Below are positions 1 through 64,000 of a stretch of 64,000 bases of DNA, piece after piece; within the stretch, counting starts at the first letter, position 1; each line of letters opens with the position of its first letter. A program made the position numbers and the translations under genes. Source of the stretch: Metabacillus flavus (GTDB lineage: Bacteria; Bacillota; Bacilli; Bacillales; Bacillaceae); the NCBI RefSeq assembly GCF_018283675.1, contig NZ_JAGVRK010000001.1:3410001-3474000 (forward strand), given 5' to 3'. The notes under the pieces are model-generated. The model saw only the letters and a program-made list of their open reading frames with translations. It was not told where the DNA came from and did no database searches.

Positions 1-4
1 ATAT

Positions 5-46
5 AAAACGTCTAAAACCCTTATTTTGGGGATTAGACGTTTTTTT
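5..46 (+). terminator. Rho-independent terminator of a gene left of the window
   Basis: An 11-bp perfect stem (5-15 with 33-43) is followed by a run of T. It probably ends a plus-strand gene that lies outside the window; the A-rich left side means it could also act on the minus strand. Confidence 0.75.
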
Positions 47-155
47 ACTTCAAGGTGCCAGACATACACGCACATGTGTATAAATGTGAATATTCGCCGA
101 TATAAAAGATGATAAGTTTGACTGTAATGAACTGAAGTAAAGCTGGAGGAAAAGT

Positions 156-1169
156 ATGAAATTTAGAGCGCATATATTGATTTTATTTAGCTTATTTTTA
201 ATATCCTATAGTTCAACTGACGTAAGTGCTCACAGTGGTAGGACTAACTCTTCTGGATGTCATAATAATCGTTCTACCGGTGGGTATCATTGCCATGGTG
301 GCTACGGAGATACAACTTCAAATGGAAGAAGTACAGTAGAGTCTTATAAAGATAGTGACCTTAACGGGGTAAATGATTCTTATCAGGACCTACAGGAAAT
401 TGGTATTAATATAGAGAACATGGGCTTTAAAGATGGAGAGCAAGATGCTGAATATGGTTCCTTCCAAGAAAATCCAAAAACTCCCGGAGAATTAAGCAAT
501 GCAGAATATGGATGGTACAAAGAGGGGTACAAAAAAGGGTACAAAACTAAAATAGATGGTATAGCGTATGAACAAGGATACCAAAAAGGACTTGGTTTTA
601 AGAGTACAATCACACCTGAGAAATTTGCCATTACATCAAAGGCGAAAGCCAAATTTAACAGTGGATATTTAAAAGGGCAGACAGAAAAATGGATATATAC
701 TGCTAAACTAGCAGCATCTGAATCTAAGCCGCTATCCTTACCAAAAGACCTGCCAAAAGATGTAACCAATTTGGCTAAAGACGCATACGAAAAAAGTCTT
801 TCAAATATAAAGAAAGAAGAAGAAGCTTATCAAGAAGGGTTATCTTCTGCTCGAAAAGAGGAAGATTACTCAGTTCCCACCAAATACGAAGGGCTTTCAG
901 CTCTCTATTATCAAAAAGGGTATTACACTATCTTTAATCAACTAATAAATATTAAGAATACAGCTCTAAAAGAAGGGTGGTCAGGGGAAAAATATAAAGT
1001 ACCAAGTGCAGCAGAAGAATATAATTTACAATACATCTATCAAAAATATTATGAAGAGGGTAAAAGAAAAAAGATTATAGATAAAATTTACAAAGTTGGA
1101 ATGATATTTTTAATTTTAGCATGCATTCTTTTTATTGTTTTCATCACTTACAAAATCAGGAAAAAATAA
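156..1169 (+). CDS. Secreted, C-terminally anchored YHYH-domain protein
   Basis: Encodes 337 aa. An N-terminal signal peptide (about residues 1-25) precedes a YHYH motif block at about 26-50 (HSGRT, GCH, GGYHCHGG), whose His and Cys residues suggest metal binding. Residues about 85-300 hold irregular Gly-Tyr repeats of the kind EGYxxGY and QGYQKG, mixed with charged helices. A single transmembrane segment at about 313-331 and a short basic tail end the protein, so most of it should be outside the membrane. The start has a good Shine-Dalgarno, TGGAGGA at 144-150. The gene is clearly AT-richer than the core genes to its right and stands alone beside the 3' end of ssrA, a common integration site. 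The function of this family is unknown; metal binding is inferred from the motif only. Confidence 0.8.
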   Translation: MKFRAHILILFSLFLISYSSTDVSAHSGRTNSSGCHNNRSTGGYHCHGGYGDTTSNGRSTVESYKDSDLNGVNDSYQDLQEIGINIENMGFKDGEQDAEYGSFQENPKTPGELSNAEYGWYKEGYKKGYKTKIDGIAYEQGYQKGLGFKSTITPEKFAITSKAKAKFNSGYLKGQTEKWIYTAKLAASESKPLSLPKDLPKDVTNLAKDAYEKSLSNIKKEEEAYQEGLSSARKEEDYSVPTKYEGLSALYYQKGYYTIFNQLINIKNTALKEGWSGEKYKVPSAAEEYNLQYIYQKYYEEGKRKKIIDKIYKVGMIFLILACILFIVFITYKIRKK

Positions 1170-1206
1170 AGCAGAAAAATGCTTTAAAGTAATATATTAT
1201 GCAAAA

Positions 1207-1236
1207 CAAAAGCCATGTAGTTTACGCTACATGGCT
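1207..1236 (-). terminator. Hairpin terminator on the minus strand
   Basis: A 10-bp perfect stem (1211-1220 with 1227-1236) is followed on the minus strand by TTTTGTTTTG. No minus-strand gene is visible immediately upstream other than ssrA, so it may be a second stop for that transcript or a relic. Confidence 0.6.
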
Positions 1237-1467
1237 CCCCGTACGATAGCTTCTCACACTCAACACCAAAAACTAAATAAAGAGAAGATTAACATCTTCA
1301 AAGAAATAGTATCAAATTCCCAAAAAATATCAATTTAGTCCTGGAAATAGAAAAACCATACATAGAACTTCTATGTATAAACTTTGATCTTATATTAGAG
1401 ACTATTTTAAAAGTGCATTTTATAGCGTACTTTTAGGCACACTTATATACCTAAACTTTATCTAAAC

Positions 1468-1505
1468 AAAAAGCATGATTGGTTAATTGACCAATCATGC
1501 TTTTT
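1468..1505. terminator. Bidirectional Rho-independent terminator downstream of ssrA
   Basis: A 16-bp perfect stem (1468-1483 with 1490-1505) carries T runs on both strands. It can terminate ssrA transcription on the minus strand and anything coming from the left on the plus strand. Confidence 0.8.
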
Positions 1506-1724
1506 CCTAATTATTAAAATTTAAGTATATTTTTTCCGAAGTTTTTTGAATCATAAAAATGCCTACTCAGCAATATTATGATTCAAGTCTCAGAACCGTT
1601 TCTAGAATCGAGAAATGGTATTTAAAGCATATAAATGTCACTGTTTTTTTAAAGCATAATCATGTAAAAAGACCTTTTTACGATTTAAGGTACACTATGT
1701 ATTTTTACCACCAAAATATGTATT

Positions 1725-2089
1725 TGGTGGAGACGGTGGGAGTCGAACCCACGTCCAGAAATATCGGCACTTAAGCGTCTACGAGCGTAGCTGGGATATT
1801 CGCATTTCGCTGCGCCGTATGCCTACCAGCAGGCGTCAGGGCAGCTAGTCTGATTGTTCTCTTCCTTCTCCCTCAGACGGCGAGATCCGGCGTAGCCCAC
1901 TTAGAGTGAGTCCCTTACCCTACCACATGGGCGATGGAGGGAGGAACCGCTATAAACTGTTGTTACGCAGCTACAGCGAGGTTGTTGTTAGTTTTGCCAG
2001 TTATTATTGGCGTTGGCGTTATTAACGAGCTCGCCGACTCGGCTCGCAACCTAAGCTCGAACTACCCCTGTCGAATCCGTAACGTCCCC
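1725..2089 (-). ncRNA. ssrA: tmRNA (one-piece ssrA), tag GKTNNNLAVAA
   Basis: The 5' end (GGGGACGTT, from 2089) pairs with the 3' end (CGTCTCC followed by ACCA, ending at 1725) to form the tRNA-like acceptor stem. The T-arm (GGGTTCGACTCCC on the minus strand) and the 5' ACGGATTCGACAGG element are typical of tmRNA. The resume codon is GGC at 1998 and the tag reads GKTNNNLAVAA followed by a stop at 1963-1965. tmRNA rescues stalled ribosomes and marks the nascent peptide for ClpXP and related proteases; clpP is also in this window. CCA is encoded. The genes for its partner SmpB and for RNase R, which degrades trans-translated mRNAs, lie directly upstream. Length 365 nt is normal for Bacillus. 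Confidence 0.97.
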
Positions 2090-2229
2090 ATATAAGAGTA
2101 AAAGCGATTAAGCTTTCATCCCAATAGGAATACGGGAAAGTCTGTTCAGGTCCTGGTTGAAGTCTGGCCGTCACAGAACAGGTGATAAGATAAGCTGTTG
2201 CTTATTCAGTTATCATCAGTACATGTTCT

Positions 2230-2257
2230 ATTATAACAAATATCCTGCATAAAGCAA
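2230..2257 (-). promoter_or_regulatory. Sigma-A promoter of ssrA
   Basis: On the minus strand: -35 TTGCTT at 2257-2252, 16-bp spacer, -10 TATAAT at 2235-2230, with an extended TG one base upstream of the -10. Transcription would start near 2222, giving a roughly 130-nt 5' leader to be trimmed to the mature tmRNA end at 2089. Confidence 0.7.
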
Positions 2258-2364
2258 TTGTAAAATAATGTTTATCTTCTGCTTCTGCGGAAGACGAATA
2301 CGGCGCTCAGGATTAGCACAGCCGCTATTCCAAAGTATACGATGGACACAAAATCACACTCTCA

Positions 2365-2832
2365 TTAGTCTTTTTGGCGGTCGCGGAAGGCACGCTCGAT
2401 ATCTCGTTTTGCTTCTTTCTTTTTCAAATCTTCCCGCTTATCATATTTCTTTTTCCCTTTTCCGAGTCCGACTAAAACCTTTGCGAAACCATTTTTCAAA
2501 TAAATTTTCAATGGAACGAGCGCATAGCCGTCTTCTTTTGTAAGGCCAATCAGTTTGCTGATCTCGCTTTTATGGAGCAGCAGCTTCCTCGTTCTAAGCG
2601 GATCATGATTGTAGCGGTTCCCCTGCTCATACGGACTAACGTGCATGTTGTGGACATACAGCTCGCCTGCTTGAATTCTGGCAAAGGAATCTTTTAAATT
2701 GACTCTTCCTGCACGGATGGCTTTAATTTCTGTTCCCTGAAGCACAATACCGGCTTCGTATGTTTCTTCTATAAAATAATCGTGGTTGGCTTTTTTGTTC
2801 TGCGCCAGCACTTTTCCTGTTCCTTTTGGCAT
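2365..2832 (-). CDS. smpB: SsrA-binding protein SmpB
   Basis: Encodes 155 aa, the usual length. SmpB binds the tRNA-like domain of tmRNA and takes it to stalled ribosomes. Visible hallmarks are the N-terminal [10 protein letters not shown] segment, the [17 protein letters not shown] core of the OB-fold, and a basic C-terminal tail ([18 protein letters not shown]) that enters the mRNA channel. The start at 2832 is preceded by a GAGAGGGG Shine-Dalgarno. It lies 90 bases after rnr and about 275 bases before mature ssrA, the standard Bacillus order secG-est-rnr-smpB-ssrA. Confidence 0.97.
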
Positions 2833-2922
2833 GTGAAACCCCTCTCAAGCATCAATATTCTCTCTATTTTACCACGGCTGAAATCAAGCGGGAAGGGCGA
2901 TGCCCGGCACCGCCCCTACCCG

Positions 2923-5271
2923 TTATCGCTTCTTTTTCTTCCGTTTTGCCTTTGGCGCATTATCAAACGTCTTTTTCTTTTTCTTCTTAGGTCCGCGGGT
3001 TGACCAGCCATCTTCTGCTGATCCGCTTCTTTCACGGGGGCCGGAGCCTCTTTCTCTTTCTTTCGTTGTTTTCTTGCGCCCCTGACCGGCACTGATGGAC
3101 TTGGGAGCATCCTTGACCGGACGTCTTCTGGTTCCCTTCATGCCGACAATTTCGAAGTCAATGGCACGCTCATCCTTATTCACATTGACTACACGAACGG
3201 TTATTTCATCCCCGATGCGGTAAACGTTAGCTGTACGTTCCCCAATCATTGCATAGGTGCGTTCATCATAGCGGTAATAATCATCGGTCATATAGCTGAC
3301 ATGAACAAGTCCTTCAATTGTGTTCGGCAGCTCAATGAACATTCCGAAGTTTGTTACGGAACTGATAATTCCATCGTACTCTTCGCCGATTTTATCCAGC
3401 ATGTATTCCGATTTTTTCAGGTCATCGGTTTCACGCTCAGCTTCTACAGCCCTGCGTTCCATATTGGAAGCCTGCTCAGCAATAACCGGGAGCTTTTCCG
3501 CCCATTTTTGCTTCGTATCTTCTCCTGTTTTGCCCTCAATTAGATAAGTACGAATTAAACGGTGAACAATTAAATCCGGGTAACGGCGAATCGGTGAAGT
3601 GAAATGAGTATAGAACTCGGTTGACAATCCGAAGTGGCCAAGGCTCTCAGGATCATACTTTGCCTGTTTCATTGATCGAAGCATAACGGTAGAAACAACC
3701 ATCTCTTCCGGCTGTCCTTTCACTTCTTCAAGAATCTGCTGAAGGGCGCGCGGATGAATTTCGTTTCCAGTTCCCTTCACGCTGTAACCGAAATTCGTGA
3801 TGAATTCCAGGAAGCGCTGCAGCTTGCCTTCATTGGGATCCTCATGAATACGGTATATGAACGGGACTTTCATCCAGTGGAAGTGCTCTGCTACTGTTTC
3901 ATTGGCAAGAAGCATAAACTCTTCAATCAGACGTTCAGCAACACCGCGTTCGCGAAGCTCGACATCGTAAGGCTTTCCTTCCTTATCTACGAGAACTTTT
4001 GCCTCTTTAAAATCAAAATCAATGGCGCCGCGGTTCATACGCTTTGTTCTTAAAACTTGAGCAAGCTCTGCCATTTTTTCGAACATCGGCACAAGCGGTT
4101 CATACTTTCCTCGAACCTTTTCGTCCCCTTCAAGAATGCTGTTTACGTCGCTGTATGTCATTCGTTCCGTCGTCTTAATTACACTTTGGAAAATTTCATG
4201 ATGAACGACGTCACCGTTTTCATCCACTTCCATATCACATGAAAGAGTGAGCCGGTCTACTTTTGGATTTAAGGAGCACAGACCGTTGGAAAGTCTATGA
4301 GGAATCATTGGGATAACCCGATCGACTAAGTAAACACTCGTTCCGCGATCCAGCGCCTCAACATCGATTGGTGAATTCTCTGTAACATAATGGCTGACAT
4401 CTGCAATATGAACACCCAATTTGTAGTGGCCGTTTTCAAGCTTCGTCACAGTTACCGCATCATCCAAATCTTTTGCATCTGCACCATCTATCGTAACGAT
4501 GGTTTCGTTTCTAAGGTCACGGCGGCCTTTGTAGTCCGCTTCATCAATTTCATCAGGAACATCATTCGCCTGCTTGAGAACATCCGGCGAGAAGCCTCCT
4601 GGAAGTCCGTGCTTATGAATGACGGAAAGAATATCAACCCCGGGGTCATTTTTGTGCCCGAGAATTTGAATAACCTCCCCTTCAGCACTCATCCGGCCCT
4701 CTGGATACGTAGTGATCTTTACGACTACCTTATGGCCCTCTACAGCTCCGTTTGAAGCATCTTTTGGAATGAAAATATCATTGGCGATCTTTTTATCATC
4801 GGCAATCACAAAGCCGAAATTCCTGCTCTCCGTATAAGTCCCTACGACCTCTTTCATGCCGCGGTCTAAAATCCGGATGATCGTACCTTCTTTTCTGGCG
4901 CCTGATGAACTTGAGCTCACACGCACAAGCACCGTGTCGCCGTGCATAGCATTGCCAAGTTCATTTGGCGGGATAAATATGTCATCATCTGCCGGGTCTT
5001 CAGTTACAGCAAAGGCAAAGCCCTTGGCATGACCGGACAATTTCGCCTTCACTAAGTTCATCTTTTCAGGCAGGCCATAACGATTGCTCCGCGTGCGGAC
5101 AACAAGGCCCTGCTCTTCCATATGTACAAGAGCTTTGACAAAATCTCTGAAAACATCCGCTTCCCCTACTCCAAATGCATCCTCCAGCTCCTGGATTGTA
5201 AGCGGCTTGTATGCTTCATCCCGCATAAATGACAGCAGGCGGTCAACGTGTTTCTGTATATCCTGGTTCAA
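2923..5271 (-). CDS. rnr: Ribonuclease R
   Basis: Encodes 782 aa, matching the Bacillus family length. RNase R is a processive 3'-5' exoribonuclease that degrades structured RNA, including mRNAs released by trans-translation. Domain order: N-terminal winged helix (about 1-65, [13 protein letters not shown]), two cold-shock domains, the RNB catalytic domain with the metal-binding run [12 protein letters not shown] and HIADVSHYV, an S1 domain ([16 protein letters not shown]) and a lysine-rich tail that ends in KRKKKKR and probably aids RNA binding. It is followed by smpB and preceded by the esterase gene 25 bases upstream, so the cluster is probably cotranscribed from secG. Confidence 0.97.
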
Positions 5272-5295
5272 CTAAATCCCTCCTTTGTTTGTGGC

Positions 5296-6036
5296 TTACC
5301 AGTCCAGCTTTTCCAGAAACTCATATACATCCTGGTGGACCTGATCTTTTTCTTTATCAAGGGTAATAACGTGTCCGGAATTTTCATACCACTTTAGCTG
5401 CTTTACATCCGATTCCACTTCATCATGAATAATGTTTGCACTATCTGTATTAATCATGTGATCATGGCGTGCCTGAACAACGAAGGCCGGCGAGTAAATC
5501 ATATCGACGTTCTTGCGGACATCGGCTATCAGCTCCTGCAAGCCTTTTAAGGTGCCCATAGGAGTTTTCTCGAACTCTTTCATCTCTTCCTCTATTTGAT
5601 CAGGCTTTTTCTCTTCGAATTTTTTATAGTTGCGTGCATACTCCAAAACACCCTGATACATGACTTCCTCACTCTTTATGTACATAGGTGCACACATGGT
5701 CACGATACCCTTTACTGGTACAGTGTAACCCAGTTTCAAGGAAAATACCCCGCCCAGCGATAAACCTCCGACCGCAATTTGTTCATAGCCCTTTTCCTTA
5801 AGGAATTCATACCCTTCCATAACGTCCTTCCACCAGTCTTCCGGTCCTGTATGAACCAGCTCTTCCGGCGGCACGCCATGGCCCTTATATTGAGGAGCAT
5901 GGCACGTATAGCCCCGCTCATTCAAGTATCTTCCAAGCATTCTGACATCTGCCGTATTTCCTGTAAACCCATGCAGAAGCAAGACTGCTTTTTCTCCGCC
6001 TTCAAAGAAAAAAGGCTTAGGCATCACTTTTCTCAT
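5296..6036 (-). CDS. est: Carboxylesterase of the Est30/YvaK type
   Basis: Encodes 246 aa with an alpha/beta-hydrolase fold. The oxyanion motif LLLHGFTGN is at about 19-27, the nucleophile is Ser93 in GLSLGG, and Asp192 (QARHDH) and His222 (NSGHVI) complete a triad spaced as in Geobacillus Est30. Such enzymes hydrolyse short to medium acyl esters and act in the cytosol; no signal peptide is present. It lies between secG and rnr as in B. subtilis (yvaK). The physiological substrate is unknown. Confidence 0.92.
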
Positions 6037-6432
6037 AGCTAAATCTCCTTCTTTACTCGTTGTCTATTTCATGCTAAGACCCTATATGTATTCTCCCTTA
6101 ACTCCCTCTTTTCTATTTAAACAAACGTTTGGGGAAAAGAAAAGCGCAGGGCGTTCTCGAGGAGGATGTTCTGCAGAGTGCTCTATGTTTTCAGGGGTGA
6201 AGTCTTATTGCTGATGGATCAATTTGAATATGCCGCTGCCGAAAAAGAGCTTACATTTAAAAAAGGTCCAGATTTTACTTGTATGAAGTTCTGAAAGCTG
6301 GTTCCAGCGATATTTCGGCGATTTCTTCATTATATCGGCGAAAACAAGGGGGAAATCGATTTTTCGGGAGATTTCGACAGTTATTTTGCAGGAGGTCACA
6401 CTTTGATTGCGGGGAACGGCAAGCTGGCGGGA
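6037..6432. other. Gap between est and secG, no gene
   Basis: No frame here has a credible ribosome binding site and family resemblance. The stretch 6310-6380 contains loosely repeated TCGGCGA and TCGAT words about 20 bases apart, which may be a decayed copy of the 21-bp minisatellite seen at 6861-6965. Confidence 0.5.
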
Positions 6433-6464
6433 AAATTAAAAAGAGGCCTGCACTCAGACCTCTT
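6433..6464 (-). terminator. Terminator of secG
   Basis: A 10-bp stem with one G-T pair (6441-6450 with 6455-6464) and a 4-base loop is followed on the minus strand by a T-rich run. It lies eight bases past the secG stop codon. Confidence 0.8.
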
Positions 6465-6471
6465 CCGCATC

Positions 6472-6705
6472 TTATAGGTTAAAGTAGGAAATTGCAATGG
6501 TAAGAACAAAGAAAACTACAGATAAAACCACAGTAATCCGGTGAAGAATCAAGTCAAGACCGCGGGCTTTTTGCTTTCCGAAAAGCTGCTCCGCTCCGCC
6601 TGAGATTGCTCCGGATAAACCAGTGCTTTTACTGGATTGCAATAATACTACTGTAATAAGTGCAAGGCATGTAATAATCAACAGAACAATTAACAAGGTA
6701 TGCAT
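6472..6705 (-). CDS. secG: Preprotein translocase subunit SecG
   Basis: Encodes 77 aa with two transmembrane helices (about 2-22 and 51-75) joined by a polar loop holding the SecG signature [21 protein letters not shown]. SecG is the accessory subunit of the SecYEG channel and assists SecA-driven export. The start has an AGGAGGTG Shine-Dalgarno. It heads the secG-est-rnr-smpB-ssrA cluster, though a terminator separates it from est. Confidence 0.96.
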
Positions 6706-6860
6706 GTACTACACCTCCTGAAACGCGTTTGCATTGGTTTAAATGTACCATATGGAGGGGGTTAAAACAATAGTGCTTACCTGCTTGCGGCAATTTTTTC
6801 TAAAACCCAAGTGCTTACGGTTAAATGCTTGCGTGCAGTAATCATTTACCGGTAAATCTG

Positions 6861-6965
6861 TGTCCATTACGGGCGTTCGTTTGTCGATTACGGGCAAAAA
6901 CGTGTCGATTACGGGCGTTCGTTTGTCGATTACGGGCAAAAACGTGTCGATTACGGGCAGTACGA
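6861..6965. repeat. 21-bp minisatellite, five tandem units
   Basis: The core TGTCGATTACGGGC (first copy TGTCC) begins at 6861, 6882, 6903, 6924 and 6945, a constant 21-bp period. The seven bases after the core alternate between GTTCGTT and AAAAACG in the first four units. It lies between secG and the LD-carboxypeptidase gene. A related array is at 57215-57318. Frames through it only read out the period and are not genes. Confidence 0.9.
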
Positions 6966-7031
6966 CCAAATGCGACAACATTTTCCTGTCCCAATCCAGT
7001 AAAATAGCAATAACCAAGGAGGCAGATGCCA

Positions 7032-8045
7032 ATGATACGATATCCTCATTTAACAAAAGCAGCTGCCATAGGGGTAACCGCTCCCTCATCCGGAGTACCT
7101 GAGGAGCTGCATGACTTAGTCAGACTTGCTTCAAGCCGCTTGGAAAAGAAAGGCTTCAGCATTGTGTTAGGGGAAACGGTTTGGACTCAGGATAAGGCAA
7201 AATCAGCACCAGCCAAAGTAAGGGCAGCTGAATTCATGGAAATGATGCAAAGCGATCAGATTGGCTTGATTATTCCTCCATGGGGCGGAGAGCTCCTTAT
7301 TGAAGTATTGGAATATATAGATTTCAGCAAAATAGCGCCAAAATGGATATTAGGTTATTCCGATTTAAGTGTCCTGCTGCTTGCTATTACCCTGAAAACA
7401 GGGATTGCTACTGCTCATGGAACGAATCTGATCGACTTACGAGGGGAATATTCAGATGAAACGACCGCTAAGTGGGAGTCTGTCCTGGCAGCTAATACAG
7501 GGGAAGCGATTCTTCAGCATTCTTCTTCCAGCTATCAAAAAGAATGGAATCATTCGAACCCCTCTCCTTGTGTCTTCCATTTGAGTGAAAGGACTGAGTG
7601 GAAAACGGTTTCCAAAACTCATGAAAAAATTCAAGGCAGACTGCTTGGCGGCTGCATTGATGTGATCCGGCACTTAATAGGTACACCTTATGGAGACTTA
7701 GCCAGTTTCCAAAAGTATATCAGCAATGAACCGATTCTCTGGTATTTGGAGAATTGTGAGCTTTCCACGACGGACTTGCGAAGATCGCTTCTTCAAATGA
7801 AACTGGCCGGGTGGTTTCAAAACTGTTCAGGCATTATGTTCGGGAGAAGCGCAGCTAATGAGCCGGTGGATGGCTATACAGCAGAGGATATATATCAGGA
7901 GATTTCTGAAGAGCTGCAAATACCTGTCATATATGATATCGACTGCGGGCATGTCCCTCCGCAAATTACGTTTATAAATGGGGCATATGCTGAAGTTGAA
8001 GCAAGCAATGGCAAAGGATGGATCAAACAGATGTTCAAACCATAA
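7032..8045 (+). CDS. S66 peptidase, LD-carboxypeptidase / MccF-like
   Basis: Encodes 337 aa from ATG 7032. An ATG six bases earlier (7026) is in frame but lies only three bases from the AAGGAGG Shine-Dalgarno at 7016-7022, so 7032 is preferred. The S66 nucleophile is Ser110 in GYSD, followed by AHGTN, a middle LGGCIDVI element, and the C-terminal acidic and His residues (LENCE; DCGHVPPQ) expected for the Ser-Glu-His triad. Family members cleave the L,D bond of murein tetrapeptides in the cytosol during cell-wall recycling, or inactivate peptide antibiotics such as microcin C. Which role applies cannot be told from sequence. It is monocistronic and convergent with eno. Confidence 0.88.
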   Translation: MIRYPHLTKAAAIGVTAPSSGVPEELHDLVRLASSRLEKKGFSIVLGETVWTQDKAKSAPAKVRAAEFMEMMQSDQIGLIIPPWGGELLIEVLEYIDFSKIAPKWILGYSDLSVLLLAITLKTGIATAHGTNLIDLRGEYSDETTAKWESVLAANTGEAILQHSSSSYQKEWNHSNPSPCVFHLSERTEWKTVSKTHEKIQGRLLGGCIDVIRHLIGTPYGDLASFQKYISNEPILWYLENCELSTTDLRRSLLQMKLAGWFQNCSGIMFGRSAANEPVDGYTAEDIYQEISEELQIPVIYDIDCGHVPPQITFINGAYAEVEASNGKGWIKQMFKP

Positions 8046-8080
8046 AAAAAGCCCCCTATCAGTAGATAGAGGGCTTTCTC
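8043..8080. terminator. Bidirectional terminator between the LD-carboxypeptidase and eno
   Basis: A 10-bp perfect GC-rich stem (8051-8060 with 8065-8074) has seven T on the minus-strand side and a T-rich run on the plus side. It ends the glycolytic operon after eno and the convergent plus-strand gene. Confidence 0.9.
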
Positions 8081-8096
8081 ATTTTATTCACAAACC

Positions 8097-9392
<1,296 letters not shown>

Positions 9393-9421
9393 TTAATTTC
9401 TCTCCTTTGAGTTGAAAGATT

Positions 9422-11720
<2,299 letters not shown>

Positions 11721-11773
11721 TCATGTTAAAAGGTCTTAAGGCTGCGCACACAGCCTTCTTGCTTTTTTGCTTC

Positions 11774-11951
11774 GTTAAAACTTGGCTGTTGATTTCTGCT
11801 GCAGGCGTTCGCTTTCCGCGGGGCGGGCGGTGAGCCTCCTCCTGGCTTCGCCACTGCGGGGTCTCACCTGTCCCGCTGCTCCCGCAGGAGTCTCACGCCT
11901 TCCGCTCCAATCAACAGGTGTTCAAAATCAAAACCATGATCTAACAAAGCC
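11774..11951. repeat. About 175-bp hairpin repeat element, copy 1
   Basis: The element is flanked by inner inverted ends (CTGTTGATT near the left, AATCAACAG near the right) and contains GC-rich words such as GGTGAGCCTCCTCCT, ACTGCGGGGTCTCAC and GTCCCGCTGCTC. A second copy at 25292-25470 shares these words in the same order. It carries no reading frame with a start and ribosome site and looks like a non-autonomous, MITE-like element of a kind I recall from many Bacillaceae genomes. It sits inside the pgk-tpiA gap. Confidence 0.8.
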
Positions 11952-11979
11952 TACTTTTAAAAAGTTGCTGAAGGTTTTA

Positions 11980-12069
11980 GAGGCCTGCAGGATGAAGGTC
12001 AGTTCTGTGTTGCGGCAGGACGCCGCGCTTTTAGCAGAACTTCCTTAATCCAAGGCGCTTCCGCTTTTC
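11980..12069. repeat. 90-bp direct repeat, copy A
   Basis: Bases 11980-12069 are identical to 12198-12287 over 90 bp by direct reading. The right end reads CAAGGCGCTTCCGCTTTTC. Confidence 0.95.
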
Positions 12070-12099
12070 AACATCGGTAATTTTTTATACCGGGTATAC

Positions 12100-12287
12100 G
12101 TTGTCTAGCTCCAGCGCCTAGGCCCTCGAGGTCATAAGCCACTCAACCTACGGAAGGAAAGATCGCCTTCCTTCGGCTGATTGCCTTATGCTTGTCGGAG
12201 GCCTGCAGGATGAAGGTCAGTTCTGTGTTGCGGCAGGACGCCGCGCTTTTAGCAGAACTTCCTTAATCCAAGGCGCTTCCGCTTTTC
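12100..12287. repeat. Bacillaceae hairpin repeat containing 90-bp copy B
   Basis: The element begins TTGTCTAGCTCCAGCGCC near 12100 and ends CAAGGCGCTTCCGCTTTTC at 12287. Its halves are partly complementary (AGCGCC with GGCGCT, CATAAG with CTTATG, GGAAGG with CCTTCC), so it can fold into a long stem. Bases 12198-12287 repeat 11980-12069 exactly. It ends on the base next to the pgk stop codon (12288-12290). Confidence 0.85.
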
Positions 12288-13472
12288 TTATTTATCGTTA
12301 AGTGCCACTACTCCAGGAAGTTCTTTGCCTTCCATGAATTCAAGGGAAGCACCGCCGCCTGTTGAGATGTGGTCCATTTTGTCAGCCAGACCGAACTTCT
12401 CAACTGCTGCAGCAGAGTCTCCTCCTCCAATGACCGAATATGTATCGTTAGCTTCTGCAAGAGCCTCGGCCACTGCTTTCGTACCGTGGGAGAATGGTTC
12501 AAGCTCGAATACTCCAAGCGGTCCGTTCCAGATCACAAGCTTTGATTTTTTGATAACGTCAGCATAGATCTCACGGGATTTAGGACCGCAATCAAGACCT
12601 TCCCAATCTTCAGGGATGTTATCGATCGCAACCACTTGTGTGTTGGCATCTTTAGAGAAATCATCTCCAACAACGATGTCAACAGGCATGTAGAAGTTTA
12701 CGCCATTTGCTTTTGCTTTTTCCATAAAGGATTTAGCCAAATCCACTTTATCTTCTTCAAGAAGGGATTTTCCTACACCGTGTCCAAGAGCTTTGATGAA
12801 TGTGTAAGCCAAGCCGCCGCCAATGATCAGGTTGTCCACTTTGTCAAGAAGGTGATCAATAACACCGATTTTGTCTTTTACTTTTGCTCCGCCGATGATG
12901 GCAGTGAAAGGGCGTTCCGGATTGGAAAGTGCTTTGCCAAGTACGTCCAGTTCTTTTTCCATAAGGAAACCGGAAACAGCCGGCAGGTGCTCAGCGATTC
13001 CTGCAGTAGAAGCATGTGCACGGTGTGCAGCTCCGAATGCATCATTTACATAAACATCAGCAAGCTCTGCAAATGCTTTTGCCAATTCTGCATCGTTTTT
13101 CTCTTCTCCAGGGTAGAAACGCACGTTTTCAAGTAGAAGGACATCGCCGTTATTCAGCTTTGCAATTTCTTCTTTAACGCTGTCTCCATGTGCTTCGTCT
13201 GTTTTCACTACATTTTTGCCAAGAAGCTCTTGAAGACGCTCTGCAACCGCATTTAGACGAAGTTCTTCCACAACCTGGCCTTTGGGACGTCCAAGATGGC
13301 TTGCAAGCAAAACTTTTGCACCCTGCTCAACCATGTACTGGATGGTCGGAAGAGCCGCACGGATACGCGTATCATCTGTCACTTTGCCTTCTTCCATCGG
13401 TACATTGAAGTCAACACGGCAGAATACGACCTTACCTTGAATCTCGATGTCTTTTAAAGATTTTTTGTTCAT
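12288..13472 (-). CDS. pgk: Phosphoglycerate kinase
   Basis: Encodes 394 aa, normal length. Transfers phosphate from 1,3-bisphosphoglycerate to ADP, the first ATP-yielding step of lower glycolysis. Visible: substrate-binding N-domain CRVDFNVP and [10 protein letters not shown], the hinge region, and the nucleotide-binding C-domain with NGPLGVFE and [13 protein letters not shown]. Shine-Dalgarno AAGGAGG precedes the start. It follows gapA after 180 bases that include a strong hairpin. Repeat elements begin directly at its stop codon. Confidence 0.98.
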
Positions 13473-13552
13473 TTCAAAGGCCTCCTTCTTACGGATAAGG
13501 TGAAGCTTCCATCACAGCGGTTTACTTTCCGCTGTTTCGGAATAAAACCATA

Positions 13553-13595
13553 GAAAAAGGGAGGGGGAATTGCTGTAGATCCCCTTCCCCTTTTC
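13553..13595 (-). terminator. Intercistronic terminator/attenuator after gapA
   Basis: On the minus strand a stem of about 15 bp (arms near 13595-13581 and 13569-13555, one mismatch and one G-T pair) is followed by a T-rich run. It lies between gapA and pgk. In B. subtilis gapA is made at far higher levels than the downstream genes, and partial termination here would give the same effect. Confidence 0.7.
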
Positions 13596-13652
13596 CGATT
13601 TCATTATATCGTTTCTTCTTCGGTTCGTCCAAACGTAACCGAATCGGGTTTA

Positions 13653-14675
<1,023 letters not shown>

Positions 14676-14711
14676 TTAAAGTGAGAAATTATTTTTTATA
14701 TTTAGGGACTG

Positions 14712-15728
14712 TTAATCCCTTAATAACTCTTTCGCTGCGCCCTCATCAGTCACAAGGATTGAATCGAGCGATTGTTTCATGTAGGCGTGGATTGCTTTTG
14801 CTTTTGATGAACCGCCGGCAACGGCAATAACATTTTTCAGGTTCGCCAGGTCATCAAGCTGAATTCCTACTGTATGAACCTTGTGAACGACTTTGCCTGT
14901 TTCATCAAAGTAATAGCCGAATGCTTCTGCCACAGCTTTGCCATGTTCAATTTTCTCCATGTCAAAAGCAGCAGTTCTCCGCCGTTCTGCCATTGTCATA
15001 GCATCTCCTATTCCATGTACCACCATACTAGAAGACTTGATGATTTTCAAAAGTTCTTTAATAGAAGGTTCTTCTATCAAGGACTGCCAGGCTTCAGCGC
15101 TTAGCTGGTCAGGTACATGAAGCAGACGATAATTCCCCATTGCGCGCTCCGCCATCTTCGCACAAATCGTATTCGCCTGATTTTCCACGTTTTCGCCCAG
15201 GCCCCCTCTTGCAGGAACAAAAAGCAAATCACGATTTGAATCAGGTGTCATCATTTCTGCCACAGCAGCAAGGGTGGTGCCTCCGGTAACCGCGACGGTA
15301 TTATCTCCGGAAAGGTGTTCTTTTATGCAGGTCACACAAGCACGGCCCATCTCTTTCTTAACCCAGGACGACTGATCGCTGTCACCTGAGACAATAATGA
15401 CCCGTTTCAGATTCAGCTTCTCTCTTAGTTTATTTTCCATAAGAGTCAGACCTAAAACATCTTTCATCATTTCTTCAAGGGCTTTCAAGAGATTCGTTCC
15501 GTCTTCAGTCAGCGTCATTCCGGAAGTTTCGATGGAGATCAGATTTCGGTCTTTTAAGAACTGAACCTCTGCGCGTAAAATTCGTTCACTGATGCCAAGG
15601 CTGATGGAAAGGCTTCTGCGTCCAATTGGCTGCATAAGTCGTATGTATTGCAAGATCTGATACCTTTTTTGCATCAGCTTGAGCAGATCGGGAACTAGTT
15701 TCTTTTGTACCTCTATCATTTCTCTCAT
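14712..15728 (-). CDS. cggR: Central glycolytic genes regulator CggR (SorC/DeoR-type repressor)
   Basis: Encodes 338 aa. CggR represses its own operon in the absence of sugar; fructose-1,6-bisphosphate relieves repression. The N-terminal winged helix-turn-helix (about 20-85, PIGRRSLSISLGISERILRAEV) is followed by a sugar-phosphate isomerase-like effector domain with GDSDQSSW, AVTGGTTLAAVAEMM and VVHGIGDAM. First gene of the glycolytic operon. A near-perfect two-part CggR operator lies 30-65 bases upstream of the start. Confidence 0.97.
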   Translation of the reverse strand: MREMIEVQKKLVPDLLKLMQKRYQILQYIRLMQPIGRRSLSISLGISERILRAEVQFLKDRNLISIETSGMTLTEDGTNLLKALEEMMKDVLGLTLMENKLREKLNLKRVIIVSGDSDQSSWVKKEMGRACVTCIKEHLSGDNTVAVTGGTTLAAVAEMMTPDSNRDLLFVPARGGLGENVENQANTICAKMAERAMGNYRLLHVPDQLSAEAWQSLIEEPSIKELLKIIKSSSMVVHGIGDAMTMAERRRTAAFDMEKIEHGKAVAEAFGYYFDETGKVVHKVHTVGIQLDDLANLKNVIAVAGGSSKAKAIHAYMKQSLDSILVTDEGAAKELLRD

Positions 15729-15757
15729 CTACGCAATCCTTTCAAACGAGTCATCGG

Positions 15758-15793
15758 GACTTTTTGGGTCCCTATGAGACATATTATGTCCCG
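15758..15793 (-). promoter_or_regulatory. CggR operator
   Basis: On the minus strand it reads CGGGAC-N6-TGTC-N4-AGGGAC-N6-AGTC, matching the B. subtilis operator CGGGAC-N6-TGTC-N4-CGGGAC-N6-TGTC at all but two positions and with exact spacing. It lies downstream of the predicted start of transcription (near 15821), as in B. subtilis, so CggR would block elongation. Confidence 0.93.
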
Positions 15794-15801
15794 CTTGCTG
15801 C

Positions 15802-15841
15802 AAAAAAAATCTCCCTGCTACAAATTCATTTTAACAGGGAG
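15802..15841 (-). terminator. Terminator of the sigL-glutaredoxin unit, overlapping the cggR promoter
   Basis: CTCCCTG and CAGGGAG (15841-15835 with 15817-15811) form a stem with a 17-base loop, followed on the minus strand by eight T. The -10 of the cggR promoter is inside the loop. Confidence 0.7.
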
Positions 15842-15856
15842 AAGAAGGTTATTCAA
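15828..15856 (-). promoter_or_regulatory. Sigma-A promoter of the cggR-gapA operon
   Basis: Minus strand: -35 TTGAAT at 15856-15851, 17-bp spacer, -10 TAAAAT at 15833-15828. The -35 lies in the last codons of the upstream glutaredoxin-like gene. Predicted transcription start is near 15821, about 28 bases before the CggR operator. Confidence 0.8.
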
Positions 15857-16100
15857 TCCTAACGTGCTCATGTATCCGCTTACTTAAAAAATCTTTTTTT
15901 ACCCGGCCGTATGCAAGCTCTTTTCCGGCATATTCGATGACGGGAATCATTAAACCATACTTTTCTACTAATGCATCGTCACAATGGATATCTACGATTT
16001 TAAAGGTCAAATCCATCTCACGGGATAATTCTTCTACGAGCTGAATGGCTTCCTTGCACAAATGACAATTTTCTCTGGAGTACACCGTAAGGTTAATCAT
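15849..16100 (-). CDS. Glutaredoxin-family protein
   Basis: Encodes 83 aa with a thioredoxin fold (beta-alpha-beta start INLTVYSRENCHLC). The redox motif is Cys12-His-Leu-Cys15, and the cis-Pro lies in LMIPVIEYAG. Small proteins of this type reduce disulfides or act in thiol relay; the partner is unknown. Its start overlaps the rpoN stop by eight bases, so it is translationally coupled to sigma-54. The cggR promoter begins in its 3' end. Confidence 0.88.
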   Translation of the reverse strand: MINLTVYSRENCHLCKEAIQLVEELSREMDLTFKIVDIHCDDALVEKYGLMIPVIEYAGKELAYGRVKKDFLSKRIHEHVRIE

Positions 16101-17427
16101 TGCTCGCCTCCGTGTAGCGCCTTCTTATAGAAGAAGCAGGAATTTTCAGCTGGTCTCTGTATTTTGCAATCGTCCGTCTCGAAAGCTTTAAATCATGCCG
16201 CTCGAGCATGACGGCAGCAATCATCTGATCAGACAGCGGTGAAGTCTTGTCTTCGTTATTTATCAATCGCATCAGCATCTCTTTCGCGGCGGCTGCAGAC
16301 TGGTCTGATTCTGTTATTGATCCGATTTTGTTGGTAAGAAAGAATTTCATTTCCAGAGTACCGTACGGTGTCTGAACATACTTTCCTTTTAAAGCCCGGC
16401 TAACGGTCGATTCGTGAATGCCGCACGCCTCCGCTAAATCATTTAGAGTCAGCGGTTTGAGCAGCTCCGTTTTTCCTGTTTGAAAGAAGGCTTGCTGAAC
16501 AGACAAAATTTCTTTCATTACTTTTACCATTGTTTCTTTCCTTTGGTCAAGCGTTTTGAGTAGCCACATGCCCTGCTGCTGTTTCGCAGAAAGATACTTT
16601 TTCAGCTCTTCCTGCCCGGATTGGTTTTTCAAAGCCTCATATTCTGAGCTGATGCTGATTTCAGGCAAAGCTGCTTCATTGCACCCCGCTTCAAACCCTT
16701 CTCCTGCCCGCTCGATAACGAGATCCGGAATGATATAAGAAGCGTGGGTTCCTTCATAGGTGCTGCCGGGTTTAGGATGAAGCGTTTGGATATAATCATA
16801 GGTGTCTTGTATTTCTTGTATTTTATAGCCGGATATTCTGGCAAGCTCTTTCCAGGAATGATCAGCAAAGAGCTTAAAATAACGGCTTATAATGTCCATT
16901 GCCGACTTGGGTTTCCTTTGATGGCGGCTTATCTGGAGGATAAGGCATTCCTGAAGATTTCTCGCCCCTACCCCTGCCGGATCCAGGCTCTGGAGGATAC
17001 GGAGACATTCTTCTTCTTCTGCAGCCGAAAAACCATGGCACCGGATTCCCGCATTCTCATCCAAGTAACCGTTTTCATCAACCTGTTCTGCAAACATTCT
17101 CGTTCCTTTTACGATCCGGTTTGTCTCGCCAATCATTCTCAGCTGGTCAAACAGATATTCTGCCAGACTGCGGGATTGAGAACCAATCAAATCAATTTGA
17201 CTGTAATCCCCGCTTGCCCCTTGAGATCTTCTTCTATGGTAAAATACATTAGGATTTACTTGTTCATTTATTTCGATTAAAGGGTTATCCAGAGCCAGCT
17301 CCTGGACATATTGCTCTAACTCCATTGCATTGTATTGAAGAAGGGTGATCGCTTGCTTCAGCTCTTGTGATAAATGAAGCTTCAGCGACTGCTCCTGCGA
17401 TAATCCTGTTTTCATGTTCATATCCAT
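16093..17427 (-). CDS. rpoN: RNA polymerase sigma-54 factor (SigL)
   Basis: Encodes 444 aa from ATG 17427 (MDMNMKTG). A farther ATG at 17442 lacks a ribosome site, while AAGGAAGGGGGG lies just before 17427; ATG 17421 is also possible. Sigma-54 directs transcription that depends on AAA+ activators, in Bacillus for levanase, arginine, branched-chain amino acid and acetoin genes. Region I is Gln/Leu-rich (LSQELKQAITLLQYNAMELEQYV), the core-binding domain follows, and the C-terminus has an HTH (LNDLAEACGIHESTVSRAL) and the RpoN box RRTIAKYRDQLKIPAS. Confidence 0.95.
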   Translation of the reverse strand: MDMNMKTGLSQEQSLKLHLSQELKQAITLLQYNAMELEQYVQELALDNPLIEINEQVNPNVFYHRRRSQGASGDYSQIDLIGSQSRSLAEYLFDQLRMIGETNRIVKGTRMFAEQVDENGYLDENAGIRCHGFSAAEEEECLRILQSLDPAGVGARNLQECLILQISRHQRKPKSAMDIISRYFKLFADHSWKELARISGYKIQEIQDTYDYIQTLHPKPGSTYEGTHASYIIPDLVIERAGEGFEAGCNEAALPEISISSEYEALKNQSGQEELKKYLSAKQQQGMWLLKTLDQRKETMVKVMKEILSVQQAFFQTGKTELLKPLTLNDLAEACGIHESTVSRALKGKYVQTPYGTLEMKFFLTNKIGSITESDQSAAAAKEMLMRLINNEDKTSPLSDQMIAAVMLERHDLKLSRRTIAKYRDQLKIPASSIRRRYTEASND

Positions 17428-17494
17428 CCCCCCTTCCTTCATTTTACATGAAGTAAAGAACGTTTAGGAGAAAAATCAGAAAGGAGAATCTTTC

Positions 17495-17716
17495 ATGAGC
17501 GAACTTTTTTCGATTCCTTATTTTGAACAGAATTTCCGCCAGCATGTGGAGCTGAACAATGGGAAAATGAACAAAACCGATGCAATGAACAGCTATTACC
17601 GTTCTGTCGTATCGACGCTTGTCCAGGACCAGCTAACGAAAAATGCAGAAGTGCTTAAGCGGATTCAGCATCTTGATGAGGCTTATAACACAGTAAAGAG
17701 CGAACAAAAAAAGTAG
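17495..17716 (+). CDS. yvfG: Small conserved protein YvfG
   Basis: Encodes 73 aa, with an AAAGGAGA Shine-Dalgarno. The sequence MSELFSIPYFEQNF and the block AMNSYYRSVVSTLVQDQLTKN closely resemble B. subtilis YvfG, which is also next to sigL. It is predicted to be all-helical and cytosolic; no function is known to me. Divergent from rpoN with a short shared upstream region. Confidence 0.9.
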   Translation: MSELFSIPYFEQNFRQHVELNNGKMNKTDAMNSYYRSVVSTLVQDQLTKNAEVLKRIQHLDEAYNTVKSEQKK

Positions 17717-17729
17717 AAAACTTTCCCTC

Positions 17730-17758
17730 TTCACATTTCCAAAAAAATTTGATATGAT
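17730..17758 (+). promoter_or_regulatory. Sigma-A promoter of a candidate small RNA
   Basis: -35 TTCACA at 17730-17735, 17-bp spacer, -10 TATGAT at 17753-17758. It begins 14 bases after the yvfG stop and points to a stretch without a gene that ends in a strong terminator. Confidence 0.65.
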
Positions 17759-17764
17759 CCTCTA

Positions 17765-17919
17765 ATCAGCAGTAGATTCTGCTGCTGCACACACGTCCAT
17801 TCCAGGCCAGTGCCACGTGCACTGGAGTGTACATATGATCTTGTTCTCCAAGGAATAGACAATGAACGCTTAAATTTTAATGAATAAACGCCCATCCGAT
17901 TCCGGAGCGGGCGTTTTTT
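17765..17919 (+). ncRNA. Candidate small RNA, about 153 nt
   Basis: Between the promoter at 17730-17758 and a strong terminator at 17886-17919 lies a transcript-sized segment with no convincing frame. It can form a 6-bp hairpin (CAGCAG 17767-17772 with CTGCTG 17779-17784) and a 7-bp hairpin (CCAGTGC 17807-17813 with GCACTGG 17819-17825). Very short frames of 3-13 codons exist and one cannot exclude a leader-peptide use. It is not recognised as a known RNA family. Confidence 0.5.
17886..17919 (+). terminator. Rho-independent terminator of the candidate small RNA
   Basis: AAACGCCC (17886-17893) pairs with GGGCGTTT (17909-17916), with an inner TCCG/CGGA helix, and is followed by a T run. Confidence 0.88.
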
Positions 17920-18055
17920 AGTGCTATGACAAGGTTTACTGCTCAGGTTGTGAATGGATGGCATGAGATTCCGCAAGGCTGAAGATGCTCACTGCCCGCC
18001 TAAAGAAAAACCGAGGAACCTGGATCCTATTCCATAGCAGCGATAACCGCCTATA

Positions 18056-18088
18056 ACAAAAAGCCCCCCAGCGATAGCCAGGAGGACT
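18056..18088 (-). terminator. Terminator of tRNA-Arg
   Basis: An 8-bp stem with two G-T pairs (18088-18081 with 18069-18062) is followed by TTTTTG on the minus strand, 15 bases past the tRNA 3' end. Confidence 0.75.
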
Positions 18089-18102
18089 GTGAATGATATG
18101 TA

Positions 18103-18181
18103 TGGCGCGCTCGAAGGGATTCGAACCCCCGACAGACGTGGTACCGGAAACCACCGCTCTATCCAACTGAGCTACGAGCGC
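18103..18181 (-). tRNA. tRNA-Arg (CCG)
   Basis: Acceptor stem GCGCTCG/CGAGCGC, D-arm GCTC...GAGC, anticodon stem GTGGT/ACCAC with loop TTCCGGT giving anticodon CCG, T-arm with TTCGAAT, discriminator G and an encoded CCA. Length with CCA is 79 nt; the variable loop, read as seven bases, is slightly long. It is a lone tRNA gene near clpP, the position of a tRNA-Arg also in B. subtilis. Confidence 0.95.
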
Positions 18182-18348
18182 CTTTAGTGTCAGCAAGGAA
18201 TATTATATGACACTAAAGCTGATTAATCAAGCTTTTTATCGCACATTAACGGGCAGTACTATTTTCCGCCTCAAGACTTGCTAAAATACGGATAAGAATT
18301 ATCGGATAAACTGCCCCTAGCCATGCGTAGGCTCATGGAAGTTTTACT

Positions 18349-18606
18349 TTAAGAATCGAGCTTCCGTTTACGTAAAGGTTTTTCAAGGGAATAGTACTCT
18401 TCCTCTAAATCAAGCAGCTTTTCATTCAATAAAGACCTTGCATCCTCTACACCCTGATTGTAGAAATAGGGACCCAATTCATTCCCGATATATTCAAGAA
18501 AGATCTCTGCCGCTAAATCCCCAATTTCTTCATCCCATTCTTTGTATAAATAGTCCTGCAATTTTGACACCATATCTGCCTTTGCTTCTTTTTTAATTTT
18601 AATCAT
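18349..18606 (-). CDS. DUF2164 family protein
   Basis: Encodes 85 aa from ATG 18606 (MIKIKKEAKADM). A longer start at 18639 adds 11 residues but matches the family less well. The block DEEIGDLAAEIFLEYIGNELGPYFYNQGVEDA is typical of DUF2164, a small acidic helical family without known function. Monocistronic on the minus strand, divergent from clpP. Confidence 0.82.
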   Translation of the reverse strand: MIKIKKEAKADMVSKLQDYLYKEWDEEIGDLAAEIFLEYIGNELGPYFYNQGVEDARSLLNEKLLDLEEEYYSLEKPLRKRKLDS

Positions 18607-18866
18607 CCGTCCCAGCCCTTTCCTGTCCGAATTCGGCAATCCGTTTTGTTGAATCCTATCTTACCATTCTAAGATTCTTTTGGGGAATTTGAGCCCTTCC
18701 AAAAACATATTCAGGCAGGCTCCGTGCCTATTAAGAAAATGCAATCACCGATCCGCAGTTTGTTGCTTTTAATTGAAGCAATCGCCTGTTTAAATAATGT
18801 TTTATCGGGTATCATGAATACAGTCAGCATAGACTGATAAAAGCACCTGTAATCCGGTTGTTTTTG
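18607..18866. other. Intergenic region upstream of clpP, no gene
   Basis: No gene is visible between the DUF2164 gene and the clpP promoter; the CtsR box and promoter at its right end are listed separately. Confidence 0.5.
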
Positions 18867-18896
18867 TTTGACCTTTATTGACCATAATTGTATGAT
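18867..18896 (+). promoter_or_regulatory. clpP promoter with CtsR operator
   Basis: TTTGACC-N3-ATTGACC at 18867-18883 is a CtsR box (consensus heptad repeat RGTCAAA spaced by three) with one mismatch. It covers the -35 TTGACC (18868-18873) of a promoter with a 17-bp spacer and -10 TATGAT (18891-18896). CtsR represses class III heat-shock genes in Bacillus, so clpP should be heat-inducible here. Confidence 0.88.
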
Positions 18897-18941
18897 GAGA
18901 GTACATAATGAAATTACATATTAAACAAGGGAGGCTATACT

Positions 18942-19544
18942 GTGAATTTAATTCCTACAGTAATTGAGCAAACGAACCGCGGAGAGCGTGCATACGATAT
19001 TTATTCCCGCTTGCTGAAAGACCGAATCATCATGCTTGGGAGCGGAATTGACGACAACGTAGCAAATGCTGTTGTTGCTCAGCTCTTGTTTCTTGAAGCA
19101 GAAGATCCTGAGAAGGATATTTCCATTTACATCAATAGCCCAGGCGGATCCATTACAGCTGGTATGGCTATTTATGACACGATGCAATTCATTAAGCCGG
19201 ATGTCAACACGATTTGTATCGGAATGGCTGCATCCATGGGAGCATTCTTGCTTGCAGCAGGAACAAAAGGAAAGCGTTATGCCCTGCCAAACAGTGAGGT
19301 TATGATTCATCAGCCGCTTGGAGGAGCTCAAGGTCAAGCAACTGAAATCGAAATTGCTGCGAAGCGCATTCTATTCCTTCGTGAAAAACTGAACCAGATT
19401 CTGGCTGAGCGTACTGGACAGCCGATTGAAGTCATTGGACGCGATACAGACCGCGACAACTTTATGACAGCAGACAGAGCGCTTGAGTATGGTTTGATCG
19501 ATAAGGTAATGACACGCAACCTGCTTGCCGATAAAGATAAATAA
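18942..19544 (+). CDS. clpP: ATP-dependent Clp protease proteolytic subunit
   Basis: Encodes 200 aa. It forms the barrel that degrades proteins fed by ClpX, ClpC or ClpE, including SsrA-tagged peptides from the tmRNA system in this window. Catalytic triad: Ser98 (GMAASMGAF), His123 (MIHQPLGG) and Asp172 (RDTDRDN). The start is GTG, 8 bases after AAGGGAGG, and the next residues [19 protein letters not shown] match the family N-terminus. Controlled by CtsR. Confidence 0.98.
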
Positions 19545-19668
19545 TATGGAACAAAAGCGCAGGCGATAGACGGAGATACACCTAGTAATACTTATCCACA
19601 TTGAGTCATTTCTTAATTTCCTAAACAGAGAAAAGAGTCTGGGACAAAACTAACCAGAAATAATGAAT

Positions 19669-19711
19669 AAAGGGTTCCGATCAGATGTTTTTCTGATCGG
19701 AACCCTTTTTT
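19669..19711. terminator. Terminator hairpin inside the left end of the IS
   Basis: A stem of about 16 bp (AGGGTTCCGATCAG with CTGATCGGAACCCT) with T/A runs on both sides. It can end the transposase message on the minus strand and clpP read-through on the plus strand. Confidence 0.85.
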
Positions 19712-19739
19712 GTGATGAAATCCACACTTCTCTGGACTT

Positions 19740-21311
19740 TTATGTGTTCATGGCGGTGTACTTTTTCAAGTTCACCGCCATGAAGGCAAAACCTAATTCG
19801 TTTTCTACCTTGTCTTTGCCCCTTACGGACATTCGGTTGAAACGCAAATTAGCCTTCAGATATCCAAAAACTGGTTCTACGTCAATTTTTCGTTGAGCGT
19901 AGATGGAACCCGTTTTTTCATCCGAAAGCTGCTGCTTGATCTGATTTTTCTGTTGCTCCCACTTCTCGTTGTAATAGACCTTGCGGTTATTCCCATCCTT
20001 CGCTTTTGTACATTGAGCGCGTAGAGGGCAATCGGAACAGTCCTCGCATTCATATACTTTGATCTCTCGCTTAAAGCCGGTGCGATCGGTGCGATGGGAT
20101 AAATAGCGGAACGTCAATCGTTTCCCTTTTGGACATGTGAACGAATCGTCTTCTTCCTTGTACGCCCAATTGGCGGCGTGAAACTCGTTCTTCTTGAAAC
20201 TCTTTTTGTTCTCTTTACGATAGGTATTATAGGTAATGAGCGGTGTACGTTTCCGATTCTCTAAGACATCCGCGTAGTTTTCTTCGCTTCCATACCCCGC
20301 ATCCGCGACGATATACTCCGGGAGTTTGAAGAAGTGCTTCTCAATATGATTTAAAAATGGAATGAATGTGCGTGTATCCGTTGGGTTTGGAAATAAATCG
20401 TAAGCGAGCGTAAATTGACCTTGAGTCGCAATCTGAACATTATAACCGGGTTTGAGTTGTCCATTTTTCATGTAATCATCTTTCATTCGCATGAACGTCG
20501 CATCCGGATCGGTTTTTGAGTAACTGTTACGTTCCTTAAAGATTTTCATATCGTTTTCATATTTTTGTTTGCGCGTCACAAAATCTGTAAACATCTTATG
20601 AAGCTTCTTTGGTTCTTTGCGCATGGAACGAAGTTCTTTCCGTGCTTTCCCATCTTTACTTGCATCTATTTTTTGATTCAGTTCCTCCACTTTTTCTTCC
20701 AGTTGTTTCACGATTAAAGAGAGTTCTTCCGCCTTGAGTTCTTCCTCATGATCCCGGTCAATGGCCGGGATAATATCCTTTTCCAACAGTTCATCATAGA
20801 TTTGGCTGGACTTCTCCACCAAGCTGTCACTGTACCTCTCCACCGATTTCCGCCAGACAAATGTAAACTTATTGGCGTTGGCTTCAATTTTGGTTCCATC
20901 AATAAAAATCGCCTCGGCATCAATTAGCTTTTTTTGAACCAGCTGACATCGAAATTGGACAAATCCTTGACGAAGAAGGTGTTTCACTTCCGGATGGACC
21001 CGGAACCGGTTAATGGTTCGATAACACGGGACATACCCTTGAGAAAGCCACATCATCCGAACGCTGTCTGTAAGGAGTCCCTCAATTTTTCTGCCAGAAA
21101 AAACAGATTGGGTATAGGCGCATAAGATAATTTTCATCATCATTCTCGGATGATAAGCTGGACACCCGGTCTCGCGTACGAAACTAGAAAAGGCTTCGTC
21201 GGGAATCTGTTCAACCATATGATGAACGGTGTAGGCAATATCTTTTTTATCGAGTTTCATTTCTAAATCCAGGGGCAAAACAACCTGGTCCATGTTATAC
21301 TGTTTATACAT
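19740..21311 (-). CDS. IS1182-family transposase
   Basis: Encodes 523 aa, full length. A DUF772-like N-terminal domain (about 40-130) precedes the DDE catalytic core: Asp138 in FIDGTKIEANANK, Asp in VADAGYGSEENY, and Glu in DVEPVFGYLKANLRF. A Cys cluster (CEDCSDCPLRAQC) lies in the C-terminal third and may bind zinc. No frameshift or early stop is seen, so the element may be active. Confidence 0.93.
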   Translation of the reverse strand: MYKQYNMDQVVLPLDLEMKLDKKDIAYTVHHMVEQIPDEAFSSFVRETGCPAYHPRMMMKIILCAYTQSVFSGRKIEGLLTDSVRMMWLSQGYVPCYRTINRFRVHPEVKHLLRQGFVQFRCQLVQKKLIDAEAIFIDGTKIEANANKFTFVWRKSVERYSDSLVEKSSQIYDELLEKDIIPAIDRDHEEELKAEELSLIVKQLEEKVEELNQKIDASKDGKARKELRSMRKEPKKLHKMFTDFVTRKQKYENDMKIFKERNSYSKTDPDATFMRMKDDYMKNGQLKPGYNVQIATQGQFTLAYDLFPNPTDTRTFIPFLNHIEKHFFKLPEYIVADAGYGSEENYADVLENRKRTPLITYNTYRKENKKSFKKNEFHAANWAYKEEDDSFTCPKGKRLTFRYLSHRTDRTGFKREIKVYECEDCSDCPLRAQCTKAKDGNNRKVYYNEKWEQQKNQIKQQLSDEKTGSIYAQRKIDVEPVFGYLKANLRFNRMSVRGKDKVENELGFAFMAVNLKKYTAMNT

Positions 21312-21400
21312 AAGGGCACCTCCGATAGTTATTGTGTGGTAACTTTAATTTTATCAGAAGGTGTCCTTATATTCTTCATTAAAAATGAATGCAAAAAATA

Positions 21401-21443
21401 GAAAGAGAGGCCGTCTCAAACTTATTTGCGATGGCCTCTCTTA
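21401..21443 (-). terminator. Hairpin inside the right end of the IS
   Basis: GAGAGGCC and GGCCTCTC form an 8-bp stem with a loop of about 20 bases, followed on the minus strand by a T-rich stretch. It is the first terminator-like structure that crh transcription meets. Confidence 0.6.
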
Positions 21444-21478
21444 TTTACTGGGTTTTGTCCCAGACTCTTTTTTAATGA

Positions 21479-21736
21479 TTAAGCTTCCTGATGAACATAT
21501 TCCGTCAAAGCTTCAAGAGCCTCCTGCTCATCATGCCCCTCTGCAATCAGCGTGATGGTGGAACCTGTACCAATGGCCAGGCTCATCAGCCCCATAATAC
21601 TTTTAGCGTTTACCTTTTTGCCCTCTTTTTCAAGAAAAATATCCGAGCCATAACGGTTGGCTTCTTGGACGAACAAGGCTGCAGGACGGGCTTGCAGGCC
21701 ATTTTTCAGGCGTACTTCCACTTGTTTCTCTACCAT
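21479..21736 (-). CDS. crh: HPr-like catabolite repression protein Crh
   Basis: Encodes 85 aa of the HPr fold. The phosphotransfer His15 of HPr is Gln15 here (NGLQARPAA), the defining trait of Crh, while Ser46 (AKSIMGLMSL), the HPrK target, is kept. Crh-Ser-P is a cofactor of CcpA and Crh also binds methylglyoxal synthase in B. subtilis. HprK, its kinase, is in this window at 38.4 kb. The IS sits just past the stop codon, so the native terminator of crh is lost or displaced. Confidence 0.96.
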   Translation of the reverse strand: MVEKQVEVRLKNGLQARPAALFVQEANRYGSDIFLEKEGKKVNAKSIMGLMSLAIGTGSTITLIAEGHDEQEALEALTEYVHQEA

Positions 21737-21820
21737 ATGAATCCCCTCTCCCTTGCATCATAATTATGTTAAATGCCCTTGCTATTACGGCTTGAGCAAA
21801 AATGCACTAGATCCCCAAGT

Positions 21821-22771
21821 TTATTTCATGGAAACCGGTTTCCCGGCTCTGAGCTGATCCGCTATTTGATCAAGCTTGCGCAAACGATGATTGATTCCGG
21901 ATTTGCTGATGGTTCCGCTGGAAACCATTTCACCCAATTCCTTTAATGTCACATCCTGATAGTCTACGCGAAGCCTTGCGATTTCCCTCAGCTTTTCCGG
22001 AAGCATATCGAGTCCGATTTTGCTGTCGATGTATTCGATATTCTCGACCTGTCTTAATGCCGCACCGATTGTCTTGTTCAGGTTAGCGGTTTCACAATTC
22101 ACAAGGCGGTTAACGGAGTTTCTCATGTCTCTGACAATCCGGATATCCTCGAATTTAAGGAGTGCAGTATGAGCCCCGATAATATTCAGGAACTCTGCAA
22201 TTTTCTCCGCTTCTTTCATATAGGCGATGTAGCCTTTTTTCCGTTCAAGCGACTTGCTGTTTAACTGAAATGTATTCATCAGCTCGCTCAAAGAATCGCT
22301 GTGTTCCTTGTAAAGCGAGAAAATTTCCAGGTGATAGGAGGAGGTCTCCGGATTGTTTACAGACCCTCCTGCTAAGAAGGCGCCTCTCATATAGGAGCGC
22401 TTGCAGCATTTTTTTTGGATCAGATCGGGTGAAATTTCTCTCACAAATGTGAATGATTCTCCGAGTATCTTAAGATCCTCAAGGATTTCTCTAGCTTGAG
22501 CGGTTAATCGCACAATGTAAACATTGTTCTTTTTCAGACGCATTTTTTTCCTGACAAGCAGTTCAACGGTAGCGTCATATTGCCGTTTTAATAAAATGTA
22601 TATCCTGCGGGCGATTGCCGCATTTTCTGTCTGAATATCCAGAACCAATTTTCTGTTTGAGAAGGAGAGGGAGCCATTCATCCTAATGAGAGCGGAAAGC
22701 TCTGCTTTAAGGCAGCAGCCCTTTATTTCAACCTGCGTCAGTTCTTTTTTGGTTTCGGATGCAAAAGACAT
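21821..22771 (-). CDS. whiA: DNA-binding protein WhiA
   Basis: Encodes 316 aa from ATG 22771 ([12 protein letters not shown]), chosen because GGAGGTG lies just upstream; an in-frame start 15 bases earlier lacks this. N-terminal homing-endonuclease-like domain (about 1-210), then a C-terminal helix-turn-helix ([16 protein letters not shown] and [16 protein letters not shown]). In Bacillus it influences cell division and chromosome segregation. Part of the yvcI-rapZ-yvcK-whiA-crh cluster. Confidence 0.96.
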
Positions 22772-22810
22772 ATTCTGCACCTCCATTTTCCATTGCGCAT
22801 GCTCTTTTTT

Positions 22811-23764
22811 CTAGATGGATTTCTGTAAAATTCCGTAAAGCAGCTTAGCCACTTTGTTCGTATCGTGCCTGATCACGTCCCGGTCATCTGTAATCAGATG
22901 ATCGTGGACAATCGAAAGCCCGAGCTTCTCCAGTTCCTCCAGATCGGCATGCACAGGCTGTGCCAGTTCTGCAGCATAGCGCTGTTTTATCGTGTCGGGA
23001 ATCGTGTCGGCATTGACAAGAATCGTATCGATAAATGCACAATTCATGTGATCATAAAGAGCTTTTATATGATCGCTCGCCTTGTACCCAAGCGTTTCGC
23101 CGGGCTGGGTCATAACGTTGCATATATAGACCTTCTTTGCCTTTGCCTTGCACACTTCCTGTCCTATTTTTGGAACAAGCAAGTTTGGCAGGATGCTTGT
23201 ATATAAGCTTCCTGGTCCAAGTATGATTAAATCAGCTTCCTGAATCACATCAATGGTTTCAGGCAAAGGATCAATATTTTCGGGAGTAAGAAATACCCGT
23301 TTTATTTTTTTTGCTGATTCAGGGATTTTAGATTCTCCTGAAACGACGGAACGGTCTTCCATTTCAGCATGCAGCATGACACTGCTGTTTGCCGCAGGAA
23401 GAACCTTTCCTCTTACATTGAGCACCTTGCTCATTTCTTTAATTGCATGGGTGAAGTCACCCGTTATGTTTGTCATAGCTGCGAGAATCAAATTGCCAAG
23501 AGAATGGCCTGTCAAACTGTCCCCTTTATTAAAGCGATGCTGAAAAAGCTCTTCTACAAGAGGCTCAACATCAGATAGGGCAGCGAGAACATTTCGAATA
23601 TCCCCAGGAGGAGGAATCTTCAGTTCGTCACGGAGGCGCCCAGAGCTTCCTCCGTCATCAGCTACTGTCACAATCGCCGTTATATCAACCGGATAGGATT
23701 TAAGCCCCCGGAGCAGAACAGATAGCCCGGTTCCTCCGCCAATGATGACGATTTTAGGCAGCAC
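22811..23764 (-). CDS. yvcK: YvcK/GlmR-type gluconeogenesis factor
   Basis: Encodes 317 aa of the CofD/YvcK family. The N-terminal GGGTGLSVLLRGLK nucleotide-binding loop, TVADDGGSSGRLRDEL and PPPGDIRNVL are family hallmarks. In B. subtilis the protein binds UDP-GlcNAc, stimulates GlmS and is needed for growth on gluconeogenic carbon sources. Separated by two bases from rapZ and about 40 from whiA, so probably cotranscribed. Confidence 0.96.
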   Translation of the reverse strand: MLPKIVIIGGGTGLSVLLRGLKSYPVDITAIVTVADDGGSSGRLRDELKIPPPGDIRNVLAALSDVEPLVEELFQHRFNKGDSLTGHSLGNLILAAMTNITGDFTHAIKEMSKVLNVRGKVLPAANSSVMLHAEMEDRSVVSGESKIPESAKKIKRVFLTPENIDPLPETIDVIQEADLIILGPGSLYTSILPNLLVPKIGQEVCKAKAKKVYICNVMTQPGETLGYKASDHIKALYDHMNCAFIDTILVNADTIPDTIKQRYAAELAQPVHADLEELEKLGLSIVHDHLITDDRDVIRHDTNKVAKLLYGILQKSI

Positions 23765-23766
23765 GT

Positions 23767-24687
23767 CTATTTCTTGCTTCTTCTTTCAATATCGCGGTGG
23801 GACACATGGGCCTTGTAATCCTTTTTATAATAACCCGCGATGTGTTCTGCTAATGTTACTGAGCGATGCTGGCCTCCTGTACAGCCGATCGCAATGACAA
23901 GCTGGCTTTTCCCTTCCCTTTTGTAATACGGGAGCATAAACGTCAGCAAATCAAGCACTTTTTCCAGAAACTTGTTGGTTTCATTCCACTTCAGCACGTA
24001 AGATGATACTTCTTCTTCCAGACCTGTTTTCAGTCTCATATGCTCGATATAGTGCGGATTCGGAAGAAAGCGGACATCGAATACGAGATCCGCATCAATT
24101 GGAATCCCGTACTTAAAACCGAACGACATGATATTTACCGTGAAGGTCTGCTCCTCTGCTGCGGAAAATTGCTTTAAAATCTTTTCCCGGAGCTGGCGCG
24201 GCTTCAGCTCTGAAGTATCATAAATGATTTGAGCCCGTCCTTTAAGCTCCTCTAAAAGCTCTCTCTCAATCTGAATCCCTTCGAGAGGAAGTCCGGTAGA
24301 AGCCAGAGGATGGGACCGTCTTGTTTCCTTATAGCGCGTAACAAGGGTAGAATCCTTTGCATCCAGGAACAGGATTTGCGGAGTAATCCAAGCTGATTCT
24401 CCAATTTCATCAAGGGCCTGAAGCAGGCTGTCAAAAAACTCACGGCCTCTTAAGTCCATCACTAGAGCCACTTTGTTCATCTTTGAACCTGATTCTTTCA
24501 TCAGTTCAAGGAATTTAGGAAGAAGAGTCGGCGGGAGATTGTCTACACAAAAAAAGCCTAGATCCTCAAAGCTTTGAATGGCAACGGTCTTGCCTGCCCC
24601 GGACATTCCGGTAATAATGACCATCTGAATGTCTGAGTGGGTTTGGGTGTTTTCTTCCTGTCCAATGTTCTGGCTTGTCAGTTCCAT
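23767..24687 (-). CDS. rapZ: RNase adapter RapZ / YvcJ nucleotide-binding protein
   Basis: Encodes 306 aa. P-loop GMSGAGKT at 27-34, followed by [17 protein letters not shown]-terminal domain with [15 protein letters not shown]. Hydrolyses ATP and GTP in B. subtilis (YvcJ) and in enteric bacteria controls GlmS through small RNAs. It lies directly before yvcK, which also connects to GlmS. The N-terminus is about ten residues longer than in B. subtilis; a later start is possible. Confidence 0.96.
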
Positions 24688-24733
24688 CCGGAATTTCCTC
24701 CTCCCCTTCTTTTGAAAACCAAAGGGTATTTTT

Positions 24734-25192
24734 TTACTGGGGATCGAGCCTGTAGCTCAATAGTTCAAAATCCTTTGTATACGTAAACGTGCCATAAATG
24801 ACACCTGATCCCTTCATCATAAAATCCAGAATGTGATGGTCACCGGGAGCCATCGGCAAATCGGCAATTGTGTCTGCATCATGCCAGGCAATCAGCCCTT
24901 CTTCCGATTCGTTCACATGTTCACCGCTGTAGTCCTCTGCAAAAAAAGTGAACATCATCCATTCTGAAACAATTTCATTTCCTTCCTTGATTAAGAAAGT
25001 GAAGATTCCTTTAATCTCAGGATTTTTTAAATATATGCCTGTTTCTTCCCGATATTCACGGATGACGGAATCTTTTAAGGACTCACCTTGCTCCATTTTC
25101 CCTCCAGGAGCTACCCACCATCCTCTTCTCGGTTTCTGAAGAAGAAGGACTTTGCTGTCTTTTTTTAAAACACAATTTGTAACACGCTGCAA
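24734..25192 (-). CDS. yvcI: Nudix hydrolase (YvcI-like)
   Basis: Encodes 152 aa. The Nudix box is at about 30-52 ([18 protein letters not shown] followed by REETGI), complete with the REUXEE residues. Such enzymes hydrolyse nucleoside diphosphates linked to another group; the substrate is not predictable. Position between trxB and rapZ matches B. subtilis yvcI. Confidence 0.9.
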
Positions 25193-25291
25193 CGTCTTTC
25201 ACCTCGTTGTGCAAAAGCCAGATTTCATTCACTTAATTATACTATTTATACACTGCACTCACAATGAACGAACATTTTAAATTAAAGCTCT

Positions 25292-25470
25292 GTTAAACTT
25301 GGCTGTTGATTGCAGCTAGCAGGCGCTCGCTTATCCTTGAGCGGGCGGTGAGCCTCCTCCTCGCTTCGCAACTGCGGGGTCTCACGTGTCCCGCTGCTCT
25401 TAGCTCGGAGTCTCGCGCCTTCCACTCCAATCAACAGGTGTTAAAAATCAACACCAGGCTTTAACAGACC
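25292..25470. repeat. About 175-bp hairpin repeat element, copy 2
   Basis: Same order of words as copy 1 at 11774-11951, in the same orientation. The ends are inverted: CTGTTAAA near 25291 and TTTAACAG near 25460, with inner CTGTTGATT and AATCAACAG. Several substitutions separate the two copies, so they are not recent duplicates. Confidence 0.8.
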
Positions 25471-25520
25471 CTAAATTAAAAGCAAGCGGAGCGGCCTGAA
25501 GCAGACCCTATATTTTCACA

Positions 25521-25554
25521 CAAAAAAAGGAGCGCAGGAAAGGGCACCTGCGCT
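25521..25554 (-). terminator. Terminator of trxB
   Basis: GAGCGCAGG and CCTGCGCTC form a 9-bp stem (25554-25546 with 25537-25529), followed by seven T on the minus strand, about 95 bases past the trxB stop. Confidence 0.85.
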
Positions 25555-25650
25555 CTAAACTTATTTATAAAAGGGGGTCAATTACTACTCATATGTTACC
25601 CCATGTTTATTTCACTTGTGTTACAGGAGAGTTAAAACCTAATTACGGTT

Positions 25651-26616
<966 letters not shown>

Positions 26617-26774
26617 TTACAAAAAATCCGATTCGGATGATTAGTTCGTATTATTATTCCTTAGTATCATCCTATTAAATATTAAAAAAACACGCTATAT
26701 TTTTGCTCACAAAACTGGAATGTGATCCGTTCAGTACATTTTATGAAAAGGACCTGCCATTTGCCAGAAAACAG

Positions 26775-26850
26775 AGGGCGTTCTTAAGCCTCCCCCGGGT
26801 CTCACCTGTTGACATGCTCCCACAGATGTCCCGCACCTTCCGCTCCAAAA
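26775..26850. repeat. Degenerate fragment of the 175-bp hairpin element
   Basis: Words GGGTCTCACCTGT, TGCTCCC and CCTTCCGCTCC occur in the same order as in the complete copy at 11774-11951, but the rest has diverged or is deleted. Confidence 0.5.
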
Positions 26851-26887
26851 AGCACCGCATTTGCTGCTGATGCTTTTCACGGAATGA

Positions 26888-28324
26888 TTATAGGTTTTTC
26901 ACAAGCCGTTCATATTTGGTCAGAGTCGAAACGGTGACACCGAATGCAGAGGCCACCTCTTTTTTTGTAACCCGTTCCCCGCTTTTTTCTTTGAGAACGT
27001 AATAAAAGGCTGCTGACCAGGCATTTGCATTCTTTAGACTGAGCTTGGCTGAATTAACCTTAAGCATGGTATCAAAGAATGAAAGGAACGTTTTTTCCTC
27101 CACTGAATGAAGCTGTTTTTCGAGCGCTTCGGCGGCATAATATAAATAGGCGCCGCTTCCTTTTTGGTGAGAATCAGGAGAGAGAATGTGCTTTAAAAAT
27201 TCCTGTTCAATATCAGATTGAGGTTTTAAAGCATGATGATGCCTTATTTCTTCAAGCTGATTCGATTTTGAAGCAATATAAACAAGTGTCAGACGCTCAT
27301 TTAGCGTCATGTCCTTTAACGACGATTGATTCTCCCATGGCTCAGATCCAGCTTTAGAGGGATTCTCGCGGATGACGCGATCCCAGGCCGATTTCGCCAG
27401 ATCCTCCTGTCCAAGATGCCAGGCCGAGTAAGACAGCCAGTAAAAGAAGGTATCATCCCCTTCAAATCCCTGGCGCTGCAGGGAACGAAGCCACTTAAAC
27501 GCCAGCTCGTATTTACCGATCAGCGCAAAGGTCGCACCAAGTTTATAGCGGTGTTCAATCATAATCGGATGAACAACGGCCAGCTGCTCAGTCAGTGCAA
27601 GCACTTCCTTATCCTTGCGCTCGTAGTAGTAGAACACAAGCAGATTGCAAAATGCATGCAAGTTGCCTTCGTTAAGCTCAAGGACAAGTTCCAAATAGTA
27701 TTTTGCTTTTTCAACGTTTCCCGAGTAAAAATAAGCAAGGGATAAATTGTTGTAAGCAGACCAGAATTCCGGAAATTCCTCGATGATTTCATGCAAAAGA
27801 GAGATCGCTTCATCGAGTTTCCCGTTCTCAAGAAGAGATCTTGCCGTTTCCTGTTTAATAATCAATTCATCTGAATCTTCGAATGAAGGATCTTCGTCTT
27901 CCCCTTCAATCATCAGTAATTCAAGCAATTCTTCGTTATCTTCTATAAAATCTCCATCAGGAGCTTCGGTTGAATAGGCTGTCGCACATTTATAAGCCTG
28001 ATGAAATAATCCAAGATGTGCGTAATTGTTGGCCATGAAATAATGACACTCAGTCTGGGACGGGTCCACTTTTTCAATAATGGATGTCAAAATTTCATTG
28101 GATTCCTGGTAATTTCCCATTTCCGTATAAATCATTGCAAGCTGGGATAAAAAATTGGAGTTATCAGGCTCGAGCGCTGCCGCCCGCTTAAGAAGCTTGC
28201 TCGCTCTCTCCAGATTCCGCTCCACCCGATAAGCCTTCAATGCTCTACGGTAATAGTAGGCGCCGTTCTGGAAAAATGGAACAACCTGCGCTTTTTGCTG
28301 TCGATCAAATAGTTGTTTTCCCAC
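26888..28324 (-). CDS. yvcD: TPR-repeat protein (YvcD-like) with C-terminal HTH-like segment
   Basis: Encodes 478 aa from GTG 28324 (MGKQLFDRQQKAQ). GGAGG lies just upstream of this codon and inside the frame of the farther ATG at 28342, so the GTG is preferred. Tetratricopeptide repeats are visible at about 30-300 (for example LERASKLLKRAAALEPDNS and GKLDEAISLLHEIIEEFPEF). The last 30 residues, TKKEVASAFGVTVSTLTKYE, look like a helix-turn-helix. The function is unknown; the TPRs suggest protein binding. Position beside trxB and the his operon matches B. subtilis. Confidence 0.87.
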   Translation of the reverse strand: MGKQLFDRQQKAQVVPFFQNGAYYYRRALKAYRVERNLERASKLLKRAAALEPDNSNFLSQLAMIYTEMGNYQESNEILTSIIEKVDPSQTECHYFMANNYAHLGLFHQAYKCATAYSTEAPDGDFIEDNEELLELLMIEGEDEDPSFEDSDELIIKQETARSLLENGKLDEAISLLHEIIEEFPEFWSAYNNLSLAYFYSGNVEKAKYYLELVLELNEGNLHAFCNLLVFYYYERKDKEVLALTEQLAVVHPIMIEHRYKLGATFALIGKYELAFKWLRSLQRQGFEGDDTFFYWLSYSAWHLGQEDLAKSAWDRVIRENPSKAGSEPWENQSSLKDMTLNERLTLVYIASKSNQLEEIRHHHALKPQSDIEQEFLKHILSPDSHQKGSGAYLYYAAEALEKQLHSVEEKTFLSFFDTMLKVNSAKLSLKNANAWSAAFYYVLKEKSGERVTKKEVASAFGVTVSTLTKYERLVKNL

Positions 28325-28470
28325 GGAAATCCTCCATTTCATACATTTAACCGTACGTTAGTATACCATAGTTTAACCCGTACACAACAGGGCGGAAAAC
28401 AGTTCCCCCACAAAAAAGCAGAATTCCCTTTTCCTGGTAGATAGAATACAGATATGGAACGCTCATTCCA

Positions 28471-28497
28471 AAATAAAACCCGGCTTCAAAAGCCGGG
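28471..28497 (-). terminator. Terminator of the his operon
   Basis: CCCGGCT and AGCCGGG form a 7-bp stem with a 5-base loop, followed on the minus strand by TTTTATTTT, 16 bases past the hisI stop. Confidence 0.85.
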
Positions 28498-28512
28498 CAG
28501 CATGTAAACCTG

Positions 28513-29124
28513 CTATTTTCTTTCCTCGAGCGCCTTCAATACTTCGCTGAAAGGAAGCTTTTGCTCCCTTAGCAGAACAAGCAGGTGGAAAATCAAGTCG
28601 GCCGCTTCCCACTTCAGTTCATCGTGACTTCTGTTTTTCGCAGCAATAATGACTTCTGATGCCTCTTCTCCGACTTTCTTTAGGATCTTGTCGACACCTT
28701 CTGTGAGAAGGTATGTTGTGTAAGAATCCTCCGGCCGCTCCGTATCCCGCTCGGCTATAATCCGTTCCAGGTCACTTAAAATAGCAAATGGATTGTCCGG
28801 TGTCTTGGATTCCTCCCCTTTTTCAAAGCAGGAATAGGATCCGGTATGGCACGCCGGTCCTTTTGGTTCGACCAGCACAAGCAGGGCATCTTTATCACAG
28901 TCATAACGGAGCCCGGTAACGGATTGAGTGTTGCCGGAGGTTGCACCTTTATGCCACAGTTCATTCCGGGAACGGCTGAAGAACCAGGTCTCTCCGCTAT
29001 CAATCGTTTTTTGCAGCGATTCTTCATTCATATATGCAAGAGTCAAAACCTCTTTGCTGACTGCATCCTGAACGATGGCAGGAACAAGTCCTTTTTCGTC
29101 GAATCGAATATTATCAGTGTTCAT
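28513..29124 (-). CDS. hisI: Bifunctional phosphoribosyl-AMP cyclohydrolase / phosphoribosyl-ATP pyrophosphatase
   Basis: Encodes 203 aa, a fusion of HisI (about 1-110, with [17 protein letters not shown] and the zinc-binding [16 protein letters not shown]) and HisE (about 115-200, [15 protein letters not shown]). It performs steps 2 and 3 of histidine synthesis. Last gene of the operon; its start overlaps the hisF stop by four bases (ATGA). Confidence 0.97.
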
Positions 29125-29879
29125 CGCATATTCACTCCTCTGCCTTTTAGCTGGCTTTTGACTTCCTTAACAGATGTCTCTTTATAATGGAAGATGGATG
29201 CCGCCAGAGCCGCATCTGCTTTGCCTTCCGTAAATGCATCATAAAAGTGATCGGCATTCCCGGCACCTCCCGAAGCGATGACCGGTACAGATACGGCTTC
29301 ACTGATTCTTCGCGTAAGTTCAAGATCGAAACCCGTCTTTGCTCCATCCTGATCCATGCTTGTGAGCAGGATTTCACCAGTGCCGCGCTTAACAGCTTCC
29401 TTCGCCCAAGCGACAGCTTCCCATTTTGTCGGCTTTCGGCCGCCATGTGTGTATACTCGAAAACTCCCAAGCTCTTCATCGTATTTCGCATCAATCGCAG
29501 TCACAATGCACTGTGAACCGAAATAGAGGGCTCCTTCTGAAATGAGATGGGGGGTCAATAGCGCAGCGGTATTAACCGATACTTTGTCTGCACCCGCCCG
29601 AAGAATGGCTTTCATATCTTCCAGACTGTTGATGCCCCCGCCCACTGTGAATGGAATTGCAAGCTGGGCAGCGGTTTGCTCCACCACTTCGATCATGGTT
29701 TTCCGGCCTTCATGGGAGGCAGAAATGTCAAGAAAAACAAGTTCGTCCGCTCCCTCTTCGTCATAGAACTTAGCCAGTTCGACCGGGTCTCCAGCATCTC
29801 TCAGCTCCACAAACTGCACTCCCTTTACGACTCTTCCATCCTTTACATCAAGACAGGGTATAATCCGTTTTGTTATCAT
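29121..29879 (-). CDS. hisF: Imidazole glycerol phosphate synthase, cyclase subunit
   Basis: Encodes 252 aa, a TIM barrel. Catalytic Asp11 ([13 protein letters not shown]) and Asp130 ([10 protein letters not shown]) are present, with phosphate sites in GGGINS and ASGGAGN. Uses ammonia from HisH to close the imidazole ring. Four-base overlaps with hisA and hisI show tight coupling. Confidence 0.98.
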
Positions 29880-30607
29880 CGTCCTGTCACCTCTTGAAGA
29901 GCCTCTTTAAGTGAAAAGCGGTTCGTATAAAGTGCTTTTCCGATAATCGCTCCTGAAATTCCATCTTCGCGGGATAACGCTTGAAGGTCATTTATTGAGC
30001 TGACTCCGCCTGAAGCAATAACCGTTTTGCCGGTCACACTTGCAATTTCAGCCGTCGATTGAACATTTGGTCCGGACAGCATTCCGTCTGTTGCGATATC
30101 CGTGAAAATAAACGTTTCCGCACCATGGTCTGCAAGTTCTTTTCCAAGATCAGCCGCTTTTATCTGGGATGTATTCAGCCATCCCTCTGTTGAAACAAAT
30201 CCGTCTTTCGCATCGAGCCCTATAGCAATTTTCCCGCTGTACTTAGAAAGCATCCCCTTTACAAATGCAGGATCAGATATAGCCGAACTTCCCAAGATCA
30301 CCCGATCAACACCTTGACCAAGATACCGTTCAACGTCGCTCTCTGTTCGGATTCCGCCTCCGATTTGCACCTTCACGTTCAATTCCCGGGCAACCTGCAG
30401 AACGTGCTTGCTGTTAACCGGTTTGCCGCTTTTCGCTCCATCGAGGTCCACCATATGAATCCACTCTGCACCCTCTTCAGCAAAAATTTTAGCCATATCA
30501 AAGGGAGAATCTCCATAGACCGTCTCCTGATTGTAATCTCCTTGTACAAGACGCACACATTTGCCGTCTCTCATGTCGATCGCCGGATACAAAATGAACG
30601 GCTTCAT
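29876..30607 (-). CDS. hisA: ProFAR isomerase
   Basis: Encodes 243 aa, a half-barrel duplication related to HisF. Catalytic Asp11 ([12 protein letters not shown]) and the second Asp in [14 protein letters not shown] are visible, plus phosphate loops GGGIRTE and ASGGVSS. Performs the Amadori rearrangement at step 4 of the pathway. Overlaps hisH and hisF by four bases each. Confidence 0.98.
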
Positions 30608-31236
30608 GCATTTGCCCCCTCTTTCACTTTTTCTGCAAACCTCTTCAAAATGGCGAGACCCGCTGTACTGCTTTTCTCCGGATGGAACTGCGTACCGTAC
30701 ACATTTCCGCTTCCCACAACCGCAGGAACTTCCACTCCATAACTCGCGCTTGCCAATACCGTTTGCGGACGGTCTGCTCTAACATAGAAGGAATGAACAA
30801 AGTAAGCATGCTGCCCGTCAAGCCCGGTAAGCAGGAAGGATTCATTCTGTACATTCAATTCATTCCAGCCCATGTGCGGAACCTTTTGTCTTCCGTCTGG
30901 AATCTTAGTTGGAAGCTTGCCGACTTTTCCTTTCAGCAGCCCAAGTCCTTTTGTGCGTCCATTTTCTTCGCTTTCGTCAAACAGCAGCTGCATCCCGAGA
31001 CAGATGCCGAGGATCGGTTTTCCTTTTGCTGCCTCTGCTTTAATAAAATCAGCCAGACTGTCTGCGTGAAGATTCTGCATCGCATCCTTAAACGCCCCGA
31101 CACCAGGCAATATGTATCCGTCTGCTTCTACCAGGTCTTCGCGGATTCCGGAGACAAAATACGGAATTTCCATACGTTCCAGCGCCTTTTTGACGCTAAA
31201 GATATTTCCCATTCCATAATCAATAATTCCGATCAT
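30604..31236 (-). CDS. hisH: Imidazole glycerol phosphate synthase, glutaminase subunit
   Basis: Encodes 210 aa, a class I glutamine amidotransferase. Nucleophile Cys79 (GICLGMQLL), catalytic His and Glu in FHPEKSS, and the oxyanion strand PGVGAF. Supplies ammonia to HisF. Its start follows the hisB stop directly. Confidence 0.98.
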
Positions 31237-31824
31237 TTACAGCATTCCTTTCGTCGATGGCACCCCTTTAATGCGGGGGTCAATCGTTGACGCTTCATCA
31301 AGTGCACGGGCAAGTGCTTTAAAGACAGCTTCAATTATGTGATGTGTATTATGCCCATAATGAATAATCACATGAAGGTTCATTCGTGCCTCGAGGGCGA
31401 GCTTCCAAAGAAATTCGTGAACCAGCTCAGTATCAAATGTGCCGACCTTCGAGCTCGGGAGACTGCCCTTCATTTCAAAATGCGGACGGTTGCTGAGGTC
31501 GACGACCACCTGAGCTAGGGCTTCGTCCATCGGAATAATGGCCGAACCGTAGCGCTTGATTCCTTTTTTGTCGCCCAGCGCCTCGCGGAATACCTGTCCA
31601 AGACAAATCCCAATGTCCTCTGTCGTATGGTGGTCATCCACATCAACGTCACCCGTCGCTTGAACCGACAGGTCAAACTGGCCGTGCTTCGCGAATAGAT
31701 CGAGCATATGTGTCATAAATGGAACGCCTGTCTCAAGATTAGACTGGCCTTCGCCATCAATATTCAGTTCCAGGCTAATTTGCGTTTCATTTGTATTTCG
31801 TTCAACGGAAGATCTTCTCGGCAT
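31237..31824 (-). CDS. hisB: Imidazoleglycerol-phosphate dehydratase
   Basis: Encodes 195 aa. Two sets of metal-binding His motifs are present, DDHHTTED and [15 protein letters not shown], typical of Mn-dependent IGPD. Three bases follow the hisD stop before its start. This is the monofunctional Bacillus form without the phosphatase domain. Confidence 0.98.
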
Positions 31825-31827
31825 TTG

Positions 31828-33027
31828 TTATTCCCCCTGTTTCAATCGTTCTTCTATGGCACGCGCGTGGGCCTCGAGTCCTTCATAGCGAGCGAACTCT
31901 GCGATTTTTTCTGCATTCTTCTCAAATGCTTCCTTGCTGTAATAAATGACGCTGGACTTTTTCGTGAAATCATCCACATTTAGAGGACTCGAGAATCTGG
32001 CGGTACCGCTTGTGGGAAGTACATGGTTCGGTCCGGCAAAATAGTCGCCCACTGGCTCTGAGCTGTATCTTCCCATAAAAATCGCTCCTGCATGGCGAAT
32101 GGAGCCAAGCCATTCAAAAGGATCCTTTACTAAAAGCTCCAAATGCTCAGGCGCAAGCTCGTTAACTAAACGAATTGCTTCTTCTTTCGTTTGGGCAACA
32201 AGAAATTCTCCATTTTGATCAATAGACGCTTTCGCTATGTCTTTTCGCGGCAAATCCTCAAGCTGTCTTTCCACTTCCTGCTTTACTTCTACTGCAAATG
32301 CTTGAGAAGTCGTAATCAGAATGCATTTTGAAAGAGGATCATGTTCAGCTTGTGAGAGAAGATCAGCTGCCGCCTCATTCGCTCTAGCCGTCTCATCGGC
32401 GACAACGGCAATTTCACTTGGTCCTGCAATCATGTCAATATCGACGTCACCAAAAACCTCACGTTTCGCTGTCGCTACATAAATATTTCCCGGCCCCACG
32501 ATTTTATCAACCGGTTTTATGGTTTCCGTTCCATATGCAAGAGCAGCTATTGCCTGTGCGCCGCCTGCTTTATAGATTTCCGTTACACCCAGCTCATTTG
32601 CTGCTACAAGAACTCCTGCAGGAATAACCCCTTCCTTAGACGGAGGGGAAACCATCGCGATTCTCTCTACACCTGCAACCTGGGCCGGAATGACGTTCAT
32701 CAGGACAGAGGATGGATAGGCAGCCGTCCCGCCAGGCACATAAACGCCAGCAGAGTCGAGCGGTGTTACTTTTTGCCCTAATACCGTCCCATCAGGATTT
32801 GTCATGAACCAGGAATCACGCTTTTGCTTGCTGTGAAAAAGCCTGATGTTTTCAATCGCTTCGCGTATAACAGCAAGCAAAGAATCATCTATATTGCGAT
32901 ACGCCTCTTGAATCTCTGATTCCGTAACCTTAAATGAATCGATACGCACTCCGTCAAATTTTTCTGTATAAAACCTCAGCGCTTCATCGCCCTGTTTCTT
33001 AACCGCTTCAATAATGTCTTTAACCAT
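31828..33027 (-). CDS. hisD: Histidinol dehydrogenase, short N-terminus
   Basis: Encodes 399 aa beginning [17 protein letters not shown]. Oxidises histidinol to histidine in two NAD-dependent steps. Zinc and active-site blocks are present: [66 protein letters not shown]. The protein lacks about 25-30 N-terminal residues that other HisD proteins have before this point. ATG 33027 is the only usable start: an in-frame stop lies 27 bases upstream and AAGGAGGGG precedes it. The missing arm contributes to the dimer in known structures, so activity should be checked. Confidence 0.93.
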
Positions 33028-33040
33028 GCACTGCCCCTCC

Positions 33041-33673
33041 TTACCTGTTATTTACAGCTTTGGAAAGCCGCTCCGCCAGTTCGTCAATTTGAAGATCCTT
33101 CATCCGGTAGCTGACTGGATTCACAATCAGCCGGGAGGTCACTTCCGTTATGTGTTGATATTCAACGAGGCCATTCTCCTTAAGTGTCCGGCCCGTCGAT
33201 ACGATATCCACGATTCGGTCAGCAAGCCCGATCATAGGGGCAAGCTCAATGGATCCGTTTAATTTTATGATCTCGACTTGCTCTCCCTGCTCTCTGAAAT
33301 AACCGGAGGCAATGTTTGGATACTTCGTTGCAATTCTTGGTGCTACATCACTCATCGGATGATCCGGCAAACCGGCCACCGCTAAATAACAGCGGCTAAT
33401 CTGCAAATCCAGAACTTCGTATACATCCCGTTCTTCTTCAAGCAGAACATCTTTTCCTGCAATCCCTACATCTGCAACGCCATGCTCCACATATGTAGAA
33501 ACATCCATCGGTTTTGCCAGGAAGAAACGGAGATTTTCTTCGGGTATATCCAAAATCAGCTTTCGGCTGTCATCAAATTCAGGCGGAAGTTTATAGCCCG
33601 CCTCCCTTAACAGCTCAGCTGCCTCCTCAAAAATTCTGCCTTTAGGCATCGCAATCGTCAGCACATCATTCAT
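33041..33673 (-). CDS. hisG: ATP phosphoribosyltransferase, short form catalytic subunit
   Basis: Encodes 210 aa from ATG 33673 ([13 protein letters not shown]), which has AAGAGGTG upstream. The short HisG lacks the regulatory domain and works only with HisZ, encoded just before it. Visible: [13 protein letters not shown], the [11 protein letters not shown] block and the PRPP loop [14 protein letters not shown]. Catalyses the first, feedback-controlled step of the pathway. Overlaps hisZ by eight bases. Confidence 0.97.
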
Positions 33674-34838
33674 TAGAAGCACCTCTTTTCGAACCAATAA
33701 AATAAGCAACCTCTTCAAATTGCTTCGTAAAGGAATCAACATCCTGCACACCGGAGAGGTTTTGGAGAACTGTCATTTTACCGTCTTTTTTCAAAGCTCC
33801 GGCATATTCAATAGCCTCTTTCATGCGCTCTTGAGAAAACAGGACACAGTGCTTCGGCTCTTCTTTTTCCAGTACATCTAATGCTTCTAAAAGCTGCCCA
33901 AGCTGCAAACCAAACCCTGTCGCAGCTGCGGGACGGTCAAACTTTTCCATCAGGCGGTTGTATCTTCCGCCATTTCCGAGCGGAAATCCGACCTTATCAG
34001 TGTAAACCTCAAATAGAATCCCTGTATAGTAGCTCATATGGCTGACAATATTTAAATCAAGCTTTACATACTCAGAAACTCCGAATTCCTCCAGCATGCT
34101 CCAAAGCTTCTGCAGCTCATCTATGGCCTGTCTGCAGTCATTGGATTCACAAATGGAAAGACCCTGCAGCATTTTCCCCGCATCCCCTCTCAGCGCCAGA
34201 AAATCAAGAAGCCGCTGTTTATCAATGGAGGACAAAGCAAGAGATTTCACATGCTCGCGGTACCCGACATAATTTTTCTCATAAAGGAACCGTCTTAATT
34301 TATCCGCCCTCTCCTGATTCCCGAGGATTTCTTTGAAAAGAGCATCCGCAAAACCAATATGCCCAATTGCAACCCTGAAGTTTGAGAGCCCGGACGCCTT
34401 AAGAGCGGAAATCATCAGAGAAATTGCCTCCGCGTCTGCACTAATGGACTCATCACCAATCAATTCCACACCAATCTGCTCAAACTCTGCCGGACGGCCG
34501 CCTTCCCTTTGCTGTGCTCTAAAAACATTCGCCTGATAAGAAAGCCTGAGCGGCGAATTTCCAGCCAGTCTTGAAGCCGCAACCCTTGCAATTGGAGCCG
34601 TCATATCCGGACGAAGCACAAGCGTTTTTCCCTGCTGATCTAATAATTTAAAAAGCTGCTGATCCAAAATCGCTGATTGCACACCAACTGTCTCATAATA
34701 TTCAAGCGTAGGAGTTTCAATAAAATCATACCCCCAGCCGCTGATTTCCTTCATGATCTTATCCCTTACCGCTCTCTTCGTTTTATAAAGAGCTGGCAGT
34801 GTATCCCTCATGCCAAGAGGCTTCTCAAACATAAACAT
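33666..34838 (-). CDS. hisZ: ATP phosphoribosyltransferase regulatory subunit HisZ
   Basis: Encodes 390 aa, a catalytically inactive relative of histidyl-tRNA synthetase. Class II motifs are recognisable: motif 2-like [17 protein letters not shown] and motif 3-like [13 protein letters not shown]. It activates short HisG and senses histidine. First gene of the his operon, starting with a GGGGGTG ribosome site. Confidence 0.96.
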
Positions 34839-35107
34839 AGAATCGGCACCCCCAATTAGTACGAAATGTTCAAAATCCTTTAGTTCGCTAATATGTTACC
34901 ATACTAACAAAATAAAGTTAGACGTTCAAGGAAAAAATCGCTTCTGATTGTATGCTTCCCTCTTTTGATGGAGAATCAACCTTGTAATATGGAACTGGGT
35001 CGATGGTGGGTTGTTGGCTGGGACTTGGCATGGCACATTTTTCAATGATAATTTTAGGATTTGGTGAGGTTATTTTGTTGCCAGGAATGGCTGCTTTTCA
35101 ACGGTGA
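34839..35107. other. Region between the his promoter and the 41-bp array
   Basis: No gene is visible. It holds the his promoter and, towards the right, loosely related GGCATGGCA and GCCAGGAATGG words that look like decayed array units. Confidence 0.5.
34901..34929 (-). promoter_or_regulatory. Sigma-A promoter of the his operon with TTAG/CTAA half-sites
   Basis: Minus strand: -35 TTGAAC at 34929-34924, 17-bp spacer, -10 TAGTAT at 34906-34901. Between this and hisZ (about 60 bases) and across the spacer lie repeated TTAG and CTAA half-sites, including the palindrome TTAGCGAACTAA. These could bind a histidine repressor of the HisR/YerC type, an inference. No T-box is present. Confidence 0.6.
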
Positions 35108-35432
35108 TGCCTGGCATTGCTGATTTTCACGATTTTGCCTGGCATTCTTGCCTGGCATTGATGGTTTCCCCGGTGATGCCTGGCATTTTAGCCTGGCATT
35201 GCTGCTTTCCCCGGTAATGCCTGGCATTCTTGCCTGGCATTGCTCCTTTTCACGATGTTGCCTGGCATTCTTCCCTGGCATTGCTGCTTTCCCCGGTAAT
35301 GCCTGGCATTCTTGCCTGGCATTGATGGTTTCCCAGGTGATGCCTGGCATTCTTCCCTGGCATTGCTCTTTTTCCCGATGTTGCCTGGCATTCTTCCCTG
35401 GCATTACTCCTTTTCACGATAATGCCTGGAAC
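35108..35432. repeat. 41-bp tandem array of TGCCTGGCA palindromes
   Basis: TGCCTGGCATT begins at 35136, 35177, 35218, 35259, 35300, 35341, 35382 and (ending TGCCTGGA) 35423, an exact 41-bp period over seven intervals. A shorter first unit starts at 35108, 28 bp before the next. Every full unit has a second copy of CCTGGCATT 13 bp into it, so each unit carries two interrupted palindromes (TGCC-N-GGCA). The second half of the unit alternates among a few variants. The period is not a multiple of three and frames through it shift every unit, so it is not coding. Fills the gap between the his promoter and yvoF. Confidence 0.92.
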
Positions 35433-35442
35433 CGCACCACCA

Positions 35443-35486
35443 ATAAAAACCCGCAAAACAGAATCAGTCTTTCTGTTCAGCGGGTT
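35443..35486 (-). terminator. Terminator of the hprK-lgt-yvoD-ppaX-yvoF operon
   Basis: AACCCGC and GCGGGTT with an inner AACAGAA/TTCTGTT helix form a long stem that covers the yvoF stop codon; TTTTATT follows on the minus strand. Confidence 0.75.
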
Positions 35487-35994
35487 CGATCGTCGCTCTT
35501 TTTTCCATTTCTTCTTTTGTATAAATGATCTGCATGGGGTTGCCGCCTGCGAAGGCTCCGGCTGGTACATCTTTGTGCACAAGGGTTCCGGCGGAGACGA
35601 TTGCTCCGTCTCCGATTGTTACACCCGGCAATATGGTGCTGTTGGCACCAATCATCACCTCATCCCCGATGATCACATCACCAAGACGGTATTCTTTAAT
35701 GAGGTATTCGTGTGCCAGGATGGTGGTATTGTATCCAATTACGGAATTGCGGCCGACTTGAATTTTTTCCGGAAACATGACATCCAGCATGACCATGAGC
35801 GCAAACGAGGTTTGCTCACCTGTCTTTACTCCAAGGAATGTCCGGTACATCCAGTTTTTCATGCCGAGAAACGGGGTGTACCTTGCAAGCTGAATGATGA
35901 TGAAATTTCTGGCGACCTTCCAGAAGGGCACCGTTTTATAGATGTGCCAAAGGGAGTTCGCACCGGAAACAGGATAGCGCGTCGTTTGTCTCAA
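35464..35994 (-). CDS. yvoF: Hexapeptide-repeat acetyltransferase (YvoF)
   Basis: Encodes 176 aa. A left-handed beta-helix is visible at about 85-155 ([46 protein letters not shown]), with the closing [12 protein letters not shown]. Resembles maltose/galactoside O-acetyltransferases; substrate unknown, cell envelope sugars are possible. Last gene of the hprK-lgt-yvoD-ppaX-yvoF operon and overlaps ppaX by four bases. Confidence 0.9.
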
Positions 35995-36638
35995 GCTTTT
36001 TCCACTCCAGCGATGGGGAGCAAATCACTCATTTGCTCCAGCATAAAGTCGGGTTTGTATGCTGAAAGATATTCTCTTCCTTTTATCGTCCAGGCTACGC
36101 CCGCGGTTAAGGTCCCTGCGTTTTGACCGGCTTCAATATCATGATGATTATCTCCTACCATGATTGCTTCATCAGGCTTTGAGCCAAGCAGTTCCAGCGC
36201 CTTCAAGACAGGCTCAGGATGCGGCTTGGCGTGTTCAACGTCATCCAGGGTAACAACGACATCAAAGAACTGGTCAAGCTTTGTTAATTTCAGCCCCATG
36301 TTTACGGTGTCTCTGATTTTCGTCGTGACAATGCCCAGCTTAAACCCATCATGATGAAGCTTCTGAACGGTCTCAAAAACTGTCGCAAATTCTGTAACTA
36401 AAGCATCGTGCTGCTTATGGTTGAAGGCCCGGTACATCCCTATCATTTCCTCGACTTTCTCAGGATCGATTGAGTGAAAGGTATCGTGCAGAGTCGGACC
36501 GATAAACGGCAGGACAAGCTCGCGGCTGTACTCGCCGGGCCTGTAGTGATTCAGTGTATGAAGAAACGATTCGATAATCAATTCGTTTGTATTAATTAAT
36601 GTTCCGTCCAAATCAAACAGAATGGTATTCCTTTTCAT
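35991..36638 (-). CDS. ppaX: Pyrophosphatase PpaX
   Basis: Encodes 215 aa from ATG 36638 ([17 protein letters not shown]), preceded by AAAGGAA. HAD-superfamily motifs: Asp9 and Asp11 (FDLDGT), Thr in GIVTTK, Lys in HAKPHPEP, and [11 protein letters not shown]. PpaX hydrolyses the pyrophosphate made when HPrK dephosphorylates HPr-Ser-P, and hprK lies in the same operon. Its start overlaps the 3' end of yvoD by 26 bases. Confidence 0.95.
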
Positions 36639-37581
36639 GAACAGGTTCCTTTCTAGCTGAAGAATCAGGCTGCTTCCATAGCTTTGCAATAATGATGGTT
36701 AATAGGACCGCGGTGATGACTCTTATTAAAAATAGTGGCAGTACTGGAATTCCGAGCGGAACAAAAATAAGTGTATCTTCCACCACAGCATGGCAGGAAA
36801 CGAGGAAAATAAAAGCAAGTGTGAGATCACGGTAGCTCACTCCGTCCTCTTTCACTGCCTGAATCATGACGCCCGCTCCGTATGCGAGTCCAATCGTTAA
36901 GCCGGCAACGAGTGTCATTGAGGTATTCTCTCTCATTCCAAGGAATCTCGTAACCGGGGCCATCCATTTGGAAAATACCTTTAGCCAGCCAAGATCCTTC
37001 ATAAACTGCATGATGATCATAAGCGGAATCACTATGGCCGCAAGCTGCAAGATTCCAATCACGCCCTTGCCGATTGAATCAAGCAGGATTTCTCCCCATC
37101 CATTCGGCTGAGTCTGGCTTTTCGAAATGAAGCCGTACTGCGCCATTTCACTGCCGCCTCTCCAGAACAGATTGATGACAGCCGCCGAAATTATGGCGAG
37201 CCCCACTCTCACAATGAGAATCAGCCAAAGCTTAATCCCCACTTTGGCAGCTACTGTCGATTCGATAATCAGATTATGAGAGAATGACAGCATGACGGCT
37301 AATATAAAAACTTCCTTAACAGATAAATCGAGTGTCAGGATTCCGGCAATGCCTGCGTACAGGTTTAAAAAATTCCCGAGGACAAGCGGGATGGCCGCCT
37401 CTCCTCTTAATCCAATCAGCCCCATCAGAGGTGCTATAAGCTGAACAATCCAATCTAATACAGGTGTATGACGAAGGATCCCTACGAGAAGCGTCACGGG
37501 AAAAATGACTTTTCCAAGCGTCCATGTTGTAGCAAGCCCCGTCTTCCAGCCATTTGCTAAACTCGCCTTCAGTCGAATCAC
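36613..37581 (-). CDS. yvoD: Nucleoside-recognition (Gate) domain membrane protein (YvoD)
   Basis: Encodes 322 aa with about eight hydrophobic segments (for example [39 protein letters not shown]). Two Gate/nucleoside-recognition regions are apparent. Transport or sensing of an unknown molecule is likely. The start is uncertain: GTG 37581 gives MIRLKAS but overlaps AAGGAG, and no in-frame ATG is near. It lies six bases after lgt and overlaps ppaX. Confidence 0.85.
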
Positions 37582-37587
37582 TCCTTA

Positions 37588-38400
37588 TTATGAATCCAGA
37601 TATCTCTTCTTTGAAAGGCCGCTCATGCGGCGGTAAATGATAATTCCGACTGCCGTTAAAATCAGCACAATCGAGATGACCTGGGCAATGCGCAGGTCTG
37701 CGGTCAGCATTAAACTGTCCGTTCTCATTCCCTCAATGAAGAATCGGCCGATTGAATACCAGATTACGTAGGATAAAAACAGTTCCCCTCTTCTTAAATT
37801 CACTTTTCGCAGGAATAGCAGCAAAACAAAGCCGGCTAAATTCCAAAGGGACTCATATAAAAAGGTCGGGTGATAATATTGACCGTCTATGTACATCTGG
37901 TTAATGATGAAATTTGGCAGATGGAGATTTTCTAAAAATCCTCTCGTAACCGGACCGCCGAAGGCTTCCTGATTCATGAAATTTCCCCAGCGCCCGATCG
38001 CCTGCCCCAATATGATACTCGGCGCTCCAATGTCAGCGATTTTCCAAAATGACAGCTTTTTGATTCTGGCAAAGACTACGCCTGTTGCCACTGCGCCAAT
38101 CAGACCTCCGTGGATGGCGAGTCCTCCCTGCCAAATCTGAGGAATCATTGCGGGATTCTGAGAATAATAATCCCACTGAAATGCTACGTAGTAAAGCCTT
38201 GCGCAAATGATTGCAATCGGAATAGCAAAGAGTACTAAATCGACAAATGTATCTTTATGAAGACCTCTTCTTACACTTTCCCTTACTGCAATCCACAGGC
38301 CGAGCAGGGCCCCGAGGCCGATTATGACCCCGTACCAATGAACCTGCAGCCCTCCAAGCTCAACCGCAATCGGATTAAGCGGCTGGATCGTTCCTAACAT
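37588..38400 (-). CDS. lgt: Prolipoprotein diacylglyceryl transferase
   Basis: Encodes 270 aa with seven membrane segments. The Lgt signature [15 protein letters not shown] is in the middle and HGGLIGAV precedes it; a conserved Arg-rich C-terminal region (REGELF-like RRGELFLSY) follows. It transfers diacylglycerol from phosphatidylglycerol to lipobox Cys residues, such as those of UgpB and YidC here. Located 28 bases after hprK, as in other Bacillus. Confidence 0.97.
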
Positions 38401-38428
38401 TCCCTTCAGCTCCTCTTCTGACCGTTAA

Positions 38429-39355
38429 TCAGCGTTCTCCTTCTTCAATTACATCAGCAAGCTTTGTCGTGAATTGCTCAGCAGCATTTAGACCCATCCG
38501 CTTCAGACGGAAGTTCATAGCTGCTACTTCAATAATAACGGCCAAGTTTCGTCCGGGGCGAACCGGTACCGTCAGTTTTTGAATATTTGTATCAATAATT
38601 TTCATCGTCTCTTCTTCTAAGCCCAGGCGGTCATATTGCTTTTTCGCATCCCATGTTTCCAAATCAATCACAAGCGTTATCCGCTTATTGCTCCGGACTG
38701 CACCGGCCCCGAACAATGTCATCACGTCAATAATGCCAAGTCCGCGGATTTCCAGGAGATGTTCAATCAGTTCAGGCGCATTTCCAATCAGTGTGTTTTG
38801 ATCCTCCTGCCTGATTTCAACACAATCATCGGCTACAAGACGATGGCCGCGCTTAACAAGCTCAAGTGCGGTTTCACTTTTCCCCACACCGCTTTTACCG
38901 ATAATCAGTACTCCTACCCCATAAATGTCAACCAATACCCCGTGCACGGCTGTAGTAGGGGCAAGCTTGCTTTCTAAAAAGTTCGTTAAATGACTGGATA
39001 GACGGGTAGTTTTCATGGAAGAACGCAGAACAGGTACGCCGCTTCTTTCAGAGGCCTCCGTCAGCTCCTCTGGAATATCAAGCTCACGTGAAACGATTAT
39101 TGCGGGAGTAATCGGAGTACATAACGCCGTCATCCGCTCTTCTTTTTCATGACGTGATAATTTTTCAAAAAACGAAAGCTCGGTTTTGCCTAGAATCTGA
39201 ACGCGATCCTTCGGGTAGTATGCAAAATAACCCGCAATCTCAAGTCCCGGTCTGGACAAATCGCTTGTTGTAATAGGCCGGTTAATCCCTTCTTCACCGC
39301 TAAACAGTTCCATCTTGAATTTTTCCATTAAATCCTTTGTACGTACTTTAGGCAT
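38429..39355 (-). CDS. hprK: HPr kinase/phosphorylase
   Basis: Encodes 308 aa. The Walker A is GKSGVGKS at 153-160, the catalytic region [10 protein letters not shown] follows, and the HprK signature [10 protein letters not shown] is present. Phosphorylates Ser46 of HPr and Crh when fructose-1,6-bisphosphate is high and reverses it with phosphate to give pyrophosphate, which PpaX removes. First gene of its operon; its substrate Crh is encoded at 21.5 kb. Confidence 0.97.
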
Positions 39356-39534
39356 AGATGAGCCCTCCTTTAGCCAACACCATAAGTGAAATCTTCTTCC
39401 ATTTTAGCACTTTTATCTCTGCTGATATAGTCTTTCAAGACGGCGTCTGAATTGCGGCAAGGTTTAGGAGAATTTTTTCTGGAAAGCTAAATTGCGATAA
39501 CGGGTAAAAAGGACTGCACAACATAGGAGCAAGT

Positions 39535-39564
39535 CAAAAAAGAACCTCCTGAATAAGAAGGTTC
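39535..39564 (-). terminator. Terminator of the phosphoesterase gene
   Basis: An 8-bp stem (39564-39557 with 39549-39542, one G-T pair) overlaps the stop codon and is followed by TTTTTT on the minus strand. Confidence 0.8.
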
Positions 39565-40423
39565 AATCCATTTTCAAAAAATAAGGTTTTGCCCATTCTT
39601 TATCCAAATAAGGAGAGTAGGACCTGACTCGGATCCCGCCTTGTTTCCAGGTTAAGATCTGCATGTAACCGCCGCCGCCTTGAGGGAGCCCCTGGTAGTT
39701 GGCAAGCAGCTGATAGACTTTTCTGCCCTTTTGGGGTACGTCCACTCTTTTGGCAATTCCGTAATAATGGCCGCTAAGGACCAGTTTTACATTTTTATTT
39801 GGGACGACTACATCCTTATAAATTCTATCTCCATTTTTGCTTCGTGTTCCCTGATACGTCAGGTAATCATGAAAGGCCATAACCGCTTCTTTGTTCCTAT
39901 AATGCTTCAGCACACGGTTCATCCATTTCACTTCCCCTTTGCCGGCTTTGCACCAGCCCATGTAAAGAAAAACCTTGCCACCCGCTAAGTCATAGTGACC
40001 GCAGTTATCTAAAAAGGAACCCTTATAATACGGCTTGGCATCAAATCGATGCTCCCCGAAAAAACGATAGTATGGCTGAAGACCCCCGCTGCCTGTAAAG
40101 TCATGATTGCCAGGCAGAACACCATATGAAAATCCTTGGGCATCAAGCCTGCGGAAAGCCTGATGATTTCTTTCCCATTGGCTGTACTGACCGGAATTAT
40201 GCACCAAGTCTCCTGTATGAACTAAATAAGAAAGTCTTTCGGGCATTCTGTTTTTTACAATCCAATTCATTTGACTCGTTAAAATTTTCGGATGGTCTCT
40301 AACGTAATATTGAGTATCCGTCATCCATACAAAAGAGAAATCCTCACCGGCATGTCCTTTATAAGGGAGAGCAGTTAAGACAAAGATGACCAGCAGGATG
40401 AGCAGTATGCGTATATATTTCAT
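39563..40423 (-). CDS. Secreted calcineurin-type metallophosphoesterase
   Basis: Encodes 286 aa. A signal peptide (about 1-25, ends near KGHA) precedes a metallophosphoesterase domain: Asp36 (WMTDTQ), HTGDLVHN, PGNHDFTG, AFHDY and SGHYYG supply the two-metal site. No lipobox or anchor is seen, so the enzyme is probably released. Substrate unknown; teichoic acid, nucleotide or phosphodiester hydrolysis are options. Monocistronic with its own terminator. Confidence 0.9.
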   Translation of the reverse strand: MKYIRILLILLVIFVLTALPYKGHAGEDFSFVWMTDTQYYVRDHPKILTSQMNWIVKNRMPERLSYLVHTGDLVHNSGQYSQWERNHQAFRRLDAQGFSYGVLPGNHDFTGSGGLQPYYRFFGEHRFDAKPYYKGSFLDNCGHYDLAGGKVFLYMGWCKAGKGEVKWMNRVLKHYRNKEAVMAFHDYLTYQGTRSKNGDRIYKDVVVPNKNVKLVLSGHYYGIAKRVDVPQKGRKVYQLLANYQGLPQGGGGYMQILTWKQGGIRVRSYSPYLDKEWAKPYFLKMD

Positions 40424-40502
40424 TTCATCACCTGGTCGTTATCATTCCCATTTTCACTGAAAGTACAAATGAGATTTTACTGGGAGCGCTGCAGACTGTG
40501 AA

Positions 40503-40533
40503 AATAAAAAAGACCAGCGGCTCAGCGCTGATC
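40503..40533 (-). terminator. Terminator of the yvlABCD cluster
   Basis: GATCAGCG and CGCTGGTC form an 8-bp stem with one G-T pair (40533-40526 with 40519-40512), then TTTTTTATTTT on the minus strand. Confidence 0.85.
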
Positions 40534-40898
40534 TACTTGTTATCCCGTATTTGCTCAATAACCCCTTTTTGCACGACAAGGTGCAGCAGGGAAATGACAA
40601 TGGCCGCTAAAATGGCGGTTCCGAATCCATCGATATTAAATGCGTCACCCATGATTGCTTGCGTAATCATGAGGGTAATGGCATTGATGACAAAGAGGAA
40701 CAGACCAAGTGTTAACACTGTAACGGGCAGTGTCAAAATAACCAAAAATGGTTTTATTAAAAAATTGATAATAGATAGAACCAGGCTTGCCACGACTGCA
40801 GCCCAGATGCTGACAATTTGAAAATTGTCTTTGAAAATCAGCGCGCAGACCATTAAAATGACTGCATTGATTAAAACGCTGATGATCCACCTAACCAT
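40533..40898 (-). CDS. yvlD: Phage-holin-family membrane protein YvlD
   Basis: Encodes 121 aa, with four hydrophobic segments covering most of the chain. Matches the YvlD/phage holin 4-superfamily type (NFLIKPFLVILTLPVTVLTLGLF is typical). Not a lysis gene in this setting: it follows yvlC and yvlB, a cluster linked in B. subtilis to the envelope-stress sigma-W regulon. Overlaps yvlC by eight bases. Confidence 0.9.
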   Translation of the reverse strand: MVRWIISVLINAVILMVCALIFKDNFQIVSIWAAVVASLVLSIINFLIKPFLVILTLPVTVLTLGLFLFVINAITLMITQAIMGDAFNIDGFGTAILAAIVISLLHLVVQKGVIEQIRDNK

Positions 40899-41103
40899 GT
40901 ATCTGGTCCCCGTCTTTTTTCAGTAAAAGCACTAAAACAAAATAAGCAATAATTAACGGTGCACCGCCGGTAGCAAACATAGCAATTACGTAAATCACGC
41001 GCAGCAGGTTTGCATTTAAACCAAATCTCTCTGCAATGCCTCCTAATACTCCGGCTAATTTTTTATTCGTAGTTGAACGAGTCAGTTTTCCCATTTTTCT
41101 CAC
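40891..41103 (-). CDS. yvlC: PspC-domain protein YvlC
   Basis: Encodes 70 aa. The PspC motif LTRSTTNKKLAGVLGGIAER and a hydrophobic helix at about 33-55 are present. Members sense or respond to membrane stress. Overlaps yvlB and yvlD by a few bases each, so the three are coupled. Confidence 0.93.
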   Translation of the reverse strand: MRKMGKLTRSTTNKKLAGVLGGIAERFGLNANLLRVIYVIAMFATGGAPLIIAYFVLVLLLKKDGDQIHG

Positions 41104-42218
41104 CTCTCCATATGCTTTAAAACAACAGAGCCTGTTTTTGAATCAGCGAACACAGACAAATCACCTTTAGCGGTTTCGTTCGATCGGAATTTCAATTCCT
41201 TTGCGATCGACTCGTGTTTTTCACTTGTTACTTCTAGAGCATCCAAGTAGCAATGCAGGGACCCGAGATTTGATTTCAATTCCCCATTTGCCTTAACGGC
41301 TTGCGGAATTGAAATTTCCACGCTGCCGGTGGCGGCACTGCAATGAATCGTTTTGCATTCAGGATCTGACGCGTGCAGGAGGATTTTCCCGTTGAAGCTC
41401 TGCAGGTCAAGCTTCCTCCCTGCTCCGCTTACGTCAATCATTCCGTGAATGGTTTCGGCTTCGACCGTTTGAAATTGGTGCTGAGCCAATTTAATTTGCC
41501 CATTTGCTGTTTCAAGCTCTGCTTTTTCACCGCTCAGTGATGTTAGTGAGATCACTCCGTTGGCGGTTTTGGCTTTAAAGTCCTTTACTGTTAGCTGTTC
41601 CCCTCTTATCGGACCGCTAAACAGCTTAACTTTCGCAGACTCATATACCTTTGCCGGCAATAAGATGAGAACATTCGCCTTCATTGATTTTTTCTCGCAT
41701 TGAATTCTTAGCTTGCTGCCTTCCATTTCACAATAAAAGCTTTTAAGAAAGGCCTCTTTTGCCTGAGCAGAATCCTCAGTCTGATAAACCTTCGTTTCGC
41801 ATTCAATGCGCACTTCATCTTCTGGCCAAGGTTTGAATGTGACGTTGCCATTGACTATTTGTACATCCCATTCTCTCAGACCTTTTCCGCTGAATTGAAA
41901 AATATGCTGAACATCAAATGATGAGCCAATGGCTAAATCCAGATCCAATTCTTTTACTTTCTTCACGGCAAAATCAATCCAGCTCATTAGTTTAGATGCG
42001 GTTTTTCCGGAAGATGAACCTTCCTGGTTCTCTTGATAAGCACTCTGCTGGCCGCCTTTGTCATCCTTTTTCAGTAAAATTGAGGGTGTAAAGGAAGCCC
42101 ATTTTTTCTCATGGCTTTCCTTCTCATGATCAAGCTTTTCTATGAGAGAGAGCGCTTCTTCTACATTCAGCTTTCCTTCCTCTACAAGCTTCAATATTCT
42201 TCGGCGTTCTTCCTGCAC
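41100..42218 (-). CDS. yvlB: DUF4097 beta-helix protein YvlB
   Basis: Encodes 372 aa. The N-terminal helix (ERRRILKLVEEGKLNVEEALSLI) is a SHOCT-like small domain, followed by a repeat-rich DUF4097 domain (NGVISLTSLSGEKAELETANGQIKL, ETIHGMIDVSG, FNGKILL) that predicts a right-handed beta-helix. No membrane segment. Acts with the PspC protein YvlC; mechanism unknown. Confidence 0.9.
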   Translation of the reverse strand: MQEERRRILKLVEEGKLNVEEALSLIEKLDHEKESHEKKWASFTPSILLKKDDKGGQQSAYQENQEGSSSGKTASKLMSWIDFAVKKVKELDLDLAIGSSFDVQHIFQFSGKGLREWDVQIVNGNVTFKPWPEDEVRIECETKVYQTEDSAQAKEAFLKSFYCEMEGSKLRIQCEKKSMKANVLILLPAKVYESAKVKLFSGPIRGEQLTVKDFKAKTANGVISLTSLSGEKAELETANGQIKLAQHQFQTVEAETIHGMIDVSGAGRKLDLQSFNGKILLHASDPECKTIHCSAATGSVEISIPQAVKANGELKSNLGSLHCYLDALEVTSEKHESIAKELKFRSNETAKGDLSVFADSKTGSVVLKHMER

Positions 42219-42281
42219 GATAACTCCTCCTAAAAATACAACCTAGTAACACCCTATTCGGCAAGATGAAAATCAATCCCT

Positions 42282-42599
42282 TTAAACTGTTTTTAATATC
42301 TTAATTCCCTTAACAATGTTCCAAACGAAAACGATAAGGTTAACAATCAAGACGACGGGGAAACCCGAGAGAAAAACAATTCCAATCAGCTCATTCTGTC
42401 CGGCAAAGGCAGCACCAAGGAAAATAAACAGGTAGGCAATAATAGTGATAGCCGGAATAACATGAGAAAAAAATGATTTTTTTGCATGTGATTTTGTTTC
42501 AGTATCATCTGTGACAAAGTAAACGATAAGCGGAAGCAAGAACGGTGCAAACAGCACACTAAAATAACACAGGGCAGAAAGTAATTTATCGGTTTTCAT
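42282..42599 (-). CDS. yvlA: DUF4870-type membrane protein YvlA
   Basis: Encodes 105 aa with three hydrophobic segments (about 8-28, 48-70, 72-95). The N-terminal LSALCYFSVLFAPFLLPLIVYF matches YvlA. First gene of the yvlABCD cluster; no enzymatic residues visible. Confidence 0.85.
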   Translation of the reverse strand: MKTDKLLSALCYFSVLFAPFLLPLIVYFVTDDTETKSHAKKSFFSHVIPAITIIAYLFIFLGAAFAGQNELIGIVFLSGFPVVLIVNLIVFVWNIVKGIKILKTV

Positions 42600-42656
42600 G
42601 AAGTTCCATCTCCTTTACATACTTTTACGATTCTAAAAGGTGATTGGTTTCACTAT

Positions 42657-42688
42657 ATGAAAATAGCCAGCTCAATAAATGAGCTGGC
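42657..42688 (-). terminator. Terminator of uvrBA
   Basis: GCCAGCTCA and TGAGCTGGC form a 9-bp perfect stem (42688-42680 with 42674-42666), followed by TATTTT on the minus strand. Confidence 0.85.
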
Positions 42689-42694
42689 CCGAAC

Positions 42695-45568
42695 TTATTT
42701 CGCGACGGCTTCTTTTTCTTTAACGAGTTTTTTCATCCGTTCGCGTTCCCGTTCAACAATCGGTTTTAAATAATGTCCGGTATAGGACGCCTTTTCTTCC
42801 ATAACTTGTTCAGGTGTACCGGAGGCAATAATCTGGCCTCCGCCATTTCCGCCTTCCGGACCAAGGTCGACCAAATAATCCGCTGCTTTAATGACGTCGA
42901 GATTATGCTCAATAACCAGTACCGTATCTCCATTCTCAACAAGACGCTGAAGCACCTTTAGCAGCCTGGCGATGTCATCAACGTGCAAACCGGTCGTTGG
43001 TTCATCGAGAATATAAAGAGAGCGCCCGGTTGAACGGCGGTGCAGCTCGGAAGCAAGCTTCACCCGCTGCGCTTCTCCGCCAGAAAGGGTAGTGGCCGGC
43101 TGGCCAAGAGTGATATATCCAAGTCCGACATCATAAATGGTCTGCAGCTTGCGGTGTATTTTAGGGATGTTCTCAAAGAAATCCAGCGCATCTTCAACCG
43201 TCATTTCAAGAATATCCGAAATATTTTTGCCTTTGTATTTTACTTCAAGTGTTTCCCGGTTGTACCGCTTGCCATGGCACACTTCGCAAGGTACGTATAC
43301 ATCCGGAAGAAAATGCATTTCAATCTTGATGATCCCATCACCGCGGCAGGCCTCGCAGCGGCCGCCTTTTACATTGAAGCTGAAACGGCCCTTTTTATAG
43401 CCTCTGACCTTTGCCTCATTTGTCGAAGCAAACACATCTCGGATATCATCAAATACGCCTGTGTAGGTCGCTGGGTTGGAACGGGGCGTTCTGCCGATCG
43501 GCGATTGATCAATGTCGATTACTTTATCTAAATGTTCAATACCTAAAATCTCTTTATGCTCTCCAGGCTTTGTTTTAGCTTTATGAAGCCTTTGCGCAAG
43601 CGATTTATGCAGAATTTCGTTAACGAGCGTACTTTTTCCTGAACCTGATACACCCGTAACTGAAATAAAAGTTCCTAAAGGAAATTTAACCGACACATTT
43701 TTCAGGTTATTTTCCTTTGCTCCTTTAATCTCAATATAGCGGCCATCCGGTTTTCTCCGTTCCTGAGGGAGAGGGATAAATTTTTTGCCGGACAGATACA
43801 TTCCGGTCAGAGAATCCTTATCCTTCATTACTTCCTTTGGAGATCCGGCGGAAATTACGTTTCCTCCGTGCACGCCCGCTCCGGGACCGATATCAATTAG
43901 ATAGTCGGCAGCAAGCATCGTATCTTCATCATGCTCTACGACAATAAGAGTATTCCCGATGTCCCGCATATTCTGCAGCGTTTCAATGAGACGGTCATTG
44001 TCACGCTGATGAAGGCCGATGGACGGTTCATCCAATATATACAGAACGCCTGTCAGCTTGGAACCGATTTGAGTAGCAAGCCTGATCCTTTGTGCTTCTC
44101 CTCCGGAAAGGGAGCCTGCTGAACGGTTCAAGGTCAGGTAATCCAGGCCGACATTGATAAGGAAGCTGAGCCGCTCGCAAATTTCTCTTAAAATTAATTT
44201 GGCAATTTTCATTTCCTTTTCAGTCAAATCAAGCTTCCCGAAAAAGTCGTGCGCTTCCTGAACAGAAAGGGTGGTCGTTTCCCCAACATGGCGGCCGTCA
44301 ATTTTAACAGCGAGCGTTTCTTTCTTCAGCCTGTATCCTTTGCACGTAGGACACGGCTGCTGAGCCATATATTTTTCCATCTGCTCGCGGATGTAATCCG
44401 AACTCGTCTCACGGTAGCGGCGCTCAATGTTTTTCATTACACCTTCAAACTTAATATAACTTTCTCTTACCTGCCCAAAGTCGTTTTCATAGCGGAAGTA
44501 AATTTCATCTTTACCGCTTCCGAGTAAAATCTTATCCAATTGATGATTTGGCAGATCCTTGACCGGGATATTCATATCGATTCCATAATGGCTGCAGACA
44601 GCTTCCAGGAGCTGCGGATAATACTGAGAGCTTGTAGGCTCCCATGGAGCAATAGCATGCTGTTTAAGCGTTAGGTGCTCATTCGGAATGACCAGTTCGC
44701 GGTCTACTTCCAGTTTAGAACCAAGACCGTCACATGAAGGACAGGCGCCAAAAGGACTGTTAAAAGAGAACATCCTTGGTTCAAGCTCTCCAATAGAAAA
44801 TCCGCAATAAGGGCATGCATGATGCTCGCTGAACAAAAGCTCCTCCTGCCCAATGACGTCAATCATGACCTTTCCTTCACCAAGGGCAAGCGCTGCCTCA
44901 AGAGAGTCGCTGAGTCTTGCCTCAATTCCGTCTTTGATTACAATCCGGTCAATCACCACTTCGATGGAGTGCTTTTTGTTTTTTTCCAGGATGATTTCTT
45001 CAGAAAGCTCCTGCATTTCTCCATTCACACGAACCCTGACATACCCCTGCTTTTTGATGTCTTCCAGGGTTTTGGAATGAGTTCCCTTCCGTCCTGAGAC
45101 AACTGGAGAAAGAACCTGCAGCTTCGTGCGCTCCGGGAATTCCATGATCCGGTCCACCATCTGCTGGATGGTCTGTGAAGTAATTTCAATCCCATGGTTC
45201 GGACAGACAGGGCGTCCAACCCGTGCATAAAGAAGTCTTAAATAGTCATAAATTTCTGTTACCGTCCCAACCGTCGATCTCGGATTCCGGCTCGTTGTTT
45301 TCTGGTCAATGGATATAGCCGGAGATAATCCATCAATGGAATCAACATCGGGTTTGTCCATTTGGCCGAGGAATTGCCTGGCATAGGCAGAAAGCGACTC
45401 GACGTACCTGCGCTGCCCTTCCGCATAAATCGTGTCAAAGGCAAGCGATGATTTTCCTGATCCCGATAGGCCTGTCAATACGACGAGCTGATTCCGCGGG
45501 ATCGTGACATCTATATTTTTAAGGTTATGCGCTCTGGCTCCCTTTACTACAATGTGTTCACTAGCCAT
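42695..45568 (-). CDS. uvrA: Excinuclease ABC subunit A
   Basis: Encodes 957 aa. Two ABC ATPase modules: Walker [15 protein letters not shown] near 31 and [14 protein letters not shown] near 640; signature [12 protein letters not shown] and [12 protein letters not shown]. Zinc modules [14 protein letters not shown] and [12 protein letters not shown] are present. Finds DNA damage and loads UvrB. Six bases after uvrB. Confidence 0.98.
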
Positions 45569-45574
45569 ACTTTG

Positions 45575-47554
45575 TCATCCTTCCGCTTTCAGCTCTATTA
45601 GCAAGTCACGAAGCTCTGCGGCCCGTTCGAAATCCAGTCCCTTGGCAGCATCCTTCATTTCTTTCTCCATTTGGGCAATCACTTTTTCACGCTCTTTCTT
45701 AGTGAGCTTCGCAATAGCCGGCGCTGCTTGATCTGTATCTTCTTCTACTGCTTCCATCGTTGCCCGTATTACATCGCGAATTTCTTTTTGAATCGTTTTC
45801 GGTTCAATCCCGTGAACGCGGTTGTATTCTTCCTGTGTTTCACGGCGGCGCTTCGTTTCATTTATTGCAACTTCCATTGAATTCGTAATTTTGTCCGCAT
45901 ACATAATAACGTGGCCATTTGAGTTTCTGGCTGCTCGTCCGGTAATCTGAATCAGAGAACGTTCAGAGCGAAGGAACCCTTCTTTATCCGCGTCCAGAAT
46001 GGCTACCAATGACACTTCAGGTATATCCAGTCCTTCCCGGAGAAGGTTAATTCCGACGAGAACGTCATGTTTACCGAGCCGCAGGTCGCGTATTACTTCA
46101 ATCCGCTCGAGTGTTTTTATTTCGGAGTGGAGGTAATTGACTTTGATTCCAATTTCTCTGAGGTAATTGGTCAGATCCTCGGACATCTTTTTCGTTAAAG
46201 TGGTAATGAGAACACGTTCATTCTTTTCGACTCTTGCATTGATTTCCCCGATTAAATCATCAATTTGTCCCTGAATAGGCCGGACTTCAATAGTAGGATC
46301 GAGTAATCCGGTAGGACGGATGATCTGCTCCACCATTTCGTCTGTATGCTCTATTTCATACGGTCCCGGTGTCGCCGAAACATAAACCATATTCGTCATA
46401 TGTTTTTCAAACTCTTCGAATCGAAGCGGTCTGTTATCTTTTGCAGAAGGCAAACGGAATCCATGATCGACCAGAACCTGCTTGCGCGCCTGGTCCCCGT
46501 TGAACATTCCGCGCACCTGCGGAAGGGTAACGTGAGACTCGTCGACAACAATCATAAAGTCGTCCGGAAAATAATCAATTAATGTATAGGGAGTGGAACC
46601 GGGAGGTCTTAAAGTAAGATGACGGGAATAGTTCTCAATTCCAGAGCAAAAGCCCATTTCTCTCATCATTTCAAGATCATACCTCGTCCTTTGCTCAAGT
46701 CTTTGAGCCTCTAGAAGCTTGCCTGCTTCCCTCATCTTGACTAATTCTTCCTCCAGCTCTTTTTCAATGTTTCCTATAGCAACGCTCATTTTTTCTTCAC
46801 GGGTTACGAAGTGAGAGGCAGGGAAGATCGCAACGTGTTCGCGCTCGCCAAGTATTTCCCCGGTTAAAGCGTCCACTTCCCGAATCCTGTCAATTTCGTC
46901 CCCGAAAAATTCAATTCTCATGCAGTGCTCATCCCTGGATGCAGGAAAGATTTCCACGACATCCCCGCGTACCCTGAATGTTCCGCGCTTGAAGTCAATG
47001 TCATTCCGCTCATACTGGATGTCTACAAGACGTCTTAAGAGCTGATTCCGTTCAAGTTCCATTCCTGTTCGAAGAGAGACTACAAGCTCTTTATATTCTT
47101 CCGGAGAACCGAGGCCGTAGATGCAGGATACACTGGCAATGATGATGACATCCCTTCGTTCAAACAAAGAGGTAGTGGCGGAGTGGCGCAGCTTGTCAAT
47201 TTCGTCATTGATGCTTGCATCCTTTTCTATAAAAGTATCGGTCTGAGGAACATAGGCTTCCGGCTGATAGTAATCATAATAACTCACAAAATACTCTACA
47301 GCATTGTTAGGAAAAAACTCCTTAAACTCACTGTAGAGCTGGCCTGCCAGCGTTTTATTATGAGCAATCACGAGGGTCGGCTTATTGACTTCCTTGATGA
47401 CATTTGAAACGGTAAATGTTTTCCCTGTTCCTGTTGCCCCTAGAAGCGTCTGGTGTTTCTTTCCTTCATTGATTCCTTTAACAAGTTTCTTAATGGCCGC
47501 GGGCTGATCGCCTTCCGGCTTATACTTCGAGACTAAATCAAACCGATGTTCCAC
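45575..47554 (-). CDS. uvrB: Excinuclease ABC subunit B
   Basis: Encodes 659 aa. Walker A GATGTGKT at 39-46, beta-hairpin region [30 protein letters not shown] (Walker B), helicase motifs [13 protein letters not shown] and QITGRAARN, and a C-terminal UVR domain. Verifies lesions and recruits UvrC. A LexA box lies about 70 bases upstream. Confidence 0.98.
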
Positions 47555-47625
47555 ACAAATGCCCCCAATTCACGCATTATCGTCTTTATATTTTACCATA
47601 CACTATATGGGAAATTCCAAAGATA

Positions 47626-47639
47626 CGAACTGACGTTTG
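47626..47639 (-). promoter_or_regulatory. LexA (SOS) box of uvrBA
   Basis: On the plus strand it reads CGAAC-TGAC-GTTTG, one base from the Bacillus SOS consensus CGAAC-N4-GTTCG. Position is about 72 bases upstream of the uvrB start. In B. subtilis uvrBA is under LexA control. Confidence 0.75.
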
Positions 47640-47715
47640 CAGTTTTTTTCATTCTGTCTATCAGTTTTCCCGCTTTTGGCCTTTCGCAATCTTTTTCTTT
47701 ATATGCAGCTTATAT

Positions 47716-47745
47716 GTACAGAAAAAACCGCGCATCGCACGGTTT
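47716..47745 (-). terminator. Terminator of csbA
   Basis: AAACCGTGC and GCGCGGTTT form a 9-bp stem with a 3-base loop (47745-47737 with 47733-47725) and a T run on the minus strand, 5 bases past the csbA stop. Confidence 0.8.
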
Positions 47746-47749
47746 CTGT

Positions 47750-47986
47750 CTATTTATTCAAATGGTTGGGCTTGCGGTTCATTTTACGTGCGTACATAGC
47801 TCCTGCAACAAGCGATACAGCATCCAGCCCCACAATATAGTCAAATTCTGTATACCCTTTAAAGTAAGAAGCGATGATGAGTGCAGCGGTTAAAGCAGTC
47901 CCTACTATATAACTGTACGTTACTCTCGTAAAAAGCACGACAAGAACAAACGGAAAAATCAATGCCAGAATGGCTTTCGTCAGCAT
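47750..47986 (-). CDS. csbA: Membrane protein CsbA
   Basis: Encodes 78 aa with two hydrophobic segments (about 4-24 and 28-45) and a third near 52-66. Matches CsbA/DUF2198 (FTRVTYSYIVGTALTAALI). In B. subtilis csbA is a sigma-B stress gene next to uvrB; no clear sigma-B promoter is visible here. Function unknown. Confidence 0.92.
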   Translation of the reverse strand: MLTKAILALIFPFVLVVLFTRVTYSYIVGTALTAALIIASYFKGYTEFDYIVGLDAVSLVAGAMYARKMNRKPNHLNK

Positions 47987-48063
47987 TGTGAAACGCCCTC
48001 TTCCTTCTTGATATTACCGTTATTCTATCATGCTCCGAGAATGCTGGATAGGCTAATAGTGAG

Positions 48064-48789
48064 CTAATCTTCAATTCTGCCCAACAGCAAATCTGGAAAG
48101 TCTGTCATCACTGCCGACACTTTTGTATGAATAAGACTTTGATATGAACCGAGGTCATTAATTGTATAAACCCTTAACGTTCCTCCGTTATTCATATAAT
48201 CCAATCCGGGTGCGGAGAGACTGAATTCTGCCGGACAGTGTATGCTGTCGCACCCCAGTTCTTCAGCAATCGCGGCAGCGTTCGGCTCAACCCCTTCAAA
48301 AAGCCAGGCGATTTCAAACGTCTTATTCAATTGTTTCATTTTACTCACGCTTGCTTTGTTAAAAGAGGAGAGAATGATTCTGCTGGCAAGCTTTTTGTCT
48401 TCCGCAAGCAGCATTACTTTTTCCTCAAGCCCAGGATAGTCGAATACATCATTTTTCAATTCGATATTTAAAGTCATACCTGACTGGTCTTCCAAAAGCA
48501 AGTCCAGCACTTCCTCTAGATGAGGAATCCTTTCATTATGAAAAGACGGATGAAACCAGCTTCCTGCATCTGCATTCCGCAATTCCTTATATGTCATGTC
48601 CTTTACATATCCCAATCGATCTGTCGTTCGGTCAATTCTTTCGTCATGAATGACGACAAGTTCACCGTCTTTTGACATTTGAACATCCAATTCAATTCCG
48701 CTTGCCCCCACTTCTATCGCCTTTCTAAAAGCAAGCATCGTATTTTCCGGATACTGTCCGCTGCATCCTCTGTGAGCAAATATCTTCAT
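48064..48789 (-). CDS. ugpQ: Glycerophosphodiester phosphodiesterase
   Basis: Encodes 241 aa, a TIM-barrel GDPD. The motif HRGCSGQYPENTMLAF, the metal ligands in GIELDVQMSKDGELVVIHDE, and NIELKND are present. No signal peptide, so cytosolic. Releases glycerol 3-phosphate from glycerophosphodiesters brought in by the ugp transporter. Last gene of the glpP-ugpCAEB-ugpQ operon after a hairpin. Confidence 0.93.
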   Translation of the reverse strand: MKIFAHRGCSGQYPENTMLAFRKAIEVGASGIELDVQMSKDGELVVIHDERIDRTTDRLGYVKDMTYKELRNADAGSWFHPSFHNERIPHLEEVLDLLLEDQSGMTLNIELKNDVFDYPGLEEKVMLLAEDKKLASRIILSSFNKASVSKMKQLNKTFEIAWLFEGVEPNAAAIAEELGCDSIHCPAEFSLSAPGLDYMNNGGTLRVYTINDLGSYQSLIHTKVSAVMTDFPDLLLGRIED

Positions 48790-48808
48790 GTCTGCAACTC
48801 CATTCTAA

Positions 48809-48853
48809 GAAATAAAGGGCCGGCCAAGATGATCGTCTCCCGGCCAGCCCTTT
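48809..48853 (-). terminator. Intercistronic hairpin between ugpB and ugpQ
   Basis: AAAGGGCTGGCC and GGCCGGCCCTTT pair over about 11 bp (48853-48842 with 48825-48814), followed by TTTATTT on the minus strand. It may partly terminate the operon after ugpB or protect the ugpB message. Confidence 0.65.
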
Positions 48854-48858
48854 GAAGC

Positions 48859-50193
48859 TTACTTCTGCTTGCGATTAGCCATCTCAAGCGATCGTTCTGT
48901 TTCCTTTGCTGCCCGATTCAATGCTTCTTGAGGATCTGTCCCTTGATATAAGCTTTCCATTCCAGTTACAACTTTTTGTCTGGATTCAGGGAAAACGGAA
49001 ATCAAGGCTCCTTGTGTAGCCGGAGAAGGCTTTGTATTTTTCAGCTGGTCCACCGTCACCTTAAGCTGAGGATACTTCTCCCACTCTTTTTTCACGATAT
49101 CCTGCTCATATGCTTTCGGATTGATTGAGAAATAACCGCTGTCAACATGCCATTTAGCCTGCACTTCAGGTGTAGAAAGATACTTCATGAAATCCCATGC
49201 GCCCTGCTGTTCCTCTTCTGCAGTACCTTTGGACATCCAAAGTGATGCTCCGCCAACGACAACCCCTTGTCTTTCGATACCATCAGGAACAGGAATATAA
49301 GCAACCCCTATATCAAACGGAGCGTTGTCAATCAATTCTTTGATTCCTGCAGAGGAGTCAAGGAACATGGCAATTTTTTGTGATTGGAATGCTGCTCTCA
49401 TTGAATCCCAGTTCTGTCCGCTATTGTAGAATGATCCATCTTTGTGCATTTGGCTGATCAGATCAAAAACTCGTTTTCCTTCCGGTCCATTGAAAGTAGC
49501 TTTTTCCGCGTCCCCTTTGCGTCCATTTTCCTTATCCACATAGGTTCCGCCCTGTACAGCTACCATTTCTTCAAAAAACCACCCGTAATTTAGGATCGAA
49601 AATCCTTTTTGGCTGCCAGTCGTAAGAGCTTGTGCTGCACTTTTCAGCTCGCTGTAAGTTTGCGGAGCTTTTTCAGGGTCCAGTCCAGCTTTTTTAAACG
49701 CATCCTTGTTATATACCAAAACTGGTGTGGAAGAATTAAAAGGCATAGAATACTGTTTGCCATCCACTGTGTAGTAATTGGAGATATTTTTTTCCCATTG
49801 AGATGTGTCAAATTTGTCTTGATCAATAAACTTTTGGACAGGCTCGATTTTGTTGCTGTCGATCATATACTTTGTGCCAACTTCAAACGTCTGCATAATG
49901 GTTGGAGCTTCAGGAGATCCCGCAACGGTATTGAATTTTGTAAGGGCTTCTTCATATGTGCCTTGAAATACAGGCTTAACCTCAATCTTATCCTGGGATT
50001 TATTGTATTCATTTACAATCTCTTTTAAAGAAGTCTCTAAATCTCCAGCCATTGCATGCCAAAACGTTACTTCAATTTTACCTTCAGCGTTTTTCTTCAC
50101 AGGCTTTGCTGTTTCTTTCTCCGGCTGTGTTCCGCCGCATGCTGAGAGCACGATCAGCATTAGCGCAGTAATCAATATCAATACCTTTTTCAT
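48859..50193 (-). CDS. ugpB: Glycerol-3-phosphate-type ABC transporter substrate-binding lipoprotein
   Basis: Encodes 444 aa. Lipobox LSAC with Cys19; family 1 solute-binding protein fold (VTFWHAMAGDLETSL, NTVAGSPEAPTIMQTFEVGT, GASLWMSKG). The context (UgpA, UgpE, UgpC, UgpQ and GlpP) points to glycerol 3-phosphate or glycerophosphodiesters as ligand. Anchored to the outer face of the membrane by Lgt/Lsp processing. Confidence 0.93.
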   Translation of the reverse strand: MKKVLILITALMLIVLSACGGTQPEKETAKPVKKNAEGKIEVTFWHAMAGDLETSLKEIVNEYNKSQDKIEVKPVFQGTYEEALTKFNTVAGSPEAPTIMQTFEVGTKYMIDSNKIEPVQKFIDQDKFDTSQWEKNISNYYTVDGKQYSMPFNSSTPVLVYNKDAFKKAGLDPEKAPQTYSELKSAAQALTTGSQKGFSILNYGWFFEEMVAVQGGTYVDKENGRKGDAEKATFNGPEGKRVFDLISQMHKDGSFYNSGQNWDSMRAAFQSQKIAMFLDSSAGIKELIDNAPFDIGVAYIPVPDGIERQGVVVGGASLWMSKGTAEEEQQGAWDFMKYLSTPEVQAKWHVDSGYFSINPKAYEQDIVKKEWEKYPQLKVTVDQLKNTKPSPATQGALISVFPESRQKVVTGMESLYQGTDPQEALNRAAKETERSLEMANRKQK

Positions 50194-50222
50194 CTAACAT
50201 CTCTCCTGATTTTTATTTGATT

Positions 50223-50273
50223 ATGCATGGACCGGCTTGATTCCCCTTCATATGTAGAAGAAAGATGAACCGG
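50223..50273 (-). other. Intercistronic hairpin between ugpE and ugpB
   Basis: GCATGGA and TCCATGC with adjacent CCGG pairs form an imperfect stem in the 139-base spacer before ugpB. No strong T run follows. It may stabilise the 5' end of the ugpB message, inferred from its position. Confidence 0.5.
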
Positions 50274-50332
50274 CCAATCCATGCCCTCATTCAGCTAATT
50301 GACGGGTGAAATACCCGCTGTTTGTACAAACG

Positions 50333-51145
50333 TTATTTTATTGCACCTTGAGTCAACCCTTTTTGAAGGTGCTTCTGTCCTGCGAACAGCAGAATCAGAG
50401 TAGGCAGGACAACAATGACTGCAGCCGCCATGACTGTTCCCCATTCGGAAGAAACCTCTTGTGATTGCATTTGCTTCAGACCAATTTGAACTGTTCTTAC
50501 CTTCTCGTTGTTTGTGACGAGAAGCGGCCATAAATACATATTCCATGTAGTTAAGAAGCTGTAAATAGCAAGAGTTATCATACTCGTCTTGGATACAGGC
50601 AGGACCACTTTCCAAAAAAAGCGGAATCGGCTTATACCTGCTACCTGCGATGCTTCAAAAAGCTCATATGGAATCGTCTTAAATTGCTGCCTGAGCAAGA
50701 ACGTTCCAAAGGCAAGTGCAAAAAATGGAATGGTAAGCGAGCTGTACTGATTGATCCACCCAAGCTTCTGCACAATTAAGTAATTCGGAACCATCGTCGC
50801 TTCCCAAGGGATCATCATCGTAGATATAAAGAGAAAGAAGAGTGTATTTCGTCCTCTGAATTTAATAAACACAAACGCGAATGCCGCCAATGATGACACG
50901 ATTAGCTGGCCTGCTGTTACAGTGACCGATACAATAAGACTGTTCATTAAAAAATGAAGCAGGGGAACTTGTTGAAAGGCCGATTGATAGTTTTCAAAGG
51001 AAAAGGACGAGGGAAACAGCTTCCCCTGAAGGACTTCTCCTCCTTGCATGAAACTGATCATGACTGCATATACAATCGGAAACATCATGAACAGAGCTGA
51101 AATAACGAGCAGCACGTACAATAAACTTTTTTTCATAAGGCTCAT
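50333..51145 (-). CDS. ugpE: Glycerol-3-phosphate ABC transporter permease UgpE
   Basis: Encodes 270 aa with six membrane segments and the EAA loop (LFEASQVAGISRFRFFWKVVLPVSKT). Pairs with UgpA to form the channel. Overlaps ugpA by four bases. Confidence 0.93.
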   Translation of the reverse strand: MSLMKKSLLYVLLVISALFMMFPIVYAVMISFMQGGEVLQGKLFPSSFSFENYQSAFQQVPLLHFLMNSLIVSVTVTAGQLIVSSLAAFAFVFIKFRGRNTLFFLFISTMMIPWEATMVPNYLIVQKLGWINQYSSLTIPFFALAFGTFLLRQQFKTIPYELFEASQVAGISRFRFFWKVVLPVSKTSMITLAIYSFLTTWNMYLWPLLVTNNEKVRTVQIGLKQMQSQEVSSEWGTVMAAAVIVVLPTLILLFAGQKHLQKGLTQGAIK

Positions 51146-52065
51146 TGATAATGCACCTTCTTTTCTCCAAGCCTGAATTGCAATACCGTCACTGCCAGTA
51201 TGCAGAAGAACAGCAGGACCGCTTGTGCACTGGCCGAACCAGCATTGTAATTAACAAAGGCATCCTGATAGATCGAGTAAACAATCACGTTGGTGGATTG
51301 TACCGGACCGCCTTTGGTTAAAATATCGATTTGGCCAAAGGTCTGAAATGCATTAATAAGAGAAACAGTAGTAATGAAAAATAATGTTGGCGACAGCATC
51401 GGGAGTGTAATTCGTCTAAGCTGATAAAAGGATCCTGCTCCTGAAATTCTTGCACTCTCGTAAAGCTGTTCATCAATGTTCTGCAGGCCGCCAAGCAGGA
51501 TTAGAAAGGCAAAGCCTGTGTTCATCCAAATGGTTGATAGAGCAACAGAAAGTAAGGCAGTGTTTGGATCCAGCAGCCACTGGTGACCCTCAAAACCAAT
51601 CAAATTCAAAAGCTTGTTAAACACTCCAATGGAGGGATTGTACATAAACATCCAAATGATTGAGGATGCTGCGACACTCATTCCCATTGTTGAAGAGAAA
51701 AGCGTCCGGAAAATGCCGATGCCTTTAAGCTTCAGGTTAGCGATTAAAGCAAGGAATAATGAGAGCAGAATACCTGCCGGAACTGTATACAGGACAAACA
51801 GTCCTGTTGCCTTTGCACTGTTTAAAAATGCCTCGGACTGGAGCAGATACGTGAAATTTTCAAGTCCGATAAATGCTATAGGATTGCCTTGAGGATCTGT
51901 ATAGAAAAAACTGAGATAAATCGTTCTGATCATCGGGTAAAACAGGAATACACCAAACAGCAGCAAGGATGGAAGAAGGTACAGAAGACCTGCAGCTAAA
52001 TCAGAAAATCCATTTCCGGTTTTCACCATTGTTTTAGCTTGATTTTTCTTAACCAGTGCATTCAT
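51142..52065 (-). CDS. ugpA: Glycerol-3-phosphate ABC transporter permease UgpA
   Basis: Encodes 307 aa with six main membrane segments; EAA loop QLYESARISGAGSFYQLRRITLPMLSP. An N-terminal cytosolic extension of about 20 residues precedes the first helix. Overlaps ugpC and ugpE by four bases each. Confidence 0.93.
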   Translation of the reverse strand: MNALVKKNQAKTMVKTGNGFSDLAAGLLYLLPSLLLFGVFLFYPMIRTIYLSFFYTDPQGNPIAFIGLENFTYLLQSEAFLNSAKATGLFVLYTVPAGILLSLFLALIANLKLKGIGIFRTLFSSTMGMSVAASSIIWMFMYNPSIGVFNKLLNLIGFEGHQWLLDPNTALLSVALSTIWMNTGFAFLILLGGLQNIDEQLYESARISGAGSFYQLRRITLPMLSPTLFFITTVSLINAFQTFGQIDILTKGGPVQSTNVIVYSIYQDAFVNYNAGSASAQAVLLFFCILAVTVLQFRLGEKKVHYQ

Positions 52066-53177
52066 ATTGGCTGCTCCCGTGAAGAAGCAGATGACGATAA
52101 GCCGGTGCTCAGCCTGGTTCCATTCTGAGAATCAAAGAAAATCAGATCCTCGTGATTAAAGGTTAGTTCAATCGGATCACCCGGTTCTAAATCCCATTGT
52201 CCAGGCCATCTCGCAATCCATTGCTTCCCTTCGGAGATGTCAAAGCTTAGCAGCGTTTCTGTTCCGAGAATTTCAGCATTGGCAATGATTCCTGTAAGCT
52301 TTCCTTCTCCGATTGGCGCCTGTTTTAAATGCTCCGGACGGATTCCCGCTTCTACAGACTCCGATCCTAAAGACAGCAATACCTCCTGAGGAAGATCGAA
52401 TAAATGCTTCTCCCCAAGGTGAAGAAGGTTTCCTTCAGCCTTAGCGTGCACGAGATTCATTGGAGGGGATCCAATAAACGAAGCGACAAAGGAATTGGCC
52501 GGCTGGTTGTATATTTCAAGAGGTTTGCCCAGCTGCTGAATTTCCCCCTCATTCATAATCATCATACGGTCTGCCATCGTCATAGCCTCCGTTTGATCAT
52601 GCGTCACATAAATCATCGTAATTCCAAGCTTCCGCTGAATCTGGCGAATTTCAGAGCGCATTTTCGCTCTCAGTTTTGCGTCCAGGTTAGACAGCGGCTC
52701 GTCCATCAGACATATAGGTGCATGCGTAACGATGGCTCTGGCCAGTGCTACACGCTGCCTTTGACCGCCGGAAAGTTCACGCGGCTTTCTTTTCATCAAA
52801 TCAGATAGACCGAGCATTTCACATGCTTCCGCACATCGCGCTTTTTGCTCCTGCTTGGAAATTTTTTTCGAATATAATCCAAACATAATGTTTTCAGCTA
52901 CTGACAAATGAGGATACAGAGCATAGTTTTGAAAAACCATCGATAGGTCCCTTTTGCTAGGGTGAAGATTGTTTGCCACACGATCTCCAATTCGCAGCTC
53001 CCCTCCGCTCACTTCTTCAAGTCCTGCAATCATCCGCAGAATGGTGCTTTTCCCGCACCCTGAAGGACCAACCAGCACGAAAAACTCCCCAGGCCTGATT
53101 GATGCATTTATAGAATCAATCACCATATTCTTGCCGTCATAGGATTTGCTGAGGCTGGAAAGTTCTACACTTTTCAT
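52062..53177 (-). CDS. ugpC: ABC transporter ATP-binding protein UgpC
   Basis: Encodes 371 aa. Walker A GPSGCGKST, Q-loop NYALYPHLSV, signature LSGGQRQRVALARA, Walker B PICLMDEPLSNLDA and the switch His in THDQTEAM; a C-terminal OB/TOBE domain follows (about 240-360). Energises UgpAE; in enteric bacteria UgpC can be exchanged with MalK. Confidence 0.93.
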   Translation of the reverse strand: MKSVELSSLSKSYDGKNMVIDSINASIRPGEFFVLVGPSGCGKSTILRMIAGLEEVSGGELRIGDRVANNLHPSKRDLSMVFQNYALYPHLSVAENIMFGLYSKKISKQEQKARCAEACEMLGLSDLMKRKPRELSGGQRQRVALARAIVTHAPICLMDEPLSNLDAKLRAKMRSEIRQIQRKLGITMIYVTHDQTEAMTMADRMMIMNEGEIQQLGKPLEIYNQPANSFVASFIGSPPMNLVHAKAEGNLLHLGEKHLFDLPQEVLLSLGSESVEAGIRPEHLKQAPIGEGKLTGIIANAEILGTETLLSFDISEGKQWIARWPGQWDLEPGDPIELTFNHEDLIFFDSQNGTRLSTGLSSSASSREQPI

Positions 53178-53204
53178 CCTTTATTCCACCTTTCTGCTTA
53201 TCCT

Positions 53205-53786
53205 TTAAAATTCAGGCTTTTTCCAAAGCCATGGCTTTCCAGTCGAAACTGCCATTGCGCCGCTCTCTAGTGCAGCATGAATATGTGCTTTATTTGAAAT
53301 CAATCCGCCTGTAATGATCGGCAAATCGGTTTTTGCTTTTACTTTTGTAATCAGTTCAGGAATAAGACCCGGCATAAGCTCCAAAGCATCGGGCTTAATT
53401 TCGCAGGAAGTTTGAAGACCGTTCTTCAGTGCATCTGTATCCACTAAAAACAAACGCTGAATCGTCAACAAACCCTCTTTTTTAGCGAATTGGATCAAGG
53501 AACTTTTGGTCGTTACAATCCCTGTAGGTTTGACATATTTCGCTATAAATTTAAGCCCTTCCTTGTCAAAACTAATGCCCGGAATCTTTTCCAAGTGCAG
53601 GAAAACGAACCTCCCATTTTCCTTGAGCAAATCGACATACCGCTTGATCACACTGATATTCCCCGTTAAAAGAAAAGCCGATCGAATATCCGACTCAAGA
53701 AAAAGTTCAAGACTCTTAGGGTCTTTTATCGAAGAAATAAGCCTGTCGTTTTCAAGGTGTTTAATAAACTCACGCTGTATCTCCAT
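53205..53786 (-). CDS. glpP: Glycerol-3-phosphate-responsive antiterminator GlpP
   Basis: Encodes 193 aa, the GlpP length. A TIM-barrel-like phosphate-binding pattern is seen (TGGLISNKAHIHAALESGAMAVSTG), with EIKPDALELMPGLIPELI typical of the family. In B. subtilis GlpP binds the leader mRNA of glp genes with glycerol 3-phosphate and prevents termination. Here it is the first gene of the ugp operon, and a strong terminator lies in its own leader at 53808-53868. Confidence 0.92.
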   Translation of the reverse strand: MEIQREFIKHLENDRLISSIKDPKSLELFLESDIRSAFLLTGNISVIKRYVDLLKENGRFVFLHLEKIPGISFDKEGLKFIAKYVKPTGIVTTKSSLIQFAKKEGLLTIQRLFLVDTDALKNGLQTSCEIKPDALELMPGLIPELITKVKAKTDLPIITGGLISNKAHIHAALESGAMAVSTGKPWLWKKPEF

Positions 53787-53807
53787 CCTGCTTCCTTCCT
53801 TCCTCTA

Positions 53808-53868
53808 CAAACAAAAAAATCCATAAAAACGAACGAGGATTCTTTAAAGCATCCCCTTCTTTTTATGG
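53808..53868 (-). terminator. Leader terminator of the glpP-ugp operon
   Basis: On the minus strand, CCATAAAAA (53868-53860) pairs with TTTTTATGG (53829-53821), and the inner GAAGGGGAT pairs with ATCCTCGTTC through a bulge. ATTTTTTTG follows. It lies in the 5' untranslated region, about 30-80 bases upstream of glpP, with a separate terminator for the gene before it, so it is a conditional terminator candidate. Confidence 0.75.
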
Positions 53869-53952
53869 TTTCTCATATTTAACCGATTTACTATTCACTT
53901 GTCTTTCCCTAAATTCATATTACTGCATAATTATTAAGGTACTGTTTGCCGG

Positions 53953-53976
53953 ATGTTTAGCAATGTAAACATTATA
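53953..53976 (-). promoter_or_regulatory. Possible promoter and operator of the ugp operon
   Basis: A perfect palindrome ATGTTTA-N6-TAAACAT (53953-53972) abuts a TATAAT -10 on the minus strand (53976-53971). No good -35 is seen at the right distance, which fits an activated or weak promoter. The regulator is not identified. Confidence 0.45.
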
Positions 53977-54002
53977 TTTCAACTTCGTTAACTTATTGGA
54001 AA

Positions 54003-54030
54003 AAAGCTCCTCCACATGGAAGAGCTGGTT
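54003..54030. terminator. Terminator of the HAD gene
   Basis: AGCTC-TCC and GGA-GAGCT arms (54006-54027) with a bulge, T runs on both strands; strongest on the minus strand, about 20 bases past the HAD stop. Confidence 0.75.
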
Positions 54031-54048
54031 TTTTTGATTCGGTCTGGA

Positions 54049-54705
54049 TTATTTTTCTTCCAGAAGGCCTTTTAAATCAGAATATATATTCGCTGGTTCG
54101 AACCCTAATGCTGATACAGGCTCCCTTGCCCGATTAATCCAGGCAGTCTTAAATCCAAAGCTTGAAGCACCTGCAATATCCCACTGATTAGAGGACACAA
54201 ATAATATATCGGTTTTATCGAGTCCAAGCTTTTCCATCGCATAACTGTAGGAAGCAGGTGACGGCTTGTACTGTCTGATTTCATCTGCGCTCAAGGCTCC
54301 TATGAGATCTTGAAATCCATTATTTTCAATCAAAGGTTCGAGCATTCCTCTCGTTCCATTAGAATAAATAAACGTTTGTTTACCTTTAAGCTGTTTTAAT
54401 ACTTCTTCCGTTTCTTCGAAGGGACTCAGCTGTTCGTATTCTTTCATTAATTCTGCACATTCTTTTTCGCTCCCTTCTGTGCCATGAATCGCCAAAGAAG
54501 CTCTCAGCGCTTTTTCAGTCAGCTGATCAAAAGGCTCATATTTTTGCAAAATCTGTGTCAAAAAACAGTATTCAAGCTGTTTTTCTCTCCACGTCCGACT
54601 GATTTCCTCCCCTTTTCCCTGAAAATGCTGCTCGCATTTTTCTTTTACAGAGTAAACGTCAAACAAAGTGCCGTAGGCGTCAAATAGAATCGCTTTAATT
54701 GTCAT
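54049..54705 (-). CDS. Haloacid dehalogenase type II family hydrolase
   Basis: Encodes 218 aa. Nucleophile Asp9 in FDAYGTLFDV, Ser/Asn in YSNGT, Lys in YKPSPASY, and VSSNQWDIAGASSFG, which match L-2-haloacid dehalogenases closely. Reaction with natural 2-haloacids is possible but unproven; it may be a phosphatase. Monocistronic with its own terminator. Confidence 0.9.
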   Translation of the reverse strand: MTIKAILFDAYGTLFDVYSVKEKCEQHFQGKGEEISRTWREKQLEYCFLTQILQKYEPFDQLTEKALRASLAIHGTEGSEKECAELMKEYEQLSPFEETEEVLKQLKGKQTFIYSNGTRGMLEPLIENNGFQDLIGALSADEIRQYKPSPASYSYAMEKLGLDKTDILFVSSNQWDIAGASSFGFKTAWINRAREPVSALGFEPANIYSDLKGLLEEK

Positions 54706-54842
54706 GAGAAGGCCTCCTTTGTATCTGTTTTTTATATTTCACAAAACAGCCCCTGCAAAACACTGCAGAATGCTGATAAGTGATTAACATGGTGAAAACG
54801 GGTAAGGTTTGATTACACGCAATAATATTGGAGGATTGAGCC

Positions 54843-55937
54843 ATGGGAAATTACCCGGAACTTTTTGCAGAACAGCTACTCGGACCTTATAAATTAAAAA
54901 ACCGCTTCATTGTCTCGCCGATGACGCGAATCAGTGCAGATGAAGATGGAATGGCTAATTCCCGAATGGAACGCTATTACAAACGCTATGCAAAGGGCGG
55001 ATTTGCCGCCGTTATTTCTGAGGGGATCTATACAGACGGCCGCTACAGCCAGGGCTATTTAAATCAGCCGGGTTTAGTATCCGCCGGCCATATTGCTTCC
55101 TGGAGACCGATTACTGAAACCGTTCAGGATCACGGCGCCCTGATTATTGCCCAGCTCATGCACGCAGGCGGCCAATCTCAGGGAAACATTCATTCAAAAC
55201 AAACAGCAGCACCATCTGCTATTGCCCCTAAAGGCGAACAGCTCGAGTTCTATGGCGGCTCCGGTCCATATGCCGTACCTAAAGAAATGAGTGAACAGGA
55301 TATAACGGAGGTGAAAAGAGGTTTTGCAGCCGCAGCTATGAATGCCCGCCAGGCCGGTTTCAATGGCGTAGAAATTCACGGAGCAAATGGATATCTGCTT
55401 GATCAGTTCCTGACAGCGAGCTTAAATGAGAGAGAAGATTCCTATGGCGGTTCCCTGCAGAACCGGATGAGGCTGTTAATGGAAATCATATATGACGTTC
55501 AGCAGGCGGCAGGAAACGATATGATCATCGGTATCCGGATTTCTCAGGCAAAGGTGTCGGATTCAAATTATAAATGGCCGCATGGAGAGAAGGATGCAGA
55601 AGCGATATTCTCCCTTCTGGGAAAAACACCGCTGGATTATATTCACGTTACGGATGCCAATGGTACTGCATCATCCTTTGGTGACGGCACAAAATCACTT
55701 GCAGCAGCAGCAAAAGAATATAGCGGATTGCCGGTTATCGCCAACGGGCAGCTGCAGGATCCGAGAAAGGCTTCTTCCTTAATTTCCTCTGGAGAAGCTG
55801 ATTTTGTCAGCCTTGGTACAGGAGCTTTAGCCAATCCTGATGCACCGAAGAAGATCAGCAAAGGGAAGGATCTTGAGGCCTTCAATCCTGAGGAAATTCT
55901 CATGCCGCTTGCAAACATAAAAGATTTAGAGCTGTAA
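54843..55937 (+). CDS. NADH:flavin oxidoreductase (Old Yellow Enzyme family)
   Basis: Encodes 364 aa, FMN-binding TIM barrel. Typical blocks are LKNRFIVSPMTR, AQLMHAGGQS, GVEIHGANGYLLDQFL, NEREDSYGGSLQNRMRL and VSLGTGALANPD. Reduces activated double bonds or quinones. GGAGG precedes the start. Monocistronic with a strong terminator. Confidence 0.93.
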   Translation: MGNYPELFAEQLLGPYKLKNRFIVSPMTRISADEDGMANSRMERYYKRYAKGGFAAVISEGIYTDGRYSQGYLNQPGLVSAGHIASWRPITETVQDHGALIIAQLMHAGGQSQGNIHSKQTAAPSAIAPKGEQLEFYGGSGPYAVPKEMSEQDITEVKRGFAAAAMNARQAGFNGVEIHGANGYLLDQFLTASLNEREDSYGGSLQNRMRLLMEIIYDVQQAAGNDMIIGIRISQAKVSDSNYKWPHGEKDAEAIFSLLGKTPLDYIHVTDANGTASSFGDGTKSLAAAAKEYSGLPVIANGQLQDPRKASSLISSGEADFVSLGTGALANPDAPKKISKGKDLEAFNPEEILMPLANIKDLEL

Positions 55938-55945
55938 ATCTTCGA

Positions 55946-55972
55946 GCCGCCGGGACAATCCGGCGGTTTTTT
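55946..55972 (+). terminator. Terminator of the OYE gene
   Basis: GCCGCCGG and CCGGCGG form a 7-bp stem followed by TTTTTT, about 10 bases past the stop codon. Confidence 0.9.
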
Positions 55973-56001
55973 GAATGCCTTCCCTTAAAAAATGATATAA
56001 T
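55971..56001 (+). promoter_or_regulatory. Promoter of the small membrane gene and yidC
   Basis: -35-like TTGAAT at 55971-55976, 19-bp spacer, -10 TATAAT at 55996-56001 with an extended TG. Just after the OYE terminator. Confidence 0.6.
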
Positions 56002-56033
56002 AGAAGCATTACAAAGGAAGGGAGGTGAACTAG

Positions 56034-56405
56034 GTGTTTCTGGATTTGGATTTTTTAAATGATATGAGCCATTTAATTCTGCTGGTAACCCTTGTCGTCT
56101 CGGCTGGCGGAACCCTCGCTTTAGCCTATGTTTCAGGAAAAAGTGTTAAAATGGACATGTCGATAAAAAGAAATTGGCAGCCGGACATATCAGCTCCTAA
56201 ACCCTGCCGCTATTTTATCGGCGGCATGGATCAGCTGCATACTTGGATTATCAGAATTATGAAAATGGCCTCTTCACCAGATGATGACGGGGACCGCCAC
56301 CCCTTCTCGTACGATACACAAGCGATAAAAATACGAGGAGGGCACTTATGCCAAACCATTCATCTATGTTCACGTTCCTTAAACGGTCAAGTTTATTACT
56401 TCTGA
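56034..56405 (+). CDS. Hypothetical small membrane protein upstream of yidC
   Basis: Encodes 123 aa from GTG 56034, with AAGGGAGGTGA upstream. One membrane helix (about 13-33, LILLVTLVVSAGGTLALAY), then a basic and Asp-rich tail. No family is recognised. It runs 58 bases into yidC in another frame, which suggests coupled translation. The last 20 residues, encoded in the overlap, may be of little functional importance. Confidence 0.65.
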   Translation: MFLDLDFLNDMSHLILLVTLVVSAGGTLALAYVSGKSVKMDMSIKRNWQPDISAPKPCRYFIGGMDQLHTWIIRIMKMASSPDDDGDRHPFSYDTQAIKIRGGHLCQTIHLCSRSLNGQVYYF

Positions 56406-57166
56406 CTTTTTCGGTTCTCCTGCTAAGCGGATGCTCGGCAGATCATACACCAATCAATAGCGAGACAACCGGGTTTTTTAACCATTTTGTTGTTTTCCCT
56501 TTTTCTGCTTTGATCAAGTATACTGCTTCTCTATTCGGAGGCAGCTATGGAGTAGCGATTATCCTCGTTACATTTCTAGTCCGTCTGCTCCTTATGCCGT
56601 TCATGATGAAGCAATACAAAAATCAGCAGCAAATGAAGAAAAAAATGGCGATCCTGCAGCCTGAAATGAAAAAGCTTCAGGAAAAATACAAAGACAAGAA
56701 AAAAGACCCGGAATCACAGCGTCTTATGCAGCAGGAAACGCTTCAGCTTTATCAGAAGCATGGGTACAATCCGCTGGCTATGGGCTGTCTGCCGATCCTG
56801 ATCCAGACTCCTATTCTTTTCGGATTTTACTTTGCGATACAAAGAACTCCGGAGATCGCCGCGCATTCCTTTCTCTGGTTCGACCTTGGGCATACGGACG
56901 CCATTATGCCGTTCATCGCAGCAGCCGTTTACTTCCTGCAGGCAAAAGTCTCCCAAATGGATATGCCGGCAGAACAGCAAAAGCAAATGGCCATGGTCGC
57001 CTATGTGATGCCAATTATGATGGGGGCTGCGTCATTCGGAGCAGCTGCATTCCTTCCCCTGTATTGGACCATTGGAGGCATGTTCGTCATTCTGCAGACG
57101 CTGCTTGCAAAGCACCTGTACAAAGAAAAAGATCTTTCTGCTGTTCCAAAAACACTGGAAAATTAG
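56348..57166 (+). CDS. yidC: YidC/Oxa1-family membrane insertase, lipoprotein type
   Basis: Encodes 272 aa. Signal peptide with lipobox LLSGC (Cys29), then five hydrophobic segments with the 60KD_IMP pattern: VAIILVTFLVRLLLMPFM with the conserved Arg, NPLAMGCLPILIQTPILFGFY, and TIGGMFVILQTLLAKHL. Inserts and folds membrane proteins with or without Sec. GAGGAGG is upstream. Bacillus has two such proteins (SpoIIIJ and YqjG); which one this resembles more cannot be told here. Confidence 0.95.
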   Translation: MPNHSSMFTFLKRSSLLLLTFSVLLLSGCSADHTPINSETTGFFNHFVVFPFSALIKYTASLFGGSYGVAIILVTFLVRLLLMPFMMKQYKNQQQMKKKMAILQPEMKKLQEKYKDKKKDPESQRLMQQETLQLYQKHGYNPLAMGCLPILIQTPILFGFYFAIQRTPEIAAHSFLWFDLGHTDAIMPFIAAAVYFLQAKVSQMDMPAEQQKQMAMVAYVMPIMMGAASFGAAAFLPLYWTIGGMFVILQTLLAKHLYKEKDLSAVPKTLEN

Positions 57167-57172
57167 GGTTTC

Positions 57173-57206
57173 AAAGCGCCTCAGCTACGGGGGCGCTTTT
57201 TTTTTG
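57173..57206 (+). terminator. Terminator of yidC
   Basis: AAAGCGCC and GGGCGCTTT form a stem with a 10-base loop and nine T. Confidence 0.88.
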
Positions 57207-57214
57207 GCTTCGGT

Positions 57215-57318
57215 TGTTGAACAGCGGCGCGGAATGTCGAATAGCAGCGAAAGTATGTCGAATAGCCGCCAAGAAATGTCGATTATCAACCGGAAACTGT
57301 CGAAAAGCGCCCATTCGG
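57215..57318. repeat. 21-bp minisatellite, second locus, about five units
   Basis: TGTTGA or TGTCGA starts at 57215, 57235, 57256, 57277 and 57298, periods 20, 21, 21 and 21. The core resembles that at 6861-6965 (TGTCGATTA) but units differ more. Lies between yidC and prfC. No gene frame with a ribosome site crosses it. Confidence 0.8.
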
Positions 57319-57393
57319 CAGTTTTCGCCAAAAAGAGTGGCAGCCGCCAAACTTTTCAAGATAAGCGCACAGCTTTTTATTCCGGTTTTCTCC

Positions 57394-57426
57394 CAAAAAA
57401 AGGACGCCCGGCATTCCGCCGGGCAT
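57394..57426 (-). terminator. Terminator of prfC
   Basis: GCCCGGC and GCCGGGC form a 7-bp GC stem with 5-base loop (57424-57418 with 57412-57406), followed by seven T on the minus strand. Confidence 0.9.
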
Positions 57427-57435
57427 CTTTTCATC

Positions 57436-59025
57436 TTATTGAGCCGTATAGCTCTGATAATCATTGCTCTCAAGCAAATCGATTAGCTTAATGTCTTTGT
57501 TATTATCTCTAAAATAACGGTACGTAAAGGAATTTTCGAAGAGGACAGCGTACTGGCCATAGCGGTCCTTTACGAGCATACTGCGGTTATCGAACTTTTT
57601 GCGGTCCACTTTTTCATCCTCGATCCAGCGGGCAATCCTGTCACCGAGAGACGTCAATTCAATTTCAACACTGTACTCGGAACGCATGCGCTCTTCAAAC
57701 ACTTCGAATTGCAGCTGGCCGACAGCGCCAAGAATGATATCATCTGTAAGCTCCTGGCGGAAGAGCTGAATGGCGCCTTCCTGTACAAGCTGGTCGATTC
57801 CTTTTTTGAATTGCTTCGACTTCATAACATTTTTCGCTCGAACCTTTTTAAACATTTCGGGCGGGAACTGCGGAAGCTCTTCATATTCAAACCGGTCTTT
57901 ACCCGCTACAAGGGTATCCCCGATTTGATAGGCATTGGGGTCGTAGATTCCGATGATATCACCCGGGTAGGCAATGTCCACTGTTTCCCGATCTCCTGCC
58001 ATGAAGGATTGCGACTGTGCAAGCTTAATGACTTTATTCGTTCTGCTTAACGTTACGTTCATTCCGCGTTCGAACGTACCGGAGCAGATACGCAGGAAGG
58101 CGATCCGGTCTCTATGTTTTGTGTTCATATTAGCTTGTATTTTGAAAACATATCCGGAGAAATCCTCTTTTTCCGGCTCGATAAAACCTTCGTTTGTGCG
58201 GCGCGGCTGAGGTGAAGCAGCAAATTGAAGGAACGTATCAAAGAAGGTTTGAACACCAAAATTGGATAGGGCGCTTCCGAAGAATACAGGAGTCAATTCA
58301 CCTTTTCTAACACGTTCAGGATCAAAATCATTGCCGGCCTCATTTAGAAGTTCAAGCTCTCCCAGCGTGTCCTGGTAGGTTGGATTTTCGTAAATATCAG
58401 CTGCTTTTTCTTCCATTTCATTTACTTTATAAACGGTCTCTTCTTCATTCCCATTGAAGCGGACAAATGATTCGGAATAGCGGTCATAAATGCCGAGGAA
58501 GCGTTTCCCCATTCCTACCGGCCAGTTCATCGGATAGGACTCGATGCCGAGTACCTCTTCAATTTCCGCCAGCAGTTCAAGCGGGTCACGCCCTTCACGG
58601 TCCAGCTTGTTCATGAACGTGAATATGGGGATTCCGCGCATCCGGCAGACTTTAAACAGCTTAATTGTTTGCGGCTCGACCCCTTTTGTTGAGTCGATAA
58701 TCATCACTACACTGTCAACGGCAGTCAGGGTACGGTACGTATCTTCACTGAAGTCTTCATGTCCGGGAGTATCCAGAATGTTGACGTGAAATTCATGATA
58801 AGGGAAGCTCATTACACTGGATGTTACAGAGATTCCGCGCTTTTTTTCAATTTCCATCCAGTCGGATGCTGCGAACTTTCCTGATTTCTTTCCTTTTACG
58901 GTACCCGCAGAACGGATCACGTTTCCGAAGAGAAGCAGTTTTTCTGTTAATGTTGTTTTCCCGGCATCCGGGTGGGAAATAATCGCAAACGTTTTGCGCT
59001 TATTAATTTCCTGTTTTAAGTTCAT
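57436..59025 (-). CDS. prfC: Peptide chain release factor 3
   Basis: Encodes 529 aa. GTPase motifs: G1 [14 protein letters not shown]2 region [13 protein letters not shown]3 [15 protein letters not shown]4 NKLDREG. Beta-barrel domains II and III follow. RF3 removes RF1 and RF2 from ribosomes after termination. Many Bacillus species have it and some do not. Monocistronic. Confidence 0.96.
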
Positions 59026-59324
59026 GTATATACCTCGTTCTATATCAGTTTATTCAGCTCTTAGAGAAGAGTCGGGTTTAAATATCAAGATGCACTTCAA
59101 AAAATATACCATAAATGAAGGTTAAAAAGCTATCGGGTCCGGTGCCCAATTATCATATTCCACTTGCGCTGAATTGTCTCAATCTTTTGGTTTTCGTGAA
59201 TCCGGCTATTCTTTTTTGCCGAACTGCTGTCGTTTCAGCTTTAAGAACAGACCTATTTTTGCTGCAATAGAAGGAAATACAGAGGACTTTGTCAAAGTTT
59301 CTATAATGAAATGGAGGAATGAAC

Positions 59325-60380
59325 GTGACAGCATCCTTAACAGAACTGCTTCGCATCAATTATCCCATCATCCAAGCGCCAATGGCAGGAGGCATTACCG
59401 GCCCGGAACTGGTTTGCGCTGTGTCCCGCTCAGGCTGCCTCGGCTCAATCGGTGCAGGCTATATGGCACCTGGAGACCTTTCAGCGTTACTCTCAGATAT
59501 CAAAAAGAACATCAATCAGCCCTATTCCGTCAACCTTTTTGTCCCTGAACAGCCTGATGCCTCCCGGAGTGAAATTCAAAATGCGTTTGAAGCCTTGCGC
59601 TCATTCCGTGAAGAACTCCATATAGATGAAAATCCCCCCGTATTTAATGAAGGGACGAGCATTTATGAGGAGCAGCTCGAAATCGTTTTAAAGGAAAAGG
59701 TTCCCGTATGCTCCTTTACCTTTGGCATGCCGGCAAAACACATCATTCAGGAATTAAAGGATAACGGATCCATCGTTATTGGCACGGCCACTTCCGTGAT
59801 GGAAGCAATCCTTCTTGAAGAACAAGGAGTTGATGCCATCGTCGCCCAGGGAAGTGAAGCAGGCGGACACCGCGGAACGTTTTCAGGTCCGCCCTTTCAT
59901 CACATGATGGGGCTGATGTCTCTCATTCCGCAGATTTGCGACTTTGTTAAAATACCCGTCATTGCAGCTGGCGGAATTATGGATGCACGAGGATATAGAG
60001 CTGCCCTTTGCTTAGGAGCGCAGGGCGTTCAAATGGGAACGGCCTTTTTAACGGCTTTTGAGAGCAGCGCTCATCCTGCATACAAAGAAGCGGTTTTGAA
60101 CGCACGCGAGGATCAGGTAGTGGTTACGAATGCTTTCTCAGGAAAAGAAGCACGCGGAATTAAAAATCAGTTCATATATGAAATGGAAAAAGAAACAAGA
60201 ATTCTCCCCTACCCGCTGCAAAATGATTTAACAAAGGAAATCCGAAAAGCGGCTTCGGAACAAAATAACGCAGAGTATATGTCATTATGGTGCGGACAAA
60301 GCCCTAGGCTTAGCCGCAGCCAGTCTGTAGAAAGCCTGGTTCAATCGATTTTATCTTTATCAAAGGATGCGACATTATGA
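59325..60380 (+). CDS. Nitronate monooxygenase family protein
   Basis: Encodes 351 aa from GTG 59325 (MTASLTELLRINYPII). GGAGG at 59313-59317 is 7 bases away; an ATG two codons earlier is too close to it. FMN-binding TIM barrel with YPIIQAPMAGG, the QGSEAGGHRGTF signature, and AAGGIMDARGYRAALCLGAQGVQMGTAF. Oxidises nitronates such as propionate-3-nitronate, or acts as an enoyl reductase relative. Overlaps the next gene by four bases (ATGA). Confidence 0.9.
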   Translation: MTASLTELLRINYPIIQAPMAGGITGPELVCAVSRSGCLGSIGAGYMAPGDLSALLSDIKKNINQPYSVNLFVPEQPDASRSEIQNAFEALRSFREELHIDENPPVFNEGTSIYEEQLEIVLKEKVPVCSFTFGMPAKHIIQELKDNGSIVIGTATSVMEAILLEEQGVDAIVAQGSEAGGHRGTFSGPPFHHMMGLMSLIPQICDFVKIPVIAAGGIMDARGYRAALCLGAQGVQMGTAFLTAFESSAHPAYKEAVLNAREDQVVVTNAFSGKEARGIKNQFIYEMEKETRILPYPLQNDLTKEIRKAASEQNNAEYMSLWCGQSPRLSRSQSVESLVQSILSLSKDATL

Positions 60381-60814
60381 TTGTCACCTTTATACATTCC
60401 GAAGAAGCGGTTCCTCTCAGGCAAAAGCTGCTAAGACCCGGCCAGCCCGTAAGCTCTTGCCGCTACGAGAATGATAATAACGAAAGTTCCTTCCACCTGG
60501 GGTGCTATGAAGATGAACTCCTAATCAGCATTGCAAGCTTTTCGGAAGAAGTCATTCCGCTTCTATCTGGAGATCATCAGTACCGCTTGCGGGGCATGGC
60601 TACCCTGCAGGAATACCGAAACAGAAAGGCAGGCAGCTCTTTGCTTATTAAAGCGGAACAGGTGCTCGCCGAAAGAAAAGTGGATTTGTGGTGGTGCAAT
60701 GCGAGAACAAGTGTGGAAGCGTATTACTTAAAGCAGGGATTGCATCCGGTTGGAGGAGTTTTTGAAATAGAAGGAATCGGACCTCATCAGGTCATGTATA
60801 AACAGTTAAAATAG
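60377..60814 (+). CDS. GNAT-family N-acetyltransferase
   Basis: Encodes 145 aa. The acetyl-CoA region RLRGMATLQEYRNRKAGSSLL is an R/QxxGxG/A-type loop, followed by WWCNARTSVEAYYLKQGL and a closing FEIEGIGPHQVMYK. Substrate unknown. Translationally coupled to the nitronate monooxygenase gene. Confidence 0.88.
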   Translation: MIVTFIHSEEAVPLRQKLLRPGQPVSSCRYENDNNESSFHLGCYEDELLISIASFSEEVIPLLSGDHQYRLRGMATLQEYRNRKAGSSLLIKAEQVLAERKVDLWWCNARTSVEAYYLKQGLHPVGGVFEIEGIGPHQVMYKQLK

Positions 60815-60820
60815 GGATAT

Positions 60821-60900
60821 CCAGTTGGTTTCCGCTGCAGGATGGCTCGCTCTTAGGAAAGCGAGCGCTTAAGTCTCCTCGGTCCCAAGTGCCTGCAGCC
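60821..60900. repeat. Hairpin repeat element, about 80 bp
   Basis: Inverted ends GCTGCAGG and CCTGCAGC with an inner hairpin GCTCGCT/AGCGAGC. It shares the style of the 175-bp elements but is a different, shorter family. No gene. Confidence 0.65.
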
Positions 60901-61060
60901 TATACCGCTTTTGTTCAAAAAAACAACAGTAATCTTTTAGGAAAGAGTCATTTTATTTAGCCAGCTTAAAAACAACTTAAGTCACTCCATCTTTTGATTG
61001 AAAATTTTAATTGAAAATCAGATTAACCTTAAGGTAAGAAAAAGAAGGAGGCGTCTAATA

Positions 61061-61147
61061 ATGCCATTAGAAATATGGATTGCTATCGGAATAGCGCTAT
61101 TTGGCGGGGCACTAGGAAGTCATATGAACAACAAGAAAAAGAGATAA
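61061..61147 (+). CDS. 28-aa small membrane protein
   Basis: A 28-codon frame begins MPLEIWIAIGIALFGG, has one membrane-type helix, and ends in a basic tail HMNNKKKR. AAGGAGG at 61045-61051 is an ideal 9 bases from the ATG. The positive-inside rule puts the tail in the cytosol. Too short for a family call; it could be a regulatory or structural microprotein. Confidence 0.65.
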   Translation: MPLEIWIAIGIALFGGALGSHMNNKKKR

Positions 61148-61191
61148 AAAAAGCCTGCCACTCATTAAAGCTCGAGTAATGAGCTGGCCAT
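61143..61191 (-). terminator. Terminator of the histidine phosphatase
   Basis: A stem of about 11 bp with a bulge (GCCAGCTCATTA with TAATGAGTGGC, arms in 61157-61186) is followed by seven T on the minus strand. May also stop the 28-aa gene on the plus strand. Confidence 0.75.
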
Positions 61192-61773
61192 TTATTTGAT
61201 TTCCAGATGTTTTGTGCAATTATAAAGGCCGCATGACCACTTTGAGTCTTCTATTAGAAGATGCGTGATCGAGGTATTTTTTAATGGCTCACGTTCTTCA
61301 TTCACCGGCGTTAGTTCCTGAAGAAGATGCCTGATAAATGAACCATGGGTCACCATTAGAATGTTCTTTCCGGGATGCTTCTTTAGGATCTCTTCAACAA
61401 ATTCTACCCCTCTTTTTGTCACTTGCCTGGACTGCTCTCTGCCCAGGTCAAGTTCTCTCCAGCCAGTTCCCCATTTGTCCAAACGTTCAGCTTCTGTTGT
61501 TCCTTCAATTTCTCCGCCTCCAGTTTCCCGGATGCGTTCATCTGTTAACACCTCTAATCCTCCATGCTTCTTACTGATGAAATCTGCCGTTTGTTTTGCA
61601 CGTAGCAGCGGACTCGAATAAAGGAGATCCCAATCTTCCCCCTTAAGACGTTCTGCCAGCATTTCCGCTTCTTTAAGCCCTTGTTCATGAAGCGGAATAT
61701 CGGAGCTGCCCTGCGCTCTTCCCTCTATATTCCATTCCGTGATGCCATGTCTGACAATCCCCAACTTAGTCAA
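61192..61773 (-). CDS. Histidine phosphatase family protein
   Basis: Encodes 193 aa. Phosphoglycerate-mutase-like fold with RHG at 8-10 (VRHGITEWN), SSPLLRAKQTA, RIRETGGGEIEG and the second His in VTHGSFI. Likely a phosphatase of small molecules, not a glycolytic mutase (gpmI supplies that). Monocistronic. Confidence 0.92.
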   Translation of the reverse strand: MTKLGIVRHGITEWNIEGRAQGSSDIPLHEQGLKEAEMLAERLKGEDWDLLYSSPLLRAKQTADFISKKHGGLEVLTDERIRETGGGEIEGTTEAERLDKWGTGWRELDLGREQSRQVTKRGVEFVEEILKKHPGKNILMVTHGSFIRHLLQELTPVNEEREPLKNTSITHLLIEDSKWSCGLYNCTKHLEIK

Positions 61774-61846
61774 TTATTCCACTTCCATTCTTTAAATTTC
61801 TTAGTGTTATAGACTATTTTATCGCGTTCTGATGGACAAGTCTCCA

Positions 61847-61875
61847 TTGACACATTACATAGGCCATGATAATAT
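61847..61875 (+). promoter_or_regulatory. Strong sigma-A promoter ahead of the SAM riboswitch
   Basis: Consensus -35 TTGACA at 61847-61852, 17-bp spacer, -10 TAATAT at 61870-61875, extended TG. Start expected near 61882, giving a leader of about 237 bases. Confidence 0.88.
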
Positions 61876-61910
61876 ACTTAAAACCAAGTAATTATATAGG
61901 ATTAATTAAA

Positions 61911-62062
61911 TTATCAAGAGTGAACGAGAGAACTGGCTCTATGACTTCACAGCAACCTCCATTTGGAAAGGTGCTCCTACCAGCAAAGCGCGATGCTTTG
62001 GCCGATAAAGAAATGTTGACCGTAAACTTTCTTAGCAGCCAATGCCAAAGAAGGTTTTTTTA
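61911..62062 (+). promoter_or_regulatory. SAM-I (S-box) riboswitch with transcription terminator
   Basis: The aptamer (61911-62008) has the S-box elements in order: TTATCAAGAG, GAGAACTGGCTCTATGA, CAGCAACCTCC, AAGGTGCTCCTACCAGCA and the closing GATAA, which pairs with TTATC to form P1. A 9-bp terminator stem (62025-62033 with 62048-62056) and a run of seven T follow. When SAM is abundant, transcription should stop before the hydrolase gene. Confidence 0.93.
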
Positions 62063-62118
62063 TTTGGCTGTTTCAAAGCTATCAAACAGAGTCTATTGTT
62101 TTAAGGAGGAAGGCAGTT

Positions 62119-62895
62119 ATGAAAGAACTGAAAAGAGTAATGACTGGCGCTCAGTCCTTTTCCATTCATAAGAGTTCTGAACAGGCCATTCTTTTGTGCC
62201 ATGGCTTCAACGGCACCCCTCAGAGTATGGAATCGCTGGGAGAAAAATTTGCCTCATTGGGCTATTCTGTTTATGCTCCCAGGCTTGCCGGACATGGTAC
62301 ATGTCCGTCCGATATGGAGCTTTGCTCGGTTCAAGACTGGTACCGCTCCTTGGAAACTGCTTATTTAAAATTAAGAAGCCGATTTAAAAAAGTATTTGTT
62401 ATCGGACAATCCATGGGCGGCAGCCTGACGATTAAGCTTGCCAGCCAATTCACGCAAATCGATGGAATAGGTCTTATTAATGCAGCACTTGAAGTTCCAG
62501 AGTATGAAAAGATTGTGGGAGATACAGGTTTCATTAAAGAAGGACGGCCAGATATAAAGGATCCGTCTGTGGAGGAAATCGCTTATGAAAAAATACCTGT
62601 TAAAGCCATTTCCGAGCTGAGAAAAGCTATGAATGAAGCAAAAGTCAAGCTTGCAGAAGTCACGTGTCCAGTCGTTGTATTCTGTTCTCCGGAGGATCAT
62701 GTTGTTCCTGCCGCCTGTTCTGAAAAGATTATGGAGTCCATTTCCGCCAACAGAAAAAAGGTGATTAGCCTTCCAAATTCTTATCATGTAGCCTCCATGG
62801 ATTTTGACCAGGATTTGATCGTAAGAGAAGCCAATCAATTTTTTTCCATACAAAAAACAGCCCTTCCTGCTAATAGGAAGAGCATGAACGCCTGA
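62119..62895 (+). CDS. Alpha/beta hydrolase (S33-type serine hydrolase) under SAM-I riboswitch
   Basis: Encodes 258 aa. Oxyanion motif LLCHGFNGTP, nucleophile Ser98 (GQSMGG), acidic residue in SPEDHVVP and His in NSYHVASMD complete the triad. AAGGAGG lies 9 bases before the ATG. Resembles monoacylglycerol lipase/carboxylesterase types; no signal peptide. Its SAM riboswitch links it to methionine, sulfur or methyl metabolism; the substrate is not known. Related in fold to the YvaK-like esterase at 5.3 kb. Confidence 0.9.
   Translation: MKELKRVMTGAQSFSIHKSSEQAILLCHGFNGTPQSMESLGEKFASLGYSVYAPRLAGHGTCPSDMELCSVQDWYRSLETAYLKLRSRFKKVFVIGQSMGGSLTIKLASQFTQIDGIGLINAALEVPEYEKIVGDTGFIKEGRPDIKDPSVEEIAYEKIPVKAISELRKAMNEAKVKLAEVTCPVVVFCSPEDHVVPAACSEKIMESISANRKKVISLPNSYHVASMDFDQDLIVREANQFFSIQKTALPANRKSMNA
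62851..62880 (-). terminator. Terminator of bioY, inside the hydrolase 3' end
   Basis: CTTCCT and AGGAAG form a 6-bp stem on the minus strand, with TTTTTTG following after GGCTG. It lies within the last codons of the convergent hydrolase gene. Confidence 0.55.
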
Positions 62896-62898
62896 ATT

Positions 62899-63468
62899 CT
62901 AGGCTGCTTGAACCTTTTGATTAAGCAGCTTCGCTTGAATAAGCCGTCTTCTTACAGCAATTCCAATCCAGCTCGCCAGCGCCGCTTTTATGAGGCCAAC
63001 TGCTACAAATGGCCAGACACCAACAGCAAGTGCCTTGTCCCACGGCAAACCTAAGACGATTTTTAGCCACACCGTTCCGAAGAGCAATGTAACCAGCATC
63101 CCAATCGTGTTTGCGGCGAGCGCAAACATGAGCGTAAACTTTGTTTTTTCAAGGAAATATCCTGTTAAAAACGCCGCCGCAATGAATCCGATTATGTATC
63201 CCCCGGTTGGCCCCGCCAATATGTGAAGACCGCCTTTCGCCTCCGCAAAGACAGGCAGGCCAATCATTCCAAGACCAGCATATACAGCCATAGCCAAGGC
63301 CCCATACCGGCTGCCGAGAATAGTAGCCGCAATTCCTACTGCTAATGTCTGTCCGCTAATCGGAACGATTGGAAGCGGAATTTCAATTTGTGCAAATACA
63401 GCTGTGATTGCCGCAAACATTCCAGATAAAATAAGCATGCGGAGCTTTTCCCTTTGTTTTTGCATCAT
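62899..63468 (-). CDS. bioY: Biotin transporter BioY
   Basis: Encodes 189 aa with six hydrophobic segments. The S-component signature blocks ISGQTLAVGIAATILGSRYGALAMAVY and GPTGGYIIGFIAAAFL are present. Works with an ECF energising module encoded elsewhere, or alone at low efficiency. A BirA operator lies directly upstream. Confidence 0.95.
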   Translation of the reverse strand: MMQKQREKLRMLILSGMFAAITAVFAQIEIPLPIVPISGQTLAVGIAATILGSRYGALAMAVYAGLGMIGLPVFAEAKGGLHILAGPTGGYIIGFIAAAFLTGYFLEKTKFTLMFALAANTIGMLVTLLFGTVWLKIVLGLPWDKALAVGVWPFVAVGLIKAALASWIGIAVRRRLIQAKLLNQKVQAA

Positions 63469-63479
63469 TCTCTTCCCCT

Positions 63480-63510
63480 TTGTTAACCTTTATAAACTTA
63501 AAGTTAACAT
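63480..63510 (-). promoter_or_regulatory. BirA (biotin repressor) operator of bioY
   Basis: TTGTTAAC (63480-63487) and GTTAACAT (63503-63510) form an inverted repeat with a 15-base spacer, matching the Firmicute BirA operator (TTGTTAACC-N14-16-GGTTAACAA). It ends 12 bases before the bioY start and overlaps the region near its ribosome site, so BirA-biotin should block transcription. Confidence 0.88.
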
Positions 63511-63535
63511 AAGGAATCGATTTCTGTAAAAGGTT

Positions 63536-64000
63536 TTACAGAATATAGGTTCCGCCATGCCACATTTTCTCACGGGGCTCCCTATTATTTTTTTCATAGA
63601 AAGAAACCGCGTAAATCCCTTTTTCATGATGACATTCTGATTTTCTAAAGCTTACGAACGTGTCTCCCAACGATATTTTCACGTCTTCACCCTCTTTTTC
63701 ATCTTTCTCCAGCTGAAGCCACTCCGACCATTGAGAAGCCGCCTTCTCAGGATTTTCAGAGAGGTAGATGACTTCACGGATCATTTTTATTCCATTTGGG
63801 TGAGGCGCAAGTGCTCCCGTCCGAATTAAATCCTCTTTTCTAACTTCATCCGACTCGCCCCATTCGATGAAAAACGGCAGAGGAAATTCTGATTCCGGCT
63901 GTTCGGCGAAAAGCATCCTCCAGGAGATTTTGGTCCCGTCAGCCCTAGTCCGGCTTCCTGAAAAAGGACCTTTCACCGTAAGCCCTGCACCCTTCAATTT
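63536..64000 (-). CDS. VOC/glyoxalase-like protein, cut by window end
   Basis: The reading frame is open to the right edge; the visible C-terminal 154 or so residues contain GSRTRADGTKISWRMLF, a block typical of Glyoxalase_3 VOC proteins, followed by PFFIEWGE and a second half ending HGGTYIL. The N-terminal part is outside. Function unknown. Confidence 0.78.
   Translation of the reverse strand, partial: KLKGAGLTVKGPFSGSRTRADGTKISWRMLFAEQPESEFPLPFFIEWGESDEVRKEDLIRTGALAPHPNGIKMIREVIYLSENPEKAASQWSEWLQLEKDEKEGEDVKISLGDTFVSFRKSECHHEKGIYAVSFYEKNNREPREKMWHGGTYIL

Follow-up and report, generated by a model that had tools for sequence, protein, structure and literature searches.

The link between a riboswitch of the SAM-I type and the gene of an alpha/beta serine hydrolase in the window (the whole stretch of 64,000 nucleotides of Metabacillus flavus DNA analysed here) is well supported, and because this riboswitch is conserved before the gene, often near methionine importer genes, the hydrolase is likely an unassigned enzyme of methionine metabolism. 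The observations behind this, all made by computation, are the fold of the aptamer, the terminator stems, the conservation of the pairing, the metN and msrA context and the residues of the catalytic triad. Judging from aligned leaders, the riboswitch also belongs to a distinct SAM-I lineage, in which the bases that contact SAM are retained and J3/4 and J4/1 are rebuilt.

Leader and hydrolase gene in the window

The first-pass annotation of this DNA had described a consensus promoter, a complete S-box aptamer and a terminator ahead of a 258-aa serine hydrolase of the S33 type, and had suggested a search with the Rfam SAM model. This search gave a full-length match to the covariance model RF00162 with 74.6 bits and an E-value of 1.2e-15, above the curated gathering score of 44.4 bits, in agreement with a complete aptamer. 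The features of the locus are:

61847-61875, forward strand: promoter-like element, TTGACA-17-TAATAT with a TG ahead of the second hexamer (10 of 12 consensus bases)
61908-62011, forward strand: SAM-I-type aptamer of the variant lineage (RF00162 match and class comparison)
62008-62033, forward strand: putative antiterminator, AAGAAA (62008-62013) with UUUCUU (62028-62033), read by eye
62024-62061, forward strand: intrinsic terminator, stem 62024-62057 and U-run 62055-62061 (fold of -11.0 kcal/mol)
62103-62109, forward strand: ribosome binding site AAGGAGG (from the sequence)
62119-62895, forward strand: 258-aa alpha/beta serine hydrolase with a GQSMGG elbow and the triad S98/D193/H223 (open reading frame and family matches)
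62899-63468, convergent to the hydrolase gene: bioY

The terminator described ahead of the open reading frame was recovered by folding, and its stem is absent from the list of a simple terminator scan. The possible antiterminator pairing overlaps both the 3' end of P1 and the 5' arm of the terminator. The S33 assignment holds as well, the protein matching Pfam Hydrolase_4/S33 with 87.9 bits. The promoter stands as a close match to the consensus, but with one site against 2.4 per shuffle the motif by itself is not above chance. In the aptamer, P2 reads GUGAA/UUCAC, J3/4 reads GGUGCUCCUACC, P4 reads CAAAGC/GCUUUG and a C precedes the GAU in J4/1.

This is the single RF00162 match in the window and one of 13 in the whole genome. 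The other 12 precede genes that, by eye, are metI/C-, yitJ-, metY-, cysH-, metN-, metK-, mtnW- and mtnK-like, permeases and some that we could not place, so that many resemble genes of methionine metabolism; metN lies away from the hydrolase locus in this genome. A terminator-like stem of the bioY strand (62860-62883, reverse strand) falls within the coding sequence of the hydrolase, at its 3' end, and elsewhere in the window two Bacillaceae-1 RNAs (11984-12050 and 12202-12268, reverse strand) lie ~150 bases apart.

Conservation of the pairing and genes behind the same leader type

The first-pass annotation had also proposed to look for SAM riboswitches before the same orthologue in other genomes. 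Within the genus of the window (g1), the orthologue is present in six of six genomes and RF00162 was found upstream of it in all six, including one (G001) in which the hydrolase is just 54% identical, and such conservation argues that the pairing is not due to chance. The family-level search gave a hydrolase match in 37 of 80 genomes. In genus g3, each of seven genomes holds two hydrolase homologues, of which the nearer is preceded by a riboswitch in 7/7 and the farther in 0/7; together with the window genus, this excludes a chance pairing. The pairing is also present in genus g5 of family f1 (genome G078) and in families f30, f17, f39, f47 and f62, the last of which we take to be Exiguobacterium, and thereby extends to a second order. 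The riboswitch was found at none of the loci scanned in genus g4, and in f30 three genomes have the pairing and seven other loci do not. Of the f30 loci that lack the riboswitch, five have a 16S gene upstream, as does L081, where the riboswitch is kept. A weak model match at L094 (28.1 bits) was antisense within another gene and was not counted. At another locus, L019 (G002:C8:74209-74976), the hydrolase match spans one in-frame TAG.

Wider searches, which sample evenly across larger groups, extended this distribution. At order level, a hydrolase homologue at E <= 1e-40 is present in at least 152 of 397 genomes, and a pattern of the leader that starts at P2 and ends in the 5' side of P3 matched 30 of the 397 genomes and 18 of 135 genera, as opposed to one match (in genome G142) for the reversed pattern used as a control. 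The gene after these 30 loci encodes the hydrolase in 12 (one of which, at L118, runs off the contig end), an uncharacterised protein of ~108 aa in 13, a shorter protein in four and a metY-like protein in one. At class level, BLAST matched the window aptamer in 67 of 398 genomes, most strong matches being from f62, where the next gene in 28 loci examined is the hydrolase in 16 and msrA in 12; the weak matches that we examined (L166-L172 and L175-L179) all have an ordinary J3/4 (12/12) and were used as controls. A contig scan by peptide patterns yielded a single relative, Bacillus sp. SJS. A plasmid search returned relatives below 60% identity throughout (159/159 records), which we did not use.

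Next to these counts we placed a tree of 92 hydrolases, 36 from riboswitch-bearing loci and 56 from loci without riboswitch, on which the riboswitch label requires four changes; shuffled labels required 28.7 on average and none of 500 shuffles was as low. The rows derive from 104 protein loci with 93 distinct proteins, of which L014 was omitted, leaving genome G003 without a row; the truncated L118 is absent. Because the root of the tree is not fixed, each change may be either a gain or a loss.

The neighbourhood of the hydrolase points to methionine. A divergent metN-like gene is close by in 22 of the 36 riboswitch-bearing loci, adjoining in 16 (2/3 in f30, 1/1 in f47 and 13/16 in f62) and separated from the hydrolase by a DUF4395 gene in six of seven g3 loci, and hence in four of the eight groups that have the pairing (g3, f30, f47 and f62). 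No metN was found near the hydrolase in g1 (five loci), g5 (one), f17 (two) or f39 (one), in counts that cover mostly 1.5 kb on each side and with some stretches short; the 56 loci without riboswitch gave one weak metN match of 36%. In all 22 loci one to three SAM aptamers lie ahead of metN. At L124:572-1589, four SAM aptamers fall within ~1 kb, three of them ahead of metN and the fourth ahead of the hydrolase. MetN was the best NCBIfam model for each of three metN-like proteins tested (all below its cut-off, two of them partial), and the complete one, tested against Pfam, has a NIL domain. In the remaining three of 16 f62 loci another divergent gene, identified by eye, takes the place of metN, a symporter-like gene in the case of L149. 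At L142 and L161, this gene is ribD-like, also read by eye, and has a SAM aptamer before it. In one genus, g3, a T-box with a metS-like gene (by eye) lies past the next gene in three of seven loci. Separately, an AAA ATPase and the DUF4395 protein flank the hydrolase in this genus (L036:674-1417 and L036:2629-3042), and at L081 a DUF4395 gene is downstream of the hydrolase.

The same type of leader precedes msrA in 12 f62 loci (L143-L147, L150-L152, L160, L162, L173 and L174), one of them confirmed by Pfam. Together with the metN and metS neighbours, this suggests a role of the hydrolase in methionine salvage, and the methionine link that had been proposed from the window has thus gained from conservation, from nearby metN and from msrA and metY behind the same leader type. 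At the metY-like locus (L105:1487-1765), the variant-class aptamer is followed by a lower-scoring second SAM aptamer and then by the gene. The ~108-aa proteins behind the variant leader (L101-L104, L106, L119-L123 and L128-L130) mostly start with MN-x-SG-x-IRG, and the shorter proteins in L112-L115 may be their relatives. A 112-aa member, the one searched, had no Pfam match at E <= 1, and a search of all six genomes of the window genus, run without a positive control, returned no copy of the small protein.

A variant lineage of SAM-I aptamers

To place the leader we aligned 56 distinct leaders of its class and, for comparison, 37 ordinary SAM-I leaders that come from these genomes or from related ones. 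The loci had originally been located by homology, pattern or BLAST, and the 56 leaders were chosen by P2/P3 similarity with at most six mismatches, two being added by hand; because the set was gathered in this way, there is some circularity in how conserved it looks overall. At L081, the leader (46.0 bits with the Rfam model) failed the P2 filter and lies outside the 56, although it counts as riboswitch-bearing in the tree. At the positions that we take to contact SAM, namely U7, G11, C44, A45, U57 and U88 in T. tengcongensis numbering, the bases are kept in 56/56 class leaders and 37/37 ordinary leaders. The two sets part in J3/4 and J4/1. Position 64 is A in 50/56 class leaders and U in 37/37 ordinary ones; position 85 is U in 45/56 or C in 11/56 as opposed to A in 35/37; position 62 is C in 53/56 as opposed to A in 32/37; and position 61 is C in 37/56 or A in 13/56 as opposed to A in 36/37. 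In the window leader, positions 61, 62 and 85 are C and position 64 is A, and it thus departs from the ordinary SAM-I sequence type, with A61-A62 and the (A85-U64)-A24 triple, which RF00162 does not require. Because the pattern behind the 30 order-level loci ends in the 5' side of P3, the result for J3/4 and J4/1 is free of circularity there, and in these loci positions 64-85 are A-U in 24, A-C in three, G-U in two and C-U in one.

The general architecture is that of SAM-I (S-box, RF00162), with which the class shares the four-helix fold with pseudoknot, the SAM-contact bases, the terminator and the association with methionine genes, whereas C at most of the 61 and 62 positions, the changes of U64 to A and of A85 to U or C, and nearly fixed letters of P2 and P4 across genera set it apart. 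The first-pass annotation was therefore right about the SAM-I type and overlooked the distinct lineage. For 33 distinct leaders of 34 chosen, 98.1% of cells are paired in the fold of P1-P4 and the pseudoknot, and seven pairs, including two of the four pseudoknot pairs, are changed on both sides (0/500 shuffles); these figures are favoured, because the structure was read from the window and the rows are related. In the same leaders positions 64 and 85 form a standard pair in 81.8%. In the SAM-bound structure, as described in the available text of PMC9580860, A61 and A62 make minor-groove contacts with P2 and (A85-U64)-A24 forms a triple, suggesting that the changes affect a tertiary lock rather than the ligand pocket.

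Because these positions are near-invariant in SAM-I, affinity or even the ligand could differ. We therefore considered that the variant aptamer senses a ligand other than SAM, as the concerted changes at 64, 85 and 62 might indicate, and for which there is a precedent in 13 SAM-I variants that sense spermidine and lie before polyamine genes (PMC10853860, available text). The two lineages are alike in deriving from SAM-I in Bacilli and in having a terminator, but according to the same text the spermidine class is altered in J1/2 and the P3 internal loop; these parts are ordinary here, their contact bases being unchanged in 56/56, and J3/4 and J4/1 are changed instead. Based on this disagreement of the altered regions, and on the fact that every nameable gene linked to the leader is a methionine gene, we rejected an assignment to the spermidine variant. 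Retention of the six SAM-contact bases throughout the class makes a non-SAM ligand in general quite improbable, and the metY-like gene, msrA and nearby metN fit SAM, which is most likely the ligand.

The alignment also bears on the origin of the leader. Given that the hydrolase is often divergent near metN, itself preceded by one to three SAM aptamers, the hydrolase leader could have been copied from that of its neighbour, in which case control of the hydrolase would have no function. Within the same genomes, hydrolase and metN leaders belong to different sequence lineages, which rules out a recent copy. Moreover, the hydrolase leaders of g3 and g71 are more alike (mean identity 0.864 over 12 pairs, excluding L081, the most divergent g71 leader) than the two metN aptamers (0.757 over 10 pairs and 0.782 over five pairs), and the pairing persists in the window genus where metN is not adjacent. 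We consider such hitch-hiking very unlikely.

The hydrolase and its possible role in methionine salvage

The predicted fold of the hydrolase is clear from homology. Its nearest solved structures are Bacillus-type monoacylglycerol lipases (3rli/3rm3, 4lhe and 7e04; 192.9 to 210.7 bits, 7e04 being best), with which it shares family and triad, and S98, D193 and H223 are invariant in 92/92 rows. It could therefore be a monoacylglycerol lipase of the ordinary kind, or an esterase of lipids, whose expression simply follows low SAM and which acts for instance in membrane lipid turnover during starvation. The elbow and the lid speak against this to some extent: the 12 lipase-type rows have GLSMG, the 36 riboswitch members and 44 relatives without riboswitch have GQSMG (L to Q97), and compared with the lipase-type rows the riboswitch members also differ at lid positions 141, 142, 144 and 154. 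The window protein accordingly has E141, G142 and P144 in place of A, I and S and falls outside the lipase sequence type (GLSMG elbow, AIGSD lid), but the 44 riboswitch-less members share these features in that the lid of GQSMG rows mostly differs from AIGSD. In addition, all seven g3 genomes hold a second homologue without riboswitch, and the one tested (L072) matches 7e04 with 407 bits, suggesting that L072, not the riboswitch copy, is the lipase orthologue. Wherever genes with this leader type or at this locus can be named, they belong to methionine metabolism, and the riboswitch before the gene is a further difference from the Bacillus lipases. A plain lipase is in our view unlikely.

Two other identities were discarded. 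MetX is not among the 14 NCBIfam matches of the hydrolase at E <= 0.001, in line with the earlier statement that the protein is not a homoserine O-acetyltransferase, for which there was no curated-model match. A link to biotin had been raised as a speculation from the convergent bioY, which would make the hydrolase a BioH-like carboxylesterase of biotin synthesis. The neighbour recurs in five of six genomes of the genus (the exception being G001), but bioY is at no other hydrolase locus (mostly 1.5 kb on each side), no BioH model is among the NCBIfam matches and BioC exceeds its curated cut-off in 0/6 genomes of the genus; with bioY confined to the genus and no BioC over the cut-off, we rejected this link and consider a role in biotin synthesis extremely unlikely.

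Our working hypothesis, which we hold with somewhat more confidence than doubt, is that SAM turns the hydrolase gene off through the riboswitch and that the enzyme cleaves (thio)esters or lactones in the cytosol as part of methionine salvage. When SAM is plentiful, the aptamer would close P1, the terminator at 62024-62057 would form and the hydrolase would be off; when SAM, and hence methionine, is scarce, the antiterminator would form instead and the hydrolase would be expressed alongside the methionine regulon. Folding of 18 of the 36 riboswitch leaders gave a stem before a U-run in 18/18 (-9.4 to -19.6 kcal/mol, with differing sequences and no shuffled control), which makes attenuation the likely mode, with ligand binding turning expression off. 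The enzyme would be a serine hydrolase of the cytosol, from a subfamily with kinship to Bacillus monoacylglycerol lipase, and together with MetNPQ would help to acquire or salvage methionine. SAM as the ligand, the direction of control, the cytosolic location and the substrate are what we infer from these patterns. Candidate substrates are small carboxyl (thio)esters or lactones of methionine or homocysteine, such as homocysteine thiolactone, our best guess being a thiolactone or else an ester of an amino acid. The human enzyme BPHL (valacyclovir hydrolase) is an alpha/beta serine hydrolase. It is described as a homocysteine thiolactonase (PMC4198189, available text) and thus illustrates a hydrolase acting on a thiolactone of the methionine cycle, as a functional analogy only; homocysteine thiolactone itself is produced by methionyl-tRNA synthetase according to the available text of PMC6378604.

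We also speculate, with clear reservations, that the leader represents a third SAM-I-type branch, next to ordinary SAM-I and the spermidine variant, in which both sides of the J3/4-J4/1 lock were exchanged together, perhaps with an effect on affinity or ligand, and that its genes (the GQS hydrolase, msrA, metY and the ~108-aa protein) form an unrecognised module of methionine salvage or repair, in which the hydrolase would be a bacterial enzyme that opens homocysteine thiolactone or cleaves methionine esters. According to PMC3766115, various genes of Bacillales that SAM riboswitches control probably belong to methionine or cysteine metabolism; its main text, as available, mentions no hydrolase, esterase or lipase. 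We found no paper on the riboswitch-hydrolase pairing or on the aptamer lineage in a search largely outside the subscription literature, where an earlier mention is possible. The leaders, a SAM-I lineage in which a tertiary contact has been altered in nature with the ligand pocket left intact, offer a comparison for affinity tuning or ligand change. The conserved RNA and recurring neighbours connect a hydrolase subfamily of uncharacterised function with the methionine regulon, which points to a concrete enzyme.
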